Shown: piece after piece, positions 1 to 64,000 of the stretch
Position numbering within the stretch: position 1 is the first letter of the stretch
Layout: every line of letters starts with the position of its first letter
Assembly (NCBI RefSeq): GCF_000758705.1
Contig: NZ_CP009287.1
Location: forward strand, 3,658,001-3,722,000
Length of the DNA stretch: 64,000 nucleotides
Direction of reading: 5' to 3'
DNA from: Paenibacillus graminis
Lineage (GTDB): Bacteria; Bacillota; Bacilli; Paenibacillales; Paenibacillaceae
Notes under the pieces: generated by a model
Told to the model about the DNA's origin: nothing
Database searches by the model: none
What the model saw: the letters and a program-made list of their open reading frames with translations, nothing else
Position numbers and translations under genes: made by a program

Positions 1-1000
1 AGAATTGCTCGTATCCGCCTGTTCGGACCTGTTTGGCATACGCCAGCTTGCGTTTCTCGGCAAACAACCCGGCTATTTTCAACCCGAAGAAGTCCTCGCC
101 CCCCTCATTAAAGCGCATATCGATCATAAAGTTGCGGCAGTTCGCCAGATCCTGCACCATTTCCGCCAGCGCTTGGTCAATTTTCTGAGGATCGGACTCG
201 TCAAAACCAATCAGCTTGATGTAAGCGCCGCCGCTTTTCGTTTGGCCATAAACAATGCGCCCGTCGAGCTTGCTCTTTACCGCCCCTTTCATATATCCGT
301 CTTCGACGTTTCGTTGCATCGACTTCGAATTGGCTTCGAAAAACTCCTCTCGCTCAACTTTGGTCTTGGAGAAGATCATACCCTTTTTACCGAATATGAC
401 GCTGTGTCCGTCGTTCAGCTTTTGGAACATTTGCGTCAAAATGTCTTCCAGTTCCTTCTCGGAGGTATCGGCGCCAACTTTGGGCCGATACTCTTTGTAC
501 ACCTCTTTCCAATTCACTTTGACGAGCGGAAAGAAACTGAAATTCTCTTCAAAGGATTGCCAGAATACTTCAAAATTTTGCACCGGATCATTGCTGAATC
601 CGTTATACTTCACCTTGGGAAGATTATCGATCCGTTTGAGATGCTGCACGTACCCCAAGCCATCGGTCAAGCTGCCGTTAACGAAGCGGCCCATCGGAAA
701 GCGCGGGGTATTAGATTGCTCCAGGGATTTGGTGTTGTCGTAAATTTCATTAATATAAATGTCGCCGTTGTTCTCGATATTTCCTTTCCCGAACGGTACC
801 AAGCTGTCCTTGGTGTAGCTGTAGACCTTAACGGATTGGCCTTCTATTTCGAGTATATGGCCATACCCTTTCGATTGCCAAAGCTGGCGCTCGGTGGCTG
901 CGGTTGCGGGGGGCGGCTGCTTCCGGTTCTCCTTCGCCTGGACATAGGTTCCCGACATGCTGAATGTCAGGAGGGTCAAGATGGCAATCAATACTTTCAT
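1..1000 (-). CDS. S41-family (tricorn-like) secreted peptidase, 3' end outside window
   Basis: The frame stays open from the ATG at 1000 to the left edge, giving 333 residues of a longer protein. AAGGAGGACC lies 4 nt before the ATG. The start has a signal-peptide pattern (MKVLIAILTLLTFSMSG). Near residues 120-170 comes the S41 helical segment (FWQSFEENFSFFP, NWKEVYKEYRP, KLNDGHS), then a core strand ending MIDMRFNEGGEDFFGL. In S41 proteases the catalytic serine comes shortly after this region, so it lies outside the window and activity cannot be judged. The family cleaves unfolded or tail-tagged peptides outside the membrane. It points the same way as the kinase/regulator pair upstream, with about 90 bp between. 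Confidence 0.8.
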   Translation of the reverse strand, partial: MKVLIAILTLLTFSMSGTYVQAKENRKQPPPATAATERQLWQSKGYGHILEIEGQSVKVYSYTKDSLVPFGKGNIENNGDIYINEIYDNTKSLEQSNTPRFPMGRFVNGSLTDGLGYVQHLKRIDNLPKVKYNGFSNDPVQNFEVFWQSFEENFSFFPLVKVNWKEVYKEYRPKVGADTSEKELEDILTQMFQKLNDGHSVIFGKKGMIFSKTKVEREEFFEANSKSMQRNVEDGYMKGAVKSKLDGRIVYGQTKSGGAYIKLIGFDESDPQKIDQALAEMVQDLANCRNFMIDMRFNEGGEDFFGLKIAGLFAEKRKLAYAKQVRTGGYEQF

Positions 1001-1088
1001 TTTTGGTCCTCCTTCTGATCAAAAAATATAAAATTGGCTTTTCGAGGATAGTATAATACCCGAATTTGTCCTCAGTTTGAACGGAGGA

Positions 1089-2459
1089 TTACAATTCGGG
1101 CTTTGTATCTTCGAGGGGAAGTATGATCGAGAAGGAGGTTCCTTTCCCCAATCTGCTGGACACTTCGATTTTTCCATGATGAAGATCGACAATCCGCTTC
1201 ACGATGGAAAGACCGATTCCGTTGCCGCTAACATTGCGGTTTCTCGCTTTATCCACTTTGTAGAACGGTTTGAAAATTTGGCTGATTTCCTCCTCAGGTA
1301 TGCCGATTCCATTGTCCGTCATTCGGACGACTGCGCTTTCGCCTTTCTTGAAGGACTCCACCATTATCTTTCCATGATCGGCGGTAAATTTGATGCAATT
1401 GCCAAGCAAGTTGTTCCACACCTGATTCATCCTGTCTTCATCCGCCACAATGGTTATCGATTCCAGCATTAGCTGCATATCCAGATTGCTGGCAGACCAT
1501 TGCGGTTCCAGGCGAATGACAGCTTTGCGCAGTTGCTCGTCTAGACGAAACTTTTGCGGAGCAGGCTTTGCATGCTCGTGCTCCAGACTGGTCAATTCCA
1601 GCAGATCGTCGCACAGCCGGGACAGCCTGTCGCTCTCCTCATCGATAATATTCAGCATCTGCATACGGGTTTTCTCGTCCACGGACTTGATCTTCAGCAC
1701 ACGGGTATATCCTTTGATCGACGTTAGAGGAGATTGGATTTCGTGGGATACATCGGAAACAAACCGCCGACGGAGCATATCCAGCCTTCCCACTTCAGCC
1801 GCCATCGCGTTAAAGCTTAGGGTGAGCTGTCCAATTTCGTCGCGACGTTTAGTAGACAGGCCAACGTTAAAATCGCCCCTGGCCATTCTTTGCGTTGCAT
1901 GCGTCAGCTTCTGCAGGGGCCTGACCATATACCGCGCAGCGATCAACACCAGAATACTTCCCAAACCGAGAGTAAACAGCTGCTGATACCGGGTCAAGGA
2001 ATCGATTTCGTCGAGGACAAAACTGGTCTGGGTCGTAACCAACAAGACGTGCGGCGAACCGTTCAGCTCAAAAGGCAGGCCAACCGTAATCTCATCATCC
2101 TCGCTGGCCCCGTTGCGATAAATTTTGTTCTGCTTGAGCACTTGCTGCAGATACGGTTGATCCTTCTGCCGGTCTGGAGCAGCGCTCCCCGGGTTCAGCA
2201 GCGTTCCCGAGCTGTCATAAAACCGCACCTTATAAAAAGGCATAGAATTGCTTACTTCCACGAAAGCTTTCGCATCCTTCGGAGCCAATTTCTTATATAA
2301 TTGAATGATCATTTGCGCATTGCCAATCATCTTCTCTTCCACGATCGCTTCGATATGGCCATTGTAGAAATAGCTTTGAACGAATAAAACCGAGAGCAGG
2401 CTGACTATGACGACCCCCAGAAACGTGAACACGACGCGGGCATAAAGCGATTTAATCAT
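1089..2459 (-). CDS. Sensor histidine kinase (HAMP, HisKA, HATPase)
   Basis: 456 aa. A first membrane helix covers about residues 8-28, an extracytoplasmic sensor about 30-155, and a second helix about 160-177. The HAMP linker runs to about 228. The phosphoacceptor is H239 in the motif SDVSHEIQSPLTS. The ATP-binding half shows an N box (NQVWNNLLGNCIKF), a G1 box (DNGIGIPEEE) and GNGIGLSIVK. It should autophosphorylate and pass phosphate to the OmpR regulator encoded just upstream, whose 3' end overlaps this start by 8 bp, so the two are probably translationally coupled. The sensed signal is unknown. The S41 peptidase downstream is a possible target by position only. Confidence 0.9.
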   Translation of the reverse strand: MIKSLYARVVFTFLGVVIVSLLSVLFVQSYFYNGHIEAIVEEKMIGNAQMIIQLYKKLAPKDAKAFVEVSNSMPFYKVRFYDSSGTLLNPGSAAPDRQKDQPYLQQVLKQNKIYRNGASEDDEITVGLPFELNGSPHVLLVTTQTSFVLDEIDSLTRYQQLFTLGLGSILVLIAARYMVRPLQKLTHATQRMARGDFNVGLSTKRRDEIGQLTLSFNAMAAEVGRLDMLRRRFVSDVSHEIQSPLTSIKGYTRVLKIKSVDEKTRMQMLNIIDEESDRLSRLCDDLLELTSLEHEHAKPAPQKFRLDEQLRKAVIRLEPQWSASNLDMQLMLESITIVADEDRMNQVWNNLLGNCIKFTADHGKIMVESFKKGESAVVRMTDNGIGIPEEEISQIFKPFYKVDKARNRNVSGNGIGLSIVKRIVDLHHGKIEVSSRLGKGTSFSIILPLEDTKPEL

Positions 2460-3135
2460 GATACGCCTCCAGACGGTAGCCCATACCGCGCATCGTTACG
2501 ATGCGGAAATCTTTGGCATACTGCTCAAACTTATCGCGCAGACGTTTGACATGCGTGTCCACGGTGCGTTCATCCCCATTGTACGCGTAACCCCAGATGT
2601 CGCGGATCAGCATGTCGCGCGTAAAAATTTGCCCGGGATAACTGGCCAGTTTGTAAAGCAGCTCAAATTCTTTTAAAGGAAGAGCCCATTCCTCGTCCGT
2701 ATCGGAAAAGTGAACCTGGTAGCTCGTTTTATCGAGAATGACTCGACCGAGCTTCACGATATGGGAGGTAGCGATCCGATACCTTTTGAGCAGCGCCTTG
2801 ACCCGCATGACCATCTCCATCGGATCAAAAGGTTTGGTCAAATAATCGTCCGTCCCCAATCGAAAGCCTTTGACTTTGTCCAGCGATTCCTTCTTGGCCG
2901 TGACCATCAGCATCGGCTTGTCCCCGGCCTCCCTCAGCTTTCTGCACAGCTCCCAACCGTCCATGCCGGGCATCATAATATCCAAAATGATTAAATCGAC
3001 GGAATGATGCAAGTAATAATCCCAGGCTTCGAGTCCATTCGTTTTCTCTACGACATCCATACCTTCGTCTCTTAATAACAGTCCTACCAGTTCGCAGACA
3101 AAGACGTCGTCATCCACTACCATAATTGTCGGCAA
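2452..3135 (-). CDS. OmpR/PhoB-family response regulator
   Basis: 227 aa. The receiver domain has acidic residues VVDDD at 7-10 and phosphoacceptor D52 in LDIMMPGMDG, with TAKK as the conserved lysine region. The C-terminal winged helix is typical of OmpR (RDIWGYAYNGDERTVDTHVK, then GMGYRLE). I take the TTG at 3135 as the start: GAGGTGA lies 6 nt before it and the N-terminus begins exactly at the receiver domain. It overlaps the following histidine kinase gene by 8 bp and forms a two-gene operon with it. Its DNA targets are unknown. Confidence 0.92.
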   Translation of the reverse strand: MPTIMVVDDDVFVCELVGLLLRDEGMDVVEKTNGLEAWDYYLHHSVDLIILDIMMPGMDGWELCRKLREAGDKPMLMVTAKKESLDKVKGFRLGTDDYLTKPFDPMEMVMRVKALLKRYRIATSHIVKLGRVILDKTSYQVHFSDTDEEWALPLKEFELLYKLASYPGQIFTRDMLIRDIWGYAYNGDERTVDTHVKRLRDKFEQYAKDFRIVTMRGMGYRLEAYHD

Positions 3136-3211
3136 TGTTCATTCACCTCGTACTAAATTTCCCTGCCATGAGAAAAGCATCTAATTCAAAGCCCCCTCCC
3201 TTTCACCCTAG

Positions 3212-3481
3212 TTAGAGCGTCTCAACTAATTTCTGAATCTTGGAGTGGGAAATTAAGTATACAGGCCCCATTATGTCTACTTTGCCGTCCTTTACACGTA
3301 TAGCGCTCTCCTGTTCTGCCGCAAAAACATCAATCTCTTCAGACAAGGGAAACAGGTAGCCTTGAACAAACGCCGCGTAGTCGCGTTGCGATTTTCTGTC
3401 TTTTATATCCTCATGCAAACAATGGACCAGCTTCTCTGGAAAAAATTCATTAAACCAACTGAAATAGTAATGAGTTTTCAA
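3212..3481 (-). pseudogene. Peptidase-E-like (S51) protein with its catalytic core deleted
   Basis: An 89-codon frame starts with TTG at 3481 behind GGAGGT (8-nt spacing). The first ~30 residues (KTHYYFSWFNEFFPEKLVHC) resemble the N-terminus, and the last ~45 (LSEEIDVFAAEQESAIRVKD, GPVYLISHSKIQKL) the C-terminal strands, of class-I-amidotransferase-like peptidase E proteins, which are normally over 200 aa. The middle, which holds the catalytic serine nucleophile elbow, is absent, with the junction near residue 31. The frame remains open, so a short protein could be made but not an active peptidase. The family match is from memory of its sequence pattern; a genuine small protein cannot be excluded. 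Confidence 0.5.
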
Positions 3482-3662
3482 ATTTAATTACCTCCATATG
3501 TACTATTTACATTTATTCGCTTGTACACTTTCATAAATTTCATATTACCATAACCTGGTACTTGATAATGTTAAATAAATTTACTGATTCTCAGATGTTC
3601 TGCATCGAGTCGCAGTAATGTGTCCATACTAAGCGTTGAAATATTAATAAGGAGAGGCTGAA

Positions 3663-4880
3663 ATGGATCTGCAAAGTGGTAAATTGTACTGGCCCACTAC
3701 GGTGGTTAATCCTCCTTCTTATCCTAAGCTGGAAGAGGATATAGCTTGCGATGTATTGATTATTGGTGCGGGCAGCTCCGGTGCCCAATGCGCAAGTATC
3801 CTCAGTGAACAGGGGATGTCCGTCGTTGTGGTGGACAAAAGAAAAGCTGGAGAAGGCAGCACCAGCACTAATACAGCATTAATTCAATATGCGGGAGAAA
3901 AAAGCTTTGTATCGCTGAGCCACTCTTTTGGCGAAGAGGTCGCCGCTCGTCATCTTAAACTATGTGAGCAGTCCATTAACGACATAGAGCGGGTAAGCCT
4001 GCAGTTACCCATTGATCCGGATTTCATAAGACGGGACAGCCTGTATTATGCAAGCTGCAAGGAAGATGTCTCTGCCTTGACCGAAGAACACGTTCTCCTT
4101 CAGAAGCACGGGTTCAAAGTTGATCTGTTGGATGCGCAGCGTATATCCGGCCTCTATCCTTTTCAGAAAGAAGCAGCGCTTTACTATTATGATGATGCTG
4201 AGATGAACCCGCTTAAATTTGTTTACGGGCTTCTTGAGAAGGTTAAGTCACAGGGAGGAAAGATTTATGAGGATACGGAAATAACAGGAAGACGCTTCGA
4301 ACAGGAGTATGCCCTGTTTTACACCAAGGAACACCGCGAAATCCGGGCCAGACACGTCATTATTGCAGCCGGTTATGAAGACAGCGACTTTAAAACCGAA
4401 AAAAATGCTACACTGGCCAGTTCCTATGCAGTCATTACCAAGCCGGTCGCCGACCTCTCAAGCTGGCCTAAAAGAACATTAATATGGGAGACCGCACGCC
4501 CTTATGTTTATATGCGTACTACCCCTGATGACCGGGTCATTATTGGAGGAATGGATAAGGAGACCTCCTTCGCCGCAACAAGGGATTCTAAAATCCCTGC
4601 AAGCAGGGACAAACTTCTTGAAGCCTTTAAAACGCTCTTTCCGGATATACCGGCTCAGCCGGAATACTATTTCGGAGCCTTTTATGGCGGAACACATGAT
4701 GGCTTGCCTGTCATCGGCCAATATGAAAGCTATCCGCATTGTTATATCCTTATGGCTTACGGGGATAACGGAACTGTATATAATGGTGTTCTGGCCAAAG
4801 TTGTTTCGGACATGATACTAAATGGATCCAGCCCCGATTTGGACCTCTACCTGCAGAGCAGCCCCCTTGTTCACCGGTAA
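3663..4880 (+). CDS. FAD-dependent oxidoreductase of the DAO (amino-acid/polyamine oxidase) family
   Basis: 405 aa. The start follows AAGGAGAGGC with normal spacing. The FAD/ADP-binding Rossmann fold is near residues 28-58: DVLIIGAGSSGAQCASILSE followed by VVVVDKR. The flavin-contact segment (GEGSTSTNTALIQY) and the C-terminal FAD-closing motif (THDGLPVIGQY, then AYGDNGTVYNGVLA) are intact, and the length is normal for DadA/PuuB/glycine-oxidase relatives. It should oxidise an amine or amino acid with FAD in the cytoplasm; the substrate cannot be read from the sequence. It is monocistronic, with its own terminator at 4973-5018. Confidence 0.85.
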   Translation: MDLQSGKLYWPTTVVNPPSYPKLEEDIACDVLIIGAGSSGAQCASILSEQGMSVVVVDKRKAGEGSTSTNTALIQYAGEKSFVSLSHSFGEEVAARHLKLCEQSINDIERVSLQLPIDPDFIRRDSLYYASCKEDVSALTEEHVLLQKHGFKVDLLDAQRISGLYPFQKEAALYYYDDAEMNPLKFVYGLLEKVKSQGGKIYEDTEITGRRFEQEYALFYTKEHREIRARHVIIAAGYEDSDFKTEKNATLASSYAVITKPVADLSSWPKRTLIWETARPYVYMRTTPDDRVIIGGMDKETSFAATRDSKIPASRDKLLEAFKTLFPDIPAQPEYYFGAFYGGTHDGLPVIGQYESYPHCYILMAYGDNGTVYNGVLAKVVSDMILNGSSPDLDLYLQSSPLVHR

Positions 4881-4972
4881 GATGGATGATCAGACTTGTC
4901 CGCTTATCGTTCTTGGTATAAAAAAACAACCCCAGTGAGTTGTCAGATTGTCAAAGAAACCCCGGTCATTAA

Positions 4973-5018
4973 AACAGCAAGCTTCCGAATTATCGGTAGC
5001 TTGTTGTTTGCCTTTTTA
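4973..5018 (+). terminator. Intrinsic terminator after the FAD oxidoreductase
   Basis: AACAGCAAGCTTCC pairs with GGTAGCTTGTTGTT (two mismatches in 14), loop of 8, followed by TGCCTTTTT. The rest of the 4881-5235 gap shows no convincing gene. A candidate sigma-A -10 (TATAAA) lies near 5179 ahead of the spore operon, but no good -35 or clear sporulation-sigma promoter is visible. Confidence 0.7.
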
Positions 5019-5235
5019 GCACTGGCAGCTGTTTATAACTCGATTGTTCAGTGTGATCTACTTCAGAATCATGACGCGGTAAATCAAGCGCGGTCGCCGA
5101 CGTGTTTTCTTGAGTTTTTGGTGGCTGGATTAATTTTGGGAATATCCAGACCCCACATTTCCGGCAATCATTTTAGTATAAAATCAGATGAGTCGGGGAA
5201 TCTAACGTTGATGAAAAGGAGGGGTCAAATTCTCA

Positions 5236-5478
5236 ATGAATACGCCAACGCTAGCGCCGCACGAATCGATGGAACTGCATGAAGCGTTAAACTTTAAAAC
5301 GCTCTGCCTCGCTAAGTCAAAACTTATGCAAGGCCTGGTCTTTGACCAAGAGCTAAAAGCGTTAATGCAGAAAGACGTACTTCAATCCACACAACAGATC
5401 GCCGAGCTGCAAGCAATCTACGCAAGAGCTCCTTTCCAAGCGCCTGTTCCGAATAGCCCCACACCTATAACACATTAA
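5236..5478 (+). CDS. yraG: YraG-like small spore coat protein
   Basis: 80 aa, starting at the ATG behind AAAGGAGGGG. The protein opens with a helical stretch (HEALNFKTLCLAKSKLMQGL) shared with the 66-aa protein at 7041, including the F/C-K-T/S-K pattern, and ends in a Pro-rich tail. Size and place match B. subtilis YraG, the first gene of the yraG-yraF-adhB-yraE-yraD operon, whose products are described as similar to spore coat protein. It should be made in sporulating cells and sit in the coat. The identification rests on gene order plus length; the assay-level role of these small proteins is unknown. Confidence 0.8.
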   Translation: MNTPTLAPHESMELHEALNFKTLCLAKSKLMQGLVFDQELKALMQKDVLQSTQQIAELQAIYARAPFQAPVPNSPTPITH

Positions 5479-5490
5479 AGGGGAACGCAA

Positions 5491-5877
5491 ATGAATACTG
5501 ATTATCAAGACCCGATTAATTCATTAAATATGCCAGAAATGGCAGATATGACTTTCGCAATGGACTTCCTTCTTCGTGCCAAGGAGGGAGTGCGAAATTT
5601 GTCTATCTCCCTGACGGAAACGGCTTCTCCTGATGTAAAAGCGCTGCTGCGTAATCATCTTAAGCAGGGGATTGCTTTGCACCAAGAAATCACGGACCTC
5701 ATGATTCGCAAAAAATGGTTTCATCCTTACGAGCTGAACGAACAGTACCAGCTCGACCAGCTTTCGGCGAAAAATATGGTGATGATCGGGCAGATGAATT
5801 TGTTCCCGGATGATACGTCGCGTAAAGGGATGTTTGATCGGACCCCAGATGAACATATTGGAGGTCATAATGCATGA
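5491..5877 (+). CDS. yraF: YraF-like spore coat protein (CotF family)
   Basis: 128 aa behind AAAGGGGAACG. The core ([39 protein letters not shown]) is the CotF-type helical bundle: a hydrophobic helix, an ET/TP turn, an HxEIT helix and a KGWFHPY-like end. The same core is present in the 98-aa protein at 7252, so the two are paralogues. The C-terminal ~25 residues (from about residue 100) are an extra charged tail. The stop overlaps the adhB start (ATGA), indicating coupled translation. In B. subtilis the equivalent gene directly precedes adhB. Predicted location: spore coat. Confidence 0.85.
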
Positions 5878-7010
5878 AGGCGGTAACCTATCAAGGGATT
5901 AAAAATGTCGTGGTCAAAGAGGTACCCGATCCGAAGATTGAGAAACCGGACGATATGATCGTAAAAATCACCAGTACCGCCATTTGCGGTTCTGACCTTC
6001 ACCTTATTCACGGGATGATCCCTAACCTTCAGGAGAATTATGTCATCGGGCATGAACCGATGGGGATCGTAGAAGAAGTAGGCCCCGGCGTGACAAAGGT
6101 AAAGAAAGGCGACCGTGTGATCATCCCGTTCAACATCGCATGCGGAGAATGCTTTTTTTGCAAAAATCAGCTGGAAAGCCAATGTGACAAGTCAAACGAA
6201 CACGGGGATATCGGGGCCTATTTCGGCTACTCCGGAACGACCGGCGGATACCCTGGCGGGCAATCCGAGTATTTACGAGTCCCGTACGCAAATTTTACCC
6301 ACTTCAAGATTCCCGAAAACTGCGAACAACCGGACGAAAAGCTAAGCTTGATTGCCGATGCAATGACGACCGCATTCTGGAGCGTAGATAACGCAGGTGT
6401 AAAGAATGGAGATACGGTCATCGTACTCGGCTGTGGTCCGGTCGGACTTCTGGCCCAGAAATTCTGCTGGCTGAAGGGGGCAAAGCGGGTCATCGCCGTT
6501 GACTATGTCGATTACCGCTTGCAGCATGCGAAGCGAACGAACAATGTGGAAATCGTAAACTTTGAACAGGATAAGAATATCGGCAACAATCTCAAGGAAA
6601 TGACCAAAGGCGGCGCGGATGTCGTGATTGATGCGGTAGGAATGGACGGAAAGATGAGCGATCTCGAATTTCTAGCCAGCGGTATGAAACTGCAAGGCGG
6701 CACCATGAGTGCATTTATCATTGCGTCTCAGGCTGTCCGCAAAGGCGGGACCATCCAAGTCACTGGGGTATACGGCGGACGCTATAACGGATTCCCGCTA
6801 GGCGACATCATGCAGCGCAACGTGAATATCCGTTCGGGACAAGCTCCGGTCATTCACTACATGCCGTATATGTACGAATTGGTTACTTCGGGCAAAGTGG
6901 ACCCTGGAGACATTATTACGCACGTCATTCCGCTCAGCGAGGCCAAACGCGGCTATGAAGTGTTCGATACGAAAACAGACGATTGCATCAAAGTCGTCTT
7001 AAAGCCTTGA
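5874..7010 (+). CDS. adhB: Zinc-dependent alcohol/formaldehyde-type dehydrogenase AdhB
   Basis: 378 aa, the length of B. subtilis AdhB. Catalytic zinc ligands C38 and H60-E61 ([15 protein letters not shown]) and four structural cysteines (C90, C93, C96, C104) are present. The nucleotide-binding turn [10 protein letters not shown] is near residue 186. This is the glutathione-independent formaldehyde-dehydrogenase-like branch of medium-chain dehydrogenases, acting with NAD(P). It lies inside an operon of four spore coat-like genes and overlaps yraF by 4 bp, so it is probably made during sporulation, perhaps in the coat or mother cell. The true substrate is unknown even for the B. subtilis counterpart, as far as I know. 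Confidence 0.9.
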
Positions 7011-7040
7011 ATATGGATAGATACAGGGAGGACGATCTGA

Positions 7041-7241
7041 ATGAATTCCAATTACGCCTTGCATGAGATGCTGGAGGTTCATGAAATCGCTGCGTTCAAG
7101 ACCGTTTGCATGACCAAATCCAAAACCATGCAAGCTCTGGTAACCGACCCGGAGCTCATACAAATTTTGCAGCAAGACGTGCAATTATCACAGCAGCAGC
7201 TTCAGGAGCTCGGTGGTTTGCTGTCTAAAGTGACCCTATAG
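7041..7241 (+). CDS. yraE: YraE-like small spore coat protein
   Basis: 66 aa behind GGGAGG. The residues LHEMLEVHEIAAFKTVCMTK followed by SKTMQALV closely parallel YraG at 5236 (HEALNFKTLCLAKSKLMQGL), so these two are paralogues flanking adhB. Length (65-66 aa) and position match B. subtilis YraE. It is hydrophilic and mostly helical, with no signal peptide, as expected for a coat protein assembled from the mother-cell side. It is separated from adhB by 30 bp and from yraD by 10 bp, within one transcription unit that ends at the terminator at 7573. Confidence 0.8.
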   Translation: MNSNYALHEMLEVHEIAAFKTVCMTKSKTMQALVTDPELIQILQQDVQLSQQQLQELGGLLSKVTL

Positions 7242-7251
7242 GAGGGAAAAG

Positions 7252-7548
7252 ATGAACATAATATTAGAACACTTGACAGGGCTTCATACGCTGACCGACG
7301 ACGTGATCGCAATGGATTTTTTGATGAACGCCAAGAACGGAGTCAGAAACTACGCCATGGCCGTAACCGAATGTGCCACTCCCGAAATCAAGCAAATTTT
7401 GATGAAACAGCTCGACGAAGCCATAGACTCCCATGAACAGATAACAAACTACATGATGCAGCGTGGCCTATACCATCCCTACACTATTCCAGAGCAAATT
7501 CAGCTCGATCTGAAAAATATTCAGACCGCTATGAACATTCCGTCCTGA
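7252..7548 (+). CDS. yraD: YraD-like spore coat protein (CotF family)
   Basis: 98 aa behind AGGAGGGAAAAG. It carries the CotF-type core: VIAMDFLMNAKNGVRNYAMA, then ECATPEIKQIL, then DSHEQITNYMMQRGLYHPY. It aligns along most of its length with the YraF-like protein at 5491 but lacks that protein's C-terminal tail. Length and position match B. subtilis YraD, the last gene of the operon. A strong terminator follows 25 bp downstream. Predicted coat component made in late sporulation; no individual function can be read from the sequence. Confidence 0.85.
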   Translation: MNIILEHLTGLHTLTDDVIAMDFLMNAKNGVRNYAMAVTECATPEIKQILMKQLDEAIDSHEQITNYMMQRGLYHPYTIPEQIQLDLKNIQTAMNIPS

Positions 7549-7572
7549 CACCGAGCAAGTCAGACCTCTGGC

Positions 7573-7605
7573 CCCCAAGTCATTCAAAAGTGACTTGGGG
7601 TTTTT
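7573..7605 (+). terminator. Intrinsic terminator of the yra-like operon
   Basis: CCCCAAGTCA / TGACTTGGGG is a perfect 10-bp stem with an 8-nt loop, followed by TTTTT. Confidence 0.92.
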
Positions 7606-7668
7606 CCTCGATATACTATTTTATCCAATTTGAATGTGCTGGCTGATCATTGAATAACTTGGCTAGCC

Positions 7669-7742
7669 CTAATTAAACTCCCGGATCTTTTCCAGCGCGG
7701 CTATCGGTTAACGGGCTTCGGTAAGCAGGTAATTTAGTTAAC
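7669..7742 (-). pseudogene. 3' tail of a GH2 glycosidase gene
   Basis: On the minus strand this encodes the end of a GH2 protein (LTEARPIAALEKIREFN then TAG, with an in-frame stop inside) matching the C-terminus of the intact GH2 enzyme at 28680 (LTEDRKPKVALEKIRAVNLG). By hand count 53 of 63 bases match between the two genes around the stop. The similarity ends near 7743. Nothing else of the gene lies upstream here. It is an inert remnant, and evidence that a second GH2 gene once sat in this region. Confidence 0.75.
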
Positions 7743-7802
7743 ATAATAATATTTATGTCACTAAATATGTTTAATGATCCAGGTGTTACCCTAGCCTTTA
7801 AG

Positions 7803-7831
7803 AAAAAAAAGACACAGGGTGCTCCTGTGTC
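7803..7831 (-). terminator. Intrinsic terminator (minus strand)
   Basis: Minus-strand GACACAGG / CCTGTGTC stem with a 5-nt loop and a run of eight Ts. It lies just past the GNAT tail fragment and would end transcripts coming from the 8.5-kb remnants. Confidence 0.85.
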
Positions 7832-7896
7832 TGATCAAAGCGAATAAATTGCAAAACTTTCACCAGAATCGTTTGCTCACTTGCCTGTCCATCTTC

Positions 7897-8010
7897 CTAC
7901 AGAATGCTCCTGTAAAACCCCAGTTTGTAAAAAAACTCCTGCTGCCCGGGTAGCATATTCATCAGACAGAGCCCGAAGGGAAATGTTCCGCCTACTTCTA
8001 CCCTCTTCTT
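7897..8010 (-). pseudogene. C-terminal fragment of a GNAT acetyltransferase
   Basis: Directly after the stop of the isomerase remnant, the same minus-strand frame reads for 37 codons to TAG at 7897. It includes LMNMLPGQQEFFYKLGFYRS, the FY-KLGF signature of the last strands of GNAT-fold N-acetyltransferases. There is no start codon with a ribosome site and the acetyl-CoA-binding loop is missing, so this is a 3' remnant. The assignment rests on one short motif; the family is likely, the specific enzyme is unknown. Confidence 0.55.
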
Positions 8011-8542
8011 TCAATCCTTCCCGATATATTTCTCGAACGCTTCCATAATCTGCCGATCGGTTTCGTCCGGGTGCTCATAATAGCGGAAGTCGGTAATTTC
8101 CTGTCCCAATAACCCCTTATACCCATAATCGTTCAGCGTTTGGATCATGGACGCCAGCGGAAAGGTTCCATCGCCCCAAGCCAGGTGGCCGTAAGGTGTC
8201 CCATCGATGAAATGGAGGTGGACGATCGACTCGCCTGCCGTCTCAAACCACTGCTCCAACGTCTCTCCGGCAATGCCCATCGCCGTGGTGTCCACCATCA
8301 ACCGGAAGGCCGGAGAAGCGATTTCATCCAGCATTCTTTTAGCATCAGCGAGCGTGGTCACAATCTGCGATTCTTCCGGACGCAGCGCCTCCATGGCGAT
8401 CACCACACCTTCCTGTTCCGCTGCGTGTGCTTCCGGCGTAAACGCGCCGATCGTCAAGCCGCGGGCCGCCGCCTTGTGCCGGACGCTTGTGCAGTCAGTG
8501 AATATTCATTCCTGCAACTTGCTGACGCTGTATACCGGGCAT
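8011..8542 (-). pseudogene. Sugar-phosphate isomerase/epimerase with internal deletions
   Basis: The original start survives at 8542 behind GAAGGAG and reads MPGIQRQQVAGMNIH then TGA. After a junction another frame resumes with VRHKAAARGLTIGAFTPE, then jumps to AAEQEGVVIAMEAL and continues cleanly to the stop (MVDTTAMGIAGETLEQWF, IVHLHFIDGTPYGHLAWGDG). These are the beginning, an inner strand and the C-terminal half of an AP-endonuclease-2-fold (TIM barrel) isomerase of about 280 residues. At least two segments are gone, including part of the metal site, while the start, ribosome site and stop are retained. The open 148-codon C-terminal frame has no ribosome site of its own. Confidence 0.75.
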
Positions 8543-8616
8543 CGTAACAACTCCTTCATAAGAGATATTAATTCATCTAATTTGGAAATCCGTCTTTTTC
8601 GTTAATTGTGCTGATC

Positions 8617-8674
8617 ACTATCGATAGTTCATATATTCACCCCTTTAGTATTTCGTTATATAACGTATTGTCAA
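8617..8674 (-). promoter_or_regulatory. Promoter region with two perfect palindromes ahead of the isomerase remnant
   Basis: Minus strand: TTGACA (8669-8674), then AATACT 16 bp downstream (weak -10). The 12-bp palindrome CGTTATATAACG (8654-8665) sits between them, where a repressor would block RNA polymerase. A second 12-bp palindrome, ACTATCGATAGT, is at 8617-8628. GGGGTGA followed by a 4-codon frame (ATG AAC TAT CGA TAG) overlaps the second palindrome and may be the stub of another lost gene. The remaining 8675-8858 gap holds a near-match to a CcpA site (see rejected items) and a hairpin at 8807. Confidence 0.45.
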
Positions 8675-8806
8675 AAACATATAACCGCTTTCAAAACCGG
8701 CGTCAAGGCCAACATCCGAAAGTCCACAATATAAATGGGATTGGTACCGTACGATTTCATTCCTTTAACGTGCTCTCTTTTTCTTAAGCTATGATTAAGT
8801 AAATCA

Positions 8807-8844
8807 AATAACCACCTGCAAGGAACTGCATGCAGGTGGTTATT
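8807..8844 (-). terminator. Terminator-like hairpin after the GH127 gene
   Basis: AATAACCACCTGCA / TGCAGGTGGTTATT is a perfect 14-bp stem 15 bp beyond the GH127 stop. The T-run on the minus strand is weak (TGATTTACTT), so termination may be partial. Confidence 0.65.
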
Positions 8845-8858
8845 CCAATAATAAGTGC

Positions 8859-10721
8859 CTAAGCTTTTTTTACCGTGAAGTAAACTTGATAGGGTTCATA
8901 GCCGATATCACGAATTCTTCTCAGCTGAATTCCCGGGTCCTGATTTGCGGTCTTGAAGAAATAGCGCCAGCTGCCCCACTCACGTTCATTTTCCATAATT
9001 AATTCAGAGGCAACATCATCTAATGGTGTAAAGAGAATCCTCTCATTCTCACAAATACCAGCCAGTACCTCAGGACCAAAACGAAACGCTCCTGTCTGTT
9101 CGTCGTCCGGCAGAGGAATAAAACGGATGCCGACAGGCAGAATGATACTGATTCGATCGCCGTCCTTCCAATTCCGCAATATTTTATAGAATGTATGGTT
9201 ATCCGCAGATTTCCCATGAAACTGATCGTTCACATAGATGCTGGCTTCCGACATGATCCAGTCCGGAATCCGGAAATGGATGGCAAACTCATTAGATGTG
9301 CCCGTATGGACTACGAAATCATACTTTTTATAATTAGGCAGATTCTCGTGAAGCGCTGTAATCTCATTCAATTCCTGCTGTCCTGCAGTATTCGAAGAGT
9401 TCAGCATGCTTCCACTCATATGATCCTGAGCTTGATGAATCCGGACGTTCTCTCCGTTGATCTCTGTTGTCAGCTCAGAATGGAAATACTGGCATACAAA
9501 GACATCCTTATGATCCTGATAATAAATGCCTCTGTTTAATGCTGCATTTGCTTGTACCATAGTTCCGTGGCAGCAGAAGAAACTATCGGTCTCCGAACTC
9601 CAATCCTTCCTGAGGCCTGCCTTCATCGGCAGGAAATAAGTGAGCAGCCCTGATCCGGGATAACCGTGCTTATTGCCGGTCAGGTGATATTCCTGGTAAT
9701 AGGCTTGAGCCATAATACCGTTATACAAATTATATTCGATATACTGTGCATATGCCGGATCTGATGTATGCCGGAAGAGAAACTCTGCCAGACGAATCAT
9801 GTTATAAACCGTACAATGCTCTTGATTCTTATCACCAAGTCGTGCCTTGATCTTCATTTTCGGCATCCACACTTCACCGGCAGTATTTCCGCCAGTTGCC
9901 AGCGTCCCTCTCTCTGTGACAGCACATTTCCAGTAGGCAGTGACAATGTCCATCCATCTTTGTTCGCCGGTTACTTCGTAAGCTCTGGCACATCCGAGTA
10001 CTTCAGGAATGGTCGTGTTGGCATGCATGTTGGTCAGAGGGTCTTTATTTTCCAGTAACGGGTGAAAAAGTCTGCTGCGATAATAACGCTCCAGCAAGGC
10101 AGTATATTTATCATTCCCTGTAATATGGAGCAGGTCCGCCCAAGCTTCAAGCATACCGCCTGTCTCCATGTCCAGAATGTCATCGAATTTCTCTCTTGAG
10201 AAGGTGCTGCTCCATTCGACGAACCAGTCTGCAAAACGATCGGCTACTTCGAGCGCCTTTTGGCTGCCGGTAAATTGGTACATATCGACAAGTCCCATAA
10301 ATAACTTATGGATATTATACTGTGGAGCCCATATCCCTTTTCCTTTTGCGATCCAATGTAAATATTTCTCTGGAATAGGCCCAGCCCATTGTCCGCCGTT
10401 ATCTTCCTGGCATTCGGCGAGCTCGTCTAATATGAGATCCGCTTTGATTTTGAGTTCCAGATCACCCGTCTCATGAAACCGCATAGCCGCAGCAGACAGC
10501 CAATGTCCAAGAAAGTGTCCCCGGATCTGACAGACTGGCGTCTCCCATCCCCCATGTGCATCCTGAGGAATATCTCTGCCATGATATCTTCCTGCTTCTA
10601 CTTTATAGTTAAACAGGAGATTATCATTCGTCAGTTTCATTAAATACCGTCTGTTTGCTTCTTCCCTGCGTTTCAAATCACCATCATGAAGAACGACATG
10701 TTTGCCTTTCAGTTCTATCAT
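8859..10721 (-). CDS. GH127-family glycoside hydrolase (beta-L-arabinofuranosidase type)
   Basis: 620 aa, no signal peptide, so cytoplasmic. The all-helical barrel contains the metal/catalytic set known from Bifidobacterium HypBA1: E301-x-C303 (EHCTVYNMIRLAEF) and the CC pair C383-C384 (FFCCHGTMVQ), where the first cysteine of the pair is the nucleophile. E283 (GEVWMP) is a candidate acid/base. Upstream motifs (GGWETPVCQIRGHFLGHWLS, APQYNIHK) are also family-typical. It would release L-arabinofuranose (or a related sugar) from imported oligosaccharides. The start is ATG 10721 after AAGGGGCTG, a moderate site. It is separate from the TIM-barrel operon upstream but possibly served by the same sugar transporter. 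Confidence 0.85.
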   Translation of the reverse strand: MIELKGKHVVLHDGDLKRREEANRRYLMKLTNDNLLFNYKVEAGRYHGRDIPQDAHGGWETPVCQIRGHFLGHWLSAAAMRFHETGDLELKIKADLILDELAECQEDNGGQWAGPIPEKYLHWIAKGKGIWAPQYNIHKLFMGLVDMYQFTGSQKALEVADRFADWFVEWSSTFSREKFDDILDMETGGMLEAWADLLHITGNDKYTALLERYYRSRLFHPLLENKDPLTNMHANTTIPEVLGCARAYEVTGEQRWMDIVTAYWKCAVTERGTLATGGNTAGEVWMPKMKIKARLGDKNQEHCTVYNMIRLAEFLFRHTSDPAYAQYIEYNLYNGIMAQAYYQEYHLTGNKHGYPGSGLLTYFLPMKAGLRKDWSSETDSFFCCHGTMVQANAALNRGIYYQDHKDVFVCQYFHSELTTEINGENVRIHQAQDHMSGSMLNSSNTAGQQELNEITALHENLPNYKKYDFVVHTGTSNEFAIHFRIPDWIMSEASIYVNDQFHGKSADNHTFYKILRNWKDGDRISIILPVGIRFIPLPDDEQTGAFRFGPEVLAGICENERILFTPLDDVASELIMENEREWGSWRYFFKTANQDPGIQLRRIRDIGYEPYQVYFTVKKA

Positions 10722-10897
10722 CGTCTGCAGCCCCTTAATCGATTGACTTTGATTTTACAATGAAATTATAAAGCAGCATGTCCGGTAATCCAATGATGAA
10801 TACGCATACAAAGTTGATTCATACTGATTATTAAAGCAAGCTTTGCTGAATTATAAAACTTAGATATTTTATAACAAGTACTATTCTTTTTCTAACT

Positions 10898-10916
10898 AAG
10901 TATAAAAAATATACTT
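10898..10916. promoter_or_regulatory. Palindromic operator of the HxlR remnant
   Basis: AAGTATA-AAAAA-TATACTT, with perfect 7-bp arms, ends 3 bp before the GGAG of the truncated HxlR gene. AGTAT/ATACT palindromes are the usual autoregulatory targets of HxlR/YodB-type repressors. The site persists although the regulator gene is dead. The rest of 10722-10897 holds only AT-rich sequence between divergent genes. Confidence 0.55.
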
Positions 10917-10929
10917 TTGGAGAATAACA

Positions 10930-11007
10930 ATGAAATATGACTCTAATTTTGACCAATTATGCCCGGCAACCTATGCGTTTAGCGTTATTGGTGGTAAATG
11001 GAATTAA
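10930..11007 (+). pseudogene. Truncated HxlR-family regulator (N-terminal 25 codons)
   Basis: Behind GGAG (7-nt spacing) an ATG opens a 25-codon frame with DQLCPATYAFSVIGGKW, the unmistakable HxlR start (a single Cys before the first helix, then IIGGKW), which then hits TAA. The winged helix that should follow, about 80 residues, is missing. Start signal and operator are intact, so the gene died by loss of its body. These regulators usually respond to quinones, aldehydes or electrophiles through the conserved Cys; here none of that function remains. Confidence 0.75.
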
Positions 11008-11026
11008 TTGAAGGATCTGATGGATT

Positions 11027-11059
11027 AACGGTACCGCCTTATTAAAGGACGGTACCGTT
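11027..11059. terminator. Strong hairpin between the HxlR remnant and the small gene
   Basis: AACGGTACCG-CCTT / AAGG-A-CGGTACCGTT: 14 bp paired with one bulge and a 4-nt loop. There is no T-run on the minus strand and only TTTCTG on the plus strand. It may be the old terminator of the HxlR gene or a weak terminator for the minus-strand small gene ending at 11082. Confidence 0.45.
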
Positions 11060-11081
11060 TCTGCTTGTAGATTTCCTAAGA

Positions 11082-11270
11082 TCAATTCTGTCTGTTCTCA
11101 ACAGATTTCATACGGTTTTGATCGTCAGGCTTTCGATCATTACTGAATTCCTGGCCTGCTTCTACCTCACCATCGCCGCAAACACCCCGGGCAAAATTTG
11201 TGAACTGTCTTTTGTGCTCATCCAGCTCGTGTTTTTGCTTAAGAAGCTTCTGAGAATCCTGATTTGTCAT
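11082..11270 (-). CDS. Small hydrophilic protein, unrecognised
   Basis: 62 aa behind GGGAGG with 8-nt spacing, a better ribosome site than most large genes here. The protein is very hydrophilic: an N-terminal charged helix (SQKLLKQKHELDEHKRQF), a middle containing one Cys (ARGVCGDGEVEAGQEF), and a basic, Asn/Gln-rich end. There is no signal peptide or membrane segment. Composition is reminiscent of small spore or stress proteins, but I recognise no family. It lies alone between the HxlR remnant and the TIM-barrel operon, on the same strand as the latter. Confidence 0.6.
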   Translation of the reverse strand: MTNQDSQKLLKQKHELDEHKRQFTNFARGVCGDGEVEAGQEFSNDRKPDDQNRMKSVENRQN

Positions 11271-11412
11271 AAGGTTAACCTCCCAAAAATGGAATCAAGT
11301 TGTTTATCCGCACTACAGAAGTTTCCCATAACAGAACGATTCTTATACTGAAATTCTGTTCATTTGCTGCTTCAGCTCCGGTTTTCATTGAAGCCAATCT
11401 GGTTGCAGCATT

Positions 11413-11440
11413 AAAAAAGCCCTTAAATATCAAGGACTTT
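11413..11440 (-). terminator. Intrinsic terminator of the Tm-1/TIM-barrel operon
   Basis: Minus-strand AAAGTCCTT / AAGGGCTTT (one G-U pair), 7-nt loop, then TTTTTT. It lies about 60 bp beyond the stop at 11499. Confidence 0.8.
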
Positions 11441-11498
11441 AGTGCAAGACTATAGTTTCAATGTCTGCGGCAATATCTTTCATGTTAACAGGCTATGC

Positions 11499-12329
11499 CT
11501 ATTTTCGAATCGCTTTAAAAGACTCGGTCTGCTGTGTAATGCCCTTTTCCGCCGCAAAGCGCTCAACGCTCGACGCGCCGAAGAATCCATGGATGCCCTT
11601 CGCTCTCTTAATGACATAAGCCGCATCCTCCGGCTCGGCGATGGGACCACCGTGGCAAATAATCATGATATCCGGATTCACAGTAAGGCCTGCTTCAATA
11701 ATCGCCTCGATTCGCTCTACACAGTCGTCCAAGGTCAGCGCTGTTTTTGCACCAATCGTTCCTTTGGTCGTCAAGCCCATATGGGCAACCAAAATGTCAG
11801 CTCCCGCCTCTGCCATGGCTTTCGCCTGCGCAGGATCAAAAACATACGGAGTGGTCAGTAAATCCAGCTCATGGGCGGTACGGATCATTTCAACCTCCAG
11901 ATCGTACCCCATACCGGTCTCCTCCAGGTTTTGTCTAAACACTCCATCAATCAAGCCTACTGTAGGGAAGTTCTGAACACCGCTGAAGCCCTGCTCCTTC
12001 AATTGCTTCAGATATACCTCCATCACTCGAAAAGGATCGGTGCCGCATACCCCTGCCAGAACAGGCGTGTGCTTGACGACGGGCAGTACCTCGGCTCCCA
12101 TCTCAACTACGATTTGATTGGCATCTCCATAGGACAGCAAGCCCGCCAGTGAACCGCGGCCTGCCATTCTGTACCGGCCGGAATTGTATACAATCAACAT
12201 GTCTGCTCCGCCCGCTTCACTGCTCTTGGCCGTAATCCCCGTGCCTGCCCCGACACCGAGGAGAATCTTGCCCATCTTCACCTCAGCCTTGAATTTGGCT
12301 ATAATTTCTGATCTGGTTAACTTATTCAT
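11499..12329 (-). CDS. Phosphoenolpyruvate-hydrolase-like TIM-barrel protein (PF09370 type)
   Basis: 276 aa, whole-length for the family, behind AAGGAGGATATAG. Features: glycine-rich first turn ([20 protein letters not shown]), [63 protein letters not shown], and [15 protein letters not shown] near the C-terminus. The family is annotated as PEP hydrolase or TIM-barrel signal transduction protein; no reaction is firmly established to my knowledge. It follows the Tm-1-like gene by 21 bp. The same domain is repeated in the AraC fusion at 13676. Together with the Tm-1-like product it corresponds to the C-terminal half of tomato Tm-1. Confidence 0.85.
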
Positions 12330-12350
12330 TACTATATCCTCCTTATTGTG

Positions 12351-13568
12351 TTAGGAATTTGATGCATGCATGAGTGCAATCAGCTTTTGGGCTGCGGCCT
12401 CGGCAAAGACCGGATCGTTGATGGCGCAATCCATTTCAATCACTTCAACCCTCGAGCGGTCGACATGCTGACGCAGGGTATCGAACAGCATTTGGTCCTC
12501 CTCCGGGCCGTAGAACGGCTGCCCTTCCACATCAATTGCGGAAATGCCCCTAAGCGGCAGCAGCAGCACTGTGCTTTCCTTGGCCATGTTCAGCTTCTCC
12601 GCAAGCTTCCTGCCGATCTGTTCATTCTCTGCCACTGTCGTTCTCATCAGGGTAACGGTCGGATTATGCTGATAAAACGTATGATCCTTGAATTTCTCGG
12701 GTACGGTATCTGCCGGTCCAAAATTGCACATATCCAAGGCGCCTACCGAGACTACCTGCGGAATGCGTTTGCGGCCTGCTGCCTCCAAGCGGTGTGGTCC
12801 CGCATTCAAAACACCGCCGATGATCTCATCCGCCCACTCGGTCGTCGTCAAGTCCAATACCCCTTCAATGAAACCCGCGTCGACCAACGCCTCCATCGAC
12901 TGCCCGCCGATGCCCGTGGCGTGGAACACAAGCACCTCGTAGCCCCGCTCCTCCAAATATTTTCTTGCCGCTGTCACACAGGGCGTCGTTACTCCGAACA
13001 TCGTGGCCGCAACGAGCGGCTTCTTCTCCGGTTGATGCGTATGCTCAAACTTAAGCATTCCCGCCAGCGCAAATAAGGCATTTGTAAATATTTTCGTAGA
13101 AATCGAATTCAATCCTGCTACATCCACCACAGACGGAATCATGACAATATCGCTCGTGCCTACGTATGGAGCTGTATTTCCAGACGCAACAGTCGATACC
13201 ATCACCTTCGGAACGCCAATCGGCAGGGCTCTCATGGCCGGTGCGACCAGTGAGGTTCCACCCGTGCCCCCAAAGGAAAGGATTCCGTCAAATTTGCCCT
13301 GCTTGTACAACTGGGGTACCAGCTTCATCAGCCCATTGGACAAGATCTCTGTAGCCAAAGCCCGATCCTTTCTTGACGCAAGCTCCTCCATATCCATGCC
13401 TGCGGCGCTGGCGACCTCCCGGTTGGACACATCCGGAACAAAGGCCGGCTCGAATACACCCGTATGAATCGTTAAGGTCCCCAGCCCAAGCTCTTCTGCA
13501 ATTCTCTTGATGTAAAGGTACTCCTCACCTTTGGTATCAAATGTTCCAGCTATTGCGATGGTCTTCAT
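12351..13568 (-). CDS. Tm-1-like ATP-binding protein (UPF0261)
   Basis: 405 aa. I choose ATG 13568 because AGGAGGCAGC precedes it with ideal spacing and the protein then begins at the conserved TIAIAGTFDTKGEEYLYIK. Further family landmarks: SFGGTGGTSLVAPAMRALPI, PKVMVSTVASGNTAPYVG (nucleotide-contact loop), ATMFGVTTPCVTAARKYLEE, VFHATGIGGQSMEALVDAG, DLTTTEWADEIIGG. The domain is that of the N-terminal, ATP-binding half of the tomato virus-resistance protein Tm-1, and of bacterial UPF0261 proteins whose chemistry is unassigned. It is co-transcribed with the TIM-barrel gene downstream and the TIM-barrel/AraC gene upstream (107 bp). Probably cytoplasmic. Confidence 0.85.
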   Translation of the reverse strand: MKTIAIAGTFDTKGEEYLYIKRIAEELGLGTLTIHTGVFEPAFVPDVSNREVASAAGMDMEELASRKDRALATEILSNGLMKLVPQLYKQGKFDGILSFGGTGGTSLVAPAMRALPIGVPKVMVSTVASGNTAPYVGTSDIVMIPSVVDVAGLNSISTKIFTNALFALAGMLKFEHTHQPEKKPLVAATMFGVTTPCVTAARKYLEERGYEVLVFHATGIGGQSMEALVDAGFIEGVLDLTTTEWADEIIGGVLNAGPHRLEAAGRKRIPQVVSVGALDMCNFGPADTVPEKFKDHTFYQHNPTVTLMRTTVAENEQIGRKLAEKLNMAKESTVLLLPLRGISAIDVEGQPFYGPEEDQMLFDTLRQHVDRSRVEVIEMDCAINDPVFAEAAAQKLIALMHASNS

Positions 13569-13675
13569 CTGCTGCCTCCTCATATGAATCATTTAGAACA
13601 GTGCTCAATCACAGGTAGCGAGCGCTATAGCTTCATCATACGGGTCCTGTCCAACTATGGAAACGCTTTTATGTT

Positions 13676-14875
13676 CTATGTTCTTGTGTTTAGGTTAGAT
13701 CGGAACAGCTTGGGAGAGCAGCCCTTCAGCTTTTTAAACATTTTGCTGAATTGGGCATAATCCGGATACCCTACCATCGCTGCCACCTCAGATAATTGAA
13801 GCTGCGGCGCCTGGAGCAGCGTCGCGGCTTTATTGATGCGAAAGTTTACAAGATAGGTCTGAAAACTGCAGCCCACCTCCTTTTTAAACATGCTGCTCAA
13901 ATAGCTGCGCGAAACATGAGCAACCTTGGCGAGATCCGAAAAAACAATTTCATCGCTGTAGTTTTGGGCCACATATTCCTTGACAAAGTCGATATAATCA
14001 TAATGCCTGGTGATGCCGTTCAGCATTTTGACCATAAAATCGTCCTCATCCAGCTTGCCCAGACGCTTAAAATCACGGGTGATTGCCGTAATCGACTTCT
14101 CGGATGGAATTCGTTCAAAGGCAGAACCGCCAATATAGCCCATAATGTCTGTGTTGTTGCTGTACATGTACTGGACATCGACCGGTGTCTTTACCGGACC
14201 GCCGTAAACCATCTTGATCACATCCGGCTGAAGCTGCCCGCAGGCAGCGAAAATGCGCAGCGCCTTTGCTTTGGCTGCCTCTAAGGATACAACCTTCCGC
14301 GCACCCAATAATCCGCCTTCAGTCAGGCCAAGATGAGCACAGATCACATCTGCCCCCGCCCCGATCATTTGGTTCGCTTGAAGCTCGTCAAATACGAAGG
14401 CCACCGTAAACAACTCCTGCTGATGGGCCAGGCGTATGGCCTCAACCTCTCTGTCATAGCTGATTCCGTCTTCCTCCAGAGCCTCTCTGAATAATCCGTC
14501 CATCAGGCCGACCGTCGGATAATTATTGACTCCCGAAAAACCTCTGCCCTTGATTTCCGCAATATAGCTGGCCATTTCTCTGGTCGGATCATTCGCATTC
14601 AGTCCAAAGAGCACGGGAGCATGCCTCACCAGCGGCACAATTTCTCTTGACGCAAAGTCCATCACCATATCATTACTGTTGCAGAACGGTAAAAAGCCCG
14701 CCAAAGAGCTTCTCCCCATCTGGCGAAACTTGCCGGAGTTCAGCATTAATATAAAGTCCGCTCCGCTCTGAGCAGCATATTTGGCTGTAATCCCCGTGCC
14801 TGTCGAGACGCCAATGATGTGATTACCCTCGTGCAGCTGTGATTGAAGTCGCTCCAGTATGGCTGTTCTGTTCAA
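13676..14875 (-). CDS. PEP-hydrolase-like TIM barrel fused to an AraC-type DNA-binding domain
   Basis: 399 aa from the TTG at 14875, which has AAGGAG 9 nt ahead; upstream codons to 14938 belong to the GH2 stub frame. Residues ~1-270 match the 276-aa protein at 11499 motif for motif (GVSTGTGITAKYAAQSGADF, LNSGKFRQMGRSSLAGF, GVNNYPTVGLMDG, ADVICAHLGLTEGGLLGARK, MVYGGPV). Residues ~295-399 are two AraC helix-turn-helices (VAHVSRSYLSSMFKKEVGCS, VAAMVGYPDYAQFSKMFKKL). I infer a regulator whose sensor is the same fold as the enzyme it likely controls, binding that enzyme's substrate or product. The N-terminal barrel appears complete, so residual catalysis is possible. Confidence 0.85.
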   Translation of the reverse strand: MNRTAILERLQSQLHEGNHIIGVSTGTGITAKYAAQSGADFILMLNSGKFRQMGRSSLAGFLPFCNSNDMVMDFASREIVPLVRHAPVLFGLNANDPTREMASYIAEIKGRGFSGVNNYPTVGLMDGLFREALEEDGISYDREVEAIRLAHQQELFTVAFVFDELQANQMIGAGADVICAHLGLTEGGLLGARKVVSLEAAKAKALRIFAACGQLQPDVIKMVYGGPVKTPVDVQYMYSNNTDIMGYIGGSAFERIPSEKSITAITRDFKRLGKLDEDDFMVKMLNGITRHYDYIDFVKEYVAQNYSDEIVFSDLAKVAHVSRSYLSSMFKKEVGCSFQTYLVNFRINKAATLLQAPQLQLSEVAAMVGYPDYAQFSKMFKKLKGCSPKLFRSNLNTRT

Positions 14876-15060
14876 GCTCTCTCGCTCCTTATCTCTGCAG
14901 GAATCTGACGGCTGAAGGCATTCTGACCGCTGCTCCATAGCCCGTTATCGCCAGCACGTTCGTCATCAGATTCGAACTCCCATGTTCCATTCAGATGCTG
15001 CCAGTCTGGCCTTACGAATTGCGGACGCGGATATGCTGTCCGCAGGATGGATGAAGTCAT
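14872..15060 (-). pseudogene. N-terminal stub of a GH2 glycosidase
   Basis: 62 codons from ATG 15060. AYPRPQFVRPDWQHLNGTWE and the following D-D-x-x-A-G match the start of the intact GH2 protein at 28680 (NYPRPQFVRSQWLDLNGEWD). The frame then shifts into unrelated residues and stops at 14872, overlapping the TIM-barrel/AraC start by 4 bp. The sugar-binding, immunoglobulin-like and catalytic domains (~500 residues) are gone. Position directly after the YesM kinase is where a glycosidase of this locus would be expected, so the locus has lost it. Confidence 0.75.
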
Positions 15061-15104
15061 GGCTCACATTCCCTTCTTTTATGAAATACAAAACATATTT
15101 CCTT

Positions 15105-16949
15105 TTACTCTTCCAATGGATAATCGTCCAACGTATTACGGTCATTTAACAGCTTCGGAATCTTCACGGTCACTGTCGTCCCATGGCCGGACCGGCTTTC
15201 TATGGCGGTCCCGTAACCCTCTCCGAACATCAGCCGGAGCCTGTGATGGATATTCGTCAGCCCAATGCCTTGTGCTGTTTGGCCTGCTGACGCTTGCTCC
15301 GGGTACTCCAAGCCCAGCTTGGCCTGGAGGGCGGCCAGCTCCTCCGGCTCCATTCCCCTCCCTGTATCTGTAATACAGAAGCACACATCCCCATGTGCAT
15401 CCATGCTTCCGGTAACCAGGAGCCGCCCGCCTTGGTCCATCCGCTCCAGCCCGTGGTAGACGGAATTCTCCACAATGGGCTGGAGGATCATCTTGGGCGT
15501 TTGCATATCCATCAGCCTGTCCTCCACATCAAGCTCCATGGAGAATTTATTCTCATAACGGATTAAGATAATCTTCATATAAGCCTGAATACAGTCAATT
15601 TCTTCCTTGACCTGTACAAGATCATCCTTCTTGATGCTGTAACGGAAGATTTTAGACATGCAAAACGTAATCTGCGCAATCTCTCTGCTTCCGTATTCCA
15701 ATCCGATGCTGCTGATGCAATTCAGCGTATTATAGAGGAAATGGGGATTGATCTGGCTTTGCAGGGCAGAAAACTCCGCCTGCTTCTGGCCCAGCTCAGA
15801 TTCGTACAATCTGGCCTGGGTATTGAACATATCTCTGGCCATTTCCTCCATTTCATCCATCATCCGGTTAATGTCGCAGGCCAGCAAGCCTACCTCATTG
15901 GTAAACCGGACTTTAATGCGGAAGCCCATATCCCGCCTCCCCACCTTCTTCATATCCATAACAAGTCCCATCAACGGACGCATCAGATTATTCATGAAGA
16001 AACTGCCGGTTAAGAGCATGGTTAGAATAATGCCAATGCCTACGATAATGCTGACCTTCCGCATGGGCGTCATATCCGCGGTCAGTTCACGCACCGGAAT
16101 CATACTAACCACCCGCCACCCATCTGCTTGCTCCAAACCTTTGACCTGGACAAGAATGTCTTCCCCGTCGATGGTTGCTTTTACGCCATTAAGCAAGATG
16201 TCCTTATCCATAGACAGAACATCTCTGAACAACGTGCCCCGGGCATTAGAATTCGTGGATGCAATCACCTCGTCCTGGCTATTCAGAATGTACAAGGTAG
16301 AGCCCTGCGTTAATTCCGTATTTTCTACCAGCCCCTGCAGCTTGTCCATATTGACCATCACGGTGCAGTAACCTGTAATCTGGGAGAAATAGATTCCCCC
16401 AATGTTCTCCACAATCGGCGCGATATAGAAGAACTGTTCCGTACCTGTCCGGTCGTCCTTCAGAATCGTGGTGAACATCCCCTGCTTCCGCAGCAAGGGG
16501 TCATCCTTATATTTCTGAATAAAAGTTTCATAGGGGTTGATGAAGAAAATATCGCCGCTTGCCGAGTCCAGACTGTGCAGCCGCCTTCCCTTGATGTCGT
16601 TAATGACGATGCCGTTCACATAGGAATTGAAGGATCTCATATATTCCATAAGATCCAGTGCATACGGACCGCTGTCGAACGCTCTTTTGTAGTCATCATC
16701 CACCACGGAGAATTCCTGAATCAGCTTGCTGTTGACCGCAATGCCGGTGCTGACCCGGATATCATTGAACACAGAATCAATCTTGCGGCGGGTCTGCTCA
16801 ATCATCTGGTTGCCGTAAGTGGCAGCTCGCTTCTGGGTTAAATTAGAGAAGCTATGGAAGAAATATATTTCCATGACGGTAAATATAACGATCGAGAAAA
16901 AAAAGATAAGCCATATCTGATGTTTTAATTTCACTTTACTGGTCTTCAT
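15105..16949 (-). CDS. YesM-type sensor histidine kinase
   Basis: 614 aa. Membrane helix at ~12-32, a large extracellular sensor (dCache-like) at ~35-295, second helix at ~298-320, HAMP to ~372. The His_kinase phosphoacceptor is H403 in SQINPHFLYNTLN. The HATPase part has PIVENSVYHGLE and DTGRGM, then GQTAQGIGLTNIHHRLRLMF. The start follows GGAGCGG. This class senses extracellular sugars or binding-protein complexes and phosphorylates the partner YesN-like regulator, encoded 20 bp upstream. It should control the ABC transporter at 18.5-22.1 kb. Confidence 0.92.
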   Translation of the reverse strand: MKTSKVKLKHQIWLIFFFSIVIFTVMEIYFFHSFSNLTQKRAATYGNQMIEQTRRKIDSVFNDIRVSTGIAVNSKLIQEFSVVDDDYKRAFDSGPYALDLMEYMRSFNSYVNGIVINDIKGRRLHSLDSASGDIFFINPYETFIQKYKDDPLLRKQGMFTTILKDDRTGTEQFFYIAPIVENIGGIYFSQITGYCTVMVNMDKLQGLVENTELTQGSTLYILNSQDEVIASTNSNARGTLFRDVLSMDKDILLNGVKATIDGEDILVQVKGLEQADGWRVVSMIPVRELTADMTPMRKVSIIVGIGIILTMLLTGSFFMNNLMRPLMGLVMDMKKVGRRDMGFRIKVRFTNEVGLLACDINRMMDEMEEMARDMFNTQARLYESELGQKQAEFSALQSQINPHFLYNTLNCISSIGLEYGSREIAQITFCMSKIFRYSIKKDDLVQVKEEIDCIQAYMKIILIRYENKFSMELDVEDRLMDMQTPKMILQPIVENSVYHGLERMDQGGRLLVTGSMDAHGDVCFCITDTGRGMEPEELAALQAKLGLEYPEQASAGQTAQGIGLTNIHHRLRLMFGEGYGTAIESRSGHGTTVTVKIPKLLNDRNTLDDYPLEE

Positions 16950-16969
16950 GGCTTACCGCTCCGATCCGA

Positions 16970-18412
16970 TTAGCTTTTTCTGAATTTGGTGGGCGTCATC
17001 CCGCAATGCTTCTTGAACACTTTATTGAAATAATAATAATCCACATACCCGGACTTAACGGCAATTTGCTCAATGGACAGGTCCGTCTGCTTCAGCAGCT
17101 CCCGGGCTTTCCTGATCCTCAGCTCTGCCACATATTCGGAGAAGGTTCTGCCCAGATTGTTCTTGAACAACTGACAGCAATACACCTGATTAATGAAGAA
17201 CTGGACAGACAAATCCTTCAGATACAATTTCTGCTCAAAGTTCCGGTCGATATAGGCGACCATCCGGTTGAAGCAGGATAGGATGTCCCCTTCCTGCAAG
17301 GAACGGCTTCTGCCTTGCCGGATGACCGTGAGGACGTCATTCAAGAAGCTGCACAGAGACGCAAAGTCTTCGAACCGTTCCTTGATCTCGGAATAATTGA
17401 GGAATTCCAGCTCCATGTCCCTCAGTTCCTCAGCATATGCGTTTATAAGCATCCCTACAGACTGATTCCATAAGTAGACCACCTCACCCATGCCCAGATG
17501 ATGGTTCCTGAAGTATGCCTGCAGCCCTGTAATGTACACATCCATATCGTCAAGCGAATTCCCGTGAATGATCGTATAGAGACCATCAATGCAAGGTTTC
17601 ATGAGATGAAACTTCGGCTCATAGTGAACGGCTTCTGCCGTCTGCTCCAGAAAAATATGCGAGGCGGACAGGTCAGCTTCTTTAATCAGCTTGCTCACCT
17701 GCTGAAGCTGGCTGGTGATGCTGCTGATGCCCACACTTTGGATTCCCGTCTCCGTCAGCACCCCTTCATCCGGGGTCCACTCCAAGCCGCTCAGATGCTC
17801 AGCCATCCGTACGACGAGCAGCTTTCGGGACCCGGCTTCAACCTCCACTGCAGTTATGTTCCTGCCCTCCAGAGACAGCAGCTTCCTGATATCCTTAATG
17901 TCACTCCGCAAATAGACCGCAAATACCTGGTAATAGCATACATCCATGCTGGCCGGAAGCGGCAGGAACCGCCTGATCTCGGTCTCATCCCCCGAGGTCA
18001 GCGCATCCAGAAGAAGGTGATTGCGCGTTGCGCTTCTCCGGGAGAAGTGAGTGGCCAGCTTCGCAATGAATGTATCCGCCATATCGACATCCAGAGGCTT
18101 CAGGAAATAATCGAGCGCCCCGTAGCGTATCGCTTCCTGGGCGTATTCAAATTCCCCATATCCGCTTACGATGACAAACTCAGTGTTCAGCCCTTGCGCT
18201 TTGGCCCGCTTCATCAGATCCAGCCCGGAGATATCCGGCATCCGGATATCCGTAAACACCAAGTCCGGCTGCTGTGTACACATGGCCTCCCACGCTTTGT
18301 AAGCGCTTGTAAATTGTCCTGTGATTTCAAAACCGTATTTCTCCCAGTCAAAGGCGTTCTGAATTCCTCTTATCGCCCATGACTCATCATCTACAATCAT
18401 GACCTTGTACAT
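16970..18412 (-). CDS. YesN-type response regulator with AraC output
   Basis: 480 aa behind AGGAGGCGACCC. Receiver domain ~1-125 with VDDE at 7-10 and phosphoacceptor D55 (TDIRMPDISGL). A long middle region (~130-370) of the type found in YesN proteins follows. The C-terminal AraC pair is at ~380-480 (DLSVQFFINQVYCCQLFKNN, AVKSGYVDYYYFNKVFKKHC, then GMTPTKFR). It is paired with the YesM-type kinase downstream and presumably activates the permease/binding-protein operon directly upstream in response to the imported saccharide. Confidence 0.92.
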   Translation of the reverse strand: MYKVMIVDDESWAIRGIQNAFDWEKYGFEITGQFTSAYKAWEAMCTQQPDLVFTDIRMPDISGLDLMKRAKAQGLNTEFVIVSGYGEFEYAQEAIRYGALDYFLKPLDVDMADTFIAKLATHFSRRSATRNHLLLDALTSGDETEIRRFLPLPASMDVCYYQVFAVYLRSDIKDIRKLLSLEGRNITAVEVEAGSRKLLVVRMAEHLSGLEWTPDEGVLTETGIQSVGISSITSQLQQVSKLIKEADLSASHIFLEQTAEAVHYEPKFHLMKPCIDGLYTIIHGNSLDDMDVYITGLQAYFRNHHLGMGEVVYLWNQSVGMLINAYAEELRDMELEFLNYSEIKERFEDFASLCSFLNDVLTVIRQGRSRSLQEGDILSCFNRMVAYIDRNFEQKLYLKDLSVQFFINQVYCCQLFKNNLGRTFSEYVAELRIRKARELLKQTDLSIEQIAVKSGYVDYYYFNKVFKKHCGMTPTKFRKS

Positions 18413-18482
18413 GGGTCGCCTCCTGAACCTATGAATTCATCGTTCTAATAGAACCAGGGTCCAAGGACAGCAAACGAAATTA

Positions 18483-18519
18483 GGATAAACCACGGTGAAG
18501 AATAATCAGTGGTTTATCC
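18483..18519 (-). terminator. Hairpin between the binding-protein and regulator genes
   Basis: GGATAAACCAC / GTGGTTTATCC is a perfect 11-bp stem with a 15-nt loop. The weak tail (TAATTTC on the minus strand) fits partial termination or 3' protection of the abundant binding-protein mRNA rather than a full stop. Confidence 0.55.
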
Positions 18520-18534
18520 GGATTCCATGATGAC

Positions 18535-20139
18535 CTATTGTTTGGCTGTGACTTCCCTGTAATTCTTCACATTCTCCTCTTGAACAGCTTTACCGCCGGC
18601 GTCCATATATTCTTTAACCAGCTTATCGTACAGGGCGTCGAACTCTGCCGGCTTGGCAACGATCAGCCTGTCAATCATTTGCTTGTTCATGTCGCCCAGG
18701 GTTTTGCCGTACTTGATATTGGCTTCGTTCGGTACGCCATAGTTGAAGCTGCTATAGCCGTCCGTTGTATTGATTTTATAGGAATCGGTAGCCAGCTTCT
18801 CGTAACTCTTGTCCCCGGCTGCCAGCGCTGCGGCATATGTTCTGACATTCTTGTCGGTATCACCCAGCTCAGCGCCGTTTACAATCACCGTATAATCCAT
18901 ATTCAAATTGCTCATTTGCATATTCTCGCCGGTCTGTGCAATCCCGTGCGGGATGCCGTCTACCAGCTTGTGGTTAACGCCTTCTTCACCGAACTGCAGG
19001 AAGAACATCACTTCCGGGTCAGCCATCCAGTTCAGATATTTAATCGCCAGCTCTGCGTTCTTGCTGCTCTTGGGAATGAAAGAGAATATTCCATTCTCAT
19101 TATATACCTCTTTGAGGTATTTGCCTTCGTCATTTTTGAAGGTATCAACCGGAACATAGTTGGCCTCCGGCGCATTTTGCTTTAGCGGAACACGGATTTT
19201 TTGCGTCATCGGATAATCCCAGTTGGCAGCATAGAAGCCTACCTTGCCGTTGGTTACATCGGCATCCGCCTGCTTGGTTGTTTTGTCCAGGGCAAAATCA
19301 GGGCTGATCAGCTTCTCATTGTACAGCTTGTTCAGCCATTGGTAAGCCTCCTTGTTACCGGGCTTCAGCCAGTTTGTCGTGGTGACGAATTCCTCCTCCG
19401 ACATGGTCTTCCAGAACGATTGCACCAGGTTGCCGAAGGTGTAGTTCATACCGGCAGCCGCTGTAGCCCAAGGGATGACGCCGTTCACATTACCGGGGTT
19501 CTTGTCACGGAAGGCTACCAGCGTCTCATACAATTCGTCCCGGTTCGTCGGAACCGGCAGGCCCAGCTTATCCAGCCAATCCTTGCGGATGAACATTCCG
19601 TTCCAGGCCAGCAGGGTCCGCTTGCCCGGGATGGAGACCTGTTTGCCGTCATATTTTCCGTAGGAGAGAACCTTCTCGCCCAGGTACGACTTCAATTGCT
19701 GGCCGTGCTGTTCCAGCAATTCGTCCAGCGTATAGAGTCCCTTGCTTTTGGCGAAGCGGGTGACCAGTGTCCCGTCGTAGGTGAAGGAAATATCAGGGGC
19801 CTGGTTCGCGGCCATTAATACATTCAGCTTGTCGACTTCCTGGGATCGGGGGACAGGAACAAATTCTACAATGGCGTTATTGGGCTTGCCGAATTTCTCA
19901 TTGACGTATTGGGTCCATTTGTTGTTGTTCAAATCCGGCTGTCCCTGAACCCCGCGGTCGAACACTTCTACCGTCAAGGTTACCGGAGCACCGGAAGGGG
20001 CCCCAGAGGCCGCCGTTGATGCCTCTGACGACGATGTCTCCCCGCTCTTGTTGCCATTCCCTCCACAGCCTGCCGCAACACCGGCCAGAAGCGTCATACT
20101 GAACAGAATTGCTGCTGTTTTCTTTATGCCCGTACTCAC
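18535..20139 (-). CDS. Sugar ABC transporter solute-binding lipoprotein
   Basis: 534 aa from GTG 20139, chosen because AAAGGGTGG precedes it and it puts a lipoprotein signal at the N-terminus (TAAILFSMTLLAGVAAGC, lipidated Cys ~25), followed by a Ser/Gly/Ala-rich linker. The mature part is a large type-1 binding protein of the LplA class (VEFVPVPRSQEVDKLNVLMA; RTLLAWNGMFIRKDWLDKLG; FIPKSSKNAELAIKYLNWMA). It sits outside the membrane and delivers oligosaccharide to the two permeases encoded upstream. No ATPase is encoded here, as usual for Lpl-type systems that share a general MsmX-like ATPase. Substrate unknown; arabinose-containing glycans fit the GH127 neighbour. Confidence 0.9.
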   Translation of the reverse strand: MSTGIKKTAAILFSMTLLAGVAAGCGGNGNKSGETSSSEASTAASGAPSGAPVTLTVEVFDRGVQGQPDLNNNKWTQYVNEKFGKPNNAIVEFVPVPRSQEVDKLNVLMAANQAPDISFTYDGTLVTRFAKSKGLYTLDELLEQHGQQLKSYLGEKVLSYGKYDGKQVSIPGKRTLLAWNGMFIRKDWLDKLGLPVPTNRDELYETLVAFRDKNPGNVNGVIPWATAAAGMNYTFGNLVQSFWKTMSEEEFVTTTNWLKPGNKEAYQWLNKLYNEKLISPDFALDKTTKQADADVTNGKVGFYAANWDYPMTQKIRVPLKQNAPEANYVPVDTFKNDEGKYLKEVYNENGIFSFIPKSSKNAELAIKYLNWMADPEVMFFLQFGEEGVNHKLVDGIPHGIAQTGENMQMSNLNMDYTVIVNGAELGDTDKNVRTYAAALAAGDKSYEKLATDSYKINTTDGYSSFNYGVPNEANIKYGKTLGDMNKQMIDRLIVAKPAEFDALYDKLVKEYMDAGGKAVQEENVKNYREVTAKQ

Positions 20140-20257
20140 GTTAACCACCCTTTCATTCCCCTGTTTGTTGAGATCATCCATGCTGTAGATCTTGTGCAAC
20201 ACTACATTTCCGCTTCTATCCGTCCGGGAATCCCCCCTTCACTCGGATCTGCCGCCC

Positions 20258-21154
20258 TCAGCCCTTAATCGCTCCGGTCATTACCCCATCTACGAAATAC
20301 TTCTGGAGCTTCGGATAGATCAGCAGAATCGGAACGGTTGTAAACATCACGCTCGCTGCTTTCAGGGATTCAGGCACGATGAAGGAGCCGATACTTCCTT
20401 CTCCCCCCTGCTGGCTATCAAGCTGCTGATTGGCCGAAATGATCTGGTACAGCTTGAGCTGCATAGGATACAGCTCTTTCTTCGTAATATAGAACAAGGC
20501 ATCCTGGAAGCCGTTCCACCGGTCCACTGCATAGAAGAGGCTTAATGTGGCAATGGAAGGCAGCGAGAGCGGAAGCACAATTCGGATGAGAATGCCCAGA
20601 TCCGAACACCCGTCAATGGACGCTGATTCCTCCAGACTCTCAGGAAGCGAGGTGAAGAACGTTTTCAGGATGATCAGGTTGAAGACGCTCATGGCGCCCG
20701 GCAGAATCAGACTCCATACCGTGTTCATCATACCGAGGTTTTTAACCAGAATATAGGAAGGAATCAGTCCGCCGCTGAAATACATCGTGAAGACGAGGGC
20801 TGACAGAATAAAATTTCTTCCCCACAGCCGCTTCTTCGTTAACGGATACGCCGCGCAAATGGTCAGGAACATACAGACGACCGTGAAGACAATTGTAAGC
20901 ACAATACTGTATCCCAGCGTATACAGCATATCCATATCGCTCAGAATGGTTTTGTACGTTTCAATTGTGAAATCTACCGGCCACAACCCTACCTTCTGGG
21001 CCACAATCGCTTCGTTAGAGCTTAGTGAAAGCGCAATCATATATAGGAACGGAACAATACATGTGAAGGACAAGGCCACAATGAATACTATAATCGCAAT
21101 ATCGGCTACACTCATTTTTTTCCCTGGACGCACTTTCTTCATCAGCTTCACCAT
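20258..21154 (-). CDS. Sugar ABC transporter permease (LplC/YtcP type)
   Basis: 298 aa, six predicted membrane helices. The EAA loop that contacts the ATPase is ESLEESASIDGCSDLGILIR, followed by IVLPLSLPSIATLSLFY. The C-terminus ends in the family-typical VPILLIYPKLQKYFVDGVMT and GAIKG. The ATG at 21154 follows GGTGAGG and overlaps the preceding permease gene by 7 bp. It forms the inner-membrane channel with the LplB-type subunit for uptake of an oligosaccharide. Confidence 0.93.
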   Translation of the reverse strand: MVKLMKKVRPGKKMSVADIAIIVFIVALSFTCIVPFLYMIALSLSSNEAIVAQKVGLWPVDFTIETYKTILSDMDMLYTLGYSIVLTIVFTVVCMFLTICAAYPLTKKRLWGRNFILSALVFTMYFSGGLIPSYILVKNLGMMNTVWSLILPGAMSVFNLIILKTFFTSLPESLEESASIDGCSDLGILIRIVLPLSLPSIATLSLFYAVDRWNGFQDALFYITKKELYPMQLKLYQIISANQQLDSQQGGEGSIGSFIVPESLKAASVMFTTVPILLIYPKLQKYFVDGVMTGAIKG

Positions 21155-22098
21155 ATTCCATCCTCACCTAATTTCTTCGCGATATAGTTGGCGCCTACGA
21201 GCAGGGTCAGACCGACCACGGATTGGAACAAGCCTACCGCTGTAGCCTGGGAGAAGTCTCCCGAACTGATGCCCACTCTATACACGAAGGTACTGATTAC
21301 ATCGGAGTATTCACTGACCAGTGAATTCCCCATCACGAAGGGGCGGTCGAACCCGATGGACACCATCCGGCCAATCTGAAGGATAAGCAGAATGTTGATG
21401 GTCGGCTTAATGCCGGGCAGGGTAATATGCCACATTTTGCGAAGCCTGCTGCACCCGTCCATATCGGAGGCCTCATACAATTCCTTATTGATTCCGGTGA
21501 TCGCCGCCAGATAAATGATGGTCCCCCAGCCGATATTCTGCCAGACGCCAACGAAGATGTAGGTGATCAGCCAGGGGATTTTCTGCGACAGGAACTCAAT
21601 CTTCTCTAGTCCGAGGGCAGCTATGAAATGATTGACCATCCCGCTGTTCGAGAACATCAGGTATACAATCCCCCCAATGATCACCCAGGACATAAAGTGC
21701 GGCAGATACAGGACGGTCTGGGTTATTTTCTTGAATCTGGCCTGTCTCACTTCATTAAGCAGAATGGCCAGTAGAATCGGTGCCGGAAATCCCGCGATCA
21801 GATCCAGAACATTCAGCACCAGGGTATTCTTCAGTGCACGATAGAAGCTGTCCTGCTGGAAAATAAAACGGAACACATCAAGTCCCACCCACTCGCTACC
21901 CCGTATGCCTTCAAAAATGTTGTAATCCTGGAAGGCCATAATCAAGCCGTAGATTGGAGCATATTTAAAAATGGCAATATAAGAAATAGGCAACAGCAAA
22001 AGGGCATACAGAAGGGCATCTCTTTTGATTCGGAGTAGAAAAAGTTTTCCTCTTTTGATCCCGACATGGTTTCGTTGACTGTCTAAAACCGCTTTCAT
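21148..22098 (-). CDS. Sugar ABC transporter permease (LplB/YteP type)
   Basis: 316 aa from ATG 22098, which is 9 nt after GGAGGG; the ATG at 22107 touches that site and is less likely. Six membrane helices. Family landmarks: LLPISYIAIFKYAPIYGLIM, the EAA loop (KELYEASDMDGCSRLRKMWH then ITLPGIKPT), and the end GANYIAKKLGEDGIW. First gene of the transporter operon; it overlaps the LplC-type gene. A TGAAAGCGGTTTTA stretch at its 5' end resembles a CcpA site but can be explained by coding. Confidence 0.92.
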   Translation of the reverse strand: MKAVLDSQRNHVGIKRGKLFLLRIKRDALLYALLLLPISYIAIFKYAPIYGLIMAFQDYNIFEGIRGSEWVGLDVFRFIFQQDSFYRALKNTLVLNVLDLIAGFPAPILLAILLNEVRQARFKKITQTVLYLPHFMSWVIIGGIVYLMFSNSGMVNHFIAALGLEKIEFLSQKIPWLITYIFVGVWQNIGWGTIIYLAAITGINKELYEASDMDGCSRLRKMWHITLPGIKPTINILLILQIGRMVSIGFDRPFVMGNSLVSEYSDVISTFVYRVGISSGDFSQATAVGLFQSVVGLTLLVGANYIAKKLGEDGIW

Positions 22099-22274
22099 TT
22101 CTCTCATCCCTCCGGCTGTAATCAGGAGCGCTCATGTCCTTCATTATACCTGGCGGAGCAAATAAGAAAATGTAATCCCTTAAATGAATTTGGTAATAAC
22201 TTAAAATCGCCTTAAGTTCGGCCCGTATGAAAATTCTTACCAATCCTTTTGGAGACGTTCTTAAGTCAGTTTGC

Positions 22275-22316
22275 TAAAAAAGCAGTGCAGACCCAAAACT
22301 TGGTCTGTCACTGCTT
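22275..22316 (-). terminator. Intrinsic terminator after the FtsX-type permease
   Basis: Minus-strand stem AAGCAGTG-(A)-CAGACC / GGTCTG-CACTGCTT with one bulge and an 8-nt loop, followed by TTTTT. The rest of 22108-22379 contains the upstream region of the sugar transporter operon with no gene. Confidence 0.8.
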
Positions 22317-22379
22317 CTATCATGCATAAGATGCTATAAGAATTAATGAAGTGTCTTAGTAGTCAGGCTCGATGGCCAA

Positions 22380-24965
22380 TCATATACTCTCTTTCTTTAA
22401 TGCATCAATAATGTTTTCCTTTTTTACTTTCGCACCGGAATAAACAATCGCGGAACCGACAATGACAAATACGGCAACAATGACAGAAAGAATGCTCATC
22501 CAAGGGAGGGTGAACCCGTAGCTGAATTTGTTCGCAAATGCCCTATAGATCAGATACATCACGACGAAACTGACGGGGAGACCGAAGAGCAGCGACTTGA
22601 CCCCATAAAAAATACTTTCATAGTTCATCATTTTCGCAAAGCCTTTTGGGGTCATGCCAACGGATTTCAGCATCGCAAATTCCCGTTTTCGAAGGGATAT
22701 GCCCGTCGAGACCGTATTAAAAATGTTCGCAATGGAAATCGCTGAAATCAATACGATAAAACCATAAGAAAAGACAGACATCAATAGAATCTGTTGTTCT
22801 TCGCTTTTTCTGGATTGATATGAATTGGTGGCATTCAGATTGGTCTCATGCATCTCTTCGATTTCCTGCTGTGTTGTCATCGGTTCCGTACTTTTCAAAT
22901 AGAGGTATGTCTGAATGCTAGTTATGTCCTCGTCGTCTGCCAATCGATTCATGACGCGCTCCGAAACGATGATATTTAACCCGCCTATTCCTATCGTGTT
23001 CATCCCCATAGGAGCTTGATCCGTCAAAGCGGCAACGGAAACTTTATTTATTTCCGCTTTTCTCCCATTATAGAAATTCATTAATTCGATGCTTTGGCCG
23101 ACATTCGTATACATGGCCTTCGTCCGGACATATTTTCCCGTATCCATATCTTTGTAATGGATCGTATCCATCACGATCGCGGCGGGATGATCCGGATCCG
23201 TGAGCTGTTCGTAATCTGCGCCGACCGCTTTGGCATAGGCTTGCAGACCCGAATCGTTCAATGCATGGATCTTAATTTCGTAAGGATATTTCCCGTCTTG
23301 CAGTAAACTCTTATCCTTCTTAACCTTCTCTTGCAATTCATCGGCGATGAACGCTTCATCAACCCAAGCGCTCTTAGACAGCTCGTGAATCACGTTGTAT
23401 TCCTTTACGCCATCCAGGGAGACAATCGATTGTATCAAACGGTCATCTATTCTTTCTCCATTGCTGTACGATACTTCAATATCGAAATTGACGCCTTCCT
23501 GCGACAGATCCAGGGATTGTTTCATGCCGGTGATAAAAAACGATACTGTTAAAAACAAAACGATGCTGATGACGAGCGAAAATACGATGGCATGATATCT
23601 CCGTTTGTTCCTTTTTAAATTTTTCAGCCCGATTTCCGCTTCGATGCCGAAGAGCCGGCGAATGAACCTCGACGTTTTTACAGCTTTGGCCGTAAGCTTT
23701 AAGTCGGTTGTTTGGCGAATCGCGTCCATGGCGGATACCTTGGATGCTCTGATGGCCGGAAGATACGCCGAAATGAAAATCGTCAGCATCGAGACCACAC
23801 AGATAATCAAGAGCGATAACGGCGTGACGATGAGCACCAGCTGTTCAGTGGTCCATAATACCCCTTGAATCAGTGCGTTCATGAACCAAAAGGTGATCCC
23901 AATCCCGGCAAGACCGCACAGGATGCCAATGGGAATGCCCATCAAGCCAATGACGGCTCCTTCAAAAAGCACTGAATTCCTCTTCTGCCTTTTCGTAGCC
24001 CCCACGCTCGCGAGCATCCCTAAATGGCGGGAACGTTCCGAGACGGATATCGCAAAAGCATTATAGATGAGCGAAACCGAGCCGATCATAATGACCGCCA
24101 TCAGAATCACCGCTAAGGAGTACATCATGCTGTACGAGGCTTTGCTTTTGGACAAGCCGTAATAATGAAGCAAATCGTTATTATATTGGACTGTCTCGAT
24201 ATGGTTCCTCTTCGCCAAATTTTCCGCATGAGCGAACAAGGACGGATTAACTTTCTGCAAGACCACCGCCGCATTGACCCGATCGTTTGCACCGATGATG
24301 TTTTCATCGATATAGCTAAGGACCGTATAACCCGGGGCCCAAGCTGTTTCCCCTTCGGGAGGTTTGATGAAGCCCACCACCGTATAATCCTTTGTCATTA
24401 AATGCTGCAATGTTTCGGTCAATATGCCGTCTTTCCTACGCAGCGATTCAGTCTGATCCAAGGGATTGCCCCCCCCTTGCTCGAATCGTTCACCTACACG
24501 AAGGGTTAGACGATCGCCGATTTCAACCTTCATTTTGGCGTTCGTTGCAACGGCTTCAGACATAACGATTTCCTTGTCCGTGTGCGGAAGACGCCCCTTG
24601 CTTAATTCAATTGGAAATTGCGTGAAACCTTGTGCATTATATTCCTTGATGAACAAGTACGGTTTATTAGGATTCTGTCCCCCTTCTAATGGGGCATAGC
24701 CAAGATCTCTTGTGATCGCAACGGTTTTGGCTGCGTTATCGCCCTGTATCGCCGCGAGCTGTTCTTTGGTTACATCTTGATATTGGACATGCCACTCCCC
24801 TGTTTCCGCAATGGTTTGTCTGATCAACAAATCGGAAAAGGAAAAAACAAGCGAAGCGACAGCAGTCACCATGGCAACCGAAATGATGACGCCGATGATG
24901 GTTAATAGCGTTCGTTTTTTATTTTGCTTCAGATGCCGGATGGTTAGTGTATTGACAATGTTCAT
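22380..24965 (-). CDS. FtsX-type ABC transporter permease
   Basis: 861 aa with two FtsX modules. N-terminal helix at ~15-38 (TLLTIIGVIISVAMVTAVAS), an extracellular region to ~280, a cluster of three helices at ~280-400, a further helix at ~455-475, a second extracellular region to ~715, and three C-terminal helices. This is the architecture of type VII (MacB/LolE-like) mechanotransmission permeases, which move or eject antibiotics, lipids or lipoproteins without a classical channel. The start overlaps the ATPase stop by 4 bp. Together with the ATPase, VanZ protein, kinase and regulator it forms a cell-envelope-stress or antibiotic-resistance module; the target compound is unknown. Confidence 0.9.
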   Translation of the reverse strand: MNIVNTLTIRHLKQNKKRTLLTIIGVIISVAMVTAVASLVFSFSDLLIRQTIAETGEWHVQYQDVTKEQLAAIQGDNAAKTVAITRDLGYAPLEGGQNPNKPYLFIKEYNAQGFTQFPIELSKGRLPHTDKEIVMSEAVATNAKMKVEIGDRLTLRVGERFEQGGGNPLDQTESLRRKDGILTETLQHLMTKDYTVVGFIKPPEGETAWAPGYTVLSYIDENIIGANDRVNAAVVLQKVNPSLFAHAENLAKRNHIETVQYNNDLLHYYGLSKSKASYSMMYSLAVILMAVIMIGSVSLIYNAFAISVSERSRHLGMLASVGATKRQKRNSVLFEGAVIGLMGIPIGILCGLAGIGITFWFMNALIQGVLWTTEQLVLIVTPLSLLIICVVSMLTIFISAYLPAIRASKVSAMDAIRQTTDLKLTAKAVKTSRFIRRLFGIEAEIGLKNLKRNKRRYHAIVFSLVISIVLFLTVSFFITGMKQSLDLSQEGVNFDIEVSYSNGERIDDRLIQSIVSLDGVKEYNVIHELSKSAWVDEAFIADELQEKVKKDKSLLQDGKYPYEIKIHALNDSGLQAYAKAVGADYEQLTDPDHPAAIVMDTIHYKDMDTGKYVRTKAMYTNVGQSIELMNFYNGRKAEINKVSVAALTDQAPMGMNTIGIGGLNIIVSERVMNRLADDEDITSIQTYLYLKSTEPMTTQQEIEEMHETNLNATNSYQSRKSEEQQILLMSVFSYGFIVLISAISIANIFNTVSTGISLRKREFAMLKSVGMTPKGFAKMMNYESIFYGVKSLLFGLPVSFVVMYLIYRAFANKFSYGFTLPWMSILSVIVAVFVIVGSAIVYSGAKVKKENIIDALKKESI

Positions 24966-25645
24966 CGCCGGATCACCTCGTCTTTGGCAATCCTCCCGTC
25001 TTCAATCGAAATGATCCTGTCGGCTTGCAAGGCGATTCGTTCGTCATGCGTAATCACGATCAGCGTCTGATGATAGGTTTTATTCAACATTTTTAATAGA
25101 TCGACGATCTCGCTGCTATTCTTGCTGTCCAGATTCCCGGTCGGTTCGTCTGCCAGGATGATTGCAGGATTGCCAATAAGGGCTCTGCCAATCGAAACCC
25201 GCTGCTGCTGTCCTCCGGATAACTGATTCGGCAGATGATTTAACCGGTGCTGCAAATGGAGTGTATGCACGAGGCTATTCAGCTGCTTTTGATCTACCTT
25301 TTGTTTATCCAGCAAGAGCGGCAGCGTCATATTCTCCTCCACCGTCAGGACGGGAATCAGATTGAAAAACTGATAGATCAGGCCGATTTGCCTGCGTCTG
25401 AAGATGGCCAGCTGCGTTTCGTTTAAGGCATACATGTCCGTATCCTCAACAAAAACTTTACCCCCAGACGGCCGGTCCACGCCGCCCAGCATATGGAGAA
25501 GCGTCGATTTCCCCGAACCGGACGGGCCGATAATCGCAATGAATTCGCCTTTTTGGACCGAAAAAGAAACCTCGTCAAGCGCCTTCACCGCCGATTCGCC
25601 TGTGCCGTATATTTTAGATAAATGTTCGATTCTTAAAATTTCCAT
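24962..25645 (-). CDS. ABC transporter ATP-binding protein (MacB/BceA class)
   Basis: 227 aa from ATG 25645 (AAGGAG at 8 nt; the ATG two codons earlier is too close). Walker A is IGPSGSGKSTLLHMLGGVDR, Q-loop YQFFNLIPVLT, signature LSGGQQQRVSIGRA, Walker B AIILADEPTGNLD, and H-loop VITHDERIA. This is the short ATPase that partners with FtsX-type permeases. It powers the permease encoded directly downstream (4-bp overlap) and is followed upstream by the VanZ gene (24-bp gap). Confidence 0.94.
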   Translation of the reverse strand: MEILRIEHLSKIYGTGESAVKALDEVSFSVQKGEFIAIIGPSGSGKSTLLHMLGGVDRPSGGKVFVEDTDMYALNETQLAIFRRRQIGLIYQFFNLIPVLTVEENMTLPLLLDKQKVDQKQLNSLVHTLHLQHRLNHLPNQLSGGQQQRVSIGRALIGNPAIILADEPTGNLDSKNSSEIVDLLKMLNKTYHQTLIVITHDERIALQADRIISIEDGRIAKDEVIRR

Positions 25646-25669
25646 GGTCATAACTCCTTGCCCTGATGC

Positions 25670-26608
25670 TCAGTTCCAGAAATATTTCATCTCTCTAAGT
25701 CCAACATCCCACATGGCTACATTTCCCTCAATGGTTATCGTAAGCTCATTTGCCTGTTGGAGAAAAATTTCAGACATATACGACTCATGGCGTAGATAAT
25801 CTGCAGCTGCGGACAGGAACTCATGTCCATCGATGGCAACGCTGATGCTGCCATGCAAATCCTTTTGATCGGGAATTCCATAATTCAAGGAGAAATACAT
25901 CTCCTCCTTATTGTCTAACGTATATTTGTACGTTTTCTTGTTTTTGCCTTCGGCGCTATACACATTATATTGGGGTTCTACGTCTTGGCCGCCAATTTTG
26001 AGACGGTATCGTTTGGTCCCCGCCGAAGGATTTCCGGTGCTGTCTTTCAATTCGTTGATCGCCACAAAGGGGCCTTTTTCTTTGGTGAGCGCTTTGTCAA
26101 CCAGCCCGAAGCTTCCCCAAATCCCGATCATAAGGACAACAATGGAAATGCCCGCAGCAGCAATATTTCTCCATACATTTTTTGTGCGAAAGCCAAATTT
26201 GTACGCCCCGAATCCGACTGCTGCGCCCATTGAGTTCTGAATAACGTCATTCATATCAAAGCTGCCGAGCAAAGTTAATGCCTGAAGGGTCTCCAGTACA
26301 AGTATGGAAAGGATAAACAATGTCATGAATCGAATAAAGCTGGTCCGGTATAACAATGGAATCAATATGCCAAAAGGGATAAAAGCTGCGATGTTCCCAA
26401 AACCCACAAGATCCATCACTGTAGGATGTAGAAGATCCGATAGGCCCGGCAGCCTAAAAAAATCATCCGGTAAAAAAATAAAGGTGTATTCGGTATTGAA
26501 CTCTACAGTACCTGCTCTGCCGAAAGCGAGAAACATAAAATAAAGAATAAAAAGGGTATAGAATAGGGTAATGGTAAAAATAATCTTCCGCTGTTGCTTC
26601 AAATGCAT
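25670..26608 (-). CDS. VanZ-family membrane protein with a C-terminal beta domain
   Basis: 312 aa from ATG 26608 (GGAGGT at good spacing). The N-terminal half is VanZ-like: helix (TLFYTLFILYFMFLAF), DLVGFGNIAAFIPFGILIPL, then LETLQALTLLGSFDMNDVIQ and NSMGAAVGF, with a further helix at ~155-175. Residues ~185-312 lie outside the membrane and are beta-rich (YRLKIGGQDVEPQYNVYS; ISVAIDGHEFL), resembling a carbohydrate-binding-like fold but not one I can name. VanZ proteins raise resistance to teicoplanin and similar lipoglycopeptides by an unknown mechanism. It sits between the kinase and the ABC genes. Confidence 0.82.
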   Translation of the reverse strand: MHLKQQRKIIFTITLFYTLFILYFMFLAFGRAGTVEFNTEYTFIFLPDDFFRLPGLSDLLHPTVMDLVGFGNIAAFIPFGILIPLLYRTSFIRFMTLFILSILVLETLQALTLLGSFDMNDVIQNSMGAAVGFGAYKFGFRTKNVWRNIAAAGISIVVLMIGIWGSFGLVDKALTKEKGPFVAINELKDSTGNPSAGTKRYRLKIGGQDVEPQYNVYSAEGKNKKTYKYTLDNKEEMYFSLNYGIPDQKDLHGSISVAIDGHEFLSAAADYLRHESYMSEIFLQQANELTITIEGNVAMWDVGLREMKYFWN

Positions 26609-26709
26609 TGTCATACCTCCATAGTTTAGCTGATGAATATCATTTTATCTGTCTAAAATGACTTTCAAGTGACGATGGAGGTGACAATTCAGTCACTTTC
26701 AGAGTGCCG

Positions 26710-27711
26710 CTAAATCACTTGCTTATAAAATTTAATCCGAAACTGTGTCCCCTTCCCGCTCTCGCTCGTCACATCGATCACTCCATTCTGGCTGGCAATG
26801 ATGCTGTGAGCCATCGCAAGTCCTATGCCGATGCTCCCTTCGCCGGCGTTTTTTCCTTTATAAAAACGTTTGAAAATATAAGGCAAATCCTCTTTCGGAA
26901 TGCCTTTTCCGTTGTCAGCAATGACGATTTCCGTAAATAACGTGTTTTCGGAAAAGGTGATGGTGATTGCTCCGCCTTCATGCGTGTGCTCCACGCCGTT
27001 TTTCAAAATATTGATGACCGCTTCGACAGTCCAATTGAAATCGCCGGCAAAAGCGACGTCGTCATCGCCCGCGATGGAAACCGTTTGTTCCTTAATATCC
27101 ATCGGAATCATAACCGGCTCTAAAGCCTTCTGGATAAGGTTTTTCACGGGGATTCGGTCTTTTTTGAACTGGATAGTCTTCGCGTCCATTTTCGATAATT
27201 TTAATAAGGAAGAAACAAGCCAATCAATGCGTTCAAGCTGAATGCGGATATGATGGGTGAACTCCGTTCTTTTGGCAGGAGGCAGGTCAGGGGAGCTTAA
27301 CAAATCCGCCATAACCTTCATGGAGGTGAGCGGCGTTTTGAGCTGATGCGATATATCGGATATGGCATCTGTCAGTTGAAGTTTGTCCCGGTGCAATAAC
27401 GACCTGTGCTCCGATAACATGAGCGTCACTTTGTAAATATCATTTTTTAGAATGCTAAGCTCGCCTTCTTGATTATCACGGACGTCAAGGGAATCATTGC
27501 CGTTGCTAATTTCCCGCAGATAGACGGACAGCTTCTCTAGCTCGCGGTATCTCCATCTCATGAATAATAAACTGCTGCCAATAAGCAGAATGGATAGAAT
27601 GGATACGAACACCGCCGAGATAGACGAAATGAAAGCAGCCGCAACGATCGCCGTTAAGCTAATCGAGCCCATGATGAGCAATAAAATCTGAATTTCCCGG
27701 TTACGCAGCAT
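26710..27711 (-). CDS. Sensor histidine kinase, short sensor type
   Basis: 333 aa. Two adjacent membrane helices (~8-28 and ~32-50) leave almost no extracellular part, the intramembrane-sensing layout of BceS-like kinases that read transporter activity. Phosphoacceptor H122 in ISDISHQLKTPLTSMK. HATPase boxes: VINILKNGVEHTHEG, DNGKGIPKEDLPYIFKRFYK, GSIGIGLAMAHSI. The start codon directly follows the stop of the response-regulator gene. It probably controls the VanZ and ABC genes downstream, from which it is separated by about 100 bp. Confidence 0.92.
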   Translation of the reverse strand: MLRNREIQILLLIMGSISLTAIVAAAFISSISAVFVSILSILLIGSSLLFMRWRYRELEKLSVYLREISNGNDSLDVRDNQEGELSILKNDIYKVTLMLSEHRSLLHRDKLQLTDAISDISHQLKTPLTSMKVMADLLSSPDLPPAKRTEFTHHIRIQLERIDWLVSSLLKLSKMDAKTIQFKKDRIPVKNLIQKALEPVMIPMDIKEQTVSIAGDDDVAFAGDFNWTVEAVINILKNGVEHTHEGGAITITFSENTLFTEIVIADNGKGIPKEDLPYIFKRFYKGKNAGEGSIGIGLAMAHSIIASQNGVIDVTSESGKGTQFRIKFYKQVI

Positions 27712-28395
27712 CTAATCACCGGCCTTATAGCCTAAACCGCGTATCGTTTTGATCAAAACCGGATGCCCTGGATCATCCTCCAGCTTTTCTCTGAGCCTTT
27801 TGATATAAACCGTTAACGTATTGTCGTTCACGAAGTCTCCGGCCACGTCCCAGATTTGCTCCAGAAGCTGATTCCTTGTGAGAACCTGTCCAATGTGGCT
27901 GCCAAAGATCAGCAATAAGCGATACTCTAATGCGGTCAACGAAATTTCAGCGCCGTTTTTATGCACTTTGCCTTCCAGCGTATTGATTCGGACATTGCCG
28001 ATGTCTATGATCGCTATGGTGTAAGACGGCTTCTGGTATCTCCGCAAGACTGTCTTGATCCGGGAGAGCAGCTCACGAACCCGAAAAGGCTTTGTAATAT
28101 AATCGTCGGCTCCCATGTCAAGCCCCATCACGACATTGACCTCATCGTCAATCACCGTTAAGAAGATGACCGGAATGTCCCGCCGCTCTTTCACCATCTT
28201 ACACAATTCATAGCCGCTTCCGTCCGGAAGCTGTAAGTCGAACAAGCATAAAGCAAACTGATCGATGTCTTCGGTGAGCACCTTTTTGGCTGAGGCGACA
28301 TCATGGCAGAGAACGGTTGGAAAACCGTCTTGCTGCAGCGAATATTCCAGGCCCGATGCGATCGTCTTATCATCTTCGACTAATAAAATTTTCAT
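27712..28395 (-). CDS. OmpR-family response regulator of the VanZ/ABC module
   Basis: 227 aa. Acidic pocket VEDD at 6-9, phosphoacceptor D53 (LFDLQLPDGSGYEL), conserved Lys in DYITKPFRVRELL. The winged-helix domain has RNQLLEQIWDVAGDFVNDNT and IKTIRGLGYKAGD. The sequence type is that of BceR/GraR regulators, which fit the short-sensor kinase encoded immediately downstream (no intervening base). RBS is moderate (AAGGATGATC). First gene of a five-gene minus-strand unit ending at 22380. Confidence 0.92.
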   Translation of the reverse strand: MKILLVEDDKTIASGLEYSLQQDGFPTVLCHDVASAKKVLTEDIDQFALCLFDLQLPDGSGYELCKMVKERRDIPVIFLTVIDDEVNVVMGLDMGADDYITKPFRVRELLSRIKTVLRRYQKPSYTIAIIDIGNVRINTLEGKVHKNGAEISLTALEYRLLLIFGSHIGQVLTRNQLLEQIWDVAGDFVNDNTLTVYIKRLREKLEDDPGHPVLIKTIRGLGYKAGD

Positions 28396-28578
28396 ATGCA
28401 GATCATCCTTACGCTTGGATTAAATAACAGAGGAGAACGCCAGAAGCGGAACAGAACTTCGAAAGTCTTATTATACGCTGCTATCCAATATAAGTATAAT
28501 ATTTCGCAGCTAATAATTCATATCAATTACTGAAAACCATAAATAGTCCCATTTGCACTTTCAGCCTTTTTTCATAAC

Positions 28579-28612
28579 AAAAAACCGTTAACCCGGTACT
28601 TAGATTAACGGT
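28579..28612 (-). terminator. Intrinsic terminator of the GH2 gene
   Basis: Minus-strand ACCGTTAA / TTAACGGT stem with a 13-nt loop, then TTTTTT. Confidence 0.85.
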
Positions 28613-28679
28613 CTAAACTTCAATTTCGTATTATAGATGTTTTTGTGTATCATAATATTCAATTGTTCATTAGTGTTGG

Positions 28680-30449
28680 CTATCCCAAATTAACCGCCCG
28701 GATCTTCTCCAGCGCTACTTTCGGTTTTCGGTCTTCGGTAAGCAGGCCGTTAACCTCATGCTGCACGTCCGTAATCTGCGTATAACAGTAGCCGGAAATA
28801 AACGGAATGGCTTTAATCGCTCCGGTTATGCTGCTGAATCGCTCCAGGAAAGCTTCCTCGTTATCCACCTGATTGCCGTAACCCCAGCCATGCTCGCTCC
28901 GGAAAGCAATCCCCCCGAACTCGCTGATGATTATCGGTTGGCCTTTATAACTGTAGCCGTGGGCGAACGCAAATTTCCACTCGTTGTACGTGCCGCTGCT
29001 CCCCGTAACCGAGTCTTTATCCTTGTATCTTTCGTACAAATCTTCGCCCCGCTCCACATAATCATGAAGAGTCAAAATATCAGAAACAGTGTGCTCCCAT
29101 CCATCATTGGTGATGACTGGACGATTAGGATCGATGGATTTGGTCAAATGATAAATGCTTTCTGTAAAATTTTGCTGCGTGACGTCATGGATAATATTCT
29201 GAATGCCCCAGGATTCGTTAAAGGGCACCCAGGTAATAATGCAGGGGTGATTGTACTGCTGCCGCACAACCTCCAGCCACTCTTTGGTAAAACGTTCAAC
29301 GGCCTCATCGTTATATTCATAAGCGGCCGCCATTTCGGACCAGACCAGCATACCTTTGACATCGCACCAGTACAGGAAGCGGGCGTCTTCGATTTTCATA
29401 TGCTTGCGCAAACCGTTGTAGCCCATCTCGGCAATCGCCTCGATATCTTGAATCAGCGCTTCTTCGGACGGAGGCGTCAGATGACTTTCGGTCCAGTAGC
29501 CCTGATCCAGGATCAGTCTTTGGTATAGGGGAATATTGTTCAACAGGATTTGGCCGTCTCTAACCGAGATTTTGCGCATGCCGAAATAGGAGCCCACCCG
29601 GTCAATCTCCCGTTCTCCTTCATACAGCACAAACTCCACGTCGAACAGATTGGGGTTGCCCGGCGACCAGAGGTTTTGCAGCCAAGGTCCGTTGATGCCG
29701 CTCATCATGCCGGTTTCCACCGTCAGCCAGGCCCTGTCCGCCGAAAGGCTCAGCTTTCTTACCATTTCCCCCTTAAACGTAATTTCCGTCTCCAGCCGGA
29801 GATCCTTTTTGTTTGTTGTCCCGTTAAACCGGAAATCAAACCGGATCATTTGGCGGTCGATGTCAGGCGTCATTTTCACCATATCCAGGCGGGTTTCATG
29901 GACATGTTCGAGCCAGACGCTTTTCCAAATGCCTGTCGTCTGCACATAAAATGAATCATGATTCCGGCCGGCCCAGCGCTGCTTGCCCCGGGGCTGCAGA
30001 CAGCTGTCGCTGTCTTCCACCTTCAGCACAATCTCATTTTCGGCGCCTTGCCTGAGCAGGCTGGTAATATCAAAGGAAAAACGGGAGTATGCCCCTTCAT
30101 GTTCCCCCGCAAAACTGCCGTTCACCCAGCAGGCAGCTTTATAATCCACACCTTCAAAATGCAGGATCGTTTGTTTCCCTTCCGCCTCGGGGGTAAGTGT
30201 CACTTTTCTGCGGTACCAGATCTGCGGATGGAACTTCTCGTCACCAATCCCGCTCGCCCCAGTTTCATAGGTAAACGGAACGTTTATTTTTTGCGCAGCC
30301 GGAAAGTCGTCCATATAGCGTTCGGCAACTCCGGCTTTTACATCATCGAAGCTGAAATCCCACTCCCCGTTCAGATCCAGCCACTGGCTCCGTACAAATT
30401 GGGGTCTCGGATAGTTTTTCATATAAAATTTCGTAGCTGCTTCGGTCAC
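28680..30449 (-). CDS. GH2-family glycosidase (beta-galactosidase/beta-glucuronidase-like)
   Basis: 589 aa if it starts at GTG 30449 (AGAGGA ~11 nt ahead); an ATG at 30422 is possible but has no ribosome site. It runs in the family order: sugar-binding jelly roll (YPRPQFVRSQWLDLNGEWDF; HFEGVDYKAACWVNG; DSCLQPRGKQRW), an immunoglobulin-like middle, then the TIM barrel with acid/base Glu in WVPFNESWG and nucleophile Glu in IIISEFGGIAF. No signal peptide, so it acts on imported sugars. Divergent from an AraC regulator at 30586. Homologous gene pieces at 7669 and 14872 show that at least one more GH2 copy existed nearby. Confidence 0.88.
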   Translation of the reverse strand: MTEAATKFYMKNYPRPQFVRSQWLDLNGEWDFSFDDVKAGVAERYMDDFPAAQKINVPFTYETGASGIGDEKFHPQIWYRRKVTLTPEAEGKQTILHFEGVDYKAACWVNGSFAGEHEGAYSRFSFDITSLLRQGAENEIVLKVEDSDSCLQPRGKQRWAGRNHDSFYVQTTGIWKSVWLEHVHETRLDMVKMTPDIDRQMIRFDFRFNGTTNKKDLRLETEITFKGEMVRKLSLSADRAWLTVETGMMSGINGPWLQNLWSPGNPNLFDVEFVLYEGEREIDRVGSYFGMRKISVRDGQILLNNIPLYQRLILDQGYWTESHLTPPSEEALIQDIEAIAEMGYNGLRKHMKIEDARFLYWCDVKGMLVWSEMAAAYEYNDEAVERFTKEWLEVVRQQYNHPCIITWVPFNESWGIQNIIHDVTQQNFTESIYHLTKSIDPNRPVITNDGWEHTVSDILTLHDYVERGEDLYERYKDKDSVTGSSGTYNEWKFAFAHGYSYKGQPIIISEFGGIAFRSEHGWGYGNQVDNEEAFLERFSSITGAIKAIPFISGYCYTQITDVQHEVNGLLTEDRKPKVALEKIRAVNLG

Positions 30450-30585
30450 GTAGCACCAAATCCTCTCTCTGATCACTGAAGTATTCTCTGTATTTCTTAT
30501 CACAGATTACTATCTTGTTCAGAGAAAGAAAATGATTTATCCTATCTAATGACTGATCTATTATCCTTTTAAGGAGCGGAAATCA

Positions 30586-31377
30586 ATGATATATCTAAAG
30601 CGCTGCGGATATAATGTAATTCACCCTGGGGGCTTTACCGTCGACCGCCCGGACGGCTCCGGGGATTACGTCTTTTTATTCTTCCGGAGCAAAATGGAGC
30701 TTAAGATTCATTCGCAGGCTGTATTTGTTGAACCTAATACCTTTATTATATTTAACAAAAACACCCCATATTTCTACCGTGATGCTGAACAACCTTTGGT
30801 CCATGACTGGTTTCATTTTGAAATGGAGGCTGCGAATGCATTTTTCGATCGGCTGAATCTCCCTCTGGATACCTTAATAACAGCTTACGACCCCTTCTAT
30901 ATATCCAGAAAAGTGAATGATATTCATTGGGAGAATCTGCAGAACGGAACCTTCTGTAAGGAAATCATCGATAATACCATTCGTTGCCTGTTCATGAAGC
31001 TTAGCGACATTCGAAATCATGTGGAGCCGCACAATCAGATTAGTAAATACTATGCCCCGTTCTTGAACCTGAGAAATGAAGTGTTCAGTTCTCCTTCTAC
31101 TTGGTATACTGTCGAATTCTTGGCGGATAAGATGAATATGAGCCGGTCTTATTTTCAGCATATATACAAACAAATCTTTGGCATACCGGTAGTTAACGAC
31201 ATCATCCTTAACAGACTAAGTTATGCCTCTTATCTACTAAAGAACACATCGTATGCGATCAGCCATATTTCCGGTATTTGCGGTTATGAGAACGATGTAC
31301 ACTTTATGCGGCAATACAAAAAGTTCGCCGGGCTAACTCCAAGTGAATATAGAGGAAGGTCTGAGGTTGGTCGTTAA
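30586..31377 (+). CDS. AraC-family transcriptional regulator
   Basis: 263 aa behind AAGGAGCGG. The N-terminal ~150 residues form a cupin-like sensor (VDRPDGSGDYVFLFFRSKME; EPNTFIIFNKNTPYFYRDAE). The C-terminal helix-turn-helix pair is complete (EFLADKMNMSRSYFQHIYKQ; AISHISGICGYENDVHFMRQ; then AGLTPSEYRG). It is encoded divergently from the GH2 gene with 136 bp between them, the standard arrangement for an AraC activator responding to the sugar released by its target enzyme. Confidence 0.9.
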   Translation: MIYLKRCGYNVIHPGGFTVDRPDGSGDYVFLFFRSKMELKIHSQAVFVEPNTFIIFNKNTPYFYRDAEQPLVHDWFHFEMEAANAFFDRLNLPLDTLITAYDPFYISRKVNDIHWENLQNGTFCKEIIDNTIRCLFMKLSDIRNHVEPHNQISKYYAPFLNLRNEVFSSPSTWYTVEFLADKMNMSRSYFQHIYKQIFGIPVVNDIILNRLSYASYLLKNTSYAISHISGICGYENDVHFMRQYKKFAGLTPSEYRGRSEVGR

Positions 31378-31431
31378 TTCTATCCGCTCGATGTCTTGGA
31401 GCTGCAAAAAGCGAGACGGCCTTAACCCGAT

Positions 31432-32850
31432 TTATCTTTTTATTCTCGGCAGAGCTGCCGCCGTAATGAGCGCCAGTGCAGAGAAGGCAATCGACCAGAT
31501 AAATGCATGATCGAACGCAACAGCTACAGACGCCGGGTCATGTGACATGACCGAATTATACTCGTTCTGCAAAATAATGGCAATTACCGCTGCGCCAAAG
31601 GCGCCGCCGATTTGCTGCATAATCCGAGTGGTGCTGCTGGCATGCGGGATTTGTTGTGAAGACAGGCCGATATAGGCGGAAGCCATGACCGGCAGAAACA
31701 CAGCCCCTAGTCCTGCCCCCCGCACGATCAATGCTGCGCTCAAAAAATAATAGCTCGTATCTGCGCCAAGCTGTGTAAATGGCCATGTTCCAAGCAAGGT
31801 AAGCATGGTTCCGGCAAGAACGACGGGCCTCGAACCGATCCGGTCCGTCAGTTTGCCGGCAAGCGATCTTGTCAGCAGCATCCCGATCCCTTGCGGCACG
31901 AGCAGCAGACCGGAGATAAGCACGGATTCGCCGCGGACCTGCTGGAAGTATAACGGCAGCAGAAGCATTGCCCCGTAGGTGGTCAGGCCGGATAAAAAGA
32001 GCAGAATCGATGATACGGCTAAAGAACGCACCCGGAACAGCCTAACATCAAGCAAAGCTTCATTTTCTTTACGAATTGCATAAACGACAAACACAGCCAA
32101 AAGCGCTAAACCCGCTAGAACGGGAACGAGAACAGCCGCATGGCCGAAACCGCGGGTGGAGCTTACTTCTCCAAGACCGTAAATAATGAGAACGATGGCC
32201 GGGGACAGCAGCATCAGTCCCAGCAGGTCCAGCCGCAGCGTTCGGGTTCCGCGCTTTTCATTAGGCAGCCCCTTCCACGCCATAATGATGGCAACGATGC
32301 AGATCGGAATATTCACCAGGAAAATCCATTTCCAGTTCAGATGATTAATGATGAGGCCACCCAGTACCGGCCCCAAAATCGGTCCAAGCAGCGCCGGCAA
32401 CCCGACCGTAGCCATCATTTTGCCCATATTTTGCCCTCTGAAGGCGCGTACTCCCAAGGTCTGCATAATCGGCATCAGCAATCCCCCGCCTATTCCCTGT
32501 ATCGTACGGAAAAAAATCAGGCTTTCCACGTTCCACGCCAAGCTGCATAGAACAGAACCAAACAAGAACATGCCAAGTGAAAATAGCCACATAGGCTTGC
32601 CCCCAAATCGCTCCACCGCCCAGCCGGTTATGGGAATGACCATGCCAAGCGCAAGCAGATAACTGGTCATAACCCATTGAATGGTCGACACTGAGGTACT
32701 AAATTCCCGAACCAGCGTATCAATAGCAACATTGGTTATCGTCGTGTCGAACAGCGGGGCCAGCATCCCGATCATTAGAATCAACATCATTTTTTTCGCG
32801 GCCGCTTGCTGTTCAGCCGGTTCAAGCGTTTCAGTGCTTTGTTTCTGCAA
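31432..32850 (-). CDS. DHA2-family (EmrB/QacA) multidrug MFS transporter
   Basis: 472 aa from the TTG at 32850 (GGGAGG at 8 nt); an in-frame ATG at 32877 lies inside the operator region. It has 14 predicted helices. DHA2 landmarks: MLAPLFDTTITNVAIDTL (motif D1), RTIQGIGGGLLMPIMQTLGV, GPILGPVLGGLII (motif C of exporters), AGKLTDRIGSRPVVLAG (motif A). A proton-driven drug exporter of the cytoplasmic membrane. Transcribed divergently from a TetR repressor with a perfect palindrome in between, so expression is probably drug-inducible. Confidence 0.92.
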   Translation of the reverse strand: MQKQSTETLEPAEQQAAAKKMMLILMIGMLAPLFDTTITNVAIDTLVREFSTSVSTIQWVMTSYLLALGMVIPITGWAVERFGGKPMWLFSLGMFLFGSVLCSLAWNVESLIFFRTIQGIGGGLLMPIMQTLGVRAFRGQNMGKMMATVGLPALLGPILGPVLGGLIINHLNWKWIFLVNIPICIVAIIMAWKGLPNEKRGTRTLRLDLLGLMLLSPAIVLIIYGLGEVSSTRGFGHAAVLVPVLAGLALLAVFVVYAIRKENEALLDVRLFRVRSLAVSSILLFLSGLTTYGAMLLLPLYFQQVRGESVLISGLLLVPQGIGMLLTRSLAGKLTDRIGSRPVVLAGTMLTLLGTWPFTQLGADTSYYFLSAALIVRGAGLGAVFLPVMASAYIGLSSQQIPHASSTTRIMQQIGGAFGAAVIAIILQNEYNSVMSHDPASVAVAFDHAFIWSIAFSALALITAAALPRIKR

Positions 32851-32877
32851 GTTGAAAACCTCCCATTGGTTGTACAT

Positions 32878-32900
32878 ATAAGAAACTATTAGTTTCTTAT
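32878..32900. promoter_or_regulatory. TetR operator: perfect 10-bp inverted repeat
   Basis: Arms ATAAGAAACT and AGTTTCTTAT around a 3-nt spacer, between the divergent MFS and TetR genes. It lies just downstream of the likely MFS promoter and overlaps the -35 region of the TetR gene, so one bound repressor could shut off both. Confidence 0.8.
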
Positions 32901-32908
32901 TTGCGTTT

Positions 32909-32937
32909 ATGATATACTATCGCTAAATGAAACGCAA
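32909..32937 (-). promoter_or_regulatory. Probable sigma-A promoter of the MFS gene
   Basis: Minus strand TTGCGT (32932-32937), 17-bp spacer, TATCAT (32909-32914). The transcript would begin just before the TetR operator. Confidence 0.5.
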
Positions 32938-32965
32938 CGATTTTTTTAAGGAGTATGAGAAGAAT

Positions 32966-33559
32966 ATGTCCCATTCACAAGATCAAGATAAATTGAAAAC
33001 CAGACGCAGAGGCAAAGAACTGGAAGCGGCTATACTACAGGCGGTACGGGAAGAGTTGAATGAACGAGGATATTCTAATCTTACGATGGATGGAGTGGCG
33101 GAACGGTCGGGAACAAGCAAAGCCGTACTTTACCGGCGATGGGCCAACCGTGCTGAGATTGTACTCGCTGCAATCCGGGAACGCGTGCCCCTGCCGCTGG
33201 AGGAGGTTCCCGATTACGGGAATCTGCGGGATGATGTTTGCGGCGTGCTTAGATCGATGAATCAGAACAATATCGAAGTGATGATGACGGCTTTCTATGG
33301 ACTCGTAACGGATATCGGGGCCATGCCGCTTGCATCCCTAATATTCCCCGAAGGACGTAATAACAGGACAATGACAATAGTGCTACAACGAGCCGTAGAC
33401 CGGGGTGAGGTGCCGGCCGAAGCCGTTACGCCCAGGATGCTTACTCTGCCTGCGGATTTGGCCCGCCATGAGTTAATCCTTTATAATAGACCCATGTCTG
33501 AGCAGACGATTGCTGAGATTGTGGACGAAGTGTACTTGCCGCTTGTGTTAAAGCGGTGA
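32966..33559 (+). CDS. TetR-family repressor of the MFS pump
   Basis: 197 aa from ATG 32966, with AAGGAG 12 nt ahead; an in-frame ATG at 32927 would add 13 residues but has no ribosome site. The TetR DNA-binding domain is clear: EAAILQAVREELNERGYSNL, then MDGVAERSGTSKAVLYRRWA. The C-terminal ligand domain resembles TetR_C_11 proteins (SLIFPEGRNNRTMTIVLQRA; VEDVYLPLVLKR-like end). Divergent from the DHA2 pump; the operator at 32878 is its likely site. The aminoglycoside-resistance gene follows 39 bp downstream with no visible promoter of its own and could be co-transcribed. Confidence 0.9.
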   Translation: MSHSQDQDKLKTRRRGKELEAAILQAVREELNERGYSNLTMDGVAERSGTSKAVLYRRWANRAEIVLAAIRERVPLPLEEVPDYGNLRDDVCGVLRSMNQNNIEVMMTAFYGLVTDIGAMPLASLIFPEGRNNRTMTIVLQRAVDRGEVPAEAVTPRMLTLPADLARHELILYNRPMSEQTIAEIVDEVYLPLVLKR

Positions 33560-33598
33560 TTTCCATTTCCGATCCTCTATAAAAAAGGAGGAATGTAT

Positions 33599-34360
33599 AT
33601 GATTGGTCCGAGAGAAGTTACAAGAGAAGAAAGAATGAATATTGCCAATGGAATCGCAAAGCAATTGTTGGATAAATACGGTGCAGATGTTGAAGCGATT
33701 GGTATCTATGGTTCTTTAGCCAGGGAAACGGATGGTCCATTTTCAGATATTGAAATTAAATGTATTTTGCATTCTTTGGAAGATGGTTTTAGCTATGAAT
33801 GGACATCAGGTGACTGGAAAGCAGAAGTAAACCTTGATAATAAGGAAAGTTTTATAGAAGAAGCCACTGCTATAGAAGAAGATTGGCCGCTTACTCATGG
33901 ACAATTCTTCACTATACTCCCCGTTTATGACCCGATGGGATTTTTTGAAGAGCTGAGACAACAAGCAGGTTCCGTGGATAACTCCATTTTTAAAGAAGCG
34001 GTTTGTAAAACATTAGTTGAGGAAATGTACGAATACATCGGTAAATTAAGAAATATAAAAATTCAAGGACCTGCAACATATTTGCCTGCATTGGCGATAA
34101 AAATAGCAACTGGGGGTGCGATGATTTTAGGTTTACACCATAAACGCTATTTTACTACAGCAGCTCAAGTATTACCGGAAGCCTTACTATTCACAGATAA
34201 GCCCTGTGGGTTCGATGAACTATGCCAGCTCGTGATGTCGGGCCACCTCTATGACTCTAAAAGGATATTTGATGCATGTGAAGACTTTTGGAATGGTTTG
34301 ATGGACTGGTCGAAAAAGAATGGTTATATTATTAATTATTCTAACGGTGTACCCTTTTGA
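33599..34360 (+). CDS. Aminoglycoside O-nucleotidyltransferase, ANT(4') family
   Basis: 253 aa from ATG 33599 (AGGAGGA at 6 nt; the ATG at 33593 is too close), the same length as the kanamycin enzyme ANT(4')-Ia. It matches that enzyme throughout: GIYGSLARETDGPFSDIE (nucleotidyltransferase GS...D-x-E motif), DWPLTHGQFFTILPVYD, VEEMYEYIGKLRNIKIQGPA, LGLHHKRYFTTAAQVL, FWNGLMDWSKKNGYII. It transfers AMP from ATP to the 4'-hydroxyl of kanamycin-type aminoglycosides in the cytoplasm. Base composition is visibly more AT-rich than the flanking genes, which suggests it was acquired separately, but no mobile element is seen. Confidence 0.9.
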   Translation: MIGPREVTREERMNIANGIAKQLLDKYGADVEAIGIYGSLARETDGPFSDIEIKCILHSLEDGFSYEWTSGDWKAEVNLDNKESFIEEATAIEEDWPLTHGQFFTILPVYDPMGFFEELRQQAGSVDNSIFKEAVCKTLVEEMYEYIGKLRNIKIQGPATYLPALAIKIATGGAMILGLHHKRYFTTAAQVLPEALLFTDKPCGFDELCQLVMSGHLYDSKRIFDACEDFWNGLMDWSKKNGYIINYSNGVPF

Positions 34361-34380
34361 TTGAAAATCTCAAAATTATA

Positions 34381-34417
34381 AAACCAATTTCTAAATATTA
34401 TTGAGAAATTGGTTTTT
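34381..34417. terminator. Bidirectional intrinsic terminator
   Basis: AAACCAATTTCT / AGAAATTGGTTT, 11-nt loop, with TT on the plus side and AAA...TTT in the stem ends. It separates the convergent ANT(4') and MATE genes. Confidence 0.85.
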
Positions 34418-34429
34418 CGTGATAGATTT

Positions 34430-35782
34430 CTACTGTACTAAATGATCCAAATCCGGCTGCAATTTGGTCCGCAGAGCATATAGCATGAAGGCACCCACAA
34501 GGAACGCGACGGCATCCGAAATGACGAGCGACCAGACCACCCCGTGGAAACCGTTCATTTGATTTGCGATATAGAGCACAGGGATCAGGGTGATTCCTTG
34601 AATAATTGACATAATAAATGCGGCGGTTCCCTGTGCTGTGGCTTGAAAGATCCCCGTAAACAGTGAGGTCATTCCTGTAATGAACAAGGATAGGAATGTC
34701 ACATGTAATATGTAGCTCCCCATCTCAATCAATTGCGGGTCATTCGTGAACAAACCGATTAAATGGTCGGAAATCAGATAGACGATAACGCCGAACATCA
34801 CTGCTAACGCGACAATCGTTTTAATCGTGAATTGTATGGTATGCTTCATGCGCAATCTATTTGCTGTAAAAGAGAAAGCAATGAGCGGCACGACTCCCTC
34901 GCTTAAGCCCATCAGAATTAACTCGGGGAATTGCAATAGGCGAGATGATATGCCGAACCCTGCGATAGCCTGCTCCCCATACTCGACAAGATAACGGTTG
35001 AAGATGAGCGACATTGCACCCATGAAGATACTCATCACAAAGACGGGAACTCCGATTTTGAATACATTGCCCAGAATGTCCTTGGTAGGCTTGAACTGTT
35101 TGATTGAGATTGTTAAAAATCGGCTCTTAAAACCTATATGGTAGGCGTAATAAGCACTCGCAACCAAGTTGGAAATGACTGTAGCAGATGCAACGCCAAT
35201 CACATCCCAATGAAAGACGAAGATGACTAGTGCATCAAGAATAATGTTCACCACCACACTTAGAAGCATACCGACCATCGATGTAATGGCTGCACCCTCC
35301 GAGCGTACGATATTCTCCAGCGTGAAGAATAATCCAACGAAAGGTGAACCAATAAGCATAATCGTGACATAGTCCTTGGTAAACCCGAAGGAGTCAGGCG
35401 TTGCTCCCAAGCCATGAACGATTGAATCGATAAGCGGGAGGCCGAGGGCCATTGCGATTAGACCAAGAACTAAACTGCTGTAGAAGGCAAAAGAAGAGAC
35501 ATGCTTTACATCTGCATATTTCTTCTCTCCCAGCAACCGGGAGATGAAGGCACTGCTGCCGACACCAATCAGGTTGCCTAGCGCCATAATAACCGCGAAT
35601 AACGGCAAGGTTAGAGCGAGTGCGGTTAGCATGGCCGTATTATTAAGTGTGCCAATGAAAAAGGCATTCAAGATAGAATAGATAACACTCATAGATGTGC
35701 CTAGCATCATCGGCAGTGCGAAGTGAGCAACAGCTTTTGCAACCGGTGCTTTTTCAAAGTAATGGAGGTTTTCTGTATCCAT
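34430..35782 (-). CDS. MATE-family efflux transporter
   Basis: 450 aa with twelve predicted helices in two similar halves. Landmarks: AHFALPMMLGTSMSVIYSIL, NAFFIGTLNN, GVGSSAFISRLLGEKKYADV, then FGISSRLLQFPELILMGLSE and TGIFQATAQGTAAF in the second half. This is the NorM/DinF-like class: sodium- or proton-driven export of cationic drugs. Ribosome site is weak (GGTGACC). It follows a MarR gene on the same strand after a 210-bp, structured gap, so the MarR protein probably controls it. Confidence 0.9.
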   Translation of the reverse strand: MDTENLHYFEKAPVAKAVAHFALPMMLGTSMSVIYSILNAFFIGTLNNTAMLTALALTLPLFAVIMALGNLIGVGSSAFISRLLGEKKYADVKHVSSFAFYSSLVLGLIAMALGLPLIDSIVHGLGATPDSFGFTKDYVTIMLIGSPFVGLFFTLENIVRSEGAAITSMVGMLLSVVVNIILDALVIFVFHWDVIGVASATVISNLVASAYYAYHIGFKSRFLTISIKQFKPTKDILGNVFKIGVPVFVMSIFMGAMSLIFNRYLVEYGEQAIAGFGISSRLLQFPELILMGLSEGVVPLIAFSFTANRLRMKHTIQFTIKTIVALAVMFGVIVYLISDHLIGLFTNDPQLIEMGSYILHVTFLSLFITGMTSLFTGIFQATAQGTAAFIMSIIQGITLIPVLYIANQMNGFHGVVWSLVISDAVAFLVGAFMLYALRTKLQPDLDHLVQ

Positions 35783-35927
35783 GCGGGGTCACCATTTTCT
35801 TATATTTTTGGTTTAATTCGGCTTTCAAATTACTTAGAACCCTAACTATATGTTGAATATGAACCAAACGGCGCAGCACAAACTAACCCGTAACTGCGTA
35901 GGACCACTTTGCGGGTGTGCTGTTATT

Positions 35928-35970
35928 GCGCTGCCTTACTCTTCATCCTTCTCTCTTGGAAAGGCAGCGC
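35928..35970 (-). terminator. Hairpin between the MarR and MATE genes
   Basis: GCGCTGCCTT / AAGGCAGCGC, a perfect 10-bp stem with a 23-nt loop, no T-run. A second, longer-range pairing (CAGCACA with TGTGCTG, about 35874-35922) lies next to it on the MATE side, so this gap may form alternative structures. Confidence 0.4.
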
Positions 35971-35992
35971 CTGCTTGATGAAAAAGCTCTAC

Positions 35993-36673
35993 TTACTTAT
36001 CATCCTGATCATGTGACTTATCGGGTGAAGAATTACCTCCGTCTCTGGAAGGCCTGCCGAATCCGTGCATTCCGTTTCCGTGACCTTCTCTGCCAAACCC
36101 GGGGAACCTTCCGTTAAAGCGCCCGTCCCCCAGCTCTTCCCACATTCTGCTCATTTGTCCGCGCATGGACATTAGTCTTTCAAATTCCTCTGTACCCATA
36201 CGCTCCTTGGCGGCCTCCATCCAAAGAGCCGTTACGTCCCGCTCTGCATCTGTTCCAAGCTCTTCCTCCAAGGTCATAATAATACGGTCTGTGTATTCCC
36301 CATAAGCAACCTGCTCTTCGGGCAGCAGGCGGGAAAATATATCGCCTCTGTCTAACTCTTGTCCCTCTTCCTCCTGTCCTTTTTGCGTGAGGTAAATCAA
36401 TATGATGCGCTTATCTGTTTCTGATGGCTTACGGGTGATATATTCAGCTTTCTCCAATTTTGCAAGCAATTCATTAAGGGATGATACACGGATGTCCAGC
36501 ATATAGGATAAATCCTTTGTACTGATACCGTCTTTCATCCGGAGAAATGCCAATATCCTGCCTTGCCCGCGTGACGTGTCAGCCATAGGGCCAACAGCGG
36601 CGTGGGTTTTCAAATGTTGCCTCTGTAACAGCCATTGCAGTTTCGCCAGTTTTTCATACAATTCAGTATTCAT
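35993..36673 (-). CDS. MarR-family regulator with a Gly/His-rich tail
   Basis: 226 aa. The winged-helix core is residues ~1-150 (QGRILAFLRMKDGISTKDLS; DIRVSSLNELLAKLEKAEYI; SETDKRIILIYLTQKG), the usual length. The last ~45 residues are an unusual low-complexity extension rich in Gly, Arg, Phe, His and Asp (RFNGRFPGFGREGHGNGMHG, ending in DKSHDQDDK) that could bind metal or be disordered. AAGGAGG lies 13 nt before the ATG, longer than normal. Upstream is a strong promoter overlaid by repeated GGTACC motifs, which fits autoregulation. The MATE gene is next downstream. Confidence 0.88.
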   Translation of the reverse strand: MNTELYEKLAKLQWLLQRQHLKTHAAVGPMADTSRGQGRILAFLRMKDGISTKDLSYMLDIRVSSLNELLAKLEKAEYITRKPSETDKRIILIYLTQKGQEEEGQELDRGDIFSRLLPEEQVAYGEYTDRIIMTLEEELGTDAERDVTALWMEAAKERMGTEEFERLMSMRGQMSRMWEELGDGRFNGRFPGFGREGHGNGMHGFGRPSRDGGNSSPDKSHDQDDK

Positions 36674-36715
36674 GTTTATTTTGAAGCCTCCTTAATTGTG
36701 TTTGTTTATTTCTTT

Positions 36716-36810
36716 TAACGGTACCTGTTTATTATATTGTAACGGTACCTGTTGATTCGTATTATAACGGTACCTGTTGTATTTGTCGAAATTTTTTACA
36801 GGTGCCGTTA
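36716..36810 (-). promoter_or_regulatory. MarR promoter with four repeated operator-like sites
   Basis: Minus-strand promoter TCGACA (36784-36789), 17 bp, TATAAT (36761-36766). TAACGGTACCTGTT occurs exactly at 36716, 36740 and 36765 (24- and 25-bp steps), and an inverted, one-base-different copy (ACAGGTGCCGTTA) ends at 36810. One site fills the promoter spacer, two cover the start region and one lies upstream of -35. Confidence 0.75.
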
Positions 36811-36840
36811 GAATATTTCGACTTAAGGAGTCGAAGCAGC

Positions 36841-36867
36841 AAAAAAAGCCCTGCATCTCTGCAAGGC
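36841..36867 (-). terminator. Intrinsic terminator of the rph operon
   Basis: Minus-strand GCCTTGCA / TGCAGGGC with a GAGA loop, then TTTTTTT, 38 bp past the stop at 36905. Confidence 0.92.
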
Positions 36868-36904
36868 ATCATTAGTATTCCAACACCAATGAGTTGTACT
36901 TTCT

Positions 36905-37663
36905 CTATCGTCTGAGGGGAAATAAACGACCGATAATTTCCATAACGCCGCCAATTTCGGCTTGGATGTGTTCAAGCTTTTCTTCTGCCGCAGAAAAAAT
37001 TACCGCCGTCGACGGACCTCCTGAGGCATTCAGTTTTTCTGTGATCCCTGGAACTGCCTGAAAACTGCAGCCGTTCAACTCTGCCAGAAGTCCTGCCTCA
37101 TACCCTGCCCCCTTAGAGCCGACCGGATGAATCTCATGCACCTCAGGCGAGGCTACAAGTGGCTGCAGCTGCCGGATACTGCACCGTCTCGCCTCCTGTT
37201 CCAATACTGCGCTACCTATCAGCGGTTCCCCCAACATAACCACACAGTCTCCGGCAACCGACCGCATCAGCTTCAGCCGTTCCTCATCGGTTTCCCCGAT
37301 TACGGTAATCCCTACGCCGGTCTGGCATGATTTGAAATTGTCCTCCGTGCTGCCGTTCAAATGAGCCTCCGTGAGTCCGGCTTCGTCCAGCAGCCTTTGT
37401 ACACCGCGGATAATTTCGTTCCCTGTGGGATGCTTTTCCACAGCCAGGGTATCCACTACGCTAAGAATGTCCGCTCCAATGGACAAGACTTCCATAACCG
37501 CAACTCTGGCTGTATAATAACCGACTATATCCGGCGGAGCCTGTACAGCATCCATTGGCTTGTTCCCGATACTTGCACTGGAGTCACAGCCTATGACCAA
37601 TAAGCGGCTTCCCGCCCTACGCACTAAAGTTAAATCGCGAATTTTTTGTATTGACGGTTTCAA
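36905..37663 (-). CDS. AIR-synthase-like (PurM superfamily) protein, possibly a CblS-type kinase
   Basis: 252 aa from TTG 37663 behind GGGGGA. It resembles PurM/AIR synthase: VIGCDSSASIGNKPMDAVQ (N-terminal nucleotide loop), YYTARVAVMEVLSIGADILS, EDNFKSCQTGVGITVIGE, and GDCVVMLGEPLIGSAVLEQE. HPVGSKGAGYEAGLLAE closes the active site. The purine gene purM would be longer and lie in the pur operon. Among PurM relatives it reads most like the alpha-ribazole kinase CblS of Gram-positive cobamide salvage, but no cobalamin gene or riboswitch is nearby, so I leave the symbol blank. Transcribed with rph (54-bp gap, shared terminator). Confidence 0.65.
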   Translation of the reverse strand: MKPSIQKIRDLTLVRRAGSRLLVIGCDSSASIGNKPMDAVQAPPDIVGYYTARVAVMEVLSIGADILSVVDTLAVEKHPTGNEIIRGVQRLLDEAGLTEAHLNGSTEDNFKSCQTGVGITVIGETDEERLKLMRSVAGDCVVMLGEPLIGSAVLEQEARRCSIRQLQPLVASPEVHEIHPVGSKGAGYEAGLLAELNGCSFQAVPGITEKLNASGGPSTAVIFSAAEEKLEHIQAEIGGVMEIIGRLFPLRR

Positions 37664-37717
37664 TTATTGCAATCCCCCTGACAACTTCGTACGCATTGAA
37701 GTTTGACGTTTCAGCCC

Positions 37718-40339
<2,622 letters not shown>

Positions 40340-40462
40340 TCATAATCTCCCCTAACCATTAAATTGAGAAAAAAACTGTTGACAAGGATTTCACCGGCAT
40401 GTTACACTTAGAATGTAAGATAAGATATTCATGTCGCAAATCTCCTCAAAAGTGGCAAATAG

Positions 40463-40491
40463 ATTATATCATCGTGCCTGTATATATGCAA
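40463..40491 (-). promoter_or_regulatory. Probable rph promoter
   Basis: Minus strand TTGCAT (40486-40491), 17-bp spacer, TATAAT (40463-40468). This leaves a ~115-nt leader before the rph ATG. Confidence 0.55.
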
Positions 40492-40501
40492 TATGTAAGA
40501 G

Positions 40502-40527
40502 CCTGAGTATTTTACTCAGGTTTTTTT
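40502..40527 (+). terminator. Plus-strand intrinsic terminator upstream of rph
   Basis: CCTGAGTA / TACTCAGG with a TTT loop and seven Ts. No plus-strand gene ends here. Confidence 0.88.
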
Positions 40528-40567
40528 GGTTTTCTGCTACCCTGTCAGTCTTTTACGGTTTCGAAGC

Positions 40568-40607
40568 AAAAAAAATAAAAAATAGGGATGGAACTGTCCC
40601 ATCCCTA
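40568..40607 (-). terminator. Intrinsic terminator of the YobU-like operon
   Basis: Minus-strand TAGGGATGG / CCATCCCTA perfect 9-bp stem followed by TTTTTTATTTTTTTT. Confidence 0.92.
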
Positions 40608-40660
40608 ATTCTATAGTCCAAGCAGGGCACTGGCTCCTTGCTCAAGCACATTTGCTTACT

Positions 40661-41125
40661 TTAATATTGACCTTTGATTACAAAAAACGAGCCCCGAATG
40701 GTTCCGGCCAGTTTGGACTTCTGCCTGGCAAACTTAAACTTTGTCTCTAACTCCTTAGGGACCTCCATCCCCTCAGAAAGCTTAAAACCAACAGCCCGCT
40801 TCTTAGAGTCATCCACCGTATACATGACATTGACCGCAAGGCCATCCTCATAAAAAACGTAGGCAAATTGGATATTTTCCACTTGAAAACGCGAAGTTTC
40901 TAAAGGTTTGGCCGAAAATTCAATATCACGTTCTTCTTTTAAAATCCGGTGCACATAGGCAAGGGTCTCCTGGCTTTCGCTGGCGGGTACCACTTTAAAT
41001 TCATGCTTGTATTTGTTCATAAAGTAACGGGCTTCATTAGCCCGTAAACCGGCAAGCGCTTCGGCTACGGGGGAAGATTCTAAACCAACCGTAGACACAT
41101 TTTTAAAATCAACGATATTCGGCAT
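40661..41125 (-). CDS. Conserved-looking protein of unknown function
   Basis: 154 aa from ATG 41125 (GAGGAG ahead; frame upstream to 41167 has no site). I do not recognise the family. It is soluble, without signal or membrane segments. A helical N-terminal part contains VAEALAGLRANEARYFMNKY. The C-terminal half alternates strands (NIQFAYVFYEDGLAVNVMYT; LAGTIRGSFFVIKGQY) with a basic segment (FKFARQKSK). It is the second gene after the YobU-like protein (17-bp gap) and shares its promoter and terminator, so the two probably act together. Confidence 0.7.
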   Translation of the reverse strand: MPNIVDFKNVSTVGLESSPVAEALAGLRANEARYFMNKYKHEFKVVPASESQETLAYVHRILKEERDIEFSAKPLETSRFQVENIQFAYVFYEDGLAVNVMYTVDDSKKRAVGFKLSEGMEVPKELETKFKFARQKSKLAGTIRGSFFVIKGQY

Positions 41126-41142
41126 TCTCTTCTCTCCTCTCT

Positions 41143-41622
41143 TTATTTCCTTACAACAGGAATCCACATTTCCCCAAAAACCAAGCCGTCCCGCTGCCCC
41201 ATTTCCACCGATGTGTTCGGCCCCCCGACATAGGCAAAATCCTTGGCTTCCGGCAAGGCTTGGCCAAAGGCAACGCCGGCCAGCTTATTATTTAATTCAT
41301 CGGCTGTCTGCGCTTCTCCTTTAACAACCAGGTATTCCCCTTTAGGAAATTGAATCACTCTCGCTTCTTCCGGTGCCGCTGCCTCGGTCATAACGCCGGC
41401 ATAATACATCATCTTGCTGTTCACCGCTTCGTTTACGGCAAAAATGTAGTCATTGGCGGCAATGCCTTTTAAATAATCAAGCCTTCCATCCTGGCTGACA
41501 GCGTGCCAAAAGTCTGACTTTTCCTTGTTAATGCCGGCATAATCTGTGTAATCGCTCTTTAGCTCAGTTCCTAAACCTATAACAATAAAGCTGTCTTTAT
41601 GCTCCAGAGTATATTCTGCCAT
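41143..41622 (-). CDS. YobU-like effector-binding (GyrI-fold) protein
   Basis: 159 aa behind GAGGAG. The sequence has the GyrI/AraC-effector-binding pattern: EHKDSFIVIGLGTEL at the start, DYTDYAGINKEKSDFWHAVS, YYAGVMTEAAAPEEARVIQF, FPKGEYLVVKGEAQTADELN, and a C-terminal EMWIPVVRK. In B. subtilis yobU (effector-binding protein) is divergent from yobV, a YafY-type regulator, and the same arrangement is seen here with the gene at 41732. It likely binds a small hydrophobic or cationic ligand. Confidence 0.8.
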   Translation of the reverse strand: MAEYTLEHKDSFIVIGLGTELKSDYTDYAGINKEKSDFWHAVSQDGRLDYLKGIAANDYIFAVNEAVNSKMMYYAGVMTEAAAPEEARVIQFPKGEYLVVKGEAQTADELNNKLAGVAFGQALPEAKDFAYVGGPNTSVEMGQRDGLVFGEMWIPVVRK

Positions 41623-41678
41623 TTTTAAAACTCCTCTTTTTGTGGATTAATCAAATGATTTGTCTTCTTCACTTGATA

Positions 41679-41706
41679 AGTATATGATAGCTTTGAATCA
41701 TGTCAA
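41679..41706 (-). promoter_or_regulatory. Sigma-A promoter of the YobU-like operon
   Basis: Minus strand TTGACA (41701-41706), 16 bp, TATACT (41679-41684), between the divergent YobU- and YobV-like genes. Confidence 0.75.
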
Positions 41707-41731
41707 AAAATGATACTGTTTAGGAGTCCCG

Positions 41732-42697
41732 ATGAAAAAAGTTGAACGGATTAATACCATCATGCGGTATATTAACAATCGTGCCCATTTTACCATTTCT
41801 GAAATCATGCGGGAGTTCAACATCTCCCGTTCAACGGCTATTAGGGATATCCGGGAAATTGAAGCCTTGGGGATGCCGCTTGTCGCTGAAGTTGGAAGGG
41901 ATGGCGGGTATTCTGTCATGCGCAACTCTGTCCTTCCGGTTGTCCGGTTTACCGATAATGAGGTCAAAGCTCTTTTTATCGCTTTTATGGCAACAAGAAA
42001 TCAACAGCTCCCCTATTTAAAAAGCCGCCAGTCTTTGGCTGAAAAATTACTGGGCCTCATCTCCGAAAATCAGCAGGATGACCTGTTTCATTTAAATCAA
42101 ATTTTGCTTTTTGAAGGGACCAATCCGAGCAATCCCGACCTGCTTGATCTTTCAGACCTCCCCCATCCCATGTTAGAACAACTGATTCAAATCCTTCTTG
42201 TGGACAGCTATTTATTAATTACCGTCGAAGAAAAGAAGGTGATTAAGTCTTATCCCATTTATCTCTTGCACCTTTACCGTGAGAAAAGCCTTTGGCTGAT
42301 TGAAGGCTTTGACTTACAGGAAGAAAAGAAGCAGATTTATCCAGTCGACCATCTCACCAATGTCATACCCCACCCGGCGAAAAAAAGATTAAGCAAGAAA
42401 AAGATACTGGAAAAACTAAGCAAGCAGGAAGAGGAGATTAATCTTATCCTTGAGCTTGGTCCTGATGCGATTGCCCAATTCAAAAAATACCATCCCTTAA
42501 ATATTTCAATTTCCTATACGAATCCTTACCAGACCACAGCCATTCTAAAGACTTTTATCAATGTTAATAAGCCCAAAGAAGCGGCCGAAATCACAAATTG
42601 GCTGCTGTTCCTGGGTGGGGATATCAAGGTTAGGCAAATGCCGGAAGAAGTCTTAGAAGGTTTACAAGAGAGAATACGCTTATACTGCCCTTTATAA
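41732..42697 (+). CDS. YobV-like YafY-family regulator (HTH + WYL)
   Basis: 321 aa behind AGGAGTCC. N-terminal DeoR/YafY winged helix (RINTIMRYINNRAHFTISEI; FNISRSTAIRDIREIEALGM; EVGRDGGYSV). The central WYL-type ligand domain runs to ~240 (YPIYLLHLYREKSLWLIEGF) and a WCX-like C-terminal extension follows. WYL regulators often bind nucleic-acid-derived or other small ligands. It faces away from the YobU-like operon, which contains a strong promoter; I infer that it controls that operon and itself. Confidence 0.85.
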   Translation: MKKVERINTIMRYINNRAHFTISEIMREFNISRSTAIRDIREIEALGMPLVAEVGRDGGYSVMRNSVLPVVRFTDNEVKALFIAFMATRNQQLPYLKSRQSLAEKLLGLISENQQDDLFHLNQILLFEGTNPSNPDLLDLSDLPHPMLEQLIQILLVDSYLLITVEEKKVIKSYPIYLLHLYREKSLWLIEGFDLQEEKKQIYPVDHLTNVIPHPAKKRLSKKKILEKLSKQEEEINLILELGPDAIAQFKKYHPLNISISYTNPYQTTAILKTFINVNKPKEAAEITNWLLFLGGDIKVRQMPEEVLEGLQERIRLYCPL

Positions 42698-42760
42698 AGG
42701 GCCCTTTATACCCTATTTTCTCAAGTACGAGGAGAGCATTTATAATCACTTTTAAGCAAA

Positions 42761-42790
42761 AAGAAGCACGCCAATGTAGGCGTGCTTCTT
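42761..42790. terminator. Bidirectional intrinsic terminator
   Basis: AAGAAGCACGCC / GGCGTGCTTCTT perfect 12-bp stem with a 6-nt loop; AAAA on the left gives a T-run for the minus-strand dehydrogenase gene. It separates the convergent YobV-like and dehydrogenase genes. Confidence 0.88.
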
Positions 42791-42811
42791 GATTTACTTG
42801 CTATGCTCAAC

Positions 42812-43861
42812 TTATTCCTTCCCCATCGTGCTGATGTCGATCACAAACCGGTACCGGACATCTGAAGCTAATACCCGCTCCCAAGCTTCATCAATCTGAT
42901 TAGCATGAATAATCTCAATTTCCGGAGCAATACGGTGTTCAGCACAGAAATCAAGCATTTCCTGCGTTTCACGAATCCCGCCAATCATCGATCCGGCAAA
43001 CGACCGGCGGTGGCCGATAAGTGACATTGCGTTGACCGGCAATGGTTCTGCCGGCGCTCCAACGTTGACCAGCGTACCATCCAACGACAGCAATGACAGG
43101 TAAGCATTGATATCAATTTTTGCGCTCACTGTATTGATAATAAGGTCAAACGAGCCGGCCAGCTGCTTAAACGTTTCCGGGTCGCTAGAAGCATAATAAT
43201 AATCTGCCCCGAGCTCCAGGGCCTCTTCTTTTTTCTTCAATGTCTGTGATAGAACAGTAACCTCAGCCCCCATTGCATGAGCAAGCTTCAGGGCCATGTG
43301 TCCAAGCCCGCCAAGTCCAACAACAGCTATTTTCTTACCTGGACCGGCTTCCCAATGGCGGAGCGGCGAGTATGTCGTGATGCCGGCACAGAGCAGCGGA
43401 GCTGCGGCATCCAGCTCAATGCCGTCTGGAATGCGAACCACGAAATCTTCGGTTACAACGATATGCGTGGAATAACCTCCTTGCGTATATTGGCCATATC
43501 TGTCTATGGCAGCATAAGTACCTGTCATTCCATGAAGACAATACTGTTCTTCGCCCTTATGGCAATTAGCACATTCTCCGCAGGAGTCAACCATACAGCC
43601 TACCCCTACACGGTCGCCAACCACATACTTTGTAACTTCAGAGCCAATCTGAGAGACAATTCCGGCAATCTCGTGTCCTGGAACCAGCGGATATTTTACC
43701 GGTCCCCACTCGCCGCGGGCTGTATGAATGTCAGAGTGGCAAATCCCGGCGTACCTAATCTCAATGAGGACATCATGAGGTTGAAGCTCTCTCCGCTCAA
43801 TGGTGGTCAGCTTGAACGGACCTTCTGGACTAAAAGTAGCCCGTGCATTAACAGTTATCAT
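42812..43861 (-). CDS. adhA: NADP-type zinc alcohol/aldehyde dehydrogenase, AdhA-like
   Basis: 349 aa, the length of B. subtilis AdhA and like it from [12 protein letters not shown] onward. Catalytic zinc site C41 and H63-E64 ([25 protein letters not shown]) and structural cysteines C94, C97, C100, C108. Nucleotide turn [35 protein letters not shown] is the CAD/YahK-type signature. It reduces aldehydes (for example aromatic or methylglyoxal-type) in the cytoplasm. The RBS AGGAGGTACTGC is near-perfect. Divergent from a TetR gene that has a 24-bp palindrome in the shared region, so probably repressed by it. Confidence 0.87.
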
Positions 43862-43963
43862 TGCAGTACCTCCTGTAATTATATAAACAACATAATTTGT
43901 TTAATCAACTCTCATCTATTATTATAGAGGGGAGAAGTCTGCGTTCAATAGTTAAAAATTACC

Positions 43964-43987
43964 GATCTGTTGATATATCAACAGATC
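43964..43987. promoter_or_regulatory. 24-bp perfect palindrome, TetR operator
   Basis: GATCTGTTGATA followed by its exact reverse complement, 30 bp ahead of the TetR start and about 100 bp from the adhA-like start. A TATAAT -10 for the dehydrogenase is near 43878-43883, so this site is upstream of that promoter and over the TetR gene's own promoter region. Confidence 0.8.
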
Positions 43988-44017
43988 CTTTGAAATTGTT
44001 GATTATGGGAGGAAATA

Positions 44018-44572
44018 ATGATGGCAAAGCTGGACCGGAGAATTCAAAAAACCCAGGAAGCTTTGAAGAATGCGGTTATAGAGCTAATGGGTGAAAAGGA
44101 TTTCGATAATATCACTATTCAGGACATCGCAGACCGGGCTAATCTGAACCGGGGTACGATTTATCTGCATTATCAGGACAAATATGATTTATTAGACAAG
44201 CTCATTGAGTCACACATTAATGAAATAGCAGAGATGGATAAATGGGCATGTGATGAAGAATGGATGGATGCTTTTATTCCTTACTTTGAATATTTCAAGC
44301 AAAACCATTTGTTTTTTTCCACCATGTTAACCAGTAAAGGGGCTGGTCCCTCCTATTTTAGAACCCGGCTTCTTGCTCACTGTATCGCAGGCTTTCAATG
44401 CGAGATTGATAGGGAGAGCGGCAAAAATAATAATCTAAAGGATGATGTGATTCTGCAGTTTGCCGGAACCGCATATGCAGGCGTAATTGAATGGTGGATC
44501 ATAAATGGGATGCCCTATCCGCCGGAGGTAATGGCCAAACAAGTAGGCGTCCTGCTTGAGAGAAGTTTATAA
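44018..44572 (+). CDS. TetR-family regulator next to the AdhA-like gene
   Basis: 184 aa, behind GGGAGG; two consecutive ATGs (44018, 44021) are both usable. DNA-binding part: TQEALKNAVIELMGEKDFDN, IQDIADRANLNRGTIYLHYQ, then DKYDLLDKLIE. The C-terminal region (FAGTAYAGVIEWWIINGMPY) is the TetR_C_7 type seen in regulators of aldehyde or redox genes. Divergent from the dehydrogenase gene; I infer it represses both through the palindrome at 43964 and is released by an aldehyde or drug. Confidence 0.9.
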   Translation: MMAKLDRRIQKTQEALKNAVIELMGEKDFDNITIQDIADRANLNRGTIYLHYQDKYDLLDKLIESHINEIAEMDKWACDEEWMDAFIPYFEYFKQNHLFFSTMLTSKGAGPSYFRTRLLAHCIAGFQCEIDRESGKNNNLKDDVILQFAGTAYAGVIEWWIINGMPYPPEVMAKQVGVLLERSL

Positions 44573-44583
44573 TCCTCCTCTCT

Positions 44584-44718
44584 CTACAGTTCAAACCATT
44601 CATCCTTGACCGCTTCGAACCATTCGGTTTCTTCACCAACAAGAAAAGACGGGCCCGTAGCAGCCCGCCATTGAAATTTATATTGTTCGATGTCTTCTGG
44701 GGAGGAAGAGTTTGTCAA
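44584..44718 (-). CDS. Possible 44-aa acidic protein downstream of ymaF
   Basis: A minus-strand frame from TTG 44718 to TAG 44584 reads like coding sequence: EDIEQYKFQWRAATGPSFLV followed by GEETEWFEAVKDEWFEL. It is strongly acidic and rich in Trp and Glu. There is no ribosome site at the TTG and the frame overlaps nothing; it starts 6 bp past the YmaF stop, so it could be translated by reinitiation, or be the tail of a gene whose start has been lost. I do not recognise it. Confidence 0.35.
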   Translation of the reverse strand: MTNSSSPEDIEQYKFQWRAATGPSFLVGEETEWFEAVKDEWFEL

Positions 44719-44723
44719 ATTGA

Positions 44724-45122
44724 TTACTGTCGGTACTCTTTCTCATCTCCAGTATTTCCACTGTACCGATGGGCGTGTGGAACTCTACCGTTTATTGTTG
44801 TATATCCTTCAAAGTGATGGTAATGACCACCGCCTGTCAAGGGTATTGCTGGTCCTGTAGTTCCCCTAATTAAGTGCGTATGTTGATCGTTAAAGGATGT
44901 TTCTGCATAATAATTATGAACATGCGGAACACCGCTTGGGGCTGGTTCTGTTACTCCAGCGTAGTGGTGGTAATGCCCATCATCAACCGAGGTATTTCCT
45001 TTAAATGGATGAACATGAAAATTAACGGGTCTTCCATCCCAAGAATTAATAAAAAGTTTGTGCGAATGTTCGAAATCGGGACCATGGGAATGCATAACAA
45101 AACCTGTTATTGGTATTTCCAT
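44724..45122 (-). CDS. ymaF: YmaF-family histidine-rich protein
   Basis: 132 aa from ATG 45122 (GAGGTGG at 6 nt). The protein is a repeat of H-x-H strands: GFVMHSHGPDFEHSHKL, VNFHVHPFKGNTSVDDGHYH, VPHVHNYYAETSFNDQHTH, GGGHYHHFEGYTTING, VPHAHRYSG. About one residue in seven is His. This is the YmaF family of Bacillus and relatives, of unknown function; the regular His pairs suggest metal binding, possibly on the spore or cell surface. No signal peptide. Monocistronic, or with the short frame at 44584. Confidence 0.85.
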   Translation of the reverse strand: MEIPITGFVMHSHGPDFEHSHKLFINSWDGRPVNFHVHPFKGNTSVDDGHYHHYAGVTEPAPSGVPHVHNYYAETSFNDQHTHLIRGTTGPAIPLTGGGHYHHFEGYTTINGRVPHAHRYSGNTGDEKEYRQ

Positions 45123-45176
45123 CAGTAGCCACCTCACTTTATCAACTGCTATATGCTATGAAAGAGGTGATCTAAA

Positions 45177-45296
45177 TGTTCAATTATGTTTCGTACGAAA
45201 ATATCATTAAATTGTGGAATAAGGCTATTCGTGTCTGTGCGTACTATCGCCCAGATCCATGCAGAGTTTACAGATATCAGGTATGAATACTATTAA
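45177..45296 (+). CDS. Possible 39-aa protein
   Basis: ATG 45177 follows AAAGAGGTGATC at good spacing, and the frame runs 39 codons to TAA at 45294. The residues are MSIMFRTKISLNC, then GIRLFVSVRTIAQIHAEFTD and a short tail; mildly basic at the start, with one Cys. A terminator-like hairpin follows at 45333. No family recognised. The good ribosome site and terminator support it; the small size argues for caution. Confidence 0.35.
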   Translation, partial: CSIMFRTKISLNCGIRLFVSVRTIAQIHAEFTDIRYEYY

Positions 45297-45332
45297 TACG
45301 AATCATCCTCTACACTAAATATTTAATCACAA

Positions 45333-45363
45333 AAAGACTGCCGGACAATCTGCAGCAGTCTTT
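45333..45363. terminator. Bidirectional terminator-like hairpin
   Basis: AAAGACTGC / GCAGTCTTT, 13-nt loop; AA on the left and CTC on the right give weak T-runs. Lies between the 39-codon ORF and the convergent stalk-domain gene. Confidence 0.6.
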
Positions 45364-45405
45364 CTCATTCCATCATTAAGCGTTCTTCATGCTGATTGGG
45401 AGTCA

Positions 45406-46482
45406 CTAAATCTTATAAATGTACTGGACCCTGTTGTTGCGGATGTACAAATATACGTTGCCGTAAACGACATAACCTAAATCATCGTTAATGCTGTCAG
45501 GCTCTCCCCAGGAAAGGAGGACCTCCTCCGGCTTCATGCCGACAATCACCCGCTCTTCCCGGATCGCCGACCATATTTTATCATTGATGGAAAAGACAAC
45601 GCGCGGATTTTTGAAATAGAAAAGTCCATTAACGTATTTAGCAGGGTTGGCGCTCGGGGCTATTGTCATATTGATCTCCTGGCCATTCGCCCGGCGAATA
45701 ATGATCTCTAAATTTCCGTTATTGGGATTGGACCGGAAGTCTTTGACCGTAACTTTCTCCATATTCTTAAAAGGGCTATCCGCTATATCCGAGTTACTGG
45801 CCCATGCAGGAAGGCCGTTATAGACCTCCTTCAGTGCCTGGAGTATTTCCGGAGAATACAGGGTATGGTTCTCATAGCTGTCCAAATCCAGTGTCCATAT
45901 TGTTCCTGCTTCGTTCTGCATGGTTAAGATCAGGCTGGAATTATCGGTATACTGGACGTCCGTCACCCAATGGCTTCCTGGATGTCCGTACATGTAGACC
46001 TTTTTGCCGACGGCCAGGCCCATCGTTCCGGGCAGCTTACTGATCGCGAACAGCATGCTGTTGCTCTTTGTCTGTCCTTCCTCTGTACCCCAGATGAACA
46101 GCGAATCGGCACTTGAGGCATATTTGCCATCAATGGCTCCTAGCTTAAGCAGTGTTGTAAAGGCTACATAGTTGGAGTTGTTGTACAGGACGGAGTTGTC
46201 TTTGTTCAGCTTGCCGCTTCCTTTGGACCCCGTAATGGTTACACCCGAAGTGGCAGAGGCAATGGTAAAGCCCGGAATCTGATTCACAAGCTTCACCGGC
46301 ACATAAGAAGAACCGTTGACGAGCATTGATTTGGAAGGCGAGATAATGAGCTTGCCGTCGACAAACGTTGAAATTTCCTTATAAGACGGTGCATTGGCTG
46401 CCGCTGCATATCCGGTGCCCGGAGGATAACCCAGTCCGATTATGAGCAGCACCGCGATGAGCGACATTGCAATTTTTTTCAT
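45406..46482 (-). CDS. Secreted protein with a copper-amine-oxidase-like stalk domain
   Basis: 358 aa from ATG 46482, where GGGGGAAGGA precedes and a signal peptide begins (KIAMSLIAVLLIIGLGYPPG, cleavage near AAAA). Residues ~45-125 form the stalk domain common in Paenibacillaceae surface proteins (FVDGKLIISPSKSMLVNGSS, YVPVKLVNQIPGF, VAFTTLLKLGAIDGKY). The rest has repeated beta strands and ends in SWGEPDSINDDLGYVVYGNV, a SmpA/BamE-like 'W-G-x-P' turn found in secreted lipoproteins. Function unknown. Divergent from the LytTR regulator, hence a possible target of it. Confidence 0.75.
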   Translation of the reverse strand: MKKIAMSLIAVLLIIGLGYPPGTGYAAAANAPSYKEISTFVDGKLIISPSKSMLVNGSSYVPVKLVNQIPGFTIASATSGVTITGSKGSGKLNKDNSVLYNNSNYVAFTTLLKLGAIDGKYASSADSLFIWGTEEGQTKSNSMLFAISKLPGTMGLAVGKKVYMYGHPGSHWVTDVQYTDNSSLILTMQNEAGTIWTLDLDSYENHTLYSPEILQALKEVYNGLPAWASNSDIADSPFKNMEKVTVKDFRSNPNNGNLEIIIRRANGQEINMTIAPSANPAKYVNGLFYFKNPRVVFSINDKIWSAIREERVIVGMKPEEVLLSWGEPDSINDDLGYVVYGNVYLYIRNNRVQYIYKI

Positions 46483-46711
46483 AGTTGTTCTAATCCTTCC
46501 CCCATTGTATGTAGAACATCCGGCTGAATACCGGAACAGTTCATTAGAGATTTCGACGGGAGACCCATAATTTCCTCCTATACGCTTAATGCAGTTAAGG
46601 GATTTAAATGTGCATTTCATCCAAAAACGATTTATTCCAGCCGAAAAGCTTGTATGATGGTTATGAATCCTTCTAGAATATTGGCGTTTGAAATGAGAGG
46701 TGTTACACCCT

Positions 46712-47464
46712 ATGTATCGAGTGGCTATTTGCGATGATGAGGATAAACAGAGGGAGTTTGTTAAAAGCATGTTAATTGCTTTGTCTATCAAGGCAAATCT
46801 CAATTTTGAAATGGAGGAATTCAAATCGGGCGAGCAGCTTGCCGCTCATTATGAGCGTAATGATCCCCCCTTTCACATTTTAATATTGGATGTTGAAATG
46901 GCGGGTATTAACGGAATTCAGACGGCCCGGCGGATAAGAGGGTTAAAACATCTGGATGAACAAATTATTTTCCTGACTAACTACCCGGAATATATGGTGG
47001 AAAGCTTTGACGTAATGACTTTCCAGTATTTAATCAAACCCATTGCCCCTCAGATCTTTGAGGAGAAGATCATTAAGCTGTGCCAATACTTTCAAGCCCT
47101 TGACAAAAAGTTTATGATTATCAAGTCGGCCTATGAAGAGGTTATGCTGAAGTATGATGAGATCATTGCCATCGAAGCTGCCAAAAGCTTAACGATAAAA
47201 AGCAAGCTGAACTTTATTACCTTAAGCCAAGTCTATGAAAGCAAAGGCATTCTTGCCGAATATGCACTGGCGCTCAAAGACAATCATTTTCTGCAAATCC
47301 ACCGTTCGGTGATTATCAATCTGCTCCATGTGCGGAAGTTCGCCAGCGGTGTTGTGCTTATGACGGGTGGGATGGAATTCCCGATTGGCCGCTCTAAATT
47401 GAAGGAGGTTAAAGATTATTACACCAAATTTATGATTATGAAGGTACACGGCTATGATCGCTAA
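46712..47464 (+). CDS. LytTR-family response regulator (AgrA-like)
   Basis: 250 aa from ATG 46712 (GAGAGGTG ahead; a GTG at 46700 touches that site). Receiver: ICDDED at 6-11, phosphoacceptor D60 (ILILDVEMAGINGIQTARRI), conserved Lys in YLIKPIAPQIFEEK. LytTR DNA-binding domain at ~135-240 (EAAKSLTIKSKLNFITLSQV; HFLQIHRSVIINLLHVRKFA). It overlaps the kinase gene by 11 bp. No agrB- or agrD-like gene is present nearby, so the inducing signal is not an obvious cyclic peptide. It may control the secreted proteins on both sides. Confidence 0.9.
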   Translation: MYRVAICDDEDKQREFVKSMLIALSIKANLNFEMEEFKSGEQLAAHYERNDPPFHILILDVEMAGINGIQTARRIRGLKHLDEQIIFLTNYPEYMVESFDVMTFQYLIKPIAPQIFEEKIIKLCQYFQALDKKFMIIKSAYEEVMLKYDEIIAIEAAKSLTIKSKLNFITLSQVYESKGILAEYALALKDNHFLQIHRSVIINLLHVRKFASGVVLMTGGMEFPIGRSKLKEVKDYYTKFMIMKVHGYDR

Positions 47465-48752
47465 CAATGGGTTGATTGTGCTGTGTATTGAGGTTGTCAT
47501 GGGCCTTCAGATCATATATTTCTTTAACTCGGTGTTCGGCAAATCTGCCCAAAAGCGTAAGAAGTGGATGTACTTTATGGTATTTGGAGTACTTGGTTAC
47601 ATTTATTTATCCATTCCGGGTTCTTTTGTGATCTCTTCCTGCCTGGCTTTGGTGGTCATTTTCTGTTTGGGATTAGCCTATAACGTGGAAATCAAAACAA
47701 AGATTATTTTCACCGTACTGTATGTGGTGTTAATGTCTATCGTTAATATGATTTCGGTCAATTGTTTATATATGCTGGATATAGTTGAACGTGGCAGTCT
47801 TGATTCTCTAGATGAACAGAACCAGTTCCTGTTAATCAAGGCAACCCTGCTCAGCTTCACGATTATGTTTGCCGTTATCCAGATTATCCGGCTGATCGCC
47901 AAACGCAGAAGCTTCTCCCTGCATTATCGTTACTATATATTATTAATACTTGTCCCTATCATCAGCATCTACCAGCTTAATGTACTCACGTATTATAATG
48001 AGATGAACATCCATTATTTTATTTCCGCGATTGGGTTTCTTTTTATTAACGTGATGATTATTTATATTTTTGATACGATTATTGATAAATTTCAGTTCAA
48101 GCATGAAAATGCCAGGCTGGAGCAGCAAATGGACTATCAGGATGCAAATTACGAAAAAACGGTGCACAGCTTCAAATCGGTCAAAAGAATCATCCACGAC
48201 ACGAACCAGCAGTTGCTCTATATCGAAGAGTGCATCAAGCGAAATGAGCCGGCGGCGGCACTGGAGCATATCCGGACGACGTTAAACAAGGTTGAAGGCG
48301 CCTACCAGCGTGTAAATACAGGGAATTTAGTGATAGATGCCCTGGTTACCAACACACTTAATATCGGGCAGGCGAACGGCATACGCATTGAAACGAAGCT
48401 GAACTTGTATTCTCCTGAGATTTCGTTAGATCGTTATGACTTATGTGTCGTACTCGGAAATATGCTGGATAATGCGATCGAAGCCTCCAAACAGGTGAAA
48501 ATTGCAGCGGACCGGTACGTGGTAATTACTATATTTTCCAATGACACTTCCCTGTTCATACACATTGTCAATTATATGGAACAGGATACCGCCCTTCTGC
48601 GCAGCCAAAAGCCCAACCCGGAGAACCATGGTATCGGACTCATGAATATCTCCAGAATATGCGATAAATACGGCGGACATATGACGATTGAAACGAAGCA
48701 AAAAACCTTCAATAATATGGTCATGATCCCCTTTTGGACGAACAATCCCTAG
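47454..48752 (+). CDS. GHKL sensor histidine kinase (AgrC-like)
   Basis: 432 aa. Six or seven membrane helices occupy ~1-215 with short loops and no large sensor domain. The kinase part has the GHKL-type H box (VKRIIHDTNQQLLYIEECIK), N box (LGNMLDNAIEASKQVK) and G box (ENHGIGLMNISRICDKYGG). This is the AgrC/ComD layout, which detects peptides or membrane signals. Overlaps the 3' end of the LytTR regulator gene by 11 bp and begins with GAAGGT...ATG inside it. A gene for a secreted hydrolase follows 127 bp downstream on the same strand. Confidence 0.9.
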   Translation: MIANNGLIVLCIEVVMGLQIIYFFNSVFGKSAQKRKKWMYFMVFGVLGYIYLSIPGSFVISSCLALVVIFCLGLAYNVEIKTKIIFTVLYVVLMSIVNMISVNCLYMLDIVERGSLDSLDEQNQFLLIKATLLSFTIMFAVIQIIRLIAKRRSFSLHYRYYILLILVPIISIYQLNVLTYYNEMNIHYFISAIGFLFINVMIIYIFDTIIDKFQFKHENARLEQQMDYQDANYEKTVHSFKSVKRIIHDTNQQLLYIEECIKRNEPAAALEHIRTTLNKVEGAYQRVNTGNLVIDALVTNTLNIGQANGIRIETKLNLYSPEISLDRYDLCVVLGNMLDNAIEASKQVKIAADRYVVITIFSNDTSLFIHIVNYMEQDTALLRSQKPNPENHGIGLMNISRICDKYGGHMTIETKQKTFNNMVMIPFWTNNP

Positions 48753-48878
48753 CGCAAGCTGTTGTTTAGGGATTGTTTTTTGGCGTTTCAGGGTAATTTG
48801 CCTTCCGACCGCCTCCTCTCTTGTATGCTGATAACCAGCCAATCAAATCCGCTTAAGGATGCTAAGGAGGAATTTAGA

Positions 48879-50936
48879 ATGAAGAAAATATTTGCTGCAG
48901 TGCTCAGTGCCATGCTTATAACCATCCCCATACCCATGAACCCGGCTTCAGCACAAAACCATAAGGATACCGTATTGGAGAAGGCCCACAAGCTGGCATC
49001 GACGATCGTGTCCGACTATAAGGTGACCAGCTTGCAGTATGCCATTATGGACAAGGGAGAGATTGTATTATCTGACAGCACGGGTGTCCGCGATAAAGCC
49101 ACCCACGCTCCAATTACAAAGGATACGATGTTCGGCATCGGCTCGGTCAGCAAAATGTATGTAACGGCTGCAGCGATGATGCTGGCTGATGCGGGCAAAA
49201 TTGATATCGATCAACCGCTTGTCACCTATATCAAGGATTTCAGCATGGCGGATGAAAGATATAAGGAAATTACGCCGCGCATGCTCATGAATCATTCCTC
49301 AGGTCTTTACGGCAGTCATTATGCCAATAGCATATTGTTCGATGATAATGACACCAGGAACCGTGATGAATTGTTATTAAGGCTGCAATCGGAGCGCCTA
49401 AAGTCCAAACCGGGTGAATATTCGGTGTATTGCAATGATGGATTCCAGCTGCTGGAGATCCTGGTTGAACGGGTAAGCGGCTTAAGCTATACCGAATTTC
49501 TGGATCAGAAGATCAACCAGCCTCTGAAATTCACCTCCACCCAAACGCCGCTCAGCACTTTTGACAGAGAGAAACTGGCGAAAACCTATTACCCCGGGCT
49601 AGAACAGGCGCTGCCCGCTGAGAATGCCAACGTCATTGGTGCGGGCGGGATTTACTCCTCTGCTGAAGAACTGGCTGCTTTCGGAGATGTATTGAGCGGA
49701 AACCGGACAAATATTTTATCTAAGCAATCGGCTGCCGCCATGCAAAGCGCAGAATATAGAAAAGGCATTTGGGTACCAGAGGAAACAAACAGCTTTAACT
49801 ATGGTCTTGGCTGGGATGCCGTCAGCTTGGCCCCGTTTGACGGTTATGGCATCAAGGCATTATCCAAAGGCGGAGATACCGTAATGTATCATGCTGCTTT
49901 GACTACATTGCCTGAGCATAATATTTCGATCGCTGTCCTGTCATCGGGCGGGAGCTCGCTGTATAACACTGTTTTTGCTTCTAACGTTCTATTGGAGTAT
50001 TTGCAGGACACAGGCAAGATCCAAAAGATTTTGCCGGATCGGACCTTTGAACCCTCCGTCAAGGCCGATATGCCGGCGGAGCAGCTCGCGTATTCCGGAT
50101 TATACGGCGCAGTGGGTACAACGGTGAAGGTGGAGATGAAGAATGGGGAGATAAAACTCCCCGCCCTCGAAGGTGGGATTATCCCTCCACAGACCTATGT
50201 GTATACGGGCAATGGGCAATTCAAAAGCAACGACGGCAAAACGGAAATAAGCTTTGACAAACCAGCGAATGGAAAGATCTATTTGAAGTTGAAGGCGTAT
50301 GTGAATTTTCCCGGAATCGGGCAAGCGGTTATGGTTACCTATGAATATCAGAAGCTGGATGCCAATCCACTTCAGCCGGCAACGAAAGCTGCATGGGAGA
50401 AAAGAAGCAATAAAGATTACTATCGATTGGGAGAAAAGATCAATTCACTGTTCTATCTCTCCCCTGACAATCTAGTCTGGAATATCGCTGTGGACAGTGA
50501 GAATGGCTATGCTTCAGGCACCAGAATTGTTGATGAACATACCGCCGTAAATGCCGCTGAAATCCCGGTGATGAGCGGAAGGGATGCCTTCGATTTGAAC
50601 TTCCATACCGAGGACAACAAAGAGTATTTGACGATCGACGGGCAGTCATACCTTAGTGAGGATGCCGTAAATCCGATCTACGGCGGAAGTACATCGGTCT
50701 GTACCATTGGAGATAGCGGTCACGCCGTATGGTTCAAGATCGATGCCAAATCGGCTGCCAAAACCATGCACGTTGAAGCTCCGGCAAGCGGAGGGGTCAT
50801 TGTTTACGATAGTAAAGGAATGCTAGTATACTCCTCAATCGTGAATAAAGACAAATCATCCGTGATCCTCCCGGAAGGCGGAATGATTGTTTTCGGCGGA
50901 GCAGCAGGGGATGTTTTCCAGATTAATATGAAGTAA
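48879..50936 (+). CDS. Secreted serine beta-lactamase/PBP-like hydrolase
   Basis: 685 aa from ATG 48879 (AAGGAGGAATTTAG; in-frame codons upstream lack a site). Signal peptide (KIFAAVLSAMLITIPIPM, cleaved near ASA-QN). Class C beta-lactamase-like catalytic part: S89-V-S-K92 (FGIGSVSKMYVTAAAMM), MNHSSGLYG, and Y-C-N (YSVYCNDGFQLLEIL) near residue 195. The terminal His-Gly or Lys-Thr-Gly box is not obvious (GGDTVMYHAALTT is the best candidate). Residues ~400-685 are a beta-rich extension without a name I can give. It may be a D-alanyl-aminopeptidase or esterase acting on the cell wall. It could be regulated by the LytTR pair upstream. Confidence 0.85.
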   Translation: MKKIFAAVLSAMLITIPIPMNPASAQNHKDTVLEKAHKLASTIVSDYKVTSLQYAIMDKGEIVLSDSTGVRDKATHAPITKDTMFGIGSVSKMYVTAAAMMLADAGKIDIDQPLVTYIKDFSMADERYKEITPRMLMNHSSGLYGSHYANSILFDDNDTRNRDELLLRLQSERLKSKPGEYSVYCNDGFQLLEILVERVSGLSYTEFLDQKINQPLKFTSTQTPLSTFDREKLAKTYYPGLEQALPAENANVIGAGGIYSSAEELAAFGDVLSGNRTNILSKQSAAAMQSAEYRKGIWVPEETNSFNYGLGWDAVSLAPFDGYGIKALSKGGDTVMYHAALTTLPEHNISIAVLSSGGSSLYNTVFASNVLLEYLQDTGKIQKILPDRTFEPSVKADMPAEQLAYSGLYGAVGTTVKVEMKNGEIKLPALEGGIIPPQTYVYTGNGQFKSNDGKTEISFDKPANGKIYLKLKAYVNFPGIGQAVMVTYEYQKLDANPLQPATKAAWEKRSNKDYYRLGEKINSLFYLSPDNLVWNIAVDSENGYASGTRIVDEHTAVNAAEIPVMSGRDAFDLNFHTEDNKEYLTIDGQSYLSEDAVNPIYGGSTSVCTIGDSGHAVWFKIDAKSAAKTMHVEAPASGGVIVYDSKGMLVYSSIVNKDKSSVILPEGGMIVFGGAAGDVFQINMK

Positions 50937-50957
50937 TAGAGGTTCGGAACAACAAAA

Positions 50958-50984
50958 AGACCGCCCCCAGGAGGCGGTCTCTTT
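50958..50984 (+). terminator. Intrinsic terminator of the serine hydrolase gene
   Basis: AGACCGCC / GGCGGTCT stem with a 7-nt loop, then CTTT; AAAAA on the left side makes it usable in both directions. Confidence 0.8.
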
Positions 50985-51056
50985 GTGTGTTAAATCCCCA
51001 GCAAGGAAGAACCGAGCACAGGCACTTCAGTATAAAACCTTATAAACATAGCGATA

Positions 51057-52307
51057 TTATGTCTCTTGTGCAGCATATGCGTGATCCGGTGCTTTTTGGT
51101 TCATGATCGGCACCATGACCAGTGCGCCAAGAAAAAATAATAATCCTGCTCCGCTATAGATCGTACCCAGCGAAAAGGCATCCTTCAGCGCGCCGGCGAA
51201 AGACATGGAAACGACCATCATGCCAACGAACATCGGATTCAGAACCCCATTCACCCGGCCGACAATGGAGGTATGTGACCATTTCAGAATCATTGTGCTG
51301 ATCCCGATATGAATGCAAGGGAACACCAACCCATTCAGAAATTGAACGGTCAGCGTCAGCGGAACGCTTGTCGAATATCCCACAATGACTGTGCAGACTG
51401 CCCCTGCCAGCATACCTATCGCTAGAAGAAGCTGCGGAGGAACCCGTTTTGCGAATACGGCTACGACTCCGCCCCCAATCAGCATGGCAGCGCCGTTCAC
51501 CATCAGCAGATATTGCAGGAACTCCTTGCTTTTGCCCAGCCGCTCCGTGACGATGAACAGGTTAAGAGCTTGGGCTACCCCAACAGCGAGCCCCGCGAGG
51601 ATAAAGGCGAGTCCGAGCATACGCAGCACTTTGCTGTTCCAGACATAGCGGAAGCCTTCAATGAACTCTTTGCGGAACTGCCCTTTTGCAGCGTCCGTTT
51701 TGGGTTTCAAATTATCCTCTGGCAGGCGAATCAGAACGAGTGCTGACAGCAGAAAGACTACGCCCATAATGGCAATTGAGGTTTCAAGGCCAAATGTACT
51801 GTAAACGAAGGTGCCGAGCATAGGGCCAAGCACCATAAAGATGGCCATGAGCGATTGAAATAGAGCCATCCCTTGCTGCAGCTGTTCCTCTGCCACATGA
51901 TATTTAAACAATCGCATGCTTGAAGGCTGGGAGAATTGCGAGAGAATCGCCGAGATGAAGGCGACAAGGTAGACGGAATGCCAGGAACCGTAATGTACAG
52001 TCAGAAGCACTGCGAATACCGATACCGCAGATAATAAATCGCACCAGATCATCGTCCGCTTCGGCCTCCAGCGGTCGGCAAATGTTCCTCCGATGAACGA
52101 AAAAACAAAAATAGGGGCGAACTCTGCTACGCTGATCAGCGAAATAGCGTAGGGATCATTGTTTGTCCTATCCGCAACATACAGGAGAATAGCAAAATTA
52201 CGGACCCAAATGCCGATCTGCAGCAGTACGCTAGATAATAGAATCGTCTGCAGAAACCGATTGCGGAGCAGGCTTGGTGCATTGGTGCTTTTTTCATGCC
52301 TATTCAA
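51057..52307 (-). CDS. MFS transporter of the macrolide-efflux type (MFS_3)
   Basis: 416 aa from TTG 52307; GGAGG lies 10 nt ahead and the N-terminus then fits the family. Twelve predicted helices. Landmarks: LYVADRTNNDPYAISLISVA, GGTFADRWRPKRTMIWCDLL (motif A), SAILSQFSQPSSMRLFKYHV, and VGRVNGVLNPMFVGMMVVSM. Relatives include the Mef macrolide pumps and many uncharacterised exporters. The start overlaps the last codons of the short ORF at 52300-52374 by 8 bp, a set-up that could control its translation. Confidence 0.85.
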   Translation of the reverse strand: MNRHEKSTNAPSLLRNRFLQTILLSSVLLQIGIWVRNFAILLYVADRTNNDPYAISLISVAEFAPIFVFSFIGGTFADRWRPKRTMIWCDLLSAVSVFAVLLTVHYGSWHSVYLVAFISAILSQFSQPSSMRLFKYHVAEEQLQQGMALFQSLMAIFMVLGPMLGTFVYSTFGLETSIAIMGVVFLLSALVLIRLPEDNLKPKTDAAKGQFRKEFIEGFRYVWNSKVLRMLGLAFILAGLAVGVAQALNLFIVTERLGKSKEFLQYLLMVNGAAMLIGGGVVAVFAKRVPPQLLLAIGMLAGAVCTVIVGYSTSVPLTLTVQFLNGLVFPCIHIGISTMILKWSHTSIVGRVNGVLNPMFVGMMVVSMSFAGALKDAFSLGTIYSGAGLLFFLGALVMVPIMNQKAPDHAYAAQET

Positions 52308-52374
52308 TCTTATTCAACCTCCAATTGTCTGCAAAGATGCCCATTTGGATTAAATGGTCTGACTCTCCTTTCAT
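52300..52374 (-). CDS. 24-codon ORF overlapping the MFS start (leader peptide or remnant)
   Basis: ATG 52374 follows AAAAGGTGAGACTG. The 24-residue product (KGESDHLIQMGIFADNWRLN then KIE) ends at TAG 52300, overlapping the MFS start codon by 8 nt, while the MFS ribosome site lies inside the ORF. A -10 (TATAAT, 52414-52419) lies 40 bp upstream. Short leader ORFs controlling drug-pump translation are known for macrolide genes; alternatively it is a regulator gene whose middle was deleted, as elsewhere in this window. The rest of the 52375-52652 gap has a GC hairpin (CCGGCC/GGCCGG at 52503-52520) and no gene. Confidence 0.5.
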   Translation of the reverse strand: MKGESDHLIQMGIFADNWRLNKIE

Positions 52375-52576
52375 CAGTCTCACCTTTTCATTTGATCTAA
52401 GTCATTTTTGTTCATTATAATATACTTTAATACTTAATATTTCTTATTTTTTGCTATGTTACGCAATTACTCTGGTAAGACACTAACGCTGGTAATACGG
52501 GCCCGGCCAATGTCGGCCGGAAGATTTCTTTTATTGAAGCCGCTTCTCTCCGGAATGAAGTAGGCTAATAGTAAAA

Positions 52577-52620
52577 GCAAATAAACCGTATACCTTATGA
52601 AGGGCGTACGGTGTATTTGC
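52577..52620 (-). terminator. Intrinsic terminator of the GH85 operon
   Basis: GCAAATAAACCGTA / TACGGTGTATTTGC (one mismatch, 14 bp), 16-nt loop, then TTTTACTATT on the minus strand, 33 bp past the GH85 stop. Confidence 0.8.
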
Positions 52621-52652
52621 TTCATTTTAATGATGATATTTTTAGAGTACTA

Positions 52653-55304
52653 TTACAGTCCCTTGACTTCAAACTCATAGATTCGTGCGGCTGTATCGGC
52701 ACCCTGCGAGGGCTTGGTAATTATTAATTTAACATAGCGGGCTTTAACTAGGGCAATCGCGTCAGCCGTCTCGGCTGCGGTGTTTCCTTGGACCTTGACG
52801 ACATCTACCCAATTCGTACCGTCGCTGCTTACCTGAATGGTATAATCACTGGTATTAAACCCTTGCCACTCTCCCCCGCTCTCCGCATGTTTGATGACAA
52901 AGGTGCTGATGTGATGCTCGGCGCCCAGATCGACTTGAAGCCAATGCGGCAGATTGCCAAGCGCACACCATTTGCTGTTGTCCGTCACTTTACCGTCTAC
53001 AGCATTAGGTGCTCCTTCTTTTTCTCCGCATCTCTGATCCGCTGTTGCAGTTGTGCCAAGTGCCAGATTCTTCAGCGCACCCGCTTCCTTGCTTACTGTG
53101 ATGAGCGCCTTTTTCGTCATTGTGTCTTGTCCCGAGCTGTTGGCTGCAGTCAGTGTCACGCTGTACACGCCTTCCTGATTGAACGTTACAACCGGGTTCT
53201 TCGCGGTGCTGACAGCCGGGCTTCCGTTTTCGAACGTCCAAGACCATCCTTCTGTCACTTCGGTCGACTGGTCTGTGAAGGTTACACTCTCGCCTGGAGC
53301 CACCAGCGTCCGATCGGCCTTGAACTCTGCAGTCGGCTTCGGATAAGCCGGCCAGCTGATCTTCACACTGGAGGCCTGACCTTGCCCGTAAATTCCATTG
53401 ACCGCAGCGACCTTTAATACCGTTACCGCTTCTTTATCTATTCTTCTCATCTCAGGGACGTAAAACACATGATTTGATGTTGCACCCATTAGCACCTCAT
53501 TGCCATCCGGCAGTACACGATAGATTTCGTACTGCTTCACCTGCTGATCAAGCGGTTTCCACTGCAATCTGGCATCTCCATAAATTCCATTGCGGAAATC
53601 GGAGTTAGCAGCTTTAAGCTCGCGAACTGCCGGGAGCGGTTTAATCGGGTCGTTGGCATTGTGGATGGAGAGCTGGCCAATTTGTATGGCATAATCATTT
53701 ATCGTATCCCTGGTGTCAAAATACAGTGACAACGCTACGATCTGCTTCCCTTTGTAAGGGGTCAAATTCAATGTTTCTGTAGTCCAGCCTGATGATGTCT
53801 TATCCTTCACGTTAAGGAAGACAAATTGGTCGGGATGGTCTGCGAAAGCAAGGCCAACCTTCAGGCTCGGCTTGCTCTGCGTTTTGTACGTAACCGACAG
53901 CTTCGTGCTTGCTTCGATCTTCAGTTCTGTCCTGTAGAGCTTCAGATGTGTTGCATTGTCATGGCTCAGCACGCCTGATATCTTCAGCGAACTGCCGCCG
54001 TAATACGCATCAGACCAATCGAGCACCGGTGTAAGCGGTGTTCCTGTGCTGTCTGCGATCCAGCGCCATGTCGGCAGGATATCCTGCAGGCTCCGGTTGT
54101 TCCATCCCTTATCCCGCACCTGCTTTCCCCGAACATAATATTTCTGCCCGCTGCCAGTGTTGAAGTTAGTGATGAAGGGCAGCTCATTTACCGGGGATGC
54201 TTCGACCACATCGTTTGCGATTCCTTTCCAGGCCTGGCCGCCAGCGGTATTGCCCGGATTTCCGTTTGGACCCACCCAGAATTTGTTCTCGCGGATAAAG
54301 AAATCCTCCATACTCTCTGCGCTGTTAAAAGCCCAGTCCGGCCGGTAAATACCCAGAGAAGTGACTGCAGGCTCTCCTTCCGGAAACAGCAGATTCCAGT
54401 TCACCTTTGTATCGTAACCCTTGGCTTCAACATCAATGCCTGCATACAGGTCATACGGACTTCTGCCCAAGCCTTTGGCCTTCTCCGCCGAGCTTTTAAG
54501 ATCCTTCCACCAGAAGTTCAGGAACATGCTGTCTGTTACTTGCTTCCCATTGTCCTGCAGGAACATCGCATTTTTGTCATTTAGTGCATTCTGCCAACTG
54601 ATATTGCCTTCTTTGGTCATGGAATCGTACCATACGATGTCCATAGATGTAGACTTGTGCGATTTAAGATAACTCAGGAAAGCTTTCATTTGCTGTGCGT
54701 CAGCCGGCGTTCCACCCTCAGTCTCCTGATTAATGAACCACCCGTCAAATCCGTAATGCTCCGCTACCTGGATCAGCTTGTCAGCGGCAGGAAAGGAGCC
54801 GTCGCTGTTCTGCCGAAGCATCTGCTTCACCCATTCATATGTCCCGCCATACACCGTCGGCGGGAAGAACACGGTTCCGAGGATCGGCACGCCATTTTTA
54901 TGAGCCGCGTCGATCGTATCAGCGCTTGGAGGCACGATGATTCCTTCGCCGGCCGAGCCGCCCCAATAGACCAGTCTGTCAACATACTGCCAATAGGTGA
55001 ACGTGTTTGCCCCGAATTTGTCTGAGCCCTGCGAGGGTACTCCACTTGTTCCCGAATTGAGTGCCGCTAAAGCCATGACCTTCGGCGCTTTAGTCGCATG
55101 CGAGTTGACCCCCGCTCCCACAAAGCGGTCCTGCAGCGGGACAGTACTCCGGTTGAATGCCGCATCCGGGTCGGATGCCGGACTCCACTGGAGTAACTGC
55201 TCTGGAAACCAATAGGATGAATAAGGCTGTTTTGCAAACGCTGAGGTGGATAATGCTGCGCACATCACAACTAAGAAGATCAAACCTGCACCTATCTTTT
55301 TCAT
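52653..55304 (-). CDS. Secreted GH85 endo-beta-N-acetylglucosaminidase
   Basis: 883 aa behind GGAGGATGG, with signal peptide (KKIGAGLIFLVVMCAALSTS, cleaved near AFA-KQ). GH85 catalytic barrel at ~25-420: SSYWFPEQLLQWSPASDPDA, VYWGGSAGEGIIVPPSADTI, and the catalytic pair N192 and E194 in FDGWFINQETEGG, equal to N171/E173 of Arthrobacter Endo-A. Then a beta region to ~620, a fibronectin-like part, a PKD domain (~650-735) and a C-terminal F5/8-type C (discoidin) carbohydrate-binding domain (~740-883). It cuts the chitobiose core of N-glycans on glycoproteins outside the cell. Last gene of a transporter operon (13-bp gap), which would import the freed glycan. Confidence 0.92.
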   Translation of the reverse strand: MKKIGAGLIFLVVMCAALSTSAFAKQPYSSYWFPEQLLQWSPASDPDAAFNRSTVPLQDRFVGAGVNSHATKAPKVMALAALNSGTSGVPSQGSDKFGANTFTYWQYVDRLVYWGGSAGEGIIVPPSADTIDAAHKNGVPILGTVFFPPTVYGGTYEWVKQMLRQNSDGSFPAADKLIQVAEHYGFDGWFINQETEGGTPADAQQMKAFLSYLKSHKSTSMDIVWYDSMTKEGNISWQNALNDKNAMFLQDNGKQVTDSMFLNFWWKDLKSSAEKAKGLGRSPYDLYAGIDVEAKGYDTKVNWNLLFPEGEPAVTSLGIYRPDWAFNSAESMEDFFIRENKFWVGPNGNPGNTAGGQAWKGIANDVVEASPVNELPFITNFNTGSGQKYYVRGKQVRDKGWNNRSLQDILPTWRWIADSTGTPLTPVLDWSDAYYGGSSLKISGVLSHDNATHLKLYRTELKIEASTKLSVTYKTQSKPSLKVGLAFADHPDQFVFLNVKDKTSSGWTTETLNLTPYKGKQIVALSLYFDTRDTINDYAIQIGQLSIHNANDPIKPLPAVRELKAANSDFRNGIYGDARLQWKPLDQQVKQYEIYRVLPDGNEVLMGATSNHVFYVPEMRRIDKEAVTVLKVAAVNGIYGQGQASSVKISWPAYPKPTAEFKADRTLVAPGESVTFTDQSTEVTEGWSWTFENGSPAVSTAKNPVVTFNQEGVYSVTLTAANSSGQDTMTKKALITVSKEAGALKNLALGTTATADQRCGEKEGAPNAVDGKVTDNSKWCALGNLPHWLQVDLGAEHHISTFVIKHAESGGEWQGFNTSDYTIQVSSDGTNWVDVVKVQGNTAAETADAIALVKARYVKLIITKPSQGADTAARIYEFEVKGL

Positions 55305-55316
55305 GCCATCCTCCTC

Positions 55317-56849
55317 TTATTTATTGGCTGCTTTCCACTCGTCGTATTGCTTCTGTGCTTCTGTTATGACTTTATCCAGCCCGGCAGCCTTCATCTTGGA
55401 GATTGCCTTCGGCAGGTGTTCATCCGGGTCGACCGCACCTGTCATGATAGGCGGATAGAATTCTTTTACGATCGCCGAGATAGACGCCACTTCTGTCTTC
55501 ACTGGATCAGGGTTGAAGTTGAAGCCGAAGCTTGGAGCAACCTTGGCGGAATTGTTGAACTCCTTGAACGCCTCCCATTTATCCGCAGGGTCTTCCTTGT
55601 GGCTGTAGGTCAGAAAAAGATTGCCTAATGCGAATCCCGGCATCTGATACCCGTCTTTCATGGCCGGCAGATCTTCAATGACGTCTTCAGAGATCTTCTT
55701 GTAATGCGTGCCTTCGATACCGTAGTTGATCAGATTACGTAAATATTTGTCCGTATTGAGCAGGTTCAAGAACATCATCGCACGCTCTGGATTTTTGGAA
55801 TTCGCCGAGATGGCGTGCATGGAGCCGGTAGCGGAGCCTGTGAAGATAACCGGATCCTGCATCGGTGAGGTCACAATGTCATAGCCCGCACTTCTCGACC
55901 AGCCCAATTCTGCATAAGGCTGCGTTTGCTCGCGGTCAGCGAACCATTTGCCTGTCTTGATGTTATCAATGCCTTCCAGCGTTGCAACATCTTTGCGCAA
56001 ATAACCGGCCTGATAGTATTTACGAATGGTTTTGAGCGAGCTTTTCAGTTCGCCGGATTCAAGGATATTAACGTATTTGCCATCCGTTGAATTCATGTTC
56101 ATGCCAACCGGGAACTCATCGCCCAGGAGAAAATCAAACGGAATATAAGGCTTGAAGCCTTTTGGAACAGCCAGTGGTGTGATATCAGCCGGCTCGCCTT
56201 CCTTGATTTGTTTCAAATAAGGTTCGAGATCCTCTAGGGTGCGGATTTTTGAAATATCCATTTTATACTTGTCGACATACTGTTTGTTGAAACGCCATAC
56301 CCACTGCGAAGCCAATTCCTTGTTCACCGGCACGGCATAATTTTTGCCATTCACCTGCGATCCGGTCAGGAAGCGCGGATCGAGCTCCTTTTTGATATCC
56401 TGACCGTATTTTTCCAGCAAATCATTGATTGGCAAGAATGCACCCCTGGTCGCGTTAGGCAGATAGTCAAAAGCCCAGGATGAGGTAAACGCGATATCGT
56501 AATTCTCCCCGGAAGCCGTGATAACCGGCAGCCGTTTCGAGTAGTCCCCCCAGTCAATCATTGTGATGTCGACGGTTGCGTTGATTTTGTCCGTCAAATA
56601 TTTATTCATTTCCTCTTGAACCGTTGGCAGGTCACGCTGTGGACCACCGATCAGATATACCTTCAGCTTCACGGGGTCCAGCTTATCCCCTGTCTGGCCG
56701 CCGGTTTCCGCCGAGTTGGCTGATTGGGTCCCGGACGGCGTATTCCCATTACTGTTCTGATCCGTGTTGCTGCTGCCACAGCCGGTCAATGTGGAAGCGA
56801 GTGCAAACAAAAACACAACCATCAGCAATACATTTTTCTTGGACATCAT
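55317..56849 (-). CDS. ABC transporter solute-binding lipoprotein of the N-glycan locus
   Basis: 510 aa from ATG 56849 (GGGGGAGACC ahead). Lipoprotein signal (NVLLMVVFLFALASTLTGC, Cys ~24) followed by an Asn/Ser/Gly linker. The body is a large LplA/YtcQ-type binding protein: LKVYLIGGPQRDLPTVQEEM, DYSKRLPVITASGENYDIAF, FTGSATGSMHAISANSKNPE, and the C-terminal AVDPDEHLPKAISKMKAAGL. It should catch the oligosaccharide released by GH85, because the endoglycosidase gene lies only 13 bp downstream in the same operon. Anchored to the outer face of the membrane. Confidence 0.9.
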   Translation of the reverse strand: MMSKKNVLLMVVFLFALASTLTGCGSSNTDQNSNGNTPSGTQSANSAETGGQTGDKLDPVKLKVYLIGGPQRDLPTVQEEMNKYLTDKINATVDITMIDWGDYSKRLPVITASGENYDIAFTSSWAFDYLPNATRGAFLPINDLLEKYGQDIKKELDPRFLTGSQVNGKNYAVPVNKELASQWVWRFNKQYVDKYKMDISKIRTLEDLEPYLKQIKEGEPADITPLAVPKGFKPYIPFDFLLGDEFPVGMNMNSTDGKYVNILESGELKSSLKTIRKYYQAGYLRKDVATLEGIDNIKTGKWFADREQTQPYAELGWSRSAGYDIVTSPMQDPVIFTGSATGSMHAISANSKNPERAMMFLNLLNTDKYLRNLINYGIEGTHYKKISEDVIEDLPAMKDGYQMPGFALGNLFLTYSHKEDPADKWEAFKEFNNSAKVAPSFGFNFNPDPVKTEVASISAIVKEFYPPIMTGAVDPDEHLPKAISKMKAAGLDKVITEAQKQYDEWKAANK

Positions 56850-56918
56850 AGGTCTCCCCCTAATCATATAAATATCTATTGTTACTGCTCTGGATCGGGC
56901 AGCTGCAACTTATCCAAC

Positions 56919-57872
56919 TTATTCTTTAACCGAACCAATCGTAAGTCCTTGGATAAAATACTTTTGGAAAAACGGATATGCCAGCGCGATTGGCAGCGTA
57001 GCCAGCACAACCATCGCCATACGGACCGTTTCTGTCGGCAAGGTCGCAGCAATGTCGTAGGATACCACCTGGCTGCTGTTCTGTACGATGAAGTCCATAT
57101 TGTTCTGAATCCGGATTAACAGGGTCTGCAGTGGTATTAAATTTGGATTATCAATATACAGAAGCGCATTGAACCAGTCATTCCAGAAGCCAAGTGTACT
57201 GAAAAGCCCGATAGTCGCAATACCCGGCAGTGAAATGGGCAGCACAATACGTGTGTAGATACCAAATTCGGTTGCGCCGTCGATTTTGGCCGATTCGATG
57301 ATCGCATCCGGTACAGTCGTCGTAAAGAAGGTGCGCATGACGATAATATAGAACGCGTTCAGAATCGAAGGGAATATCAGTGCCCATATAGAATCCCGCA
57401 AATGAAGTACTTGCGTAACGACGATATATCCCGGGACCAGCCCCCCGGAGAACAGCATGGTGAAGAAAGCAAGAAAGCTGAAGAACCGGCGCTGGTCAAA
57501 GTTCTTGCGTGAAATTGCGTACGCATAGGTAGAAACAAGATACAGCGTCAGAATTGTGCCAATGACCGTTACGGTCAGGGTCACGCCCAGGGATTGGACC
57601 ATTTGCTCACCGGAGCGCATCAGAAACCGGTAGGCGTCCAGACTGAGCACCTCGGGCAGGATACTGAAGCCGTTGATGGCCAATGTCTTCTCGTCCGTAA
57701 AGGAAATGATGATGATAAATATAAACGGAAAGATACAGGATAGGGCGAATAAGCACACACCTGCATTAAATATAAAATTCCATAATGGGCTAATCGCATT
57801 GATGTCCCTGGTCTTCTTTTTCCCGGGAGCAGAGAGCAGCGTTCTCTCCATAGATTTGCTTAAGTCATTCAT
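56919..57872 (-). CDS. ABC transporter permease, LplC type
   Basis: 317 aa from ATG 57872 (GGGGGG at good spacing; a GTG at 57881 overlaps that site). Six helices. EAA loop: PDAIIESAKIDGATEFGIYT then RIVLPISLPGIATIGLFS. C-terminal end PFFQKYFIQGLTIGSVKE is diagnostic for the LplC/YtcP group. Pairs with the LplB-type permease encoded 24 bp upstream to form the glycan channel. No ATPase gene is present; a shared MsmX-like ATPase elsewhere is expected. Confidence 0.93.
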   Translation of the reverse strand: MNDLSKSMERTLLSAPGKKKTRDINAISPLWNFIFNAGVCLFALSCIFPFIFIIIISFTDEKTLAINGFSILPEVLSLDAYRFLMRSGEQMVQSLGVTLTVTVIGTILTLYLVSTYAYAISRKNFDQRRFFSFLAFFTMLFSGGLVPGYIVVTQVLHLRDSIWALIFPSILNAFYIIVMRTFFTTTVPDAIIESAKIDGATEFGIYTRIVLPISLPGIATIGLFSTLGFWNDWFNALLYIDNPNLIPLQTLLIRIQNNMDFIVQNSSQVVSYDIAATLPTETVRMAMVVLATLPIALAYPFFQKYFIQGLTIGSVKE

Positions 57873-57896
57873 TGCAGGCACCCCCCTTGCCGATTT

Positions 57897-58826
57897 TTAG
57901 AATACGGCATAATCCTTTTCAATTTTGCGTACAGCGTAATTCGCCAGCAGCACGAGAATCAAACCGACAACGGATTGATAAAGGCCCGTAGCCGTACTCA
58001 TTCCCGTATCGCCCATGATCGTCAGTCCCCGATATACGAATGTGTCGATAACGTTGGTGACCGGATACAATGCACCGGAATCCCGCGGAACCTGGTAGAA
58101 TAAGCCGAAATCCGAGCGGAAGATGCCGCCGAGGGCCAGAACCGTCAAAATGATCATCAGCGGCCTCAGCATCGGCAGTGTAATAAACTTGATCTGATGC
58201 CATTTGGTAGCACCGTCGATCATTGCTGCCTCATAATAAGAGCGGTCAATGCCGGCAATTGCCGCAAGATAGACGACACTCCCATATCCGGCATTTTTCC
58301 AGAGACCCAGAAAGATAAGAAAATACGGCCAAAATTTCGTCTCGCTGTACCAGCTTACCGGGTCTTCGCCCAAGAAGACCAGGAACTGATTGAACACGCC
58401 TTTTTCTACATTGAGGAACGAAAATACAAAATAGCTGATAATAACCCATGAGAGGAAATACGGCATAAACATCGCGGTTTGGTATAATTTCGCCAGACGT
58501 TTATTTAACAGCTCATTCATAATGATGGCAAGCGTAACTGCGAGAACCAGTCCAAGCATAATCAAACCGGCGTTATAAAGAATCGTATTGCGCGTTATGA
58601 TATAAGCGTCATCGGTCGAGAACAGAAACTCGAAATTTTTAAAACCGACCCATTCGCTCTTTAAAACGCTTTCAAGAAATCCTCCCGGATGAATCCGGAA
58701 ATCCTTAAAGGCAATAATCGTCCCAAACATCGGCAAATAAGCAAAAATAATAAACCACGCTGCTCCCGGCAGCACCAGCAGAAGAAACGCCCTATTCTTC
58801 ATCAGTTTCTTCAAGATGCCTTGCAC
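57897..58826 (-). CDS. ABC transporter permease, LplB type
   Basis: 309 aa from GTG 58826 behind AAAGGAGGGA. Six helices, starting with FLLLVLPGAAWFIIFAYLPM. EAA loop: RSYYEAAMIDGATKWHQIKF then ITLPMLRPLMIILTVLA. Ends VLLANYAVRKIEKDYAVF, typical of the group. First gene of the import operon; 70% of its neighbours on both sides belong to the same N-glycan locus, with regulators transcribed in the same direction upstream after a strong terminator at 58988. Confidence 0.93.
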   Translation of the reverse strand: MQGILKKLMKNRAFLLLVLPGAAWFIIFAYLPMFGTIIAFKDFRIHPGGFLESVLKSEWVGFKNFEFLFSTDDAYIITRNTILYNAGLIMLGLVLAVTLAIIMNELLNKRLAKLYQTAMFMPYFLSWVIISYFVFSFLNVEKGVFNQFLVFLGEDPVSWYSETKFWPYFLIFLGLWKNAGYGSVVYLAAIAGIDRSYYEAAMIDGATKWHQIKFITLPMLRPLMIILTVLALGGIFRSDFGLFYQVPRDSGALYPVTNVIDTFVYRGLTIMGDTGMSTATGLYQSVVGLILVLLANYAVRKIEKDYAVF

Positions 58827-58987
58827 GGCTGTCCCTCCTTTGATTTACTTGTAGCTGACCTCAACTCATTTGGTGTTTTGGATTTTCCCGATCCCCTGTC
58901 TTTATTATGAAAGCCGCGCAGCCGCCGAGAAAGTTGAAAAATACAATATAATGATGGATTAATTAAAGATAGCGCCTTCATTTCACT

Positions 58988-59018
58988 AAAAAACACACCT
59001 CTGCAAGGTGTGTTTTTT
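58988..59018. terminator. Intrinsic terminator between regulators and transporter
   Basis: AAAAAACACACCT / AGGTGTGTTTTTT, 5-nt loop: a 13-bp stem whose A/T ends serve both strands. It ends the kinase-regulator transcript, so the transporter operon must have its own promoter in 58827-58987. Confidence 0.9.
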
Positions 59019-59035
59019 AACCGGCAGGCCGCAGC

Positions 59036-60598
59036 CTACTTTTTCATATACATCGAACGCAGCTCTGTCGGGGAAACGCCGGCATATTTTTTGAACTGCC
59101 TGTAAAAGTAAGACGTATCCCAAAAGCCTACCTCCGCTGCCACCTCCGCCGTCTTTTTATCCGAATACAACAGCAGATGGGTGGCACGTTCGATCCGGTA
59201 CTGATTCACATAATCGGAGAAGCTGGTGCCCGCCTCCTGTTGAAACAACTGCCCCAGATAGTTGGGGTGAAGGTCCAGTTTCTGGCTGAGCGTCTTCAGC
59301 GAAAGCTCCTCTTTGTAGGTGTTCTTTACAAAATCCAGTGCAGCCATCACATGCGGGCTATAGTCTCTTTCAGTCGCATGATATGTATCAAGTGTTTGAT
59401 GGACCACTCTTTTCACCAGCCGCTTCAGCCCGCTGAGGGTATGGATTCTGGATAAGGGACCGAATACGCCTCCGTAGTCCGGAGTTTTCTCCAAATTTTT
59501 GGCCGCCAGCATAAGCTGGATTGCGGAGTTGAAGAACGGCGTTCTTGCCGGGTGCCCATCCTCTGACGGAACAGCAAAGAAATCGTCGATGAACCGGTCA
59601 ACCTCAAGACTTTTTCCGTCCCGGAGCAGCTTATGGAATTGATCCATAACCGGCTCCCTTTTCTCACACGCCTGCCCGGCTTCACTTCCGTTGTCCGATG
59701 TCACTATGATAGTCTCTGATTCGCCTAACAAATGATTCTGAAGCCACAGCTTCACTTGTTTGCAGCTTTGCGGAACCCCCAGATAGGATTGCTCAGACAG
59801 TCCTTTCACACCCCATACACTGGCGCCTGTATCAGAGGCGATCCACTGCTTCATTCCGCAAAGCGATTGAACTTGCCATTCTTCTCCTTCCCTGCCGGTT
59901 GAAGCGAACAGCACAATGATATCTCCTTCCTGATCAGGGAAGCAGATGATCTCACAGCCGTCCGGTACATGTGTTCTGCCTATGATTTCACATTGCTCAG
60001 CGATTACGGGCCTGTAAAACTGCGGATCATCCATCCCGTGATCAAGATCGGTTACAATCCGCAGCGCAGCTGCACAGTAACTTGACTTGGTCAAGGGGAG
60101 TTCCAGCAGCTGCGCGCGCTCCCGGAACTCTTTGGCATCGATGGTTTCATTGGCCCACCGCTGCAATATATTAGTTCTCAGAATCCGCCAGCTCTGATCC
60201 ATTTGAATTTGTCTGATTTCCTCCCGCTCCCAATCGTGCTGCATATGCTTAATGGTCGCTTCTAATTCGCCGATATTGACCGGCTTGAGCAAATAATTCT
60301 CGACACCCAGCGTAATGCCTTCCCGGACGTAATTGAATTCCTCGTAACCGCTCAGAATGATGAACTTAGTGAGAGGACTGCGGACTTTGACTTCCCGGAT
60401 CAGTTCAAGACCCGTCATCTGGGGCATCATAATGTCCGTGATAACCAGATCTACGGATAAGCCGTCCAGCTTTGCTAGCGCTTCCACGCCATTTCGCGCT
60501 GTATCTGCAATTTGCATATGATTCGCATTCCAATCAATGATGGACTGCATTCCTTTGACAATGAGTGGCTCGTCATCCACCAGCAATACGTTCCTCAT
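59036..60598 (-). CDS. YesN-type response regulator of the N-glycan locus
   Basis: 520 aa from ATG 60598 (GGGAGGAC ahead; the codons to 60643 overlap the kinase). Receiver with VDDE at 7-10 and D55 (ITDIMMPQMTGLELI). Middle region ~130-400 of unknown fold with a DE-rich part. C-terminal AraC pair (SLKTLSQKLDLHPNYLGQLF; AAEVGFWDTSYFYRQFKKYA; GVSPTELR). It follows the kinase stop by 4 bp. Likely activates the GH85/transporter operon downstream when the kinase senses glycan or loaded binding protein. Confidence 0.92.
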   Translation of the reverse strand: MRNVLLVDDEPLIVKGMQSIIDWNANHMQIADTARNGVEALAKLDGLSVDLVITDIMMPQMTGLELIREVKVRSPLTKFIILSGYEEFNYVREGITLGVENYLLKPVNIGELEATIKHMQHDWEREEIRQIQMDQSWRILRTNILQRWANETIDAKEFRERAQLLELPLTKSSYCAAALRIVTDLDHGMDDPQFYRPVIAEQCEIIGRTHVPDGCEIICFPDQEGDIIVLFASTGREGEEWQVQSLCGMKQWIASDTGASVWGVKGLSEQSYLGVPQSCKQVKLWLQNHLLGESETIIVTSDNGSEAGQACEKREPVMDQFHKLLRDGKSLEVDRFIDDFFAVPSEDGHPARTPFFNSAIQLMLAAKNLEKTPDYGGVFGPLSRIHTLSGLKRLVKRVVHQTLDTYHATERDYSPHVMAALDFVKNTYKEELSLKTLSQKLDLHPNYLGQLFQQEAGTSFSDYVNQYRIERATHLLLYSDKKTAEVAAEVGFWDTSYFYRQFKKYAGVSPTELRSMYMKK

Positions 60599-60602
60599 TC
60601 GG

Positions 60603-62429
60603 TTAGTCCTCCCTTGTGAATGGAATTTTGATGATAACCTCACAGCCTTTCCCTTGTTCGCTGATCACATGGATTCCACATTCGCTGCCATAATTCAAAC
60701 GAATGCGTTCATGGACATTTTTGAGACCCAGGGAATCACTGGATAGCGAAGGCGTTCCCCCCTCACTTTGCAGCGCCTTGCGCAGCGCTATCAATTTCTC
60801 ATGCGCAATACCTTTGCCGTTATCCTTCACACGAATAATGATGTGCCTCTCTTGTTCTGCAGCCGTTATGGATATCCGGTTATCGTCGTCATTCGTCCGA
60901 AAGCCGTGAACGATATAATTTTCGATAATCGGCTGAATCAGCAGCTTAACCACTATGCATCCGGCGACCGACATCTCGATGTTCGTTTCCACCTGCAGCT
61001 TGTTCTCGTACCGGTATTGGATCAAGGCCAAATACATCCCGCACAGCTCGATTTCTTCGGCCAAAGTGACATGTGTCTGTTTTTTGATCAAATGCCTGAA
61101 CATTGTGGCGAGAATATAAATCATTTGACCGACATCCCTGGCCCCTGAGCTGATGGCTTTCATGCGTATACTCTCGAGCGTATTGTACAGGAAATGCGGA
61201 TTAATCTGCGCCTGCAGAGCCACGAGCTGGGCATTCTTCTGCTTGATTTCTGAGATGTAGACGGTCTGGATATAGGACTCCAGCCGGTCACACATATAGT
61301 TAAAGCTTTGCGAGATTTGCTGCAGCTCGTCCTCCCCTTCCATTTTGATCCGCTTGCTCAAATCGCCATCCTGCCATCGCCGCATGTAGACGATAATTCT
61401 ATGGATTTTTTTGGAGTAGCGGCGGATAACGGTGAACGTCACTGAAATACTGATAATGATGCATAAGATCACGATCCCTGTAAGACTATAACGTAAGGTT
61501 TGAAGGCTTTGTACGATTTGAGACTCCGGAATGATGGCAGCAGCGGCCATCCCTGTGTTCCCGATATTCAGCAATTGTACTTTGGAACGTTCCTCCAGAT
61601 TCACCCAATCTCCAGGCTTAGTCATCTGCTTCCAATACGGATAGACGGAATTGCCGTAACGCCCCTGTGAGTCAAAAATCACTTGCCCCTGCGACGTGAT
61701 CAGCATGATCCGGCTGCCCGTATTGTTCAATTTTTCCCGCAGCAGCCCTTTTATTCGGTTTGTATTGAGTTCGAACAGGATAGCACCGTATTCCTTCAGC
61801 GTCACTGGGTCTTTGAGCACATTCACGTAGCTGTAAGGCGTTGATTCCCCGGCGGCTTTTCCCTCGAACAGCGGCTCGTTGCCCATATACTGCCAAGGCT
61901 GATTCCGGAACCGTTCGTACCAGTCCTGATGTGCGGCGGATAACGCCGGTTGATCGTAAAAATGCTGGGTTTCCCGGTTCAGAACGTAATAAAAGTCCTG
62001 GTCGGAGCTGTACAGCACGATGTTCGAGATGGATGTTTCCTCCTTAAGCAGCTGGCGTAAATGATAATCGATGCTGTTGCGTTCCGTCCGGTAGCTGTTT
62101 GCATATTGATTCAGACGCCACTTGAGGAAATCCTCATATTCATGAGTCAAAAAATACTTCAGATCATCTCCAATCATCGCATCCGTGTAAATCTGCTGCA
62201 CCGCTCCATACATCCGTTCGTTTTGCTGATTCAGACTAATGCTGATGATGTCCAGTTCCTGAAGACTCGCATCCATCTGCTCCCGTACGAGCCGCTGCTC
62301 ATAATAGCGGTAAGCCAGAATAGAGACACTAATAAACAAGAGAACCATGACCATGGAGTAGAACAGGAGAATCTTGTTAAACATTTTTTTCTTCAGATGA
62401 TTTTGATAAAAGGTCCGCAACTTGGACAT
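60603..62429 (-). CDS. YesM-type sensor histidine kinase of the N-glycan locus
   Basis: 608 aa from ATG 62429; AAGGAGG lies 14 nt before it, a long spacing, while a TTG at 62465 has only a weak site, so the start is uncertain by 12 residues. Helix ~18-40, extracellular sensor ~42-310 (cache-like), helix ~315-335, HAMP to ~390, phosphoacceptor H412 (QAQINPHFLYNTLESIRMKA). HATPase: PIIENYIVHGFR, KDNGKGIAHEK, SLGLKNVHERIRLNY. Works with the YesN-like regulator encoded 4 bp downstream. The sensed ligand should be an N-glycan fragment or the binding lipoprotein. Confidence 0.92.
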   Translation of the reverse strand: MSKLRTFYQNHLKKKMFNKILLFYSMVMVLLFISVSILAYRYYEQRLVREQMDASLQELDIISISLNQQNERMYGAVQQIYTDAMIGDDLKYFLTHEYEDFLKWRLNQYANSYRTERNSIDYHLRQLLKEETSISNIVLYSSDQDFYYVLNRETQHFYDQPALSAAHQDWYERFRNQPWQYMGNEPLFEGKAAGESTPYSYVNVLKDPVTLKEYGAILFELNTNRIKGLLREKLNNTGSRIMLITSQGQVIFDSQGRYGNSVYPYWKQMTKPGDWVNLEERSKVQLLNIGNTGMAAAAIIPESQIVQSLQTLRYSLTGIVILCIIISISVTFTVIRRYSKKIHRIIVYMRRWQDGDLSKRIKMEGEDELQQISQSFNYMCDRLESYIQTVYISEIKQKNAQLVALQAQINPHFLYNTLESIRMKAISSGARDVGQMIYILATMFRHLIKKQTHVTLAEEIELCGMYLALIQYRYENKLQVETNIEMSVAGCIVVKLLIQPIIENYIVHGFRTNDDDNRISITAAEQERHIIIRVKDNGKGIAHEKLIALRKALQSEGGTPSLSSDSLGLKNVHERIRLNYGSECGIHVISEQGKGCEVIIKIPFTRED

Positions 62430-62583
62430 TCGCGCCTGACCGCCTCCTTCGGAACCAATTTTCAACTCAGTGTATCACCGTTCGTTAAATTTGCACAATA
62501 AAAAATAGGCAACATCCATGCCGCCTTATGCAGGTACTGCTATCGGTTCCGAGAAATATAAACGGAGGATGAATAACTATAAA

Positions 62584-62630
62584 ATGCAACGACATCACGT
62601 GCAAGGATACCTGCACATCAGTCGTTGCAT
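62584..62630 (-). terminator. Terminator-like two-part hairpin after the phosphoesterase gene
   Basis: Outer stem ATGCAACGAC / GTCGTTGCAT, inner stem GTGCA / TGCAC, then TTTTA on the minus strand, 16 bp past the stop at 62646. An 11-base direct repeat, GGAGGATGAAT, flanks it on both sides (near 62563 and 62631). Confidence 0.65.
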
Positions 62631-62645
62631 GGAGGATGAATCTAA

Positions 62646-64000
62646 TTAATCTGCTGTTGCACTTGCCGTGACTGGACTGGAATTGTCCCTTCTTCCGACA
62701 GACTTGATCACCAGGTTATATTGTATCTCTGGATTTAAATGCTCGATAATGGTGCTGTATTGCGCCGTTCCCGGCTTTACCGGCACATAAAGGCTCCAAT
62801 GCTTGCTGATTTTATCATCCTTTTCATAAATACGGAATCCCCTCACCTGTTCCTTGCTGGTGAAAGGCGTTTTCCAGGTTAAAGTAGCCTTGGTCCCTTG
62901 AAGCTTCACCTTGAACTCCTCCACGGGAGCGGGTTTGGTATCCGTGCGTTTGATGCCGTAATGATCGTATACCTTTAGCCCGTTTTTTTCATATCCGGTC
63001 TTTCCTTCATCTTCCACAGCAGCCGTATAGGCATCAAATTGCAGAATTTGATCTGAAACCGACACATCCGTAAACATTTTTTTCTCCGGTTGCTTATTTA
63101 CTGCCGCAAAAAAGTCGTCATAGGGTTCGTTTTTGTAATAAAACTTGTTACCAAAAGCATTGGACATCAGATACACCGTTCCTTGAGGATTAACAACGTT
63201 CCCCGCCTCGTCTTTCTCCAGTTTTTTCGGATCTATAACTTTATCCCCATACATCTGGAAAGAACGCATATACATATGGTCGTGGGCCTCAAACACCATA
63301 TCGATGCCAAGCTCGTCAAAGACTGGAATCAGATTCTTTCTGTAAAATTTAACGCGATCCCCTTCCCATTGTGCGGAATTATCGCCGGATGCGTAAGGCG
63401 CCTTGTGAAATGCAACGAATTTCCACTTTTTATCAGACTTAGCGACTGTATTCCGCATCCAATTGATCTGGTTCCAGAACTGCTCATGCTTCTCATCCTC
63501 CCAGTTGACAGATCCATCTTCATTCAGCTTGCCGTCAAACTGGGAGTTGTACACCATGTAAAGGGCGTCTCCGTATTCAAAAGAATACACCGAGCCGTCA
63601 TGTGTTGCTTCCACCACTTTCCGGGGCAGATTGAAGTGGTTGTAGAAGTTGTTATTCACCGTGGTTTCATCCCCGTCCCAATCGGACACCTCATGTCCGC
63701 CCAGCACGGGAACGAAGGGCACTTTCATCAGAGACTGCTGTGCGAGCCCGAGCATCCACTGCCACTGCTCCTCCAGGTCACCGTTGTCGACCAAATCGCC
63801 GGCATTAATCAAAAATTTGGGATTGCCGATATGTTCATTTGCTTTTCTGAAGGTATCTGCCCAGGGTTCAAAACCCGGCTTGCTTGAAGCCTGCGAATCG
63901 GAGCCGACAATAAAATGATAGGGCTGAGAGGTCGCCGTATCAGTCTCGAATGATCCGGTGGAGCTCCAGACCGAACCGTCACCCACTCTGAATACATATG
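62646..64000 (-). CDS. Purple-acid-phosphatase-like metallophosphoesterase, 5' end outside window
   Basis: About 451 residues are visible and the frame is open at the right edge; the GTG at 63986 is an internal Val in a fibronectin-type strand (YVFRVGDGSVWSSTGSFET), so it is not the start. Phosphoesterase metal motifs: HFIVGSDSQAS (D), INAGDLVDNGD (GD-x-V-D), VLGGHEVSDW (G-x-H in place of the usual GNHE), VAFHKAPYASG and FEAHDHMYMRS (H-x-H). A C-terminal fibronectin III domain (EEFKVKLQGTKATLTWKTPF) follows. It is presumably a secreted phosphatase releasing phosphate from organic esters. Two key positions differ slightly from the textbook GNHE motif. Confidence 0.85.
   Translation of the reverse strand, partial: YVFRVGDGSVWSSTGSFETDTATSQPYHFIVGSDSQASSKPGFEPWADTFRKANEHIGNPKFLINAGDLVDNGDLEEQWQWMLGLAQQSLMKVPFVPVLGGHEVSDWDGDETTVNNNFYNHFNLPRKVVEATHDGSVYSFEYGDALYMVYNSQFDGKLNEDGSVNWEDEKHEQFWNQINWMRNTVAKSDKKWKFVAFHKAPYASGDNSAQWEGDRVKFYRKNLIPVFDELGIDMVFEAHDHMYMRSFQMYGDKVIDPKKLEKDEAGNVVNPQGTVYLMSNAFGNKFYYKNEPYDDFFAAVNKQPEKKMFTDVSVSDQILQFDAYTAAVEDEGKTGYEKNGLKVYDHYGIKRTDTKPAPVEEFKVKLQGTKATLTWKTPFTSKEQVRGFRIYEKDDKISKHWSLYVPVKPGTAQYSTIIEHLNPEIQYNLVIKSVGRRDNSSPVTASATAD

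Follow-up and report, generated by a model that had tools for sequence, protein, structure and literature searches.

Among the closest described relatives of the locus reported here are the two halves of the tomato virus-resistance protein Tm-1, an N region (M1-K431) and a TIM-barrel part (T484-E754), as delimited in the available portion of PMC5214455. The accessible text of Yang 2016 (PMC5028733) places these two halves in land plants, fungi, archaea, and bacteria and describes the UPF0261 and barrel genes as co-occurring, co-evolving (Mirrortree 0.886), and fused in plants, while a word search of the same text returned neither 'sigma' nor 'AraC'. In fungi, COG5441-COG5564 is a high-ranking co-occurrence pair (PMC8963296, available part), and a UPF0261 gene of brown-rot fungi is late up-regulated together with sugar-related genes (PMC6867892, available part). 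Searches by family names and accessions, with subscription literature mostly outside their reach, turned up no publication about the bacterial triad or its fused regulators.

We analyzed a 64,000-nucleotide stretch of the Paenibacillus graminis genome (contig NZ_CP009287.1, hereafter the window), which carries at 11499-14875 on the minus strand a triad of barrel, UPF0261, and barrel-AraC genes. The start positions of the regulator and the UPF0261 protein were refined from homologue lengths.

11499..12329, minus strand: TIM-barrel enzyme candidate (PF09370, 276 aa), has His226
12351..13568, minus strand: UPF0261 / Tm-1-like protein (PF06792 + PF23189, about 405 aa; longest ORF to 13592)
13676..14875, minus strand: regulator, PF09370 barrel + AraC-type HTH_18 (about 399 aa; longest ORF to 14938)
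14875..15060, minus strand: open frame of 62 codons separating the regulator from the YesM stop, outside the triad's function
15105-16949: YesM-like neighbor
16970-18412: YesN-like neighbor
18535-20202: solute-binding protein, neighbor
20258-22107: permeases, neighbors on the same side as YesM/YesN
8859-10721: GH127-type protein, neighbor on the opposite side of the triad from the importer

The domain calls of the initial annotation hold, with Pfam scores far over the curated cut-offs. PF09370 scores 431 bits in the unfused barrel (residues 8-274, profile 1-267 of 267) and 359 bits in the regulator (residues 27-292, profile 2-266 of 267) against a cut-off of 33.8, and the UPF0261 reading frame matches PF06792 (206.4 bits) and PF23189 (326.2 bits; both cut-offs 27) as well as the subfamily model NF002674 (637 bits, cut-off 335). 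The name 'PEP_hydrolase-like' for PF09370 is an annotation name, and phosphoenolpyruvate (or phosphonopyruvate) hydrolase activity is a prediction from that name. The C-terminus of the regulator (HTH_18, 76.9 bits, residues 336-414) is a two-helix-turn-helix AraC/XylS DNA-binding domain that matches YesN and AraC DNA-binding structures. An N-terminal cupin-like ligand-binding domain is typical of AraC/XylS regulators, if not obligatory; here the N-terminus is PF09370, and Pfam gave no AraC_binding match. The barrel protein matches structure 2p10 (Mll9387, E 5.6e-119) and the UPF0261 protein matches the tomato Tm-1 structures 3wry/3wrw (E 4.5e-93/5.9e-93). The locus had been described as a two-gene form of the tomato Tm-1 halves, which is upheld by the Tm-1 boundaries given above; the two genes lie 22 bp apart, and a single Tm-1-like polypeptide is absent here.

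Our preferred explanation, to which we give a probability of roughly 0.4, is a self-contained operon in which a kinase-like UPF0261 protein and a barrel enzyme are run by a dead, metabolite-sensing barrel. The three genes would form a transferable unit devoted to one small molecule, with the UPF0261 protein most likely serving as an ATP-dependent small-molecule kinase and the unfused barrel acting in the same pathway on the phosphorylated or a further modified product, most likely as a lyase or hydrolase, an assignment that we offer only tentatively. The regulator would be a dead copy of the barrel, still able to bind the same ligand and signaling to the AraC DNA-binding domain. From context, we guess at sugar-acid- or plant-aromatic-like hydroxy/keto compounds as the substrate class. 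The observed base of this explanation is the domains, the gene order, the co-occurrence, the loss of an elsewhere invariant histidine in every regulator row, and the variable neighbors.

Conservation, probable transfer, and genomic context of the triad

Scanning named genomes with an alignment of the regulator gave 153 confirmed stretches. Among the best 80 of these 153, Bacillota loci from Paenibacillus, Clostridium, Tepidibacter, Fusibacter, Sporomusa, Pelosinus, Sporosarcina, Listeria, Pontibacillus, Christensenella, and others, the order regulator>UPF0261>barrel occurs in 76/80; having been picked by their regulator, these loci measure the constancy of the order, not the frequency of the triad. 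The conserved three-gene order proposed at the outset is thereby borne out, the genes being linked rather than scattered. The P. graminis genome as a whole has exactly two PF09370 genes and one PF06792 gene. Across 100 related genomes, PF09370 exceeds its cut-off in 24 and PF06792 in the identical 24 (one further genome, G040, has a PF09370 match below the cut-off), and the relatives' loci (n = 23) show regulator>UPF0261>barrel in 17 and UPF0261>barrel without a fused regulator in 6, in one of which (L076) six genes separate the two. In a phylum sample of 299 genomes, PF09370 was found in 27 and PF06792 in 48, with both families in 25 of the 27 PF09370 genomes (exceptions G127 and G368). UPF0261 and the barrel are not strictly obligate partners, since 23 of the 48 PF06792 genomes have no barrel. 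Overall, it is very likely that the three genes form one functional unit.

This unit also appears to be mobile. The UPF0261 protein of the window shares 79% identity with its counterpart in Clostridium neonatale (L100) vs. 67-69% with those in Paenibacillus faecalis, dendrobii, and lautus (L148, L140, L160), and the same bias is seen for the barrel (86 vs. 79-80%) and the regulator (68 vs. 52-54%). With all three proteins closer to C. neonatale than to the three Paenibacillus loci, the sequences suggest that all three genes were transferred together. Over 86 loci, their pairwise distances give correlations of 0.84, 0.77, and 0.89 (permutations ≤0.20), values uncorrected for the species tree.

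The surroundings are far less constant: across 104 loci the neighbors vary and are for the most part unrelated, the most widespread neighbor cluster being generic ABC ATPases (21/104). The triad usually comes without its own transporter or pathway genes, which is odd for catabolism and counts against our best explanation. Twelve plasmid regions were fetched of 239 matching records, and in 11/12 the UPF0261 gene adjoins the barrel or lies one gene away, the exception being Salinibacter (L170). By annotation, the pair has adjacent cupin genes in L162, L163, L165, L166, and L167, and carbohydrate ABC genes lie near it in L163, L165, L167, L171, and L172. In L076, Gfo/Idh/MocA, xylose-isomerase-like barrel, ABC importer, and cupin genes lie between the UPF0261 gene and the barrel gene. 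In nine Bacillota loci (L175, L178-L184, L208) the pair comes with a RuBisCO-large-like gene, as judged by ORF starts; the Pfam analysis covered L175 and L178. The L178 protein reaches 412 bits with the MtnW-type model NF007095 (cut-off 409) and 378 bits with TIGR03332, below the cut-off of 514. A 2-phosphosulfolactate-phosphatase-type gene was confirmed in L178 and L186. Loci with UPF0261 only include L193 (creatininase, class II aldolase, xylose-isomerase-like, and Zn-dehydrogenase genes) and L195 (DHDPS-type aldolase, 2-hydroxyacid dehydrogenase), others of these kinds being judged by ORF starts. In Christensenella (L138) the three genes are scattered through a sugar-type cluster that also contains Dak1, transaldolase-type, PFK, Fe-ADH, MmgE/PrpD, and ribose-type importer genes, and both Caproiciproducens (L142) and Vibrio (L168) have DUF1097 genes next to the pair.

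A module that moves as a unit and settles among such variable neighbors could also be a housekeeping system for detoxification or metabolite repair, clearing a toxic or misformed internal metabolite at any location and with no need of a transporter. The patchy presence among relatives (24/100) and the clear catabolic neighbors in other lineages speak against this reading, and we consider it unlikely, although it fares best among the alternatives.

Enzyme barrels and regulator barrels

Barrels fused to an output module fall into two kinds. The best 120 of 1050 homologues of the window regulator all combine PF09370 with HTH_18; depositors already use names such as 'AraC family transcriptional regulator with IGPS-like TIM-barrel domain'. 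In Alphaproteobacteria (L162, L164, L171), PF09370 is instead fused to Sigma54_activat, an AAA lid, and a Fis-type HTH, and a search with one such barrel found PF00158 on 119/120 of the matches listed. Four Bacillota (G324, G215, G247, G177) place a 602-609 aa barrel fusion first, before UPF0261 and the barrel; the two of these examined with Pfam (L173, L177) are sigma-54 activators. Two unrooted trees part unfused from fused barrels (support 100/98, without rows P0280, P0284, P0286, and P0290, and 99/95, without E_L171 and six N_ rows), and the AraC-fused barrels form one group in two unrooted trees (95/94 and 99/97). Sigma-54 fusion may have happened once or twice: a tree put the four Bacillota sigma-54 rows in two places, but an AU test did not reject one clade (p 0.451), and two independent fusions are therefore not claimed. 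The trees being unrooted, the fused barrels need not form a single sensor lineage either.

The residue alignment contained 110 unfused, 109 AraC-fused, and 27 sigma-54-fused barrels, the last reduced to 23 in the main count by dropping the long rows P0280, P0284, P0286, and P0290, three of which the first tree had misplaced. Thinning of near-identical rows was confined to the trees; the residue counts keep them, and some genomes are counted twice there (e.g., L058 and L105 share one contig). His226 is kept in 110/110 unfused barrels, while the position is Tyr in 109/109 AraC-fused barrels (Tyr245 of the window regulator in longest-ORF numbering) and Glu in 23/23 well-aligned sigma-54-fused barrels; with the four dropped rows restored, the latter count becomes Glu 23, Gln 3, and Asp 1 (n = 27). 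The four sigma-54-fused Bacillota barrels have Tyr in 4/4. A further set has His226 in 25/26 unfused barrels, including both barrels of clusters with RuBisCO-like genes, the sole exception (L187_9) having Cys, a degenerate end, and no UPF0261 partner. His226 hence separates enzyme from sensor in nearly every row examined.

Beyond this position, 33 of the 44 columns invariant in unfused barrels are kept in ≥95% of AraC-fused rows, acidic and arginine positions included. Three columns have switched to a new fixed residue in the AraC-fused barrels (Tyr162->Phe, His226->Tyr, Ala252->Gly), and both regulator groups have lost four (Gly27, Gly68, His226, Ala252), of which His226 alone has a reactive side chain. 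Because His226 is lost in regulators while most enzyme-invariant columns stay, catalysis appears to have been lost and the pocket kept, and the regulator barrel is probably a catalytically dead sensor, as far as sequences can tell. The same retention of 33/44 columns would suit a second active enzyme using Tyr-based or other chemistry, a trigger enzyme linking its turnover to transcription. This is rather improbable: His226 is lost in every regulator row, and its replacement by two different residues according to regulator group, Tyr or Glu, favors loss over one new chemistry.

If the regulator is an inactivated enzyme copy, the ligand that triggers transcription through its barrel should be the metabolite itself, and the regulator would offer a direct route to the substrate. 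It should be noted that TetR-type regulators are annotated beside pairs of Vibrio, Serratia, R. johnstonii, and S. meliloti and a GntR-type regulator beside a CIAT894 pair, which makes the barrel sensor one of several solutions.

The sugar importer and the upstream region

The initial annotation had linked the triad to the adjacent YesMN sugar importer and thence to catabolism. Among all fetched loci, whose flanks are roughly 10 kb or less, orthologues of the solute-binding protein, YesN, and YesM occur in G050 only (loci L071/L210), and the proposed linkage is not supported. In G050 the importer and YesNM are collinear with window positions 15156-22208 at 92.9% identity, and the triad (87.3% identity) lies about 3 kb away, on the opposite side from the window's arrangement. 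Importer-type permease genes were found within 6 kb in 12/104 loci (union of two neighbor clusters). On these two counts, importer linkage was rejected as a general feature, and the link is local. The inference of catabolism fares better than the importer step on which it was built, which is weak, as other genomic contexts do favor catabolism.

A sugar-catabolic operon in which this importer supplies a substrate that the triad degrades is about as doubtful as the trigger enzyme. The triad does lie directly behind the importer on the same strand in the window, G050 keeps both close together, and alphaproteobacterial plasmid pairs often adjoin carbohydrate ABC importers by annotation; against this stand the restriction to G050 and the switch of sides there, the generic nature of the top neighbor cluster, and the unexplained 62-codon frame separating YesM and the regulator. 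This frame (14875..15060) matched 0 Pfam families; judging by a motif, it looks like the truncated start of a glycoside hydrolase and is possibly a rearrangement scar. In the 330 bases upstream of the regulator, a conserved operator was not seen among 20 related loci, which show ribosome-site-like and coding conservation only, and promoter and terminator scans gave counts near those of shuffles.

The UPF0261 protein and comparison with known systems

The bacterial role of these proteins had been called unassigned, which stands for the pair, for which no reaction was found assigned in the literature searched, but needs a qualifier for the family. Three tomato entries lead the structural matches of the UPF0261 protein; fourth comes 9mpy, whose title names Saro_1862 of Novosphingobium aromaticivorans with acetovanillone bound. 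Saro_1862 is homologous over its full length (E 5.8e-62, 32% identity in the structural alignment). Acetovanillone catabolism in this organism starts with the kinase MarK (PMC13101465, available part), which is probably Saro_1862. An ATP-dependent small-molecule kinase would then exist among UPF0261 proteins, in keeping with the phosphatase-type neighbors described above. By this analogy, we rate the chance that the window's UPF0261 protein is a kinase as slightly better than even. Saro_1862 is divergent, and several motifs that do not vary among the UPF0261 proteins of the pair (FGVTTP, TTTE, DMxNFGP) are different there; the transfer of function is therefore a guess, and substrate, even chemistry, may differ between the two. 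The least probable alternative has the regulator sensing the putative UPF0261 kinase instead of a free metabolite, competing as a dead paralogue with the barrel enzyme for docking on it; the operon would then read the amount of free or substrate-loaded kinase, a titration circuit made from a duplicated enzyme-complex subunit with an exchangeable output module (AraC or sigma-54 AAA+).

Set against known systems, the UPF0261-barrel pairing is already known, while the dead-enzyme signature of the regulator and the exchange of output modules are undescribed in the literature searched, our searches having found no published description of the fixed His226 change in regulator barrels, of an AraC/sigma-54 exchange, or of the wider contexts with aldolases, dehydrogenases, and a RuBisCO-like protein accompanied by a phosphatase. 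Plant Tm-1-like proteins fuse UPF0261 and TIM barrel, whereas here they are separate genes with an added regulator, and no virus role, such as binding and inhibiting a tobamovirus replication protein, is implied; a kinase role of the bacterial proteins, if true, would suggest a function for plant Tm-1-like proteins without a virus. Saro_1862 shares the UPF0261 fold and family, but its motifs diverge. Mll9387 of M. japonicum (2p10) is an ortholog-like PF09370 barrel that likewise adjoins a UPF0261 gene, in an operon that differs in having a cupin gene, a Gfo/Idh/MocA gene, and a barrel-sigma-54 regulator. MocR/GabR-type regulators also carry an enzyme-like domain as a sensor on a DNA-binding domain; their fold differs, and in the present system the putative enzyme, its partner, and the sensor copy lie in one operon, with two output modules in use.

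Short frames near the regulator and the GH127-type gene

Two small frames of the window lie close to these genes:
8011-8457, minus strand: PF01261 protein of 148 aa, downstream of the GH127-type gene
14875-15060, minus strand: 62-codon frame overlapping the start of the regulator

The PF01261 match covers positions 113-243 of the 249-position profile, its second half only, and this is a putative truncated sugar isomerase/epimerase-like gene. The 62-codon frame had no family match in the Pfam search; it is 64% identical to window 30330-30413 across 28 residues and, judged by a sequence motif, resembles the N-terminal beginning of a glycoside hydrolase.

Departures from the triad and other neighbours

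The G127 locus (L187) has the regulator and a degenerate barrel without the UPF0261 gene, adjoined by KDPG-aldolase-type and KduI/IolB-type genes. The regulator frame is broken into two in L068 (G042) and L095 (P. radicibacter). A DUF1097 gene adjoins the pair in a clostridium (L142) and on a Vibrio plasmid (L168), and its product may be a shared transporter or membrane partner. Short partial PF09370 proteins also occur near the pair:
L162:3936-4526: profile 56-175 of 267
L164:4164-4883: profile 55-193 of 267

RuBisCO-like clusters in Bacillota

Eight Bacillota clusters (L178-L184 and L208) each hold UPF0261 and a RuBisCO-like gene, the latter assigned from ORF starts, with Pfam run on L178. 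UPF0261 lies between two unfused barrels in most, several also carry a 2-phosphosulfolactate-phosphatase-type gene, and L178 includes a glycerol-3-phosphate antiterminator-type gene. Finding a phosphatase alongside the MtnW-like RuBisCO-like protein is a hint that these clusters may encode a diketo-phosphate pathway.

Mosaic loci in Sporosarcina

Four Sporosarcina loci (L151, L152, L153, L158) have the same type of AraC regulator as the window, at 52-54% identity, in front of a pair of a different subfamily (UPF0261 51-52%, barrel 64% identity), which is followed by a cupin gene. This mixing of a window-type regulator with an other-subfamily pair suggests that both subfamilies share one ligand.
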